A stretch of 37,461 nt of DNA from a virus, in the IMG/VR virus record IMGVR_UViG_3300006802_000227, positions 1-37,461 of that record; one strand, given 5' to 3'. The position numbers were made by a program, and so were the translations under genes. The number at the start of each line of letters is the position of its first letter. The stretch's first letter is position 1. The notes beneath the pieces are model-generated. The model was not told the DNA's origin. It was given only the letters and a program-made list of their open reading frames with translations, and did no database searches. Positions 1-37,461 of the stretch are shown one piece after another.

Positions 1-196
1 AAAAAGGAAAACTCTCTGGTGCTTTAGCGAATTTAACGCAGGCTCGGTCTAAAGCCTCCAAGGCCCCTGCCTTCGTAAATGTAGTATATCCTATTCTCTC
101 GGGTGTGGCACCCCTTGCTAAAAGTTCTTCCACCACGTTGAGCAGGTAAGTCGTCTTACCTGTCCCCGGTGGGCCATATATTCTGTTTGTTTTCAA
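1..196 (-). CDS. SF1-type DNA helicase, N-terminal fragment (runs off left edge)
   Basis: The 65 visible codons begin KTNRIYGPPGTGKTTYLL, a Walker A P-loop (GPPGTGKTT) only a few residues from the N-terminus. A segment resembling helicase motif Ia follows (GYTTFTKAGALEA). This layout is typical of UvrD/RecD/Dda-like superfamily 1 helicases, which unwind DNA with ATP. The best start is TTG at 196, which overlaps the TGA stop of the primase gene as TTGA and has GAGGAAG about 8 bases upstream; no ATG is available. Lying last in the leftward replication operon next to a primase, it is probably the replicative or recombination helicase. The C-terminal motifs lie outside the window, so the subfamily cannot be settled. 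Confidence 0.8.
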   Translation of the reverse strand, partial: MKTNRIYGPPGTGKTTYLLNVVEELLARGATPERIGYTTFTKAGALEALDRACVKFAKAPESFPF

Positions 197-1725
197 AATG
201 CGTCTTCCTCTTCTAGTTCTGGTAAGGTGTATTCTGCGTGGACATCATCAAATGTTGCTGGTATCCTTACGAGGTTTGTCCCCTTTCCGTTGATTGTCCT
301 AAAGACCTTAGTGGCTTTAAGCTCTTGGTTAAGTACTGCTGTTTGTTGGTTGAGCTTCAGTTCTGTGAATCGCATAGATGCTAGGTAGGCTTTGAAGTCC
401 TTAGCTCTGTAGTAGTAATACTGCTCATCTTTGTGCGGGTTACCTCTCAGGAGGTTAGACCATTCGCTGTTCTCAGCCGCTGTCCGATTGGTCAGGAAGT
501 CATGTAACAAATCAATGAATACTCCTGTCGGTGTCAGCTCCTTCGGAACGTGGATCACGGTCATATTGTCCATGAGATGGTTGACTACTTCATACCACTC
601 GTTCTTCTTGTAGATCGGAGGTAAGCTACCAACGGTCTCCATAACACGTTTCTCAAAAAGGTCAGGCTTTCTAAGCTCATCAGTTTCAAGAGAGATACGC
701 ACGCCGCTACCATCAGGTTTGTGCATATCCAAATACCATATAGGTGGGTCCGTATCGACTTTAGTGAGTGAACGGTCACCCGGCACCGGCCCATCGGCGC
801 CCACTCCGTGCTTCCTAGCTCTGCACAGTGCAGTGTTACAGTAGTGGCATAAGGGCTCTTTTCTACATTGATACCTGTAATCTTTTTTATCATAGCTTTT
901 TGTTATGTTGTCTACTTCTTTATTACTTAACGGTTCTACGAACAGGCGGTTAGCCTCTTCTAGTTTAGTCTTCCAGTTCTCTTCATCTTCTTTCTTGAAA
1001 GCTACAGCTAGATTGCTAAGTGTTACGTTTCGAGCGGTTCCTATTTTCTGTTTAAAAATCTCATTAAGACAAGGGGGGAAATCAGGGAAGGGATCTACAT
1101 CTTCTTTCTGGTATTCTTCCAACTGCTCTGTAGTGAGCTTGACTTCATCCACTCTTTTAAAAAATGAACTAAGATCGTAACTAGTACCATCAGGTTTAAC
1201 AGCATAACGTACAGCACGGTCACCTCCAAAATAAGGCATATTGATCCAATTCCCAACATCTGTTCCTTTACCATCATTGCTTAACATTGTTTGCTTAGGA
1301 AAGATCTCGCTCTTACCTAAACCTAGCACACTGGCTATTGCTTCAAGGGTTGCTACCATGTCTTTAGCAGGCACCCACTCCTTGGTGAATAAATATAAAT
1401 GTGCCCCCATGCTCTTACTAAAACAAGGCACTAAGGGGAGTGATCGCTCCTCGATCTCTTTAGCTATGTCAGCTACTTTGATCTTGTATTCATCAACGTC
1501 GATAGCACCCCAACGCACCATCGATTCATTATTCAGAGGAGCACAACCTACGCCCTTCTCTCCTTGAAGGTGAGAGCGCCACTCTACCACACTGACTTCC
1601 TTGTGCTTAGTAGAGTAGCGAGCCTCTCGTTTACCCACACTACTCACCTTACCGGTGAGTCGTGCTACGCCGTAGATCTTTTGTGAACCCCTGAACAATT
1701 CTAAGAACTGTTCAGCGTAGTCCAT
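193..1725 (-). CDS. Archaeo-eukaryotic-type (TOTE/PrimPol-like) DNA primase
   Basis: This 510-aa protein has the layout of archaeo-eukaryotic primase (AEP) enzymes, which make the primers that start DNA synthesis. The metal-binding pair is WGAIDVDEY (D76, D78), followed by SKSMGAHLYLF (S103 to H109, the SxxxGxH nucleotide-binding motif). At about residues 219-285 a helical region with RN..L and EV..I spacing looks like a PriCT domain. Cysteines C287, C293, C296 and C301 then form a tight cluster (CxxxxxCxxCxxxxC) that probably binds zinc or an Fe-S centre. The last 180 residues are not recognised. The ATG at 1725 overlaps the upstream stop as TAATG, and no SD is evident, so it is probably translated by coupling. 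The neighbouring helicase gene supports a replication role. T7 itself uses a DnaG/TOPRIM primase-helicase, so this is a different priming system. Confidence 0.8.
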   Translation of the reverse strand: MDYAEQFLELFRGSQKIYGVARLTGKVSSVGKREARYSTKHKEVSVVEWRSHLQGEKGVGCAPLNNESMVRWGAIDVDEYKIKVADIAKEIEERSLPLVPCFSKSMGAHLYLFTKEWVPAKDMVATLEAIASVLGLGKSEIFPKQTMLSNDGKGTDVGNWINMPYFGGDRAVRYAVKPDGTSYDLSSFFKRVDEVKLTTEQLEEYQKEDVDPFPDFPPCLNEIFKQKIGTARNVTLSNLAVAFKKEDEENWKTKLEEANRLFVEPLSNKEVDNITKSYDKKDYRYQCRKEPLCHYCNTALCRARKHGVGADGPVPGDRSLTKVDTDPPIWYLDMHKPDGSGVRISLETDELRKPDLFEKRVMETVGSLPPIYKKNEWYEVVNHLMDNMTVIHVPKELTPTGVFIDLLHDFLTNRTAAENSEWSNLLRGNPHKDEQYYYYRAKDFKAYLASMRFTELKLNQQTAVLNQELKATKVFRTINGKGTNLVRIPATFDDVHAEYTLPELEEEDAF

Positions 1726-2456
1726 TAATAAGGATCGTCGTTACTTTCTAGTTGTGGTTGTTGAGCAGGAGCTTGGATGGCTTGAGCAGCATCGGCTTTA
1801 GCGTCGTCACGTTCGTGAGATGACTCTTCAAGTAAAGCCTGATCTTCAGATAAGTCTAATTGCTTAACCATATCAATCTGCCACGCAAACCATGAGCCGA
1901 AGTCGTTAGACTCTGTTGTGGTTGTTACTTTCCACAGTGATGAAAAGATCGGTGCTTGTTGTTCGTCGTATTTGAGAGCGAGGAGTCTTTTGCTCCATAA
2001 GGTTGCTGTCTTAAGTGCTGTGGATGTGAAAGGGATAATAGCTTTTCTAAACTCTTCCTCTCCAACCGGTCTGAACTTAACAAAGAAGTTATTTGTCTTC
2101 TCGATAACATTGTCACCTAATTTCTCTTGGTTTTTCTTTGCAGGGTTATGCCCTCTTGCCTTATAATCTGATCTTGTAGTTATTGTTAACGGGTGTTGAG
2201 CTACTGGCTTACCACCAGACCACTCTGTATAAGAAGGTAAGGAGTGTAGGACGATTACTTCAATTTCTTTGAAGACCTCTTGGCCTGCGAATACTAAGTC
2301 GCCAGCTTCCGCTCCTTCGATCTTTTTCTCCTCATGCTTTGGATCGCTTTTCTTAACGATCGCACTGCCATCCTGAATGATTCGTAGGATTGGCATCGAT
2401 TCTTGTTTGTCGAGAGTGTCTAGACCCTCTCCTTCGTGTTTTGATATGTCGAACAT
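1725..2456 (-). CDS. Unrecognised protein with acidic tail, possible ssDNA-binding protein
   Basis: This 243-aa protein is not recognised from motifs. The centre (about residues 55-190) contains predicted beta-strands and aromatic residues (WSGG, FFVKFRPVG, FGSWFAWQIDM). The last 45 residues are low-complexity, Ala/Gln-rich and acidic, and end in SNDDPY. A disordered acidic tail closing in an aromatic or hydrophobic residue is the usual design of phage and bacterial single-stranded DNA-binding proteins, which recruit replication partners through it. Position in a replication operon beside primase and helicase fits this, but the function is inferred from design and context only. It starts two bases after the upstream gene ends and overlaps the primase start as TAATG. 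Confidence 0.55.
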   Translation of the reverse strand: MFDISKHEGEGLDTLDKQESMPILRIIQDGSAIVKKSDPKHEEKKIEGAEAGDLVFAGQEVFKEIEVIVLHSLPSYTEWSGGKPVAQHPLTITTRSDYKARGHNPAKKNQEKLGDNVIEKTNNFFVKFRPVGEEEFRKAIIPFTSTALKTATLWSKRLLALKYDEQQAPIFSSLWKVTTTTESNDFGSWFAWQIDMVKQLDLSEDQALLEESSHERDDAKADAAQAIQAPAQQPQLESNDDPY

Positions 2457-2458
2457 AA

Positions 2459-3025
2459 TTATTTAATTGTTACTCTGTTTCCTATGTATATGCCAAAAGC
2501 CTCCATAGGTATGTTAGCTCCTGATTCAATTGCTTCTTTTACGTATGCTTTGAGTGTTGATGGATGAACCGCTTCCTTTCTCGCCAAAGCGACACCTTTA
2601 TTTGCAAGATCTTCAGTGATCTCGTTAGCCTTCTCAATGTCACCTCTGTCAAAAGACAAAGTAACGGTATCTTTGATAATAGCGGTATCTCCTTGTTTTT
2701 CAAGATAGTCAAAAGCGACTTTCTTATCTTTAATCTTGGCATCGTAAAAAGTGTTAAGTTTTACTTTCTTGCCTGACTGCATCGTGAAGTCAAGCATTTG
2801 CATTTGGTTCATGAGTTCAGGTAGCTCGATCTCAGCGATTCGTCGTCGCGCCTCCTTCATCTCCTTGAGCTTGTTCTCTGAGTCCTCAATGAACAGAGTC
2901 ATATCATCCAATAAAGCTGAGAGCCTATTAAGCTCCTGCATCTCTGTTCCTTTGAAGTCCTTAACTTCAAACAACACCTGTTGCTTGTCGTCCTCTTCTA
3001 GTTCTGGTGATGGCTCATTATTCAT
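2459..3025 (-). CDS. Conserved-looking phage replication-region protein, coiled-coil N-terminus
   Basis: The 188-aa product has an acidic N-terminus, a long charged helix likely to be a coiled coil (about residues 30-75, MQELNRLSALL to EARRRIAEIELPELM), and a compact C-terminal part with HPSTLKAYVKEAI and a closing GNRVTIK strand. No function is recognised. The ATG at 3025 is preferred over the in-frame ATG at 3049. It overlaps the stop of the 51-aa gene upstream as ATGAATAA, and AAGGAGG lies 14 bases before it, inside the longer reading. It sits between the nuclease block and the putative ssDNA-binding protein, so a role in DNA metabolism is the natural guess. Confidence 0.6.
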   Translation of the reverse strand: MNNEPSPELEEDDKQQVLFEVKDFKGTEMQELNRLSALLDDMTLFIEDSENKLKEMKEARRRIAEIELPELMNQMQMLDFTMQSGKKVKLNTFYDAKIKDKKVAFDYLEKQGDTAIIKDTVTLSFDRGDIEKANEITEDLANKGVALARKEAVHPSTLKAYVKEAIESGANIPMEAFGIYIGNRVTIK

Positions 3026-3173
3026 TGTCCGAAGCACTCCCTCCTTCATATGCCCGTTTGTATTTTGCTATGCGTCTAGCCACGGATATTTTATAATTAA
3101 GGCTTTCCTTAACTAATGTTTTTCTCTTTACCCTGTTAGGGTTTTTCTTCCTTTTTCTGTAAGCTCTGCTCAT
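3018..3173 (-). CDS. Small very basic protein, 51 aa
   Basis: This short ORF reads MSRAYRKRKKNPNRVKRK and ends SASDNE. It has about 17 Lys or Arg residues, mostly in the first 40 positions. The ATG at 3173 overlaps the nuclease stop as ATGA, and its TAA overlaps the next start as ATGAATAA, so it is fitted exactly between two genes on the same strand. That is strong evidence for a real gene despite its size. The charge suggests nucleic-acid binding, but no family is recognised. Confidence 0.65.
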   Translation of the reverse strand: MSRAYRKRKKNPNRVKRKTLVKESLNYKISVARRIAKYKRAYEGGSASDNE

Positions 3174-3556
3174 AATTTCTTTCTATCAAAGTCCTCCTTG
3201 AAATAATCATAAGACATCTCATATATCGGACTACTTGTGGGTTTAACGTGCCCCTTACCCGCCGGTTCGACGGAGAAAGGGAATTTCCAAATTTGTATTA
3301 TTTTATCGAATCCGTTGAATACGAATACGTCGTCGTCGTAGTTGTGTGTTCTTCTTAAACCCCAAGCGTATTGCTCCTTACGTAGCTTCATACTCTTGAG
3401 TGATTTCAGCTCCACCCATATCGAGCCGGGACGCCCAGCGATAGCGATATTACAATCAGGGACTCCCTGCGATGTAATAACCTCTATCCTCTGGATATCC
3501 CAACCCTTTATGCGTTGAAGATACTGGGTGAAAAGTTTCTCTGGTCCGCTAGCCAT
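3170..3556 (-). CDS. PD-(D/E)XK nuclease, VRR-NUC-like
   Basis: This 128-aa protein carries QGVPDCNIAIAG (D34) followed by IWVELKS (E49, K51). This is the PD-(D/E)XK catalytic core in the G-x-PD ... (V/I)-E-x-K form seen in VRR-NUC domains and in phage Holliday-junction or structure-specific nucleases. An N-terminal helix (PEKLFTQYLQRI) with a possible Glu ligand fits the fold. It may resolve branched replication intermediates or degrade host DNA. The ATG at 3556 is chosen because it overlaps the upstream stop as TAATG and has AGAGG nine bases before it; a reading ten residues longer would lie inside the HTH gene. Exact substrate unknown. Confidence 0.75.
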   Translation of the reverse strand: MASGPEKLFTQYLQRIKGWDIQRIEVITSQGVPDCNIAIAGRPGSIWVELKSLKSMKLRKEQYAWGLRRTHNYDDDVFVFNGFDKIIQIWKFPFSVEPAGKGHVKPTSSPIYEMSYDYFKEDFDRKKL

Positions 3557-3846
3557 TAGTAGTCGCCTCTTATTATATGCTTCCAACCACCATACACTTG
3601 TCTGGCGGTTGCATTTATTAAACTGAAACGAATACGTCCCATACGATCCGAAATGATATAAGGGGTTGTCTTCAATTTCTTAGCGACCTCCACATGGGTG
3701 TATCCTTCTTCTTTCATTTTTAATATTCTTCTGTCTTTTTTTATTAATCTAGCTGCTTTAAAAATGATCTCTTTATCATCGTCTGTGAGACTACAGTAGG
3801 TTATAGCTAGTAACCTCTTAGATGAGCATAACTGTTTCCTAGCCAT
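3556..3846 (-). CDS. Helix-turn-helix DNA-binding protein
   Basis: The 96-aa protein contains an HTH-like segment at about residues 37-72 (RRILKMKEEGYTHVEVAKKLKTT, then PYIISDRMGRIR). It resembles the small HTH domains of transposase-like or sigma-region-4-like regulators: helix, turn at GYTH, a helix with VAKKL, then a recognition helix. It probably binds DNA as a regulator or as a cofactor of the adjacent nuclease. The start overlaps the TAG of the 56-aa gene as ATGGCTAG, and its stop overlaps the nuclease start as TAATG. Confidence 0.65.
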   Translation of the reverse strand: MARKQLCSSKRLLAITYCSLTDDDKEIIFKAARLIKKDRRILKMKEEGYTHVEVAKKLKTTPYIISDRMGRIRFSLINATARQVYGGWKHIIRGDY

Positions 3847-4009
3847 CGATCACTATATCTAATATCTCCAATAGAACATCAAGATCCCTTAACAGACCTT
3901 TGTCTATCTCCTCCGGTGCATCACAGCACATACTTGGGCTTGTATTATAAAGCCGGTTACGCACCCAATACCGAAGGGTCTTGTTGCTTATATCATTCAC
4001 TGAGTCCAT
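3839..4009 (-). CDS. Small protein, 56 aa, unknown
   Basis: The product begins MDSVNDISNKTLRYWVRNRL and ends LEILDIVIDG. It has one Cys pair (MCCD) and an acidic C-terminal helix. AAGGAG lies ten bases before the ATG. The stop overlaps the HTH gene start (ATGGCTAG) and the start lies 16 bases inside the 55-aa gene upstream. The KTLRYWVRNRL segment resembles a short helix-turn-helix recognition region, but the match is too weak to name it. Confidence 0.55.
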   Translation of the reverse strand: MDSVNDISNKTLRYWVRNRLYNTSPSMCCDAPEEIDKGLLRDLDVLLEILDIVIDG

Positions 4010-4160
4010 CACCAAGGAGCTCCTTTAAGCTATCATGTAAATCATCGATAGAACCGCCGTTCTTTGCGACCATCATTTTTATGAAAGATAAAGCTTCAAC
4101 AACATCCTCGAATTCTTTTATTTCTATTTCTCCTTTTTCATTTGCTATTTCTACTTTCAT
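3993..4160 (-). CDS. Small acidic protein, 55 aa, unknown
   Basis: The ORF reads MKVEIANEKGEIEIKEFEDV and ends GDGLSE. It has two likely beta strands followed by an amphipathic helix (VVEALSFIKMMVA). Its ATG overlaps the upstream stop as TAATG, and AAAGGA sits six bases before it. Small acidic phage proteins of this kind often inhibit host enzymes, but nothing here identifies a target. Confidence 0.55.
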   Translation of the reverse strand: MKVEIANEKGEIEIKEFEDVVEALSFIKMMVAKNGGSIDDLHDSLKELLGDGLSE

Positions 4161-4564
4161 TATTTTCCTTTCATTATATCTTCTGTAAATCGTTTATAAT
4201 CATAGTTATTTGGTGAGGTGATTACTAGCTCATCTGAATCTTTCAGTATTGACACTAGATACAGTAAAGCTTCCTTATCTAACCTAAATCCTCCATTACA
4301 GTTGAATTCTTCTGAATGATATCCTCCTATCACATCGAAAGCATAACCTAATTTAATATCATCATGCGGTTCAGAGTTATACACATCTTTATGAATAACC
4401 ATAACTACAGGGTTCGTTGAAAGGTCCTCGGATATGAATGCATCTGAAACAGCAATAGGGTTGTACTCACTACATGTGTGTATTGGTTTTGTTTTATCAA
4501 GGGAGGCTAATCCATCTTCAGGTACTGATGTATTTCCTTGGTAGTGTCTTAATTCACGATACAT
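4160..4564 (-). CDS. Unknown 134-aa protein
   Basis: No family is recognised. The protein is acidic, has three Cys residues, and has a C-terminal helix (DKEALLYLVSILKD) followed by a short strand (ELVITSP). AAAAGGAG lies just upstream of the ATG at 4564, supporting this start. The stop overlaps the next start as TAATG. It lies among small early-type genes downstream of the DNA polymerase, a position that phages often use for host-takeover or accessory functions. Confidence 0.55.
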   Translation of the reverse strand: MYRELRHYQGNTSVPEDGLASLDKTKPIHTCSEYNPIAVSDAFISEDLSTNPVVMVIHKDVYNSEPHDDIKLGYAFDVIGGYHSEEFNCNGGFRLDKEALLYLVSILKDSDELVITSPNNYDYKRFTEDIMKGK

Positions 4565-4741
4565 AATTGTCTCCTTTTAGTTTTTCATTCTTGTACCAGA
4601 TATCCCGCCAATCAGGTCTTAGATTCTTAACATCCCCTGTTATCTCTTTAAGGACAAAAAAGGGGGTGAAGCTATATTAGGTATTTTTAATGCAGGTAAG
4701 AATTTGTCAAAAACCTTATTTATATTAACTATGTTAGCCAT
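4554..4741 (-). CDS. 62-aa ORF joined across a candidate -1 frameshift (CCCTTTT)
   Basis: From ATG at 4741, which overlaps the polymerase stop as TAATG, frame 0 runs only 33 codons and ends at 4640. The -1 frame is open from just before the slippery run to 4554, where its stop overlaps the start of the 134-aa gene. This second part reads FVLKEITGDVKNLRPDWRDI and looks coding, but has no usable start codon of its own. The heptamer C CCT TTT at 4664-4658 fits the X XXY YYZ pattern and lies exactly where the frames join. The gene may use programmed frameshifting, or be broken by an indel in the C5T6 run through mutation or sequencing error. The function of the product is unknown. Confidence 0.45.
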
Positions 4742-6573
4742 TACCAATGATCTCCTATATCTAAGTCTGCTACTGTTTTAATTTTAAGTTCTATTGCGTG
4801 TTCCATAATCTCCTGACACTCCTTGGCCTCCTTCTCGTTCTTCACGGGAACGTTGACCTCATCGTGCACCTGAGAGTAGGGCAGGTAACCCGCTTCATAC
4901 ATGTTGACCATCGCCTGCTTGGTCTGGTCAGCACACGACCCTTGGATCAAAGCGTTGAACGCCTTGTGGGTGTATGCTCTCTCTAAATTTTTCCTTGAAT
5001 AACGTTCTTCAGCGTTTCGGCGTCCATAAACAGGGAGGGCGTCGAACTCTCCTTCCGGCTTCCAGAAATTAAATCTTCTGCGGCGTCCATAAAGCGTTCT
5101 AATAAAGCCTGTTCTTTGAGCTTTATCGGAAGTTGCTTCTGCGAGCTCTCTGATAAAAGGACAAAAAGAATCAAATGATTCAAGGATTTGTTCGCATTCA
5201 TCGATATCAACTCCGATATTTTCTGCCATCGTTGCTTTTCCCATTCCGTAAGACCGCCCGAGGACGATGTCTTTGGCTTGGTTGTAGTCGACTTCTGGAC
5301 ATTTTTCTTCGATGAACGAGTAGATTTTTTTGCCGCTGGTTTCGATGAAATGTCTAGCTTCATCTGCGCTTGGGATTTTTTTGATGATTCCATAATGTAT
5401 TTGCATTCGGGGTTCTTGGGCAGCGTAGTCTAAGCTGGCCCACTGATAGTCGCCTTCTGCCGTGTACAGACCTCTGACCCGCTTAGCATCGACGACTTCA
5501 CTTCTTTTCGGAATTTGCTGGATGTTCGGATTTTTGCAAGCAAATCTTCCAGTTCTCGTTCCGCCGTCGCCCACAGCAACTTGGAGAAAGTTGGGGTGAA
5601 CCCTTCCATTGATATTACCTTTGACGATGGCTTCATATACAAAGACGTTTCTAATTCTATTAAATTCTCGAACTCTTTGGATTTGTTCGAGTGTTCTATG
5701 ATTTTTACCATTTTGTTGTAACCAGTTCTTTGTGATACTGGCATTTCCTTTCTCAGTTTTTGGGTAGGCGATTCCTTCTCGATCTAATAAACGAGCCAAT
5801 TGCTCGGTTGACCATATGTCTACACCTCCAAGCGATTTCTTTAGAGCTTCCTCTTCCTTTAGCCATTCTTCATTTAATTCTTCTGCTTTTAATACGTCGA
5901 CGGGAATACCCCGCCAGTTCATTTCGACGATGATCGGAGTGACTCTAGTTTCGAGAGCCGCAACATGTATAAGAGATTGCGATTCAATCTCTGGTTTTTG
6001 TTTCTCATATACCTCGAATGTGTTCTTCGTGTCCATCTCGGCGTACGGTCCCACAAACCTTGCTGGCAACTTCCACATTTCGCTCTTAGGATTGACTCCG
6101 TAAGCCGATGCAGCCTCGTTAAGTAATACTTCATCTTTCGGTCTTTTTAAATAAGTTCTAGAAAGGGCGTCTAGCGAATAACCGTCTGGACGCTCCTCGT
6201 TGATTAAGCTTTCCATGATCTGCGTATCCACGATCTTGCCTTTGACGTCTATGTTTAGAGTCTTTAACCAGCCAAGGTCATAAGGTGCATTATGAAATAT
6301 ATACGTTTTAGAAGGATCACTGGTCACCTCTCTAACCCAAGAGATGACCAGCCGCCTGTCCAAGTTATCGCCATGCAAATGAGCGATAGGAAAATATCCA
6401 GTGAATGAACGGGAAGTGATCGCAATGCCAATCACTTCGCCGTCCTTTCTGTGCCAGCCGGGACCGGAGGAGCGTAGGTTAGGATCTTTAGTCTCTAAGT
6501 CTATCGCTATCTCCATATCCGAAATATATGGGAAGACGCAAGGAGGAGCCCAAGAACTGTTGGGCTCAAACAT
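4741..6573 (-). CDS. polA-like: Family A DNA polymerase with 3'-5' exonuclease
   Basis: This 610-aa replicative polymerase has a DEDDy proofreading domain followed by a family A polymerase domain. Exonuclease motifs are IAIDLETKD (D25, E27), FHNAPYDLGWL, and YAEMD near the end of the domain. Polymerase motifs are LDYAAQEPR (motif A, D382), NQAKDIVLGRSYGMG (motif B) and VHDEV (motif C, D571). The size is below T7 gp5 (about 704 aa). The position equivalent to E. coli Pol I Phe762 is Leu438 here. The ATG at 6573 is preferred over the ATG at 6591 because it overlaps the stop of the JAB gene as TAATG, the arrangement used throughout this operon. It is directly downstream of the ubiquitin-like cassette and likely co-transcribed with it. 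Confidence 0.95.
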   Translation of the reverse strand: MFEPNSSWAPPCVFPYISDMEIAIDLETKDPNLRSSGPGWHRKDGEVIGIAITSRSFTGYFPIAHLHGDNLDRRLVISWVREVTSDPSKTYIFHNAPYDLGWLKTLNIDVKGKIVDTQIMESLINEERPDGYSLDALSRTYLKRPKDEVLLNEAASAYGVNPKSEMWKLPARFVGPYAEMDTKNTFEVYEKQKPEIESQSLIHVAALETRVTPIIVEMNWRGIPVDVLKAEELNEEWLKEEEALKKSLGGVDIWSTEQLARLLDREGIAYPKTEKGNASITKNWLQQNGKNHRTLEQIQRVREFNRIRNVFVYEAIVKGNINGRVHPNFLQVAVGDGGTRTGRFACKNPNIQQIPKRSEVVDAKRVRGLYTAEGDYQWASLDYAAQEPRMQIHYGIIKKIPSADEARHFIETSGKKIYSFIEEKCPEVDYNQAKDIVLGRSYGMGKATMAENIGVDIDECEQILESFDSFCPFIRELAEATSDKAQRTGFIRTLYGRRRRFNFWKPEGEFDALPVYGRRNAEERYSRKNLERAYTHKAFNALIQGSCADQTKQAMVNMYEAGYLPYSQVHDEVNVPVKNEKEAKECQEIMEHAIELKIKTVADLDIGDHW

Positions 6574-7505
6574 TACTGTTTGGGTTGGCATTCTTCCAGC
6601 AATAACTTTTTCACGGCTTCCGTCAACACCATTTCACTTATCTCGTAATGCTCAGCCCATGATACAATACAGTCATATACCTCACCGTCTGCGTCTTTGA
6701 GGGAATCTAATACATCTTTAGGGTTGACCGCTTCTTCTGATATAAGGAAGCTCTCTACTATTTCAAAGGCGATGTCCCTGATCTCCTCTTTATTAGGAGT
6801 TGATGGTGTCATCTCCATCGGCTCGCTGTAGTCTCTACCATAGTAACCGCCGTAGCCACCATAATTACCAAAGGCTGATGCTACGATCTTCTTCTCAAAG
6901 ATGGCTTCTTTCCACCACTGAGGGAAAGGGAAACGACCATTCTGACGGATTACAGATTCTTTAATTCTTGTGTGTTTTTCCAGTGTATCCGACAGATGGC
7001 CGTCAAAGTCTATAAAAGTGCTTAGATTGTCGACTAGCAACATCTTTTTTGAGAAGCTGAATCGAGCGTGAATGTCTAACTCGTCCGCCTCCATGTGACC
7101 TAGAGTGACGTGCAAGCCGTCTTGGTCGATCTCATCCTTGTGGTCTGTCCCTGATTGGAATGCACCTGTTGTGCAGTGATGATGCACTGTCCCTAGATTC
7201 AACCAATTAGGGTCTGTTAGATCCGCCTTGGCTCTAAGTGTAGCCATCATCTCGTGCTCTGGGTCTTCCTTGGTGGTCATACCACTGGGGGATTGCGGGA
7301 ACGGAAAGGCTGACCACTTCTGCAAGACCTCATTATAATAAAGTCTTAGCTGAGCCTCAGCTTTATACTTCTGCTGAGTCCAGTGCATGAACCCGACAAT
7401 GTGATGCCACAGCTCTAAGGAAAGCTTTGCTTTCTTCCATTCAAAAGGTTTTGGCTCCACTGGCACATAGCCAGCGAACCACTCTGTTTCTGTAAATTTA
7501 TTCAT
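6573..7505 (-). CDS. JAB/JAMM (MPN) zinc isopeptidase of the Ubl cassette
   Basis: The 310-aa protein has a complete JAMM motif. H108 and H110 (VHHH), then seven residues, S118 and D121 (QSGTD) form HxHx7SxxD, which holds zinc in JAB-family deubiquitinase-like peptidases. A candidate catalytic Glu lies in the strand before it (E50 or E52, near KYKAEAQLRLYYN). The following DQDGLHVTLGHM segment resembles PRTRC protein A and other prokaryotic JAB proteins. A Gly/Tyr-rich linker (about 216-231, NYGGYGGYYGRDY) leads to an acidic helical C-terminus of about 70 residues that I do not recognise. It probably removes the phage Ubl from conjugates. The gene overlaps the 226-aa gene as ATGAATAA and the polymerase gene as TAATG. 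Confidence 0.85.
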   Translation of the reverse strand: MNKFTETEWFAGYVPVEPKPFEWKKAKLSLELWHHIVGFMHWTQQKYKAEAQLRLYYNEVLQKWSAFPFPQSPSGMTTKEDPEHEMMATLRAKADLTDPNWLNLGTVHHHCTTGAFQSGTDHKDEIDQDGLHVTLGHMEADELDIHARFSFSKKMLLVDNLSTFIDFDGHLSDTLEKHTRIKESVIRQNGRFPFPQWWKEAIFEKKIVASAFGNYGGYGGYYGRDYSEPMEMTPSTPNKEEIRDIAFEIVESFLISEEAVNPKDVLDSLKDADGEVYDCIVSWAEHYEISEMVLTEAVKKLLLEECQPKQ

Positions 7506-8178
7506 TTTCTATATCCAATCCATAAAATTCTATTAACTCTTCTGCTACATAATGATCGTTAAAGTCATCACTATCTAAAACCCTCTCAAGTGTGTCGTGA
7601 TCCACATACTCGTAATTATCAGTATCACCCTCTCCATCTTGGTATTGGTCGCAGAAGATCTCTCTAACCCTGTCTCGTAGCTCATCGAAATTAATACAGT
7701 CATTTAATTGATCTTCCTCGATAGTTATCTGACCACTGTAATGCTCATCACAAATGTAATTAGCACATCCTCTTACAGTATCCGTAGCTGTGTAGCTGAT
7801 ACTGTATGCGTTACTACCACCAGATGGTGTTCTCCGTGTGTAGGCCTCCCAGTGAGCTATGATGTGCTTAATTACACCTTCACTGGTTAAAGGAAAGTCT
7901 AGAGCTGTAAGCTTTGGCAGTATGACCAACCACATCCTACGAGTCGTGTCACTGTCGACAGATAGGATAGGTGAGTTAAGATGACGCTCTAGCTCTGTAT
8001 TATGTATCGGTGGGATACCATAATGGCCTTCCTTTATCCATTCAGGCAGATCGTCCGTTAGGGCTTGGAAGGTAAATCTCTTCAACTCATCATTTGCCAG
8101 TGGGTTTTCTTCTCTTAGCTCACTGATAGATGGGATCTCCACCAATTCTATGCCCTCAAGCAACAGCTTTGCATTCAT
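7498..8178 (-). CDS. Unknown 226-aa acidic protein embedded in the Ubl cassette
   Basis: No family is recognised. The protein is mostly helical and strongly acidic in its last 80 residues (for example GEGDTDNYEYVDHD). A central region holds GCANYICDEHYSG with two Cys, too few to claim a zinc finger. AAAGGA lies ten bases upstream of the ATG at 8178, which sits 23 bases inside the E1 gene. Its location between E1 and JAB makes it a candidate cassette component, such as an adaptor, ligase-like factor or substrate. This is inferred from position only. Confidence 0.6.
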   Translation of the reverse strand: MNAKLLLEGIELVEIPSISELREENPLANDELKRFTFQALTDDLPEWIKEGHYGIPPIHNTELERHLNSPILSVDSDTTRRMWLVILPKLTALDFPLTSEGVIKHIIAHWEAYTRRTPSGGSNAYSISYTATDTVRGCANYICDEHYSGQITIEEDQLNDCINFDELRDRVREIFCDQYQDGEGDTDNYEYVDHDTLERVLDSDDFNDHYVAEELIEFYGLDIENE

Positions 8179-8803
8179 ATTGATTGTCCTTTAGTTCAAA
8201 TGGTAAATATTTAAGTGATGCCTTACTATGGACGTGATTCCATAATAAGTGCAATATCTTGTGGGCTGCTCCCATGTTAGCTATTGCCAACTGAGGATGA
8301 GCCTCCTGAGCCTCTCCTGTGCATCGGACAGGGTTGCCTGATGTATCAGTCTCGATCTCTGGGTAACGGACTCTAGGGTCACGTTCTGTGCCTTTATCGT
8401 GTGGATAATAGATGTATGCTTCGTTGTCGAAGTATTCATTGCCTGCTATGATGCAAATCTTACCCTGACAGTCCGCCTCGAACAAAGAGTTCCTACGAGC
8501 CGTGTGATTGTCTGCTGCACATATCACAATGTCGAAATCGGCGAGTAATCGTCCACTCTCGAACCATTGATCCACTGCTTCTAGAGAGATCGTAGAATCG
8601 CGTAGGATTCGTTTATACATCGATACTAGACTCTTGGCCTTAGATCGTCCGACAAATCGTTCGTCGAACGCCTGACGGTCTAAATTCCGTGCTTCTAGGA
8701 TGTCTTTATCCTGAATGACTACCTTATTAAGTGGAAAACTCTTCAAAAGGACGGGTAACAAGTAACTCGTCACCCCTCCTGCTCCTATAATTAATATATT
8801 CAT
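8156..8803 (-). CDS. E1/ThiF-like Ubl-activating enzyme
   Basis: This 215-aa protein is a compact Rossmann-fold ThiF/MoeB/E1 enzyme, which adenylates the C-terminus of a ubiquitin-like protein. Visible features are the nucleotide-binding loop IIGAGGVTSYL (G7-G10), VVIQDKD (D32, D34), NLDRQAF (R43, Q44, the E1-type arginine finger region), VGRSKA, and ICAADN (D98). C161, in VRCTGEAQEAHPQLAIAN, lies where PRTRC-type ThiF proteins have a Cys and is a candidate thioester residue. No CxxC zinc motifs are present, unlike ThiF/MoeB. The ATG at 8803 overlaps the upstream stop as TAATG and has GAAGGG nine bases before it. With the Ubl and E2 genes nearby it should charge the Ubl for transfer to E2. 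Confidence 0.9.
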   Translation of the reverse strand: MNILIIGAGGVTSYLLPVLLKSFPLNKVVIQDKDILEARNLDRQAFDERFVGRSKAKSLVSMYKRILRDSTISLEAVDQWFESGRLLADFDIVICAADNHTARRNSLFEADCQGKICIIAGNEYFDNEAYIYYPHDKGTERDPRVRYPEIETDTSGNPVRCTGEAQEAHPQLAIANMGAAHKILHLLWNHVHSKASLKYLPFELKDNQYECKAVA

Positions 8804-9006
8804 TAAAATAACCCTTCTACTTCTTCTCGTCTCGTTCTTATACGATGGGATAAAGCGTTATGTATATCTATCAACTCACCGTATAAATCCATTAACCGAA
8901 CCCTCTCCTCTGCGGTCAGCTCAGCTTCATTACAAATAAGGGTGTTATCCATTACGTCGGCTTTCTCCAATATGTAGTCCAACTCCTCTCTTCCTTTAAG
9001 CACCAC
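8803..9006 (-). CDS. Small helical protein, 67 aa, in the Ubl cassette
   Basis: The start is GTG at 9006, with GGAGG six bases upstream inside the end of the E2 gene; it overlaps that gene by 11 bases and the E1 gene by one. The sequence forms two charged helices (REELDYILEKADVMD, and LTAEERVRLMDLYGELIDIH), as in a coiled-coil hairpin. No family is recognised. Its fixed place between E2 and E1 suggests a small accessory factor, perhaps bridging the two enzymes, but that is conjecture. Confidence 0.65.
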   Translation of the reverse strand: MVLKGREELDYILEKADVMDNTLICNEAELTAEERVRLMDLYGELIDIHNALSHRIRTRREEVEGLF

Positions 9007-10039
9007 GATACACCTCCACAGCTTTGCATAATGTCGGGTGGTTGAAGACGTCCAATTCTACGTCGTCTATGTCGAATATACTGTCACAGGTCACCCTGTC
9101 CTGTCTGTGAAATATCTGCTCGAATTTGAGGTTACGTATGTCATTGTTATACACGTTGTTGTGTAATAGTTTGAACAGCGTGCTGTAATCCGTTAGGTCT
9201 GCACCTTCTAAGTCATCTCCCATACAAATCCTGCCTTCACTGAATATATTATTGAAGGGTAGCTTGTATAGCTGCTCGTTTTTATAAATAGCTGCGTATA
9301 CTTCTGGTGCGTGATAACCACTGTTCGTTGCACGAACGATGATGTAGGTCTCAGGTAGATTAACCGCCACCTTTATCAATGGCAGCTCACCAGAGTATCC
9401 TTTATCTTGAGGTGCGATACGCATACCCTGCAAGTCTGGCGTGGTCGTCCAGTGACAGTTGACGTAAAGTCTCTGCACCGTCGTGATGTAGTTGATGTGA
9501 CCCTCTTCCACCACTGCCGCAAAGCCTTCTTTGATTCCTCGAATGAAGATCGGCTCAGGTGTGATGTCTAGGAAATTTCTAAAGTCAGCACGGCTCGCAC
9601 TGACCGGTGTTTGTTGATACTCCTCTTGGACTATCCCATTTTCTGTAATTATATATCTCTTTTGCATTGTGATTTCTTGGTTAGGTATTGGTATCTGTTG
9701 TATCTCTGGCACAACTGGCGAGCGGGCGCTCAATGTCCTCACTGCTAGGTTACTGCCCAGTCTGTCGTCTATCTTACGACGAACAACCCAATCGACATAC
9801 CGCTTAAGCATATTGGTGGAGCAATTATAAGTGCAATATCTTGTGTTAAGGTCGAAAGGTGAGTCGTATTCGACGATGTCTACGCTTAAAGGGTCGAAGA
9901 TTGAATAGGTAAGGTGCCACCACTTACCTGTTGGGTCTACAAAGACATCCTTCCCCTCATTGACAAAGCGAACGATGAAATGGCCGCCTTCCGGTGTGTT
10001 ATCCGGAAGGAGCCCTTCTAAGTCGTCCCAATTAGCCAT
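8996..10039 (-). CDS. E2-like Ubl-conjugating protein (PRTRC-B / Prok-E2_D type)
   Basis: The 347-aa protein has an unrecognised N-terminal region (about 1-165) and a C-terminal domain. The core of that domain, VYAAIYKNEQLYKLPFNNIF then GRICMGDD, matches the prokaryotic E2-like family D pattern (aPF.N....G.(V/I)C.G). C272 is the expected active-site Cys that would carry the Ubl. ATG at 10039 is chosen over ATG at 10081: it overlaps the Ubl stop by eight bases, matching the coupling seen elsewhere, and the longer start would overlap the Ubl gene by 50 bases. The next gene starts inside its last codons. It probably takes the Ubl from E1 and passes it to targets. The assignment rests on motif and context and should be checked by profile search. 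Confidence 0.8.
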   Translation of the reverse strand: MANWDDLEGLLPDNTPEGGHFIVRFVNEGKDVFVDPTGKWWHLTYSIFDPLSVDIVEYDSPFDLNTRYCTYNCSTNMLKRYVDWVVRRKIDDRLGSNLAVRTLSARSPVVPEIQQIPIPNQEITMQKRYIITENGIVQEEYQQTPVSASRADFRNFLDITPEPIFIRGIKEGFAAVVEEGHINYITTVQRLYVNCHWTTTPDLQGMRIAPQDKGYSGELPLIKVAVNLPETYIIVRATNSGYHAPEVYAAIYKNEQLYKLPFNNIFSEGRICMGDDLEGADLTDYSTLFKLLHNNVYNNDIRNLKFEQIFHRQDRVTCDSIFDIDDVELDVFNHPTLCKAVEVYRGA

Positions 10040-10244
10040 GGGCTTTGCTGTTCGCCTTCGGCTCGACGGTGATGATGTCACCAGACTCTAAGGAAGAAAC
10101 TGAAGACAGCTCCTCGCCATTTCTTACGTAGCGAACATTTTCGCCTATGCCTAGGAAGGCTTTTAAATTCTCGTCAGCCGAGATTTCAGACAGAGTTGTC
10201 GCCTCTGTGGTTCCACTTTTTAGTCCGTTCTTGATTGTGATCAT
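10032..10244 (-). CDS. Ubiquitin-like (beta-grasp) modifier protein with C-terminal Gly
   Basis: This 70-aa protein has the beta-grasp order: strand MITIKNGLKSG, strand TEATTL, helix SADENLKAFLG, strand VRYVRNGEEL, and a final SLESGDIITVEP strand as in ThiS, MoaD and PRTRC protein C. It ends KANSKAHG, so the glycine needed for E1 adenylation is already exposed and no processing is required. It is the first gene of the Ubl-E2-67aa-E1-226aa-JAB series. The stop overlaps the E2 start. AAGAAAG lies upstream as a weak SD. A ThiS/MoaD-like sulfur-carrier role is the alternative, but the E2 and JAB genes favour protein conjugation. Confidence 0.82.
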   Translation of the reverse strand: MITIKNGLKSGTTEATTLSEISADENLKAFLGIGENVRYVRNGEELSSVSSLESGDIITVEPKANSKAHG

Positions 10245-10279
10245 GATTTTTATTCTTTCTTGCTGTTAAATAGCCATGC

Positions 10280-10399
10280 TTAAATATAAGCAGCAGGCTG
10301 GTTGTTAGTTTCTTCATCTAATAGGTTGATTACCCAACCTACGGCGTATCCGGCGGCCCATATGACCGCTGAAAGTGTTAAAAGTAATAGTGTCTTCAT
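10280..10399 (-). CDS. Tiny single-pass membrane protein, 39 aa
   Basis: The ORF starts MKTLLLLTLSAVIWAAGYAV and ends QPAAYI. It is one hydrophobic helix of about 22 residues after a Lys, then an acidic Asn-rich tail. GAGGAG lies very close before the ATG at 10399. The start overlaps the preceding tiny ORF as ATGA. It lies downstream of the endolysin, so it could be a spanin-like, antiholin-like or membrane-stress peptide. No lipobox Cys is present. Confidence 0.5.
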   Translation of the reverse strand: MKTLLLLTLSAVIWAAGYAVGWVINLLDEETNNQPAAYI

Positions 10400-10512
10400 C
10401 TTCTCCTCTTTTTTAAGTTATCGTATTTATTTTGTAGTAATAAGTGTCTACGTTTAAGTTTATGGTATTCACTTAAAGTGACACACCTGTCTTCTGGGCA
10501 TATCTCCCTCAA
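10396..10512 (-). CDS. Tiny basic ORF, 38 aa, TTG start uncertain
   Basis: This frame is open from directly after the TGA stop of the helix-hairpin-helix gene to 10396, where its own TGA overlaps the ATG of the 39-aa membrane protein (ATGA). The sequence, REICPEDRCVTLSEYHKLK and on to a run of Arg, looks like a real protein, with a Cys pair and a basic coiled-coil-like helix. The only clear start is TTG at 10512, without an SD. The frame is the same as that of the upstream gene, so stop-codon readthrough is a second possibility. Confidence 0.35.
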   Translation of the reverse strand: MREICPEDRCVTLSEYHKLKRRHLLLQNKYDNLKKRRR

Positions 10513-10530
10513 ATGGGCTAAAGTTAGTTT

Positions 10531-10725
10531 TCATAAACTTCTTATCTCTCTAAGGGTTGCTGGGCCAACGCCCACTATTTCCATTAATTGTTCGTCTGTC
10601 ATCTTCTTCGCATCCTTCGGCCAGATCTCCATCTGACCCATCAGTTCGCTGGTTCGCTTGCTGAATGACTGTTTTAACCATGCCCTACGAGCCATGTATC
10701 GAGGGCCTTGCCATAATGTGCTCAT
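10531..10725 (-). CDS. Small helix-hairpin-helix protein, 64 aa
   Basis: The C-terminal half reads MTDEQLMEIVGVGPATLREIRSL, a helix-hairpin-helix (VGVGPATL) of the kind that grips the DNA backbone. Its spacing also resembles the end of the RNA polymerase alpha-subunit C-terminal domain (T..EL......G...L.EI...L). The N-terminal half is basic. The ATG overlaps the endolysin stop as ATGA. It may bind DNA or touch the host transcription machinery; the second idea is inference from a short likeness only. Confidence 0.6.
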   Translation of the reverse strand: MSTLWQGPRYMARRAWLKQSFSKRTSELMGQMEIWPKDAKKMTDEQLMEIVGVGPATLREIRSL

Positions 10726-11045
10726 AATAATTCCTTTACTTTATTCCAATATCTGTCTGTGTTGGCTCGCTTAGCTCTCCAACTCGGCCCGCCGTTCCAA
10801 CAGCGTGCCATTTCTTCATATGAGCCGTTCGGCTCCCAGTGGCTGAGATACTTCTCAGCTATCTCAAATGAGACGAATGGATCGAAGCGATCCTGTATGG
10901 TGTATGTCGTTCCGTAGATGCGGTTAACATCTTTTATAACTACTGGATGTATTTGAAGCACTCCGACCGCCAAGCCGCTATCCCCAACGGCCGACGGTTC
11001 GAAGTTGCTTTCCACTAACATCAGTATGAACAAAAAGTGGCTCAT
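10722..11045 (-). CDS. Endolysin, SLT-type lytic transglycosylase/muramidase
   Basis: This 107-aa protein is a short soluble-lytic-transglycosylase-like domain. It has ILMLVESNFEPSAVGDSGLA with catalytic E12, then VGVLQIHP, and a late RCWNGGP motif that is typical of the fold. Such enzymes cleave the glycan chains of peptidoglycan to release progeny. The hydrophobic N-terminus (MSHFLFILMLV) is part of the first helix and probably not a cleaved signal. Two small membrane-protein genes directly upstream form the rest of a lysis block. The ATG at 11045 overlaps the upstream stop (ATGA). Confidence 0.85.
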   Translation of the reverse strand: MSHFLFILMLVESNFEPSAVGDSGLAVGVLQIHPVVIKDVNRIYGTTYTIQDRFDPFVSFEIAEKYLSHWEPNGSYEEMARCWNGGPSWRAKRANTDRYWNKVKELL

Positions 11046-11266
11046 AAAAATAATCTTTTTAATGTGAAAAGTTGAATGCTGACTACTATACCACTAAGCA
11101 CTCCAATACTCATAGCGTGATAACCTCCGCCAAATAATATAGGTAGTCCGATTGTTACACTGACGTCAACATATGCGTCATATCGTAAGGCGTTCTTACC
11201 CATCAGCTTAAGAGAGGTGATGGTAAGACCCGATCCAATCATGAGACTTAAAAATAAAATATCCAT
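11042..11266 (-). CDS. Small membrane protein, holin-like
   Basis: Starting at ATG 11266, the 74-aa product has a hydrophobic N-terminal helix (MDILFLSLMIGSGLTITSL), a short polar stretch (GKNALRYDAYVD), and two further hydrophobic stretches (VSVTIGLPILFGG and SIGVLSGIVVSIQLF), ending in basic residues. Two or three membrane passes next to an endolysin suggest a holin or antiholin. An upstream TTG at 11314 would add 16 residues that read through a hairpin region, so I prefer 11266, although neither start has an SD. Confidence 0.55.
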   Translation of the reverse strand: MDILFLSLMIGSGLTITSLKLMGKNALRYDAYVDVSVTIGLPILFGGGYHAMSIGVLSGIVVSIQLFTLKRLFL

Positions 11267-11347
11267 GAGGTGTAGTCGTCGTTTCGACGAGGCAAGGTGT
11301 AGTCGTAAGAGCAATGCCCCGAAGGGGATGACGCCTAGGCGTCATCC
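11267..11347 (-). other. Cluster of inverted and direct repeats between two lysis genes
   Basis: A perfect palindrome with 10-base arms (GGATGACGCC / GGCGTCATCC) and a TA centre lies at 11326-11347, over the stop codon of the 67-aa gene. Next to it is CCCC-TTC-GGGG (11317-11327), then CGTCG-AAA-CGACG (11277-11289). The 12-mer AGGTGTAGTCGT (plus strand) occurs at 11268-11279 and 11295-11306. On the leftward transcript these would fold into stacked hairpins without a U-tract. They could be a processing site or a weak attenuator controlling the next gene. Confidence 0.5.
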
Positions 11348-11538
11348 TTTTGTTGCTTGTCAGCAGCCTGAGCTGCTGCTTCGTTGATCTGATCCTTTAA
11401 AGGAGCAGCCCCGCTAGATACACCTCCGACGAAACTTGTGAAAATTCCTACTATCATTGGGACGATACTAGCAAGCATAGAGCCTACTAGAAATCCGATT
11501 TTTTGGGATGCTGATAATTGTTTATTGTTATTGTTCAT
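11335..11538 (-). CDS. Small membrane protein, putative holin
   Basis: The 67-aa product has a polar N-terminus (MNNNNKQLSASQK), one long or two short hydrophobic helices (IGFLVGSMLASIVPMIVGIF and TSFVGGVSSG), and a charged C-terminal tail (KDQINEAAAQ to KQQKDDA). This is the general shape of a small phage holin, which makes holes in the inner membrane so that the endolysin can reach the wall. Position two genes before the endolysin supports it. GAAAG before the ATG is a weak SD. Confidence 0.55.
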   Translation of the reverse strand: MNNNNKQLSASQKIGFLVGSMLASIVPMIVGIFTSFVGGVSSGAAPLKDQINEAAAQAADKQQKDDA

Positions 11539-11558
11539 AATGTTTTCTTTCTTTGATG

Positions 11559-12254
11559 TTATTGATATATAAAAGGTTCTACTTCAAATGTTTCTTGTTT
11601 GTCCTCAATGGGATCAGCTCTCCAGTTACTTAGATCTGAATAGCGGTAAATTTCCTCTGAATTAATCTCTTCTTCTTTGATAAACTCCTTAGTCTCGTAA
11701 GGACTGTCTTGCCAAACAGCCATCTTATCTAACTTTCTCACTCTCGTGAATCGCTCATCAATGTCTGATCGCTCACCAACTGTTCTAGATAACTCAAACT
11801 CTCCGTTCTCTGCTTGAATGAACACATCGATCGGGATTGTCTCTACGTGATAAGTCTCAGAGAACAATTCACACATATCATCCTCAAGCCTAACACTTGG
11901 TTTCGGACAATATGGGTCTCTTGGTAAGTCATTAAACCAATCAAATACCACTTGACTCGGATCCTGCTCAAGAGCTGTTTCTCGCTCAAGACGCTCAGTT
12001 ACGAAGTTGAACTTGTCCATCCACGGACGGTCATAAGCCCATCCGTAGTGACGTGCGATTCGTTTTAAACGTGAGACATAAGGACTGTCCCATGAGTCGA
12101 TATACTCCTTTGCAACATCGCACAAAGTTGACCATAGCTCCTTACGAGCCTGCTCATATTCCACACGAACTTCCCAAGGGTGATCCTCGGAAAGCTCGTT
12201 TTTGATGTCAGAATACATTTTTAAGACATCCCTGACTCCGTCAGGTGCGTCCAT
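11559..12254 (-). CDS. Unknown 231-aa acidic protein
   Basis: No family is recognised. It is acidic, rich in Trp and Tyr (for example HPWEVRVEYEQARKELW, and HYGWAYDRPWMDKFNF), and mostly helical in its first 110 residues. The ATG at 12254 overlaps the upstream stop as TAATG. It is early in the leftward operon, before the lysis genes, so it is likely expressed early. Confidence 0.55.
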   Translation of the reverse strand: MDAPDGVRDVLKMYSDIKNELSEDHPWEVRVEYEQARKELWSTLCDVAKEYIDSWDSPYVSRLKRIARHYGWAYDRPWMDKFNFVTERLERETALEQDPSQVVFDWFNDLPRDPYCPKPSVRLEDDMCELFSETYHVETIPIDVFIQAENGEFELSRTVGERSDIDERFTRVRKLDKMAVWQDSPYETKEFIKEEEINSEEIYRYSDLSNWRADPIEDKQETFEVEPFIYQ

Positions 12255-12565
12255 TATTTAGACCCTCCTTTCTTTGCAGCTCTGCGTTTCTTAGGTGCTG
12301 GCTCTACATCGATAAAGCAAGCAGGGATTATGTCGTAACGAGGTTTCTCTACTTTGCCTAATTTCTCCTGTGCCTTGCGTTTAATGTCGGAGATAGGAGC
12401 CGCTTCTTCTTCAACCAAATAACACTTGGATCGTGGGGTCAAGAACTCAAGTCTTGGGTCTTCCGGATGAAGCCATAAGGTCTGTAATACCTTCTTGTTA
12501 ACTAGGACGTTTAACTTGATGTCCCTTTTAGTCTTTGTAGCTGAGATTACTATTGATTCTTTCAT
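12254..12565 (-). CDS. Unknown 103-aa protein with basic C-terminal tail
   Basis: The N-terminal 50 residues alternate strands (SIVISATKTKRDIKLNVLV), and the last residues are a Lys/Arg/Ala tail (APKKRRAAKKGGSK) that suggests nucleic-acid contact. No family is recognised. AGAAAG lies upstream of the ATG at 12565. It is translationally coupled to the 231-aa gene. Confidence 0.55.
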   Translation of the reverse strand: MKESIVISATKTKRDIKLNVLVNKKVLQTLWLHPEDPRLEFLTPRSKCYLVEEEAAPISDIKRKAQEKLGKVEKPRYDIIPACFIDVEPAPKKRRAAKKGGSK

Positions 12566-12631
12566 GTTCTTTTCTTTCTGTTAGTTTTCTTTCAATTAAT
12601 TAATATATAAATAATTCACTCCCTCCCTTCC

Positions 12632-12832
12632 TCATAGTGGATTGACTACGAGATGAAGGAAGGAGTTTAAAGTATTGGTTAAGTCTATAATGACTAAGTC
12701 ATCAGGCAACTCACGCAGGAGCTGCCTAGTGATTCGTGGAGCGTCAATAACACTCCATTTGTAGAAGCGGTTCGTGAAATCAACCTGCTCTTCGTAGGTG
12801 ATCTGGCGGTTCGTGATTACTATTGCGTACAT
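12632..12832 (-). CDS. Small unknown protein, 66 aa
   Basis: The product starts MYAIVITNRQITYEEQVDFT and ends LHLVVNPL. Its start lies 13 bases inside the end of the 52-aa gene upstream. Its opening strand (Y-A-I-V-I-T-N-R) resembles that of the upstream protein (Y-I-I-V-R-D-R), so the two may share a fold. The function is unknown. The stop region and the following spacer contain an imperfect inverted repeat (CTCCTTCCTTCAT / ATGAGGAAGGGAG). Confidence 0.5.
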   Translation of the reverse strand: MYAIVITNRQITYEEQVDFTNRFYKWSVIDAPRITRQLLRELPDDLVIIDLTNTLNSFLHLVVNPL

Positions 12833-12978
12833 AAGTATGTTAGTTCGGTTAATGAGGTCGGATAAGCCTCGAAACGGTGATCAGTTGGGTTATAACCCTC
12901 GATTTGTGCATCTAACTCATCACCCTCGAATAAAATGTCGTCGGATCGGCGGTCTCTAACTATGATGTAAGTGTTCAT
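12820..12978 (-). CDS. Small unknown protein, 52 aa, first gene of the leftward operon
   Basis: The ORF starts MNTYIIVRDRRSDDILFEGD and ends TELTYLCTQ. AAAAGGA lies seven bases before the ATG at 12978, a good SD. It is the gene nearest the divergent control region, so it is probably the first translated product of the leftward transcript. No family is recognised. Confidence 0.55.
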   Translation of the reverse strand: MNTYIIVRDRRSDDILFEGDELDAQIEGYNPTDHRFEAYPTSLTELTYLCTQ

Positions 12979-13840
12979 GTTTTTTCCTTTTAATATATGT
13001 TCTAGTTTAATTACACCTCAAATTCAGCGTGAGTGGCTGTGGCGATGACAAGAGAAGGACGAGCTTGCGAGCTTGGGCAGAAATAATCATCATTTGGAAG
13101 GGGCCCTCTGGGAAGTAGTCGAAATGTTAATTATTTGTGTCTCCTGACCTTGCGTCGTTACATACTTGAGCGTAGCGGGATCGTGAGCCCTGCGAACTGT
13201 GGTGTTTTGGTAAGCCCGAATGCTAAAAGGAGTAGAATGCAGGGGTCATCCTTTTCGTTGGAAGGACGAAGGACTGGAAACTAAAAGTCGTAAGATCGAT
13301 GAGCACAAATGGTATGCTATACAAATGCCTAGTCAGATGGGTTGATGATAGGAGGAACGGAGATCATTGAACCAGATGGCAGGCGATTGTTTGCAGACTA
13401 CGGTATACTAACTAGAGCGAAGCGACGCTTGTATCGAGATATGTGTTATATGGTAATTGATTGCCAACTAATAGGTAATGCAATACTTTTGCAATAGTCT
13501 AAGCGTATGTATATCAACATGATAGAATATAAGGACTAGGAACTAGGTAGTGGCTCATGGGTCGTGGGTGATGCTGACCCAACGAACACTCAGGCCATCA
13601 AGCCGCCTAAACACTGGCCTGCGAGCCGACGGACACTGAATCACGAACTAAGGTTAGTAGACCAACGGACAGAGAGCCGACGAGCAGTGATCCGACGGTT
13701 CGTTTGTTGTACAGACAAGGAATTCAATGAAGGGGGGTATGGGGAAATTCGCTTGCAAGAGTATAATGATACATCCCGAAAATCCATTTTGACCATCCGA
13801 ACCGAAAATCAAACTGTTTTACAAATAGTGTATAAATGTC

Positions 13841-13978
13841 CACTAAAAAGTGCCAAAAAGGGATGATGGACCGAGGGGATATATTAAAAGTGCAAAAACA
13901 ATCAATATGTGAGGGACGGCCACGAGGCCTGTAATGGTCTACCTTCCGAGCGGGGGGCTGGGGGGCCTATTAAAAGTG
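13841..13978 (+). repeat. Repeated TATTAAAAGTG motif
   Basis: The 11-mer TATTAAAAGTG occurs exactly at 13882-13892 and 13968-13978, and a related CACTAAAAAGTGCC lies at 13841-13854. All are on the plus strand, within 140 bases of each other in the control region. A short A/G-rich stretch follows each copy. They could be phage-specific promoter or operator sites facing rightward. Seen in sequence; function inferred. Confidence 0.4.
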
Positions 13979-14235
13979 AACAGGGACCAATATCTTATTA
14001 TCTATATAGACAATCAAGGGTTTATGAAGAATATATTGAAAATATTGGTTTTTTTTGAAAAAAATAAAACTGAAAAAAAACTCTAGAAGATCAATATAAT
14101 CAATATAAGAGCCAATAATCATCAATCATTTGTACATAAGTAGTTAAGTATCAAGTATACCCATTAATTTAGATTTGTATTGATTATGGTCAAAAAACCA
14201 ATGTACGTTTAATACTTTCAATATACCTTGATTTC

Positions 14236-14264
14236 TTGACATTCATCATTTGTTTAGCTTTATT
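14236..14264 (+). promoter_or_regulatory. Sigma-70-type promoter for the rightward operon, leaderless start
   Basis: TTGACA at 14236-14241 matches the -35 consensus exactly. After 17 bases, TTTATT at 14259-14264 matches four of six -10 bases. The expected transcript start is at about 14271, which is the ATG of the small terminase gene. No SD exists before this ATG, so the transcript from this promoter would be leaderless. Confidence 0.5.
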
Positions 14265-14270
14265 TTGTTC

Positions 14271-14882
14271 ATGCCGATTACTGATGAAGAGAGAGCCTCA
14301 TTGGCTGCTCAAATGCGATCAAAGATCCTGAAGGATGCTGCTAAAGAGCGGTCGAAGAAAGCCCCTGCCAAAAAGAAGAAGGCTAGGAAGAGGAAAAAGC
14401 CAACATTGACCCTTGAACAGAGGAAAGAGAGAGCCGCAACCTTGGAGAGGAATAAACTGTCCAACCGGCACCATGCAAACAAGGCAGCCAAGAAGAGGAC
14501 AGAGATAAACAAGCTATCATTGGCTGAACAGGTGGCGAAGCAGCAGTTGGCTACAAAAGTGGCTGAAAGTGTAGCGGACAGTCAGCCGATCGCTGAGATA
14601 TTAAAGGAGCAGAACTACGATCCGGTCAAGCAGTTGATTGCTTTGGCGCAACACCCTGAAGCTAAGATAGCGGACAAGATATCTATCAACAAAGCATTTA
14701 TAAACAAGATCCACGGTGATGTTAAGAGTATTGATATCCAAGGTAAGATTGATTCAACGGTCAATATCCAGATTCAATCATTTGCCGATGCGACCGAGGT
14801 GGCCATGAAGGCGATCCACGAGCAAGCTGTTGAGTTATCGGATGAGGATTATGAGGAATTTGAACCAGAGGTGTCAGAATGA
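14271..14882 (+). CDS. terS-like: Putative small terminase subunit
   Basis: This 203-aa protein has a Lys-rich N-terminal region (about 25-85, KKAPAKKKKARKRKKP) suited to DNA binding, a central helical part, and a C-terminal segment (YDPVKQLIALAQHPEAKIAD to KIHGDVKSIDIQG) of the kind seen in phage small terminases. It ends in an acidic tail (DEDYEEFEPEVSE). It would recognise phage DNA and load the large subunit. Position one gene before the large terminase supports this. ATG at 14271 is chosen over a TTG at 14250, which falls inside the promoter spacer. Confidence 0.65.
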   Translation: MPITDEERASLAAQMRSKILKDAAKERSKKAPAKKKKARKRKKPTLTLEQRKERAATLERNKLSNRHHANKAAKKRTEINKLSLAEQVAKQQLATKVAESVADSQPIAEILKEQNYDPVKQLIALAQHPEAKIADKISINKAFINKIHGDVKSIDIQGKIDSTVNIQIQSFADATEVAMKAIHEQAVELSDEDYEEFEPEVSE

Positions 14883-15208
14883 GTATATTACCGAAAAGCC
14901 AGATGGCCTATGACGCAGAAGAGGAGCAGGAGGCTCTTGATTTAATCAATGAGGCTTATTTCACCTTACAGCATATTATAGGAAATAAAACCCCAGAGGA
15001 GGCACCAAAGCTTTGGAAGGCCTACGTTGCCGTAATGCCGGAAAAAGAGAAGACGAAGTGCTATGAGGTAGCTCAATCTACTTATACGACGTTTTTGCGA
15101 ATCGGTGAATCGGCGGGTGTGGGTAAATATGCTACTTATACCCCTGAGTATTGTAAGCAGATGCGTGACCAGTGGATGGGTAGAATGGAGTTATTTACAG
15201 ATGCCTAA
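14879..15208 (+). CDS. Unknown 109-aa protein between the terminase genes
   Basis: The ORF starts MSILPKSQMAYDAEEEQEAL and is almost entirely helical and acidic, ending GRMELFTDA. It overlaps the small terminase stop as ATGA and the large terminase start as ATGCCTAA. No family is recognised. Its place suggests a packaging accessory role. Confidence 0.6.
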   Translation: MSILPKSQMAYDAEEEQEALDLINEAYFTLQHIIGNKTPEEAPKLWKAYVAVMPEKEKTKCYEVAQSTYTTFLRIGESAGVGKYATYTPEYCKQMRDQWMGRMELFTDA

Positions 15209-16547
15209 GAAATGGGACGGCCGATTACCGGCATATGGATGGAACCCGACGTGGTACCAGTTAAAGCTTTGGCAGTATTTAGAGAAAGGCGGCAAACGGG
15301 CGGTCTGTGTGTGGCCTAGACGTCACGGTAAGGATTACTGTAGTATCAATTGGTGCGCGACGGCCAGTCAGGCTCGTGTGGGCACTTATTGGATGGTCTA
15401 TCCTTATTTGAATCAAGGCCGACGGATCGCATGGAACGGAATGGATAAGGACGGAAATCGGTTTATCCATGCTTTTCCACCAGAATTGATTGAGAGTCAG
15501 TCAAACGCTGAGATGCGCCTTCATCTTAAGAACGGATCAGTCTTCCAGATCATGGGGGCGGACAAGCCGGACAGTTTGGTTGGATCTAACCCTGTCGGCA
15601 TAGTATTTTCTGAGTGGTCATTAATGGACCCTCATTGTTGGAAGCTTATAGCCCCTATCTTGGCGCAGAACGACGGATGGGCTGTTTGGATTTACACGCC
15701 TCGTGGACCCAACCACGGACTTTCGATGCTAAACCGAGCAAAGGCGAACAAGTCATGGTTTTGGTCCCACGAGACGGCTAAAACGTTGAAGTTCGTCCCT
15801 CCATCAGCCTTAAGGGAGTTACGTGATGAATTGGGTGACGAGGCGTTGTTCCAACAGGAGGCCTTCTGTTCATTCGAGACACCGATGCAGGGAGCGTATT
15901 ACTCTAGCCAGATTAATTTAATCCGCCGCAAGAAGCAGATAGGTAAGATACCTTGGGAGCCGAAGGTGGATGTGATTACCTCATGGGATTTGGGTATGGA
16001 CGACGCTACGACGATATGGTTTTGGCAGATCGTGGGTAATGAGATCCGTGGGATCGACTACTATGAGAACAGCGGTGAGGGTTTACAGCATTACGTCAAA
16101 GTTCTTAAGGACAAACCTTACACCTATGGGAAGCACTATTTACCTTGGGACGTCTCAGTTCGAGACCTTTCAACCGGAAAAACCCGACAACAGACGCTCC
16201 GTGAGATGGGCTTAAATCATGTGCAGCCGGTAAAGAAGTTACCTGTTGCTGATGGTATAGAGGCAGGTCGTAACATACTACCGAAATGTTGGTTCGACCA
16301 GATTAACTGTGATCGTGGCCTAGATGCACTATCTTCCTATCGTAAAGAATACGATGAGGAGAGGGCAGTATTTAAGACATCGCCTCTACACAACTGGGCT
16401 TCTCACGGAGCTGACGGATTCCGGACATTTGCTGTAGGTTACCGTGAAAGCATCAAAAGTAACGACAAGCACAAAAAGAAGCAGATCATGGATATAAGTT
16501 ATGACATATTTAGTGTTGACAAAGAGGATGATATTTATTCCCTTTAA
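15201..16547 (+). CDS. terL: Large terminase subunit (packaging ATPase/nuclease)
   Basis: The 448-aa protein has a variant Walker A motif, VWPRRHGKD (38-45, K44), a Walker B-like GIVFSEWSLMDP, and the WIYTPRGPNHG coupling segment, forming the ATPase that pumps DNA into the head. The C-terminal half starts the RNase H-like nuclease with VITSWDLGMDDATTIWF and continues through HYLPWDVSVRD and ASHGADGFR. The length is normal for the family. ATG at 15201 overlaps the previous stop by eight bases; an upstream ATG at 15105 would add 32 residues lying wholly inside the previous gene and unlike the family. Confidence 0.93.
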   Translation: MPKKWDGRLPAYGWNPTWYQLKLWQYLEKGGKRAVCVWPRRHGKDYCSINWCATASQARVGTYWMVYPYLNQGRRIAWNGMDKDGNRFIHAFPPELIESQSNAEMRLHLKNGSVFQIMGADKPDSLVGSNPVGIVFSEWSLMDPHCWKLIAPILAQNDGWAVWIYTPRGPNHGLSMLNRAKANKSWFWSHETAKTLKFVPPSALRELRDELGDEALFQQEAFCSFETPMQGAYYSSQINLIRRKKQIGKIPWEPKVDVITSWDLGMDDATTIWFWQIVGNEIRGIDYYENSGEGLQHYVKVLKDKPYTYGKHYLPWDVSVRDLSTGKTRQQTLREMGLNHVQPVKKLPVADGIEAGRNILPKCWFDQINCDRGLDALSSYRKEYDEERAVFKTSPLHNWASHGADGFRTFAVGYRESIKSNDKHKKKQIMDISYDIFSVDKEDDIYSL

Positions 16548-16549
16548 GT

Positions 16550-16786
16550 ATGGCATTCTCAGCATTAGCGGTTGCAGCACTCGGCTCGTCTTTTGGCGCA
16601 AAGAATAACTCCTTTACTAAAAAAAGGAAGAAGGCTGCCCCAGCTCAGAAGAAAGACTTTTCTACTCAATCTAAACCAGCGTTGGGGTCTAAAGCACCCC
16701 AGCGTCCCGGTTTACTTGGATCAGGCACAGCACCGGCGGCCGGTTTGGTGGCTTTACTGACCGCACTTTTCGGGGGTCGTAAGTAA
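16550..16786 (+). CDS. Small Ala/Lys-rich protein, 78 aa
   Basis: The product has hydrophobic Ala-rich ends (MAFSALAVAALGSSFGAK, and GLVALLTALFGGRK) around a basic Ser/Pro/Lys centre. It may be membrane-active or a minor head protein. No family is recognised. It starts two bases after the large terminase stop, and its stop overlaps the next start as TAATG. Confidence 0.5.
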   Translation: MAFSALAVAALGSSFGAKNNSFTKKRKKAAPAQKKDFSTQSKPALGSKAPQRPGLLGSGTAPAAGLVALLTALFGGRK

Positions 16787-17277
16787 TGGGTAGCGAGCAG
16801 ATAGCAGATGCTAGAGATATATTTTTACCGGAGCTTCAGCGTTTCGCAAATGAGCAAGCAGGTATCCAAGGATCACCTGTTACTATAAAAGAGAATGAGT
16901 TTAATATAGCTCTAGATAAGCAATTTGCTAATGTAGGAGCTGGCCGTGATTTCATGAGGGAAAGAGGGGCTTTCGGTCGTGTTATAAGGGAAGAAGGTCA
17001 TGATTTTCATTTAAGTAATTTCATTGAGTTAAACCCCGCACCGCCTCCTCCACCTCCACCCGACCCAATAGCTGCGGCGTTGGATCAGTTGGCAAATATA
17101 TTTAAACCACCCCCACCTCCTCCAAGCCCACCGGCACCAGTCAGACAGTCGGTAGCAACAACTGGCCCGACGGTCAGCAGAAGCCGAGTGAACTTCGGTA
17201 GTTTTGCGGCAGCGGCGGCCCCTAGTGGTGGAGATTTCACAAGGCGCAATAGAAATAAATTAGGCGCAGGAATATGA
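16786..17277 (+). CDS. Unknown 163-aa protein with two polyproline runs
   Basis: The first 80 residues are helical and charged (DIFLPELQRFANEQAGIQG). Then come a run of seven prolines (NPAPPPPPPPDP), a short helix (IAAALDQLANIF) and a second proline run (KPPPPPPSPPAP). The C-terminus is Ser/Arg/Ala-rich. Such runs normally need EF-P for efficient translation and form stiff extended linkers. It overlaps the portal start as ATGA. A head or connector accessory role is possible but not shown. Confidence 0.5.
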   Translation: MGSEQIADARDIFLPELQRFANEQAGIQGSPVTIKENEFNIALDKQFANVGAGRDFMRERGAFGRVIREEGHDFHLSNFIELNPAPPPPPPPDPIAAALDQLANIFKPPPPPPSPPAPVRQSVATTGPTVSRSRVNFGSFAAAAAPSGGDFTRRNRNKLGAGI

Positions 17278-18908
17278 GACAACCTCCTAAAGACTTTATA
17301 AACCAGTTAATAGATAGATACAACGCAGCTAAGACAGGGCGTGATAACTGGCAAACCCAATACCAAGACGTTCAAGATTACGTGCGTCCTACGAGTCGTG
17401 ACTTCCAAGGGGGTCACACCACAGGTCAGCGAAGAACGGCTAAAGTGTATGAGGGGACAGCGTTATGGGCGGCAAGTGCTTTAGCGGCTGGATTGAAGAG
17501 TTTTCTCATACCTGATTCTGACATGTGGGCGTCCATCGGCATACGAGGGACGCCCAACCACAAGCTAGACAGTAAGGGTCGTGCTTGGGTTCAGGAGGTC
17601 AATGAGATAATGCACTACTACTTTAGTCGCATGGAGTCGAACTTCAGTAGTACGATGCACGAGACATTCCTCGACCTAGTAGGTTTTGGAACAGCGATAC
17701 CTTTTACTTATTGGAGCGAAGATGATGATGGACCTGCGTTTAAAATATTTCCACTATCTGCGGTATGGCTTGACCAGAACAACAACGATAAAGTGGATGT
17801 TGTATTTAGAGATTTCGAATTCACGATTCGTCAGATCCGTCAGGAGTTTGGTGACAAGGCTGTCGACAATCACGAGAAGCTTGCGAAGCTTAAGCCAGAA
17901 GACAAGATAACTTTAACACACGCTGTATTCCCGAACTCTGACCCAGAGCCAGTTCGCAGGAAGAAAGGCACTAAGGCGTTTGAGTCTATCTATTTCTCGG
18001 AGCAGTATAGACACGTATTCCGTCGTAACTCGAACAAGTTGATGCCTTATCAGCCGTCTCGTTGGTCTAAGATCAGTGGAGATATCTACGGTATCAGTCC
18101 GGCACTTAACAGTATGCCTGACATTTTGTCATTACAGGTTATGATGCGTGAGACAATGGTTGGCTCTCAGTTGGCTAATCGTCCGCCCACAGTATTTGAC
18201 GACGACTCTTTCATGCTTCCTATAGCATATAAGCCCGGAGCGCAGCTATTCAGAACGCCCGGAGCGACAGACCCTGTTCAGTTAACAGGTGGTAATAATT
18301 TCAATATCACGCTAGAACTTATGCAACAGAAGCAGGAGAAGATAGCGAAAGACTTTTTCATTGACTGGTTGTTACGTCCTAAGAAGAAGGAGCGTCAGAC
18401 GATCCTTGAGATTCAGGACGACCGTGAGGAGATGTTCCGCCAGTTGGGAGCAGTTTTAGGCAGGATCGAACGGGAGTTGTTGGGACCGCTTGTCAGATAC
18501 ACATATCATTTATTAGAAGAACATGACAAGATCCCAGCTCCCCCTGCTAGTATCGGTAGCAAGAACATCAGTATTGAGTTCGTAAGTCCAGCGGCAGTAG
18601 CTCAGACAGGTTCTAAAGGTAACTTACTCTTACGTTTCATCCAAGAGATCACCCCTCTTATGCAGATAGATCCTTCAATAGCTCAAGGTATTAAATGGCC
18701 TGAGTTCTTGCAGCAACTAGGTGTGTATAGGGGAATCAGCCCAGAGCTTATGTTAAGCCCAGAGGAGTTGGATGCAGTCAAACAACAACAAGCCCAGCAG
18801 GCTGAGACGGAAGCAGTAGCGGCACAAGGTGCGGCGATGCAACCAGCAGCTTCGGCTATGAAAGATATAGCCCAAGCTAAGTCAGCTGGATTAAATGTAT
18901 TAAATTAA
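17274..18908 (+). CDS. Portal protein (head-tail connector)
   Basis: The 544-aa protein matches the T7-type portal in length (T7 gp8 is about 536 aa) and layout. It has an N-terminal helix with RDNWQTQYQDVQDYVRPTSR, the TAKVYEGTALWAASALAAGL segment, a central region with RWSKISGDIYGISPALNSMPD, and a C-terminal helical part ending in a Gln/Ala-rich tail (QQQAQQAETEAVAAQ). Twelve copies would form the ring through which DNA enters and leaves the head. It is flanked by terminase and scaffold genes in the expected order. Confidence 0.9.
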   Translation: MRQPPKDFINQLIDRYNAAKTGRDNWQTQYQDVQDYVRPTSRDFQGGHTTGQRRTAKVYEGTALWAASALAAGLKSFLIPDSDMWASIGIRGTPNHKLDSKGRAWVQEVNEIMHYYFSRMESNFSSTMHETFLDLVGFGTAIPFTYWSEDDDGPAFKIFPLSAVWLDQNNNDKVDVVFRDFEFTIRQIRQEFGDKAVDNHEKLAKLKPEDKITLTHAVFPNSDPEPVRRKKGTKAFESIYFSEQYRHVFRRNSNKLMPYQPSRWSKISGDIYGISPALNSMPDILSLQVMMRETMVGSQLANRPPTVFDDDSFMLPIAYKPGAQLFRTPGATDPVQLTGGNNFNITLELMQQKQEKIAKDFFIDWLLRPKKKERQTILEIQDDREEMFRQLGAVLGRIERELLGPLVRYTYHLLEEHDKIPAPPASIGSKNISIEFVSPAAVAQTGSKGNLLLRFIQEITPLMQIDPSIAQGIKWPEFLQQLGVYRGISPELMLSPEELDAVKQQQAQQAETEAVAAQGAAMQPAASAMKDIAQAKSAGLNVLN

Positions 18909-19192
18909 TGCCCTCAAAGAAGAAGAATGGAAAAACGATCAATCAGACATACAAGGATTTGTTCTCACAGGAGAACCCTGACGCTGTAGTCGTATTGGAT
19001 CATATGTTAAAAACCCTAGGTGTTACTAAATACATCGGGGGTGCAACCATGGATGAGCTGGCTCGTGCAGACGAGCGAAGACGCTACGGTTTCTCTTTAT
19101 TACGCTTACTAGGTCTATCCGAAGACTTTATAAAGGAGCGTGCCAACGTACAACTAACAAGTCTAGAAGAAAGATTATACGACGATGAGTGA
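18908..19192 (+). CDS. Small head-region protein, Bbp19-like
   Basis: The 94-aa protein has a basic N-terminus (MPSKKKNGKTINQTYKDLF) and a helix with RRRYGFSLLRLLGLSEDF. This resembles the small Bbp19-type proteins found between portal and scaffold genes in Bordetella BPP-1-like podoviruses. The role in the virion is unknown. It overlaps the portal stop as TAATG and the scaffold start by eight bases. Confidence 0.55.
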   Translation: MPSKKKNGKTINQTYKDLFSQENPDAVVVLDHMLKTLGVTKYIGGATMDELARADERRRYGFSLLRLLGLSEDFIKERANVQLTSLEERLYDDE

Positions 19193-20090
19193 TGGTCAAG
19201 ACACAGGTCAAGGAACGGGGAGCGAGCAATCGTCCGCACCAACCGGGAGCCTTGGGAGCCAATCAGCCCCTGCCACAACAACCGAGCAACCTTCAACCCA
19301 AATGGATTGGAGAGATGCTATAACAGACGCCTCAATTAAAAACAGTCCCACGATTGCTCAATTAGAGGCAGGTAGTTCTTCAGAAGCTTTGGATCTTATG
19401 TCCAAGCAACTGGTGCATGCCCAACAAATGGTGGGAGCTGATAAGATCCCCAAACTGAAAGAGACAGCAACACCTGAAGAGAGGAAGGCTTATTTAAATG
19501 AGCACTTCGGAGTTCCTACTGACAAAGGTAATTATGACTTCGGTCTGCCTGAGGACGCAGGGGATGACATCAAGGAGGTAGCTGGATTGTTTCAGGACAT
19601 AGCTTTCGACAATGATTTAACTGCAACTCAAGCGAAAGCTTTGTATGAAAAAGTCGGAGAGTATTTTAATGAAAAAGGTGAAGCTTCTAAGGCAGCTCAG
19701 GAGGCTGAAATTAAGAAAGGCCTTGATGGACTTCGGGAAGAATGGGGTGATCGGTATGATGCTTACCTCAAACAAGCGAACAATGCACTCGAAAGACTGA
19801 ATGTTGAGGGAGCTGACAAATTCTTCGAAGAGAATCCCGCAGTATCGAACTCCCCTGTTATGATGAAGTTATTCCAAAAAATGGCTGCTGTTATGATGGA
19901 GGATGCCCCTGTAGGGACTAACAACAACTACGCAACTTCGGGGTCGTCAAATGCCGAAGCATTTGAGAACAGTCCGGAATGGAGATCAGCCCTTAGTAAA
20001 GTGCTCAGCGGCAATGCTACACCTGCTGAGGAGGCTGAATATAATCGTTTAAGACTAATAAGGGACAACATTTACGCTACCGCAGGTTAA
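19185..20090 (+). CDS. Capsid assembly (scaffolding) protein
   Basis: The 301-aa acidic protein has a disordered Gln/Ser/Thr/Pro-rich N-terminus (TGQGTGSEQSSAPTGS). A motif common to phage scaffolds follows (TPEERKAYLNEHFGVPTDKG, NYDFGLPED), and then long helices (EAEIKKGLDGLREEWGDRYD). T7 gp9 is about 307 aa. It would guide capsid subunits into a procapsid and then leave. It lies directly before the capsid gene and is separated from it by a terminator. Confidence 0.85.
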   Translation: MSDGQDTGQGTGSEQSSAPTGSLGSQSAPATTTEQPSTQMDWRDAITDASIKNSPTIAQLEAGSSSEALDLMSKQLVHAQQMVGADKIPKLKETATPEERKAYLNEHFGVPTDKGNYDFGLPEDAGDDIKEVAGLFQDIAFDNDLTATQAKALYEKVGEYFNEKGEASKAAQEAEIKKGLDGLREEWGDRYDAYLKQANNALERLNVEGADKFFEENPAVSNSPVMMKLFQKMAAVMMEDAPVGTNNNYATSGSSNAEAFENSPEWRSALSKVLSGNATPAEEAEYNRLRLIRDNIYATAG

Positions 20091-20114
20091 AAAGTTCTTT
20101 ACAAACCATTTAAG

Positions 20115-20148
20115 ATCGCTACCTTTATTTTAAGGGTAGCGATTTTTT
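20115..20148 (+). terminator. Rho-independent terminator between scaffold and capsid genes
   Basis: A nine-base stem (ATCGCTACC / GGTAGCGAT) encloses an AT-rich loop of 11 bases and is followed by a run of six T. It is a clear intrinsic terminator 25 bases after the scaffold stop. It would lower read-through into the capsid operon, or separate that operon so that it can be driven from its own promoter. Confidence 0.85.
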
Positions 20149-20254
20149 CGTCCTTTGACCCGACAAAGTCGGCCATCGCCTATGGAGAAGGCACGAAGTC
20201 CTGCTGTGCAGGGGAGCTTTATCTTAACCAAAATTAACCACAAATAATAATACA
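20149..20254 (+). promoter_or_regulatory. Structured leader of the capsid gene
   Basis: Two compact hairpins are seen: CCGAC-AAA-GTCGG (20159-20171) and CCTGC-TGT-GCAGG (20202-20214). A 38-base AT-rich unstructured stretch then leads to the capsid ATG without an SD. TTGACC at 20155 is a possible -35 box but has no good -10 at proper distance. The hairpins may stabilise or process the capsid mRNA. Confidence 0.5.
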
Positions 20255-21301
20255 ATGAGTTATTTTATTTCAAGTGGCGGTGGAACAGGCTCCTCCGCTA
20301 TAGATACAGTAAAAGTAAATCAGTTCAAAGAAGGATTTGCTACAGCATTTCAACAAATGGATGTTCGTTTGGCTGGTGCGTTCCGTATGGAAACACAAGA
20401 CACCGAATATGCTTATCACGATCGTATCGGGATTGCAGAAGAGATGCAGGAAGATACCGTTCGTTATGGTGATAATCCTCAGTCTGAGATCGATATGGAT
20501 CGTAGACGTACACAAGTAAGAGATTACGAGCTAGGTAAATATATCGAGCCAAAAGATCTTCATCGTGTATTAACTGACCCAACCGCTCCGGTTATCGCTG
20601 AAATGCGTAAATCTGGACATCGTAAGATTGACGACATCGTTCGTGATAATATCTTCGGAATAGCTAAAGCTGGTAAAGCAGGTGCAACTGAAGTCAGCTT
20701 TGTTGACCAAGGTTTCGCAGGTGAAGCTGGTGATGCTCTTATCTCAGTTGGTGAGATGTCTAAAGGTCATAGTAACCCAATCACAACTACTGGTGATTAT
20801 CGCTTACAAAGTGGTGACACAGAAGGTATTGATATTGGAGTTGAGTATGATAAGACTTCTCCGGGAACAGCTACAGGTATCACATTGGACAAACTGCAAG
20901 CAGTTCGTTACACAATGATGAGACTAGACGTAATTGATCAATCTGAAGTTCTTGATATTTGGTTGGGATCAGCTCAGTTCAATCAGTTAATGGACATCGA
21001 AGAAATTCGTAACGCTGACTACTCTATCCGTAAGAACTTGGCTGAAGGTAATGTAACCTCATTTATGGGATTCCGTTTCCGTCACTTCGAGCGTTTATCT
21101 GGTAGTGGAACAGCTGCTGACCCACGTCAGTGTATCGTAGCTAAGAAAGAAGCTTTAATCTTCTCTCAAGCTAAAAGCTTAAGTGTAGATATCTGGAAAG
21201 ATACTGCTAAGAAGAATATTCCATATATTCTCTTCAAATTATCTGCTGACGCTACCCGTATGTTCGGTGAGTGCACAGCTCGTGTTAACTGTATAGACTA
21301 A
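20255..21301 (+). CDS. Major capsid protein
   Basis: The 348-aa protein is nearly identical in length to T7 gp10A (about 345 aa) and follows the scaffold gene. Visible segments are VNQFKEGFATAFQQMDVRLAG, YAYHDRIGIAEEM, YIEPKDLHRVLTDPTAPVIA and a C-terminal part with FRFRHFERLSG. They match podovirus coat proteins of the HK97 fold as I know them. No SD lies before the ATG (AAATAATAATACA precedes it), which is odd for what should be the most abundant phage protein; translation may rely on the open AT-rich leader. Confidence 0.88.
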   Translation: MSYFISSGGGTGSSAIDTVKVNQFKEGFATAFQQMDVRLAGAFRMETQDTEYAYHDRIGIAEEMQEDTVRYGDNPQSEIDMDRRRTQVRDYELGKYIEPKDLHRVLTDPTAPVIAEMRKSGHRKIDDIVRDNIFGIAKAGKAGATEVSFVDQGFAGEAGDALISVGEMSKGHSNPITTTGDYRLQSGDTEGIDIGVEYDKTSPGTATGITLDKLQAVRYTMMRLDVIDQSEVLDIWLGSAQFNQLMDIEEIRNADYSIRKNLAEGNVTSFMGFRFRHFERLSGSGTAADPRQCIVAKKEALIFSQAKSLSVDIWKDTAKKNIPYILFKLSADATRMFGECTARVNCID

Positions 21302-21320
21302 GAAAGGGGAGTGATTTAAA

Positions 21321-21803
21321 ATGGCAGCAATTACATATGATGCTTATTCAGATCAATTAACTAACGTAGATTCAGACGACAACTTGTACCTAACAGAAGC
21401 TGAAAAAGGCGGAAGAGTTCGTACAGTTCGTGCTGAGTTTACAGCAGCAGCATCCATCGCTGATGGATCTCAAATCGAGATGGCCCGGATCAAAGGATCT
21501 CGTGCTATCAGTGGAAGTATTGACTCAAGTGGTCGTGCTTTACTTCGTGCAGAGGTGGGATACTCTTTAGTATCTTCTGCTACTGACGACAATGACAATG
21601 TATTACTAGGTGGGGCAGGAACTCCAATCTCTATCGCTACGGCGGGAACGGTTGCTCTTACTCCCCATGATGGAACAAATCTAGTAGGTTCAATCGCATT
21701 ACCTGCCGGAGAGGTATCCTTGTTCGTAACTGTTGATAACAACGGGGGAGCAGGACTACAGTCTGGTGATGTAATCGCACTTGACCTTCAGTATGTTCAG
21801 TAA
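21321..21803 (+). CDS. Putative head decoration/fibre protein
   Basis: The 160-aa protein is rich in Gly, Ala, Ser and Thr, has repeated beta-strands (AEFTAAASIADGSQI, and SIALPAGEVSLFVTVDN), and has almost no Cys or aromatic clusters. That is typical of small capsid-decorating or stabilising proteins placed right after the coat gene. AAAGGGGAG lies nine bases before the ATG, the strongest SD in the structural region, so high expression is likely. The family is not recognised. Confidence 0.6.
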   Translation: MAAITYDAYSDQLTNVDSDDNLYLTEAEKGGRVRTVRAEFTAAASIADGSQIEMARIKGSRAISGSIDSSGRALLRAEVGYSLVSSATDDNDNVLLGGAGTPISIATAGTVALTPHDGTNLVGSIALPAGEVSLFVTVDNNGGAGLQSGDVIALDLQYVQ

Positions 21804-22411
21804 TGGCATCAACTAAGATCGACATTTGTAATGGCGCGCTCATCCGAATAGGTGAGCGTGTCATTTCATCCTTAACGGACGGGACTGCAACAGCAGACCT
21901 GTGCAGCAACCGTTATGAGATAGCTAGGCGAAAGGTGCTTCGATCGCACCCTTGGAAACGTGCACGCAAACGTGCTGTTTTAGCGGCTAGTGGAACTGCT
22001 CCTGACTTTCAATGGGAGAGGCAGTTTCCAATTCCCTCAGATTGTTTGAGGGTCTGGTTGGTTACCGATGTAAATGGTGATCCGATCAATGAGTGGGAAT
22101 TCGAAGGCAATATGATCCTTACGGACGAAACTTTAATTTATTTAAAATACATACAAGACTACGATGATGTCAGTTCTTTAGATGACTCTTTGAATGAAGT
22201 AATCTCTTTGCAGATGGCTTTGGAAATGTCCTACGTAAGATCTGGCGATGAGTCAGCTACTAGGCGTATAATGGAAGAGTATCGTATTAAGTTTGCAGAA
22301 GCTAAAAGTATAGACGCTAAAGAAGACTACCAGAAGACAATAGATGCCGATGAGTGGATCAATGCTCAAACTAAAGGGTTGTTACCTACTAAATATAAAA
22401 ACTTAGCATAA
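21803..22411 (+). CDS. Tail tubular protein A (head-tail adaptor, gp11-like)
   Basis: The 202-aa protein has ICNGALIRIGERVISSLTDG, CSNRYEIARRKVLRSHPWKR and FPIPSDCLRVWLV. This is the well-known pattern of T7 gp11-type adaptor proteins (about 196 aa in T7), in which a conserved Trp follows RSHP. It forms the ring below the portal. Both ends overlap neighbours as TAATG. Confidence 0.88.
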   Translation: MASTKIDICNGALIRIGERVISSLTDGTATADLCSNRYEIARRKVLRSHPWKRARKRAVLAASGTAPDFQWERQFPIPSDCLRVWLVTDVNGDPINEWEFEGNMILTDETLIYLKYIQDYDDVSSLDDSLNEVISLQMALEMSYVRSGDESATRRIMEEYRIKFAEAKSIDAKEDYQKTIDADEWINAQTKGLLPTKYKNLA

Positions 22412-25146
22412 TGCCAGAGATAGACCCCATACAAACCAACTTCACGTCTGGGGAGTTATCCCCTAATACTTTTGGCCGTGTTGATATCGATCAATACCGT
22501 AATGGGGCTAGGCAGATAACAAACTTCATAGTCGACCCTAAAGGGCCTTTAGAGTTCAGAGGGGGTTTTGAGTATATCGAGGATTCTAATGCAGCTACAA
22601 TAAGTGAAGCTTCTAGGTTATTCGACTTCGTTCCTACAAGTAGTTCAGCCTACCTGATTGAGTTGGGAGATGATTTCATCAAAGTGATGGATCGTGATGG
22701 TACACAGAAGTATATAGATTTGACATTAGGCTACGCAGCTGCTGACATATGGGATGTTACTGTGGAGTCCTCTGATAATGAAATGTTTTTTTATCATCCC
22801 CTTTATGCGCCGAGGAAGTTGGTGCGCACTGATGATTCGACTTGGTCGTGGGAGCTTCGTGATTTTAAACGTGGCCCTTATGTTAATATTGACCGCAACG
22901 ATATTGAGCTGCAAATAGACACCTTTGTTTACAGGGTGACAATCACTACTTCCAATACAGGGGAGTTCGGCACTTTAAGTGTAGGCACAGATGATTACAT
23001 CGAGTGGGTGGATGGAAATGATTGGTTTCTAGGTAAGGTAACGACAGTTGTTGATACTTCTACGTTAACAGTAGAGCCGGTGTCTTATATCGTCAGAGAT
23101 GTTAACTTCGACTTAGCTCCTCAGAGGAACCAACCAGCGACAGGACAAATAGGTTCTAGGGTAGCAGGTTTTTCTTCACTTTTTGAGAAAGCTTATTTAA
23201 GGTTTACTGATGCGAATGACGGCAAAAAGTCATGGGTCAGAGGGGACTTTTATAATGGCACAGACGGCACGACGACATTATATGATACACTTACTGTTGA
23301 TGACCTCGGCAGTTCTCAATATTATATTTCACACGACACCGGAGTCAGTAATAATTTTAAACCTTTGTTTTCTGCTGATAGCCCTGATGCAGCAACGCAG
23401 TTAACAGGAAATTTAACAATAGAGGATGAGACAAACACGGCTGTGGTTACGGCTACAGCTTCTCTGTTTGATGCGGGGACAGCGACCTCTAGGGATATAA
23501 ACAGATGGTTATTATTACAGCTTGGCTCTCAAGCCCTGCACGTCAAGATAGTGTATGATGCCGCAAACACCGGAACCCGTGTCAACGTCGAACCAGATTC
23601 AGCACCTCCAAGGGAGCCAAGGACAGACTTGGTAGCGAATGATGGTAAGACAGGCATATGGTTCCTAGGTGCTTTCTATGGACAGGATGCTGACGCTGAC
23701 GCCAGTTATCCGTTCGCTGGGCAGGTATATCAGCAAAGACAGATGCTGACAGGCACCCCTCAGCACGCCAGTAATATATTTAGTAGCGTAACAGGAGACT
23801 TCAACGACTATGCTCCTTATACCTTAGACACTGAGGTATTAGCTACTTCCGGTATTTCCTACAAAATGGCTGGTACCCACGCAGTAGTGCGTTCCATTAC
23901 AGCTAAGGATGAGCTTTTAATAGGCACCGAAGGAGGTATGTTTCGGGGGCGAGCATCCTCCAACGGTGATCCTATTACTCCTACAAACTTCAGGATAACC
24001 CCTGAAGAATCTAAAGGTATAATTATACCACCTTTACTTGTAGGGACAGATTTGTTATACATCCAACGGTCAGGGCATAGAGTGAACCAGATGTCCTTTA
24101 ATATAAGGAGGAACGGATATGAGGCTCAAGATACAACAATTCTCGCTGACCATTTATTTGAAAGAAGTGGGACAGAGGCCGCTGATTTTTGCTACAAGCA
24201 GGAGCCTATTTCTACCCTTTGGGTATCTAAAGAAGATGGTACTTTAACAAGTTTAACTTATGAGCAACAGCAGGACGTCTATGCGTGGGCGCAGCATCAG
24301 TTAGGTGGAATGACCTTAACTTCAGGGGATACTTTAACTAATGGAGCGTGGTATAGGATAATAGCTAATACAACAGATTTCACAGATTACGGAGCTGACG
24401 TAAATGATTACGGAACTATTTTTCAAAGTACGGGCATACCAACTCTCACTGATGATGACGAGGTTCAAGAGGTGGGTTTTGTCGAGTCGGTTGCGAGCTT
24501 ACCTTCGTCTGATAAGCGTGAAGATTTGTTATACGCCTTGGTTCAAAGGGGTGATCAGAAAACTATTGAACGTCTTAATTCCAACTACACTCCCGCCCAT
24601 AGTCAGGATAAGCAGGATATGGTATTTCTCGACTCTTCTGTTACTATTGACCTTGGCGGCACTCCTACAACTGTGGTTTCTGATGCTTCGTTAGCTAGGT
24701 TTAACGGAAAGACGGTATCTGTGGTAGCTGATGGAGCGAAGCAACCTGACGTCACTGTCAGTGCTGGAAGTATTACTTTACAAAACTCAGCTAGTCAGCA
24801 TGTCCATATAGGTTGGTCTTATCGTGGCATCCTTCAACTCTTAGAGATGTATACCGAGGGGCTGACAGGCACTAATCAAGGGAAGCGTAGAAACATGCAC
24901 CATATGACTGTTCGTTACAGGAACAGCTTAGGGTTCTTCTACGGAACAGATTTACAAGTCTTGAGGCATGAAGAGTTCTCTGAAAATACAAGAACAATGA
25001 ATCAAGGTCCACCTGTTGAGACGGGTCAACGTAGGGTTGAAACAACCACTGGATGGGATAGAGAGCTTGACTTTTACGTGGTTCAGGATTTACCTTATCC
25101 ACTAACAATCTTGGCAATTATGCCCGAAATAAACCAATCACGATGA
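22411..25146 (+). CDS. Tail tubular protein B (nozzle, gp12-like)
   Basis: This 911-aa protein begins DPIQTNFTSGELSPNTFGRV, the conserved start of T7 gp12-type nozzle proteins, followed by YRNGARQITNFIVDPKGPLE and FRGGFEYIED. The middle has FAGQVYQQRQMLTGTPQHAS, a typical nozzle segment, and the rest is beta-rich. It is longer than T7 gp12 (about 794 aa), so extra domains are likely in the centre (around residues 600-720). It forms the tubular tail tip through which DNA leaves. Confidence 0.9.
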   Translation: MPEIDPIQTNFTSGELSPNTFGRVDIDQYRNGARQITNFIVDPKGPLEFRGGFEYIEDSNAATISEASRLFDFVPTSSSAYLIELGDDFIKVMDRDGTQKYIDLTLGYAAADIWDVTVESSDNEMFFYHPLYAPRKLVRTDDSTWSWELRDFKRGPYVNIDRNDIELQIDTFVYRVTITTSNTGEFGTLSVGTDDYIEWVDGNDWFLGKVTTVVDTSTLTVEPVSYIVRDVNFDLAPQRNQPATGQIGSRVAGFSSLFEKAYLRFTDANDGKKSWVRGDFYNGTDGTTTLYDTLTVDDLGSSQYYISHDTGVSNNFKPLFSADSPDAATQLTGNLTIEDETNTAVVTATASLFDAGTATSRDINRWLLLQLGSQALHVKIVYDAANTGTRVNVEPDSAPPREPRTDLVANDGKTGIWFLGAFYGQDADADASYPFAGQVYQQRQMLTGTPQHASNIFSSVTGDFNDYAPYTLDTEVLATSGISYKMAGTHAVVRSITAKDELLIGTEGGMFRGRASSNGDPITPTNFRITPEESKGIIIPPLLVGTDLLYIQRSGHRVNQMSFNIRRNGYEAQDTTILADHLFERSGTEAADFCYKQEPISTLWVSKEDGTLTSLTYEQQQDVYAWAQHQLGGMTLTSGDTLTNGAWYRIIANTTDFTDYGADVNDYGTIFQSTGIPTLTDDDEVQEVGFVESVASLPSSDKREDLLYALVQRGDQKTIERLNSNYTPAHSQDKQDMVFLDSSVTIDLGGTPTTVVSDASLARFNGKTVSVVADGAKQPDVTVSAGSITLQNSASQHVHIGWSYRGILQLLEMYTEGLTGTNQGKRRNMHHMTVRYRNSLGFFYGTDLQVLRHEEFSENTRTMNQGPPVETGQRRVETTTGWDRELDFYVVQDLPYPLTILAIMPEINQSR

Positions 25147-25937
25147 TCTACTTAAATAGAAAATTTCTACATTTCATATTAGGAGAGCATTTAAGGTTTA
25201 GTATTCTCCCTGTTCTTTATGGAGTGGCAGCTGTGGCTTCTATCGCTGGGGGTGCCATGGGTATGTCTGCTTCTAAAAAACAAGCGAAAGCTATAAAAAG
25301 ACAAGCAGCAGCTAATAAAAAAATAGCTTATAAGAACGCAGCTCTTTTAGAATCCTCTGCTGAAAGAAATTTAAAAATCTCTGGTAATAATATAAGATTC
25401 GGTAAATTAGAGAGAGGGGAGGAGCAGTTTTTTTTAAACAGAGAGAAACAAATCCTAGCTTTATCTAAACAAAGGGCCGTGGATGAGACTCAAGCAGAAA
25501 TACAAGAATTATCTGAACAAGGGGTGCGTCAAGAGGCAACTCTTTTAGTAAGTATGGCGGCTTCAGGAAATGATATAACTTCTGTGTCCTCTCAAGCGGT
25601 TATGACAGATATGAAAGTAGCTGTTAATAAAGAGATTGCTTGGCTTGCTCATCAAGGTAAAGTAGCTGAAATAGATGCGTTAAATCAAATAGGTTTAATT
25701 ACACATAATGTAGATAGGTCTAAAGCTTTATCTTTATATGAGACAGAGGTTGCAAAAGAACAAGCGGTTTTTGATAATAAACAAACACTACATGAAGCAG
25801 AGATCCAGAGAATGCAAGGGGATGCAGGTATAACTGTAGCCTCTGCCCAAGCTTCTGCGGCAAAAGCTCAAGGTGTGGCTGGTTTAATTTCATCCGTAGG
25901 ACAAGCGGCATCCTTCGCTGCAAAAGCAAAAGCTTAA
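25143..25937 (+). CDS. Internal virion protein, gp14-like
   Basis: The 264-aa protein has a hydrophobic Gly/Ala-rich segment (YGVAAVASIAGGAMGMS, about residues 27-43) and then a long Lys/Ala-rich coiled-coil helix with SKKQAKAIKRQAAANKKIAY. It ends with another Ala/Gly-rich helix (GVAGLISSVGQAASFAAKAK). This resembles T7 gp14 (about 196 aa), which is ejected into the outer membrane. The ATGA overlap with the previous gene supports ATG at 25143, although an inner Met at residue 39 or 41 would also leave a coherent protein. Confidence 0.75.
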   Translation: MIYLNRKFLHFILGEHLRFSILPVLYGVAAVASIAGGAMGMSASKKQAKAIKRQAAANKKIAYKNAALLESSAERNLKISGNNIRFGKLERGEEQFFLNREKQILALSKQRAVDETQAEIQELSEQGVRQEATLLVSMAASGNDITSVSSQAVMTDMKVAVNKEIAWLAHQGKVAEIDALNQIGLITHNVDRSKALSLYETEVAKEQAVFDNKQTLHEAEIQRMQGDAGITVASAQASAAKAQGVAGLISSVGQAASFAAKAKA

Positions 25938-25941
25938 TATT

Positions 25942-28680
25942 ATGGCAAGAAAAACACCAATCCCTCAGGCTAAAAATTTCAAACCTTCAGCACGAGGAAC
26001 TCAGCGTGCAGGTAGGCCTTCTCTTTCTCCTTATATACAGACAGAATACACAGGTCCTTCAGCAGCCAAGGCTTATGCTAATATGATGTCTAATTTAGGC
26101 TCTAGTTTAGGTAGTATAGCGAACACTGTAGAGCAGATAGATCAGAAAAAGAAGCATGCTTTTGACTTACGTTATGATCGTATGTTTACTGAAACAACAC
26201 GGCTAGCTGAAGTAGAGTATAGGCAGTCGGTAGAGCAAGGTAATCCTTTAGCTGAGTCTTATGAAGAGTATGTAGCAACTAAGGTAGATACATTAGGGGC
26301 GGGTTTAACTAATGAGGATGGCTTCAGGCAAGACTCTTGGGATGAGGTGATGGAGAAAAGAATATCACCCACTTTAATAGGTGCTCAAAGATTAGATGTA
26401 GGTTTTAAAGAGGATAATCGACAATATGAGATGACCCTTGCGAAAGATGCTGTAAAGAAGGATTTAGTAGAGTTGTCAAAAAGCCCAGAATCTTTCTCAC
26501 AAGAATCCGCAGATGTTGTAATAGATAAGCTCACCAAAATGAAAGCTATGGGGGCGCATAAAGTAGAGAATGCGGAATTAGACTCAGATATAACTGATTT
26601 AATATATAGTTATATAGTGGATTCCATTGCTTCTAAGAAGTCTCAGATAATTGAAGAGCTGGCTCAGAATAATGTGGACTACACTCATGAGGAAGCTCAG
26701 TCTATAGCAGAGACTTACAAGAAGCAACTGTCTGAGGAAATGTCTTCTTTTCTTCAGAATGAAGTAATAGGTGGTATGCTGTCTATGTCTTCTGAGCAGA
26801 ATCAAAAACTTACTACTATGATGGCTGTTTTGTCTAAAGGAGGTGATCCTAAAGAAAACAAAAGCTTCGGTAGTTTGGCGGTAGGTTTTGCTGATGCTAA
26901 TATAGGGGCTGAAGTTGAGAAGGTAGCCGTGCAAGTCGATAACTTGCAAGGGGTTACTTTAATGGGTAACCAAGGACAAATGGTAGAGGAGACACTGGAG
27001 AGCATAGAAGAGGCTCTCAGCTCAGTGGATCACGACACAGTTCATGGAAGAAACCTTAAAAAACTAAAGAGACAGGCGATAGCTTATAAAAGATGGAGTG
27101 AGGATGTAACCTCCGCTCAAGAGGATGGTTTTTTCGATATAAACGCACTATCAAGGAGAATAACCAACGACAGTTTAAACGCTTCTTTTTTAAATGAAGA
27201 GGACCAAGCTGCCCTTGCTTTAAGGCAAGAACAGTTGAAAAAACTTCAGGTAGCCATATCTGAAAATTCTTACTCTACTATAAGATCTTTATATACAAAA
27301 ACTAGTTTAGAGAACCCTGATGCGGCTATTATACCTTCACATAAGGAAATAATACAATATACTTATGATATGATAGGGAAGAACCCGGCACTTATTTCCT
27401 ATGATACGGCGGTATGGCTCCCAGAGGAATCTCAAAAAGAGGGAGTGGCTGCGGCTGATATGTGGATATCCACTAACCCAGAAGCGGGTCGTATACCTAT
27501 TCTTAATAAGATTACAGAGCAAGTTAATGGAGTAACTAAGCACATCCCTGCCAACAGGGAGCAGCAGGCTCAAATTAAGCATGCAATTACACACCAGTTT
27601 TTTAAAGATGCGGCTAAGTCGAACCCTGAAGCTGTAATGTTGTTTAATATGGCTGAAGGTTATAGGGGTGCTTTAGTTAAAGCAGGAGATTCAGACGCCG
27701 CTGTTAAATACCAGAGATTAGTGAACAATGGTAGGGATAATGAAACTTTTAAAAATATAGCTAATCAATACCCTAAAGGCCACAAAGCTGTTCTCTCACA
27801 AATAGATAGAACCCCTGAGCTGTCTATGTTTTTTGAAAAGATGTCTGAGACACAAAATGGCTTCCCTTTAACAGATGACCCTATTTCTCTCTATAAAGGG
27901 ATTATAGCTAGACAGGTTTTAGGTATGATGATGACTGATGGAGAAACTGATGCTTTATCAGAAGGAGATACAGGGGAGATATCAGATTACGTGGAAGAAG
28001 CTATTGAAGAAATAGTGGGATCTCAGTATAATGTTAAGCAGGATGTTTTTGGAAACGAAGGGGTTTTTGGACTAGGTCAAGATACTTTACTATTGAGTGG
28101 TGTAGGCCAAGACCGAAGTTTCTTCGGAAAGGTTATTTCAGCCTTAACGCCTGATTCATTAGAAGCTCGTAGTGGGGTGGCTACTTCAGTGGATTATTTC
28201 ACTCCTATTCATGAGGGTAAATTCACCCCTGAAAGCCCTGAGTCTTTAGCTTCTGTTTTATCTGCGTTTCAACCACAGGTTATTATAGATGGTAGACAAT
28301 CTTTCGACCCTGATTCTATGGTTGCGGATAACTACTCGATTAAGTCTTATAGTGATGTGAAGGACTTAGGTACTGGTATGATATCAAGAGTGGAGAAAAA
28401 AATCACCGGTAAGGAGTTATTTGATCAAATGTCAAAAGGACGTCTTAGGAGTGTTACTTCATCGGATGGGTCTTATATTTCTATATACTTTAATGGCACA
28501 AGTGGGGGTTTCACCGAACTGCTTTACAAAGGGGTTCCTTTATCTATAACTAGTGAGCAATACCAGAATATAGAAAAACAAGCGGAAGTTAATTTTAATG
28601 ATTGGGAAAGGAAAAACTCAGGCTTGCGTACTAGCATAGGTTCGCTAACTTCTAAGCATCAAGAGTTCCTTAGACGTTAG
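25942..28680 (+). CDS. Internal virion protein, gp15-like
   Basis: The 912-aa protein is rich in helices, with long charged coiled-coil stretches and many Gln and Glu (for example QSIAETYKKQLSEEMSSFLQ). Its position between gp14-like and gp16-like genes and its size (T7 gp15 is about 747 aa) make it the middle ejection protein, which forms part of the channel across the periplasm. I see no catalytic motif. No SD precedes the ATG, so the assignment is by context and composition. Confidence 0.65.
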   Translation: MARKTPIPQAKNFKPSARGTQRAGRPSLSPYIQTEYTGPSAAKAYANMMSNLGSSLGSIANTVEQIDQKKKHAFDLRYDRMFTETTRLAEVEYRQSVEQGNPLAESYEEYVATKVDTLGAGLTNEDGFRQDSWDEVMEKRISPTLIGAQRLDVGFKEDNRQYEMTLAKDAVKKDLVELSKSPESFSQESADVVIDKLTKMKAMGAHKVENAELDSDITDLIYSYIVDSIASKKSQIIEELAQNNVDYTHEEAQSIAETYKKQLSEEMSSFLQNEVIGGMLSMSSEQNQKLTTMMAVLSKGGDPKENKSFGSLAVGFADANIGAEVEKVAVQVDNLQGVTLMGNQGQMVEETLESIEEALSSVDHDTVHGRNLKKLKRQAIAYKRWSEDVTSAQEDGFFDINALSRRITNDSLNASFLNEEDQAALALRQEQLKKLQVAISENSYSTIRSLYTKTSLENPDAAIIPSHKEIIQYTYDMIGKNPALISYDTAVWLPEESQKEGVAAADMWISTNPEAGRIPILNKITEQVNGVTKHIPANREQQAQIKHAITHQFFKDAAKSNPEAVMLFNMAEGYRGALVKAGDSDAAVKYQRLVNNGRDNETFKNIANQYPKGHKAVLSQIDRTPELSMFFEKMSETQNGFPLTDDPISLYKGIIARQVLGMMMTDGETDALSEGDTGEISDYVEEAIEEIVGSQYNVKQDVFGNEGVFGLGQDTLLLSGVGQDRSFFGKVISALTPDSLEARSGVATSVDYFTPIHEGKFTPESPESLASVLSAFQPQVIIDGRQSFDPDSMVADNYSIKSYSDVKDLGTGMISRVEKKITGKELFDQMSKGRLRSVTSSDGSYISIYFNGTSGGFTELLYKGVPLSITSEQYQNIEKQAEVNFNDWERKNSGLRTSIGSLTSKHQEFLRR

Positions 28681-28682
28681 AT

Positions 28683-31600
28683 ATGGCCTTCAATATAACT
28701 AATCCAAACCAAAGAGCTATAGGGTATAACCCTATGGGCTTGTCCTCAGATCAAGTAAAAGGACAGGAGTTAGATCTCCATACATCTATACAAGCAGCAG
28801 CTGAGAACAATCTAATGACAAAAGGGATTGATTTAGCTGTCGTTAGTTTCCTTGATGAAGGTGAGAAGAAAGACCCTGAAGAGTTACGTGTATTATTTCC
28901 GGAGACATCTTACTTATTTCAGGATGTAGAGCCTATGTCTTTGGATGCGGCTTATTATATATCGGCTCGTGCGGAAAGACGCCATGAGTTAGAAGCTTAT
29001 ACTAAGAAGCGTAACGACACGCTATCTTTAAGATCAGGTATAGGGGGTGCTTCTTTAGCAGGATTGGAAAAAGCGAGTGTAGGGGCTTTGTCTTTTATAA
29101 CCGAGAACCTCGACCCTTCTTTGTTAATCCCTGTTTTAGGTCAAACTGCTAAAGGGGCGGGTTTATTGAGTAAAGCTACAGGAGGTAGGCTTACTCAAGC
29201 AACTTTAACGAAAGGTTTAGGCACTGTTAAAGGGCGTATAGCTACAGGGGCTATAGAAGGGGCTGTGGGTGGTGCTTTAGTTTCACCTATTGAGTTTAAT
29301 TATGCTCAAACCTTCCTAGGTCAAAGTGGCTATGAGGCGGCAGCAGCCTCTGTATTCGGAGGTGCTTTATTCGGCACAGGGATGGGTACTTTATTTGGCG
29401 GGTTCCGTCAAATGCGTGTGTCCAAAGAGGCTAAAGAAGCTATGTACAAAGTAGGTATAGACCCGTCTTTACCTACTAAAGAGGCTTTAGGTCAGTATGC
29501 AGATTACCTAACAAACACGGAAGCCTTTGTCCATACGGCGGCAAGGAACTCTTTCTTTAAGGATTTAAATACACGCATTGATTCAGGTAAGGTTCCTTCC
29601 GCTGAGGAGCTGCTTGAAGTAGGTGCTCAGGTGGATAAATTAGAGAGACAATACGGTGCCGCTATAGCTCAGGAGATACCTTTACGTGAACTTAGATTCA
29701 CCCCTGACCAAATAGGGGAAGTGTATGATGAAGACAGCTTAGTTTCTTTTATGGGGGCGCATAAGAGATCAGAGGAGCTGAGTGCTGCTTTTGGTGGTTT
29801 TGATATAAAAGAGGGACTTACACAAAAAGTAGCAAATTACCGCCTAGCTTTAGATGCTTATAGTGAGTATTTGGATAAGTTCGATGGTGTAGATTTAGAT
29901 AATGATTTAGGGTATCAGAAGGTTTTCTCGGAGTTAGCAGATAAAGGGGAAGAAGTCCTTGATATTCATAAAATGTTAATGGAGATCCCTGAGTTATCAA
30001 GGTCTAATGGCTTGCATACATATATGCAAGAGGCTGGTTCTGATTACTTAGGTATAGTGGATACCCTGTTATCCGACCACACAATTAAAGACAGACCTAT
30101 AGGTGGGCCTTTAAGTGAGGTGGAGATAGTTAACTTTTTAAAAAGAACAGCTAAGAAGGAGTTTACGACCGAGAAGGAGAAACTTTTATCTAGATTCCTT
30201 TCAGCCTTTGGACGTGAGTTAGTAGTTACACCTTACCTTGGGCCCCATGGTCAGGTCTCACCTACTAGTGCTAACACTGTGTTTGTATCTCAAAAAGCCT
30301 TAGTTGATAATATTGAATCAGGGGAGTCCACGGTAGCCTCTATGACTCAAATTGTGGGTCATGAGTTTTGGCACACATTAGAGCTATTAAACCCCAATAT
30401 CGCTAGAAATATAGTTAAGCAGATAGTTAAAGGAATGTCTAATGATGAGTTGGTAGCTTTGGGTAAGATACATTTACAGAGCTATAAGAAGATGGCAGAC
30501 GCCAACTTAGCCCACTCTCATGCTTCTTCAGAGTATATGGCAGATGTAGTAGGGCATTTAGTAAACACCGAAAGATTCTGGGAAAAACTCACTGAGCTAT
30601 TAAATAAAAAACAAGGGAAGCAGGTAAAATCTGCGGCGGCTCGTTGGTTCCATGCTTTAGCTGATTCGGAGGTATTGTCTATATTTAAAAACTCCTTCGG
30701 AGGTCGTCTTAATAAACAAATAGATGGGTTGGCGGAGACTTTATCTCATAAGCAAGATGAGATAAAAAATATAGACGAAGAGTTGGGTTTATCTCCGGGT
30801 ATGCTTAATACCGCTGCAAATGATATATACTCAGACCCTTCTGTTTATTTCCAATTAAAGGATTTAAGGGCAGATGCTTTTAAGCAATTAGGTTTAAAAG
30901 GTGAGGATTACGTAGATAAGAGTTTTAAGACGATGATGCGTTCAACCTTCACTGCGGGAAATGAACCTAAATCTGAGGATGCCTTTACTCAAATATTAAA
31001 TGACAGTGTTACCTCTGTTAATGAAAGATTGAATCAACTTACCGAACTAACCGATAACGATTTCAAAAATGAGTTGTTCATAAAAGATCAAGCTTTTAGG
31101 TTTGATCAGCAAGACTATAGAAAAAACAGTGAGAATATGGAGGGAGAGAGTGCTTTAAACCTACCTCCTAATATGGTGAAAATGACTGGGTTTTATACTC
31201 TAGCACATAAAAACCTGACCCATATGAAAAAAGGGTCTAAGGTACCTTCAGGTCTTGAGGGACAATTGGCAGCGAATAACCTTCCTTTTTATCTTCAATT
31301 AGTTAAAAAAGGAATAAACCCTGATGATGCGGCTACTCAAATTCTCGGCCCTCAGTATGAAGCACAGCTTAGGAAAGAGGCTTTAAATCAAAAAGCACAA
31401 AGGAAGTTTAAAAGTTTTAAAACTAAAGAGGAATTAATGGATTTCCTCTCAGGGGGTTACACTAAGGATTCTGATGGACGGGCTGCTGGTTTAAGTGTCG
31501 CTAGGCAAAGGGAGGTTGAGAGATCTGTAGCTTTGGCTCCTTTATATCAATCTTTAGTTAAACATGATTTAGCCAACAAATGGGACTCTAGTACAAATGA

Positions 31601-33638
31601 TGCCTTCGTAAAAGAAGTAGTGGATGTGCTAGAAGGGGGTAAGTCTACTAAAGCCTCTGTTAATGATGTATCTTCTTCTATAAAAACAATCCTAGATTAT
31701 CAAGGGGCTCGTCTTAAATCATTAGGTGTGATAACTGACACTATAGAAGGTTACTCTTTAAAAGGCACCCATAACAGAGCTGTCATAAGGAACAATAAAG
31801 AGAACTGGATGTCTACAGTTAAACCTCTCCTTGATTGGCAGGAAATAAGTAAGTTTAAAAAAGTATCTACAGCTAAGGATAGAGATAATTTTCTTAATGG
31901 GGTTTTTGATGAGCTGAAAAGGGCTCAAGATATAGAGGATTTCATACAAGGTTTAAAAAACGAAAATGAAGTATCCTCTGATATAATTATTGCAGCCTCC
32001 CATTTTGACCCAGATAAGGCGGAGTTGCATAAAGATGAGCTATTGTCTAAAGTACACAGGAGTCTTCGTTTCCTTAAAGGGAAGCAATATGAGTATGATA
32101 AAACATCTTATGGCTCAGGGAACCCTGCTAAGAAGTTACTGACTAATATAATGTTAACAGCGGATAAAATCGCTGTCCATGAGTCTTTGGGCTTCAATTG
32201 GGATCAACTAAAAGCAAGCACAAACCTGCACGATCCGCAGGTGAATATGGTTTTTGATTATATCACAGGATTCACAGACACCCCTGTGAATAAAAGGTAT
32301 GGTAGAATACGCCAAACAGCCAGCCAGTTAACCGACTTAGCTATGTTATGGCGATCCGGGCTGACATCTGCAACTTCTGACCCTGCTCATATGGTATCTA
32401 CTTTAAGGTATTTAGGGGTTCCTATGAAGCAAGCGTATCATATGTCCGCTAAAGCTATGAAGCAAGCAGGTCTACGCAACAAAGCCTTTCACCCTAATTC
32501 CTCAGAGGCGGTGAAATTAAAAGGTTATGGCGCAGGTTTGGATGCTTGGATGAATGCGGCTTCTCGTAAGTTTGGTGGGGAGTTTGGGTTACTTGCTCAT
32601 GAGGAGATAGGGTTCATGGATAATATATCCAAGAAGATTTCAGAGTATCACTCTAAGATGTTTGTTTTAAACGGACAATCTTGGATAACTTCCGTAGGCC
32701 AAGAGGCTATGGTGGACTTAGGGCAGCAGATGATAGCCCGAGCAACTATAGGACCTCGTGTAAATAAAACCTTCCAACATGTTCTGGATAGGTTTGGTGT
32801 GACTAAAGAAGATATACCTTTAATTAGAGAGGCTACTTATAGGGATGCGGATGGAGTGGCTCGTATAGACCCTAATAAGATAAAAGATGTTAAAATACAA
32901 GACAAAGTAAGATCTTATTTAGATGAGACTATGCGCATGGGAGTTATCGAACCAGATGCTCGCTCTCAGGCTTATATAAGACTGGGTTTTAGAGAAGGAA
33001 CCCCTGCGGGTGTTGCTGTTCGTTTGGTCACTAAGTATATGGCTTTCTCCTTAGCTCAAGGAAGACAATCATATGCTCGTATGTTACAAGGGTTCTCCCC
33101 TGAGAAGGTTAAAGCTCTTTCTCAAGATCCTCGTGCTCTGGGTAATTTGTTACTGCAATCAAACTTAATGACTTTTGCAGGTATGGCTTTAGTTGGAGCC
33201 ACAGCAAATCAAGTAATTTCTGATATAACTAAATTTAAAGAACCTACAATATTTAATACAAATAAAATGGGTCAGATACTTCAGCGTGCAGGGTTAATTC
33301 CTGTAATAGGAGATGTGATGCAACGCACAGGGGCGGACACTTTGATGGGGGATGATAGTTTATTTGGAATAGGTGGCCCTACTATAGGCACCTTGGTGAA
33401 TATTGTGAACCAAATAGGTATACCTTTTATAGGGGATGAGGCTACTTCTTATGGTGTAGTTAATTCCGTCATGCAGGCGACGCCCGGAGCTACTATACCT
33501 TTCTTAGGGGAAGGCCGAAAGGCCTTGTTTTCTTCTATGTTCGATAGTTATAATGATGGGTTCCAGCGATCCTTGGCTTACAGTGAGAATAATTTTGACC
33601 AAACATCTCTTTTTAGGGAAGATACGGAGGACGAATAA
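28683..33638 (+). CDS. Giant internal virion protein, gp16-like, with HExxH metalloprotease motif
   Basis: The 1651-aa protein is in the place of T7 gp16 (about 1318 aa), an ejected protein that helps DNA cross the cell envelope. T7 gp16 carries a transglycosylase domain; none is seen here. Instead QIVGHEFWHTLE (H560, E561, H564) is a perfect HExxH zinc motif, and SSEYMADVVG (E617, D621) provides a third ligand in the E-x-x-x-D form of gluzincin metalloproteases. Gly/Ala-rich hydrophobic segments (about 185-240, and LMTFAGMALVGATANQVI near 1500) may insert into membrane. The rest is helical. It may cleave host envelope proteins or trim virion proteins during ejection. Confidence 0.75.
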   Translation: MAFNITNPNQRAIGYNPMGLSSDQVKGQELDLHTSIQAAAENNLMTKGIDLAVVSFLDEGEKKDPEELRVLFPETSYLFQDVEPMSLDAAYYISARAERRHELEAYTKKRNDTLSLRSGIGGASLAGLEKASVGALSFITENLDPSLLIPVLGQTAKGAGLLSKATGGRLTQATLTKGLGTVKGRIATGAIEGAVGGALVSPIEFNYAQTFLGQSGYEAAAASVFGGALFGTGMGTLFGGFRQMRVSKEAKEAMYKVGIDPSLPTKEALGQYADYLTNTEAFVHTAARNSFFKDLNTRIDSGKVPSAEELLEVGAQVDKLERQYGAAIAQEIPLRELRFTPDQIGEVYDEDSLVSFMGAHKRSEELSAAFGGFDIKEGLTQKVANYRLALDAYSEYLDKFDGVDLDNDLGYQKVFSELADKGEEVLDIHKMLMEIPELSRSNGLHTYMQEAGSDYLGIVDTLLSDHTIKDRPIGGPLSEVEIVNFLKRTAKKEFTTEKEKLLSRFLSAFGRELVVTPYLGPHGQVSPTSANTVFVSQKALVDNIESGESTVASMTQIVGHEFWHTLELLNPNIARNIVKQIVKGMSNDELVALGKIHLQSYKKMADANLAHSHASSEYMADVVGHLVNTERFWEKLTELLNKKQGKQVKSAAARWFHALADSEVLSIFKNSFGGRLNKQIDGLAETLSHKQDEIKNIDEELGLSPGMLNTAANDIYSDPSVYFQLKDLRADAFKQLGLKGEDYVDKSFKTMMRSTFTAGNEPKSEDAFTQILNDSVTSVNERLNQLTELTDNDFKNELFIKDQAFRFDQQDYRKNSENMEGESALNLPPNMVKMTGFYTLAHKNLTHMKKGSKVPSGLEGQLAANNLPFYLQLVKKGINPDDAATQILGPQYEAQLRKEALNQKAQRKFKSFKTKEELMDFLSGGYTKDSDGRAAGLSVARQREVERSVALAPLYQSLVKHDLANKWDSSTNDAFVKEVVDVLEGGKSTKASVNDVSSSIKTILDYQGARLKSLGVITDTIEGYSLKGTHNRAVIRNNKENWMSTVKPLLDWQEISKFKKVSTAKDRDNFLNGVFDELKRAQDIEDFIQGLKNENEVSSDIIIAASHFDPDKAELHKDELLSKVHRSLRFLKGKQYEYDKTSYGSGNPAKKLLTNIMLTADKIAVHESLGFNWDQLKASTNLHDPQVNMVFDYITGFTDTPVNKRYGRIRQTASQLTDLAMLWRSGLTSATSDPAHMVSTLRYLGVPMKQAYHMSAKAMKQAGLRNKAFHPNSSEAVKLKGYGAGLDAWMNAASRKFGGEFGLLAHEEIGFMDNISKKISEYHSKMFVLNGQSWITSVGQEAMVDLGQQMIARATIGPRVNKTFQHVLDRFGVTKEDIPLIREATYRDADGVARIDPNKIKDVKIQDKVRSYLDETMRMGVIEPDARSQAYIRLGFREGTPAGVAVRLVTKYMAFSLAQGRQSYARMLQGFSPEKVKALSQDPRALGNLLLQSNLMTFAGMALVGATANQVISDITKFKEPTIFNTNKMGQILQRAGLIPVIGDVMQRTGADTLMGDDSLFGIGGPTIGTLVNIVNQIGIPFIGDEATSYGVVNSVMQATPGATIPFLGEGRKALFSSMFDSYNDGFQRSLAYSENNFDQTSLFREDTEDE

Positions 33639-35152
33639 TGATTAGTGACGCAACAGCAAAAACAGATTACTCATACACAACAGGAGTAACACAATTTCAA
33701 AATACACCTGTATGTTTTGCAGACAGCGACCTACAGGTTATCTACACAGGGGCTAGTGGTGACGAGCTGCTTATGACCTTGACCACGGACTATACGGTCA
33801 GTGATGTAGGGACGAGCTTTACACGATCCAGCGTTCAGTTGACCGCTGTTGGTATCGCTAAGTTAGACGCAGTAACAGGGACAGTCCCTGTCATTGTTCA
33901 ACGTGTCTTGGCTGCCACTCAGTCTACGGACTATATAGCGATGGACGACTTTCCGGCGGAGAACCACGAAAACAACTTGGATTACCTGACCTTGTTGATT
34001 GCTCAAGCAAACGAGGGTGTGGCGCCTGCGGACAACAGGGCATTGCAATTCCCTGCCAACGACCCACAGAGTCTCAGCCCAGTTATACCTAAACAGACGG
34101 ATCGTGCGAAAAAGATTCTAAGTTTCGATGCTGATGGTGAGCCTACGGTCACTGATATATCAAGTGATACTATCGGTGGTATGACCGGACCGTCGAGTCA
34201 GGTGGAAGGTAACCTCGCTCTTTACGATGCGGTGGATGGAACACTTAAGCAGGATAACAACATCCACGAATCGCTATTCCTTCAGCAAACCTTGGATTGG
34301 TTATCTACCACTACTTGGGACTCTGATCTTGGACACATCGCTACGGTGACCGCTGCTACAGGTGTTACCTCCACCCCTACTTTCAATGTAAGTAATATCA
34401 AGCCGGGTAAATACTCTTTAATACTTATACAGGATGCCACAGGCGGAGCTGAGCCTCAGTGGGGTTCGATGATTAATGGAAACCCCCTCATTAAAACAGG
34501 AGCCAATGAAATTACCACAATTGAGTTTATTAGTGACGGTACTACCCTCTACGCCGTTGGGACAAGTGCCTCGGCCACCTCGGACGATACGGCTAGTATT
34601 AAGCCGTTTGCCTACGACTTTACCGGAGACGAAGCAGGAGTCGGCTACCTCTACTGTAATGGACAAGTAGTTAGCCGAACTACTTATGCTAATCTATACG
34701 CTAAAATAGGGACAACTTATGATACAGGAGGTGAAGGTGGAGGTAACTTCCGCCTCCCTGACTACCGAGGCTACTTCCTCCGTGGTTTAGATACTTCAGG
34801 AGTTGTAGACAAAGATGGTGCTGCTCGTGCTCTCGGAGACACACAAACGGATGAGATCAAAGCACACACAGCCACCTCTCATAACCACAGTGGCGATGAC
34901 GCTGGTTGGGGTGTATTTGATAATATAGGACAAAGTGCCTTGGGTTACTATTTCATCGCCAACGCAAACTCAGGGAATTTTAACTTACCTAATGACAGCG
35001 CAGGCGACACCACAACTATCTCAACCAATACCGTACTTCAAAATTTCGGCTCTGATAATGTAGACGGGAATACCTCAACATATACTCCGGGAGCTACTGA
35101 GGATGAAGTGCGCCCTGTGAATGTATCTGTCCACTACGGAATTAAATTCTAA
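33638..35152 (+). CDS. Tail fibre, T7-type N-terminus with collar domain
   Basis: The 504-aa protein starts like T7 gp17 (YTTGVTQFQNTPVCFADSDL, TTDYTVSDVG, VPVIVQRV, and AENHENNLDYLTLLIAQAN), the part that anchors the fibre to the tail. At about residues 334-400 a phage tail collar domain follows: YLYCNGQVVSRTTYANLYAK, then NFRLPDYRGYFLRGLDTSG, and the HNHSG motif. The C-terminal end is a beta-rich tip (VRPVNVSVHYGIKF). It likely binds the host surface. It overlaps the previous gene as TAATG. Confidence 0.88.
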   Translation: MISDATAKTDYSYTTGVTQFQNTPVCFADSDLQVIYTGASGDELLMTLTTDYTVSDVGTSFTRSSVQLTAVGIAKLDAVTGTVPVIVQRVLAATQSTDYIAMDDFPAENHENNLDYLTLLIAQANEGVAPADNRALQFPANDPQSLSPVIPKQTDRAKKILSFDADGEPTVTDISSDTIGGMTGPSSQVEGNLALYDAVDGTLKQDNNIHESLFLQQTLDWLSTTTWDSDLGHIATVTAATGVTSTPTFNVSNIKPGKYSLILIQDATGGAEPQWGSMINGNPLIKTGANEITTIEFISDGTTLYAVGTSASATSDDTASIKPFAYDFTGDEAGVGYLYCNGQVVSRTTYANLYAKIGTTYDTGGEGGGNFRLPDYRGYFLRGLDTSGVVDKDGAARALGDTQTDEIKAHTATSHNHSGDDAGWGVFDNIGQSALGYYFIANANSGNFNLPNDSAGDTTTISTNTVLQNFGSDNVDGNTSTYTPGATEDEVRPVNVSVHYGIKF

Positions 35153-35274
35153 TGAGCCGAGTCCCACCAATAGCATTCTACGACATACTAGAATGCAACA
35201 GCGGCCGGTCCGGTCTTGACACACGCCCAAGGTGCGTTAGATTGTATAAAAGAACAATTAGAACAAGGAGATAG
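35152..35274 (+). CDS. Tiny ORF after the tail fibre, 40 aa, doubtful
   Basis: The ORF overlaps the fibre stop as TAATG and reads MSRVPPIAFYDILECNSGRS, then an Arg-rich tail. The start overlap argues for a gene. However, it covers a perfect hairpin and a promoter-like sequence, so the stretch may equally be an untranslated spacer. Confidence 0.3.
   Translation: MSRVPPIAFYDILECNSGRSGLDTRPRCVRLYKRTIRTRR
35173..35235 (+). promoter_or_regulatory. Hairpin and promoter-like sequence before the second fibre gene
   Basis: An eight-base perfect stem (GCATTCTA / TAGAATGC) with an eight-base loop lies at 35173-35196, without a T-run. TTGACA follows at 35216-35221, and TTAGAT lies 15 bases beyond it; a TATAAA lies further on, 23 bases after the -35. 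The next gene has AAGGAG eight bases before its ATG. This looks like a local processing or promoter element that separates the fibre accessory genes. Confidence 0.4.
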
Positions 35275-35279
35275 TAAAG

Positions 35280-36089
35280 ATGGCTCAGATAACAAGTAAC
35301 GGAACATACGGTCCATATAAGTGGGTTCGTGGCGGTGGTGGAACAATGGTCACCAGTGGAACTTTTGACTCAGCTACTGTAAAACTACAGTACTCAATGG
35401 ATCAGGGGGTCACTAAAACAGACTACCCGGGGATCAGTCAGACAGCGGAAGGTGTCATGCCTTTCAATATCACAGAGAACCTTTGGTTATATGTGAACGT
35501 AGCTGGTGGTGGTGGATCGATGGATTTCTTCCTACAGGTCAACGAGTCCGAAGGCGCAAACAATTTAGCAACATTGACAGGTTCAGGGCTCGCCCAACAA
35601 TCAACCTTGTCATTAATGGAAACCGAACAGACGGATCAGGGGACAACTCTTGATTCCATCCTTGTTGACTCGGCCAGTATCAACACCACAGCAAGTAGTG
35701 TATTGACTAGGTTACAAGCAATAAGAGCAGGTGATGCCGCTGAGCGAGTTGAAACAGAGGACGCTGGACCGGCAGATCCTACAGGAGTTAATTTGTATAC
35801 TTTAAAAGGAGCCTCACTTGGTGGAGCATTAACTTTGTTCGCCGCTCCGGGCGCATCGACCTTTAATCAAGTTAGAGATTTGTATGTATCAACCGATACA
35901 GACACAGCCGCTAGTTTGTATTCCGGTTCTACGACCCTTTGGGCCGGTGAGCTTAAAGCAGCTAATGGTAGTATTCAGCTCACCCCACGGGAAGGGTTCA
36001 CTGGTGAGGACAACACCTCGGTGCAGTTTATCACCGCTGAGTCAGCCGCCACTGGTTATATTACCGCTCACTCTAAAGACGTAACATAA
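35280..36089 (+). CDS. Putative fibre or tail accessory protein, 269 aa
   Basis: The protein is Gly/Ser/Thr-rich and beta-rich (MAQITSNGTYGPYKWVRGGG, and NITENLWLYVNVAGGGGSM). A short helical region around residues 115-155 (LSLMETEQTDQGTTLDSIL) may form a trimeric coiled coil. It contains no Cys. An AAGGAG SD precedes the ATG. It lies between the main tail fibre and a lectin-like protein, so a structural or adsorption role is likely. The family is not recognised. Confidence 0.55.
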   Translation: MAQITSNGTYGPYKWVRGGGGTMVTSGTFDSATVKLQYSMDQGVTKTDYPGISQTAEGVMPFNITENLWLYVNVAGGGGSMDFFLQVNESEGANNLATLTGSGLAQQSTLSLMETEQTDQGTTLDSILVDSASINTTASSVLTRLQAIRAGDAAERVETEDAGPADPTGVNLYTLKGASLGGALTLFAAPGASTFNQVRDLYVSTDTDTAASLYSGSTTLWAGELKAANGSIQLTPREGFTGEDNTSVQFITAESAATGYITAHSKDVT

Positions 36090-37461
36090 TGTTCCCTATA
36101 AGCTGCTTAACTTCTGCGACTCGAAGGATGGGGGCAGAGACGCTATCCCTTGTCCAGAAGATTCTAAACATGAATCCGGACGTATGGTTTGACGACCCTA
36201 CGACCTACGCTCAGTCGGCTTTGGCTTTTGAGTCCGACGGATCGACGACTTACCTCATCTCTGAGAACGAAGGAACCTTTGCTATAGGGGATCAAGACTT
36301 CTCTGCTTGGGCTTGGGTGCAAATAGACTCTACTCGCACAGCGGACACTGACTATGTCATGTCAGAGTGGAAGACTGGTACTAATAAAAGGTCTTGGGGT
36401 ATTAGGCTAAATGCTAGTCATCAAATGGTATTTTTTATATGTGATGATGGAACATCAGGGAACGTATCAACCAGTAGTCATGCGACCGACTTATCACTAG
36501 CACACGAGGATGTATGGATCTTTGTAGTTGTCAGATATGACGCAAGTGCAGATGAGCAAAGTATCAGGTTGTTTGATACAAGCGGTGACGAGATAGGAGT
36601 CGAGAAGACTGGCACTCATGCTGGTGGTGCTTATTCTGACGGGGGTAAGTTTCATGTATCTGGACAAGGTGATGGATCATCTCAGGAATGGGACGGATAT
36701 ATCGACCAAGCTGCTGTATGTGTAGGTTATCGTGTAACCGATGATGATATCACTGAGCTAGTTAACGGTGGTAATGGACTACAATACGCTGACCTCACTG
36801 GGTCTGAGAATTACTACGCTAACCTAGAGGCTTGGTATGATTTTAATACTATTCAGAATCTGGGTAGGAATTACGCTACTAGTCAACACGCTGTTGACCT
36901 TCCAGATAACACTGATTGGTTCAGTTCAACAAGCTCAGATTTTGACAAGGAAACAGGTGCTTTTTCTGTTTCAGCTTGGTTAAAGACACCAAGTAGTTTT
37001 CCGGGCGATGATGGTCTGGGAATAATTATTTGTTCAAATGGTACTAGTAGAATTATGCAATGGGCTTTTCGTATTAGTACGACAGGAATGCCTTATGTAC
37101 ATTTTTACTACGACAATAGTAATTTTATTCAGAGGCAGTCGTCTGAAACTCTAAGCACTGATACATGGTATCATGTTGGTTTCTCATTTAATGGTGATGC
37201 CACGCCTGTTTATACGGATATTGAAGTTTATGTTAATTCTGTACAAACAACTCACGCAGGGGGCACGGGTGTTGGCTCTTTCATTGCTATGGAAAGTGTT
37301 GCTAGCTTTAACATAGGAAGACACGAGCAGAAATCAGCGCCTGCTGATGTTACAGGACCAATAACTATAGGCACCTTAGCTTTTTATGACGCTGAACTTT
37401 CTGCTGCTAATTTTTCAACACTTTGGAATGACGGCGTTCCATTAAAATACGTCGATACACT
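36089..37461 (+). CDS. Lectin-like (LamG/ConA-type) fibre protein, truncated at window edge
   Basis: The ORF begins at ATG 36089 (TAATG overlap) and stays open for 457 codons to the edge. Two similar jelly-roll domains are seen, at about residues 50-240 and 265-457. Markers in the first are LAFESDGSTTYLIS, DFSAWAWVQIDS and FVVVRYDASAD, ending YIDQAAVCVGYRVTDDDITE. The second has VDLPDNTDWFSS, AFSVSAWLKTPS, TWYHVGFSFNGD and GTLAFYDAELSAANFSTLWN. These are marks of Laminin-G/concanavalin-like domains, which bind sugars on cell surfaces. It is probably a receptor-binding or capsule-binding virion protein. Confidence 0.75.
   Translation, partial: MFPISCLTSATRRMGAETLSLVQKILNMNPDVWFDDPTTYAQSALAFESDGSTTYLISENEGTFAIGDQDFSAWAWVQIDSTRTADTDYVMSEWKTGTNKRSWGIRLNASHQMVFFICDDGTSGNVSTSSHATDLSLAHEDVWIFVVVRYDASADEQSIRLFDTSGDEIGVEKTGTHAGGAYSDGGKFHVSGQGDGSSQEWDGYIDQAAVCVGYRVTDDDITELVNGGNGLQYADLTGSENYYANLEAWYDFNTIQNLGRNYATSQHAVDLPDNTDWFSSTSSDFDKETGAFSVSAWLKTPSSFPGDDGLGIIICSNGTSRIMQWAFRISTTGMPYVHFYYDNSNFIQRQSSETLSTDTWYHVGFSFNGDATPVYTDIEVYVNSVQTTHAGGTGVGSFIAMESVASFNIGRHEQKSAPADVTGPITIGTLAFYDAELSAANFSTLWNDGVPLKYVDT

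Follow-up and report, generated by a model that had tools for sequence, protein, structure and literature searches.

The 37,461-base IMG/VR virus record IMGVR_UViG_3300006802_000227 (positions 1 to 37,461, hereafter the window) carries a run of overlapping minus-strand genes from 10244 to 4741. In order of transcription these encode a ubiquitin-like protein (Ubl), an E2-like protein, a 67-aa ORF, an E1-like protein, a 226-aa ORF and a JAB/JAMM protein, leading into DNA polymerase A, whose start overlaps the JAB stop (Table 1). An earlier note on this DNA had placed the Ubl, E2, E1 and JAB genes correctly in position, frame and on a single strand, but its gene list omitted the two further ORFs of the same overlapping run. 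Its description of a T7-like virus is borne out by the portal and the tail tubular proteins, which are of T7-like type; on inspection of the ORF list no RNA polymerase of the T7 type was seen. A promoter scan gave no excess relative to shuffled sequences. Directly upstream of Ubl, the interval 10722-11314 encodes a lytic transglycosylase (SLT, 7.4e-11) together with an apparently membrane-spanning small protein; both have homologues close to the cassette in relatives.

Table 1. Genes of the overlapping run in the window.
Feature	Position	Strand	Remark
Ubl	10032..10244	-	70 aa
E2-like protein	8996..10039	-	347 aa
67-aa ORF between E2 and E1	8803..9006	-	GTG start
E1-like (ThiF-family) activating enzyme	8156..8803	-	215 aa
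226-aa ORF between E1 and JAB	7498..8178	-	no domain recognised
JAB/JAMM isopeptidase	6573..7505	-	310 aa
Family A DNA polymerase	4741..6591	-	phrog_17 9e-103

The only strong family match of a single cassette sequence is that of E1 to Pfam ThiF (3e-16; 59.8 bits against a cut-off of 28.1), E2, JAB and Ubl all falling below the curated cut-offs. E1 carries the GAGG and NLDRQ motifs, K55, D98 and the catalytic C161 (codon 8323-8321), and the features of an E1-like protein of the ThiF/UBA superfamily, namely a Rossmann ATP-binding motif, adenylation residues and a catalytic Cys, are all present. All 54 distinct E1s have C161, D98, K55, D32, D34 and N40, together with three nucleotide-loop glycines. 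The E1 profile matches the E1s of SUMO, NEDD8 and ubiquitin and also the structures of Cap2 and BubCD.

The E2-like protein matches Pfam Prok-E2_D at 0.0026, below the cut-off for this single sequence, and contains a GRICMG motif with C272 (codon 9226-9224), N264 at position -8 and a Gly at -3. Across 28 homologues there is no change at N264, C272, G274, N298 or D300. The Cys is present in every homologue spanning the site, and among 47 such sequences Asn at Cys-8 is found in 46, Gly at -3 in 44, Pro at -9 in 40 and His at -10 in none. HPN-x7-C is the signature of E2 enzymes, and the spacing in these sequences matches it, with the His lost. At the family level, two profile-profile comparisons (hhalign) gave matches, one with E 2.3e-8 to aligned E2s that come mainly from Planctomycetota, the other with E 1.7e-6 to PRTRC_B. 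In the window protein the first 124 or so residues form an N-terminal extension absent from the other E2s. AF2 modelling gave a structure of low quality (pLDDT 53.6), and the fold search made with it, which returned no match, was therefore not used as evidence.

The window JAB alone matches Prok-JAB at 0.048, below the cut-off, while the best family member reaches 2.1e-5. The HxH-x7-SxxD motif is present (H108, H110, S118, D121) with E50 as the remaining JAMM acid; none of these five residues varies among 27 homologues, and a conserved Trp lies N-terminal to the JAMM motif. Neither of the outcomes that the earlier note had named as arguing against conjugation occurred: profile searches did find E2 and JAB similarity, and the relatives retain C272, C161 and the JAMM residues. 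Single-sequence searches of IMG/VR and INPHARED with JAB and E2 gave no relatives. When two other JABs of the family were compared by tblastn with 50,697 phage records, only one record was hit, and weakly, so that no phage with a close JAB relative was found there.

The window Ubl has no credible single-sequence family match in Pfam. Its AF2 model (mean pLDDT 88.6) predicts a beta-grasp fold, and Foldseek relates this model to structures of ubiquitin, NEDD8 and SUMO with probability 1.00, the E-value being only about 2e-3 for this very short chain. The conserved C-terminus is S66-K67-A68 (codons 10049-10041), after which H69-G70 form an unconserved tail whose codons overlap the ATG of E2. In nearly all members of the family the last three residues are S-K-A or C-K-A, the exceptions being S-K-A-H-G in the window, S-K-A-V (L094), S-K-A-W (L095), S-K-G-V-S-L-C (L096) and T-K-G (L097). 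The earlier note was therefore mistaken in taking a C-terminal Gly as the hallmark of this Ubl, and the terminal Gly was rejected as the conserved conjugated residue. Among cellular and plasmid relatives the endings are G-S-K-G, E-K-G-A, H-D-K-G (in a tandem protein), G-T-K-G, A-K-G followed by a tail, or G-D-R-G. Comparison of the phage, Planctomycetota and most PRTRC Ubls shows conservation of a terminal x-K-(G/A), apart from one x-R-G. In CBASS the modifiers have Gly or Ala as their last residue, and exchange of Gly for Ala retains partial conjugation (PMC10097602); the acceptance of both residues in that system makes the x-K-(G/A) ends supportive of conjugation. Tandem Ubl proteins are encoded at L103 3785-4240 and L094 4905-5393. 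In that of L103 each unit ends in D-K-G, one internal and one terminal, a layout which suggests a processed poly-Ubl; together with the tails of 1-4 residues elsewhere, it suggests that Ubls are processed.

One Ubl of the family (L023) matches Pfam ThiS at 7.8e-4 and E1 matches ThiF, as might be anticipated if Ubl were a sulfur carrier like ThiS, MoaD or Urm1, serving thiolation of tRNA or a cofactor rather than modifying proteins. This is improbable, because a conserved-Cys E2 and a JAB lie in the same operon and sulfur carriers are not known to use an E2. Moreover, sulfur carriers end in Gly-Gly and the end of this Ubl is usually Ala; the window E1 is without a rhodanese domain in Pfam, and no rhodanese or thiolase gene was recognised.

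The 67-aa ORF has no credible match in Pfam, NCBIfam or PHROG and none among the proteins of relatives. It is the positional equivalent of a conserved 110-aa protein of the marine relatives, with which it cannot be aligned. That protein, between E2 and E1 (L089 2523-2855 and equivalents), carries the conserved motif GRKRGAILRYI and matches nothing in Pfam. The 226-aa ORF has no domain in Pfam, NCBIfam or PHROG and no match among the proteins of relatives, and it is absent between E1 and JAB in the marine relatives.

A polymerase search brought in L023, where Ubl, E1 and JAB homologues lie beside polA. Two-sequence profiles then detected 54 E1 loci and 6 JAB loci in IMG/VR, and synteny was assessed with iterated HMMs. 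The survey of gene order proposed in the earlier note thereby revealed Ubl-E2-(x)-E1-JAB in more than 50 IMG/VR contigs, in most of them just upstream of polA, and in nearly all profile-found loci with sufficient contig. PolA is the most constant downstream neighbour of the cassette in relatives. Five large relatives (G001, G002, G004, G005 and G012) have the terminase (at 50-56% identity), primase, polymerase, portal and capsid in common with the window, which places the cassette in a mostly marine lineage of podoviruses. Two others (G006 and G007) share with the window only the cassette genes at the threshold used, so that the cassette is not confined to viruses of this lineage. Similar sets were observed on cellular contigs (MAGs of Planctomycetota and Omnitrophota), with Ubl, E2, JAB and E1 in L104 and L105, and JAB and E1 in L106.

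In ten pairs pN/pS was below 1 for all genes, ranging from 0.03 to 0.15 for E1, 0.02 to 0.21 for Pol, 0.19 to 0.33 for JAB, 0.12 to 0.57 for E2 and, with few substitutions, 0 to 0.51 for Ubl. E1 is thus constrained about as strongly as Pol, and E2 mostly evolves fastest. The cassette genes are under purifying selection in the sampled pairs. The weak family scores of the single sequences could be those of a decayed or non-catalytic remnant, but such an origin is hardly credible when all catalytic residues are conserved and selection is purifying. Conservation of these residues, synteny and selection support the central claim of the earlier note, that of a conjugation-and-removal cassette coupled to the DNA polymerase.

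The proximity to polA may be read in another way, in that Ubl would be attached to replication proteins of the phage, such as the DNA polymerase, and regulate replication as SUMO does on eukaryotic replication factors. JAB overlaps polA, polA is commonly downstream across divergent contigs, and E1 and Pol identities co-vary (correlation 0.87 over 250 pairs). Vertical descent alone predicts such co-variation, however, and many polA relatives are without the cassette; at the threshold used, none of the window's replication genes has a counterpart in the cassette-bearing G006 and G007. We regard replication proteins as unlikely to be the targets.

The closest known systems are operon type 6d of Iyer, Burroughs and Aravind (2006) and PRTRC. 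Type 6d likewise clusters a stand-alone Ubl, an E1-like protein, a separate E2-like protein that has a Cys but not the classical His, and a JAB as a protein of its own (PMC1779556), and the phage E2 has the same combination of catalytic Cys without the classical His (0 of 47). In the part of that account drawn on here, type 6d is described from diverse bacteria and its Ubl ends in a conserved Gly, whereas the present cassette adjoins polA in a podovirus lineage and its Ubl ends in S-K-A; phages are treated there only for the Ubl/JAB tail-assembly genes (PMC1779556). The type 6d set further includes a largely alpha-helical partner protein, and a JAB with an N-terminal domain beside an E1 that lacks a rhodanese domain. 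With regard to PRTRC (TIGR03735, 03736, 03737), E1, E2 and JAB match PRTRC_ThiF, PRTRC_B and PRTRC_A, the latter two being the sole NCBIfam matches of E2 and JAB and PRTRC_ThiF one of those of E1. The scores are far below the curated cut-offs (16.1 of 101.8 bits for PRTRC_A, 37.5 of 144.75 for ThiF and 13.5 of 131.45 for B), and by these the cassette is not a member of PRTRC. An equivalent of x-K-G is found at the C-terminus of two of three PRTRC_C proteins compared, the PRTRC gene order differs from that of the phages, and family scans recognised no ParB-type or PRTRC_E gene among the phage cassette proteins. The resemblance to PRTRC pointed out in the earlier note is thus real at the level of profiles, though below the NCBI cut-offs.

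Type II CBASS (Cap2/Cap3), Bil and Bub employ E1, E2 and JAB chemistry of the kind predicted for the phage cassette. They are host defences, whereas the present cassette is viral. Cap2 is an E1-E2 fusion and its modifier is a cGAS enzyme; in the phages E1 and E2 are separate genes, and no cGAS/DncV-like nucleotidyltransferase is found among the cassette proteins, which sets them apart from type II CBASS. The action of related enzymes in host defence (PMC10097602; Bil as cited in PMC12660748) raises the possibility that the cassette antagonises such Ubl-based systems, either by competition for the host modifier or by its removal. A JAB would be enough to strip tags. Stripping does not call for a complete set with its own Ubl, and we consider antagonism of this kind rather doubtful as the specific role; it is a sub-case of conjugation in the service of counter-defence.

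Phage-encoded E1 and JAB are also found in other phages, Acinetobacter phage ME3 and crAss-like phages, where the annotations name no complete pathway. In ME3 the E1 and JAB are accompanied by a weakly matching E2-like protein and a candidate for Ubl; the parts recognised in the crAss-like bajarodcaudo virus are E1 and a JAB-like protein. The ME3 JAB gene (L036 2730-5840) is apparently split near the first His of HxH by a segment that contains a group I intron (Rfam 2.8e-20) together with a tRNA and several ORFs. No paper describing a phage-borne Ubl cassette of this composition was found among open-licence PMC papers.

A terminase-anchored scan covered at least 80 loci. Among the loci listed that span the interval from polA to terminase, some have the cassette and L170, L181, L195 and L205 have nucleotide genes, and among the loci listed six terminase relatives carry nucleotide genes in place of the cassette. 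The modules of L170, L181, L195 and L205 comprise varying sets of thymidylate-synthase family, kinase, dCMP deaminase, methyltransferase and DUF932 genes, and represent nucleotide-metabolism or possibly DNA-modification modules, although they may simply make dTTP. Of the contigs examined, 72 records have two or more cassette parts and no nucleotide genes, seven have two or more nucleotide genes and no cassette, and none has both cassette and module. This exclusion is suggestive only, given overlapping pieces of one contig, partial contigs and the kinship of the genomes, and with only seven records of two or more nucleotide genes it may reflect one ancient replacement. Since the cassette is missing from many members of the lineage, it is accessory and not essential lineage-wide.

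Taken as a whole, the gene content makes it likely that the cassette is a self-contained, reversible pathway of ubiquitin-like conjugation used in infection; that the set includes no E3 counts against conjugation. JAB would trim Ubl after S-K-A where a tail exists, and E1 would adenylate the Ala carboxylate and take Ubl onto C161, from which it would pass to C272 of E2. E2 would then place Ubl on lysines of target proteins, from which JAB would remove it again. With less certainty, the targets would be host or viral proteins whose tagging favours replication of the phage. Such tagging would most likely disarm some process or defence of the host, given that in sister phages the same interval is occupied by a nucleotide-metabolism or possible DNA-modification module and that the two were found together on none of the contigs examined; the role is probably one of host take-over or counter-defence. 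More tentatively, and with the odds somewhat against so specific a picture, one may speculate that this widespread, mostly marine podovirus lineage uses its own complete, Ala-ending pathway of Ubl conjugation and deconjugation as an infection weapon in the slot that sister phages fill with that module.

An Ala-ending Ubl predicts that trypsin would leave a single Ala on the modified lysine, about +71 Da, a remnant for which diGly antibodies were not designed. With the phage cassettes, compact E1/E2/JAB sets would become available for study as a family. Ubiquitin-like conjugation in bacteria is best known as host antiviral defence, and a conserved viral version would show that phages use Ubl chemistry offensively or for self-regulation. 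The gene set carried by the window virus and dozens of uncultured relatives suggests a viral pathway of protein tagging during infection.
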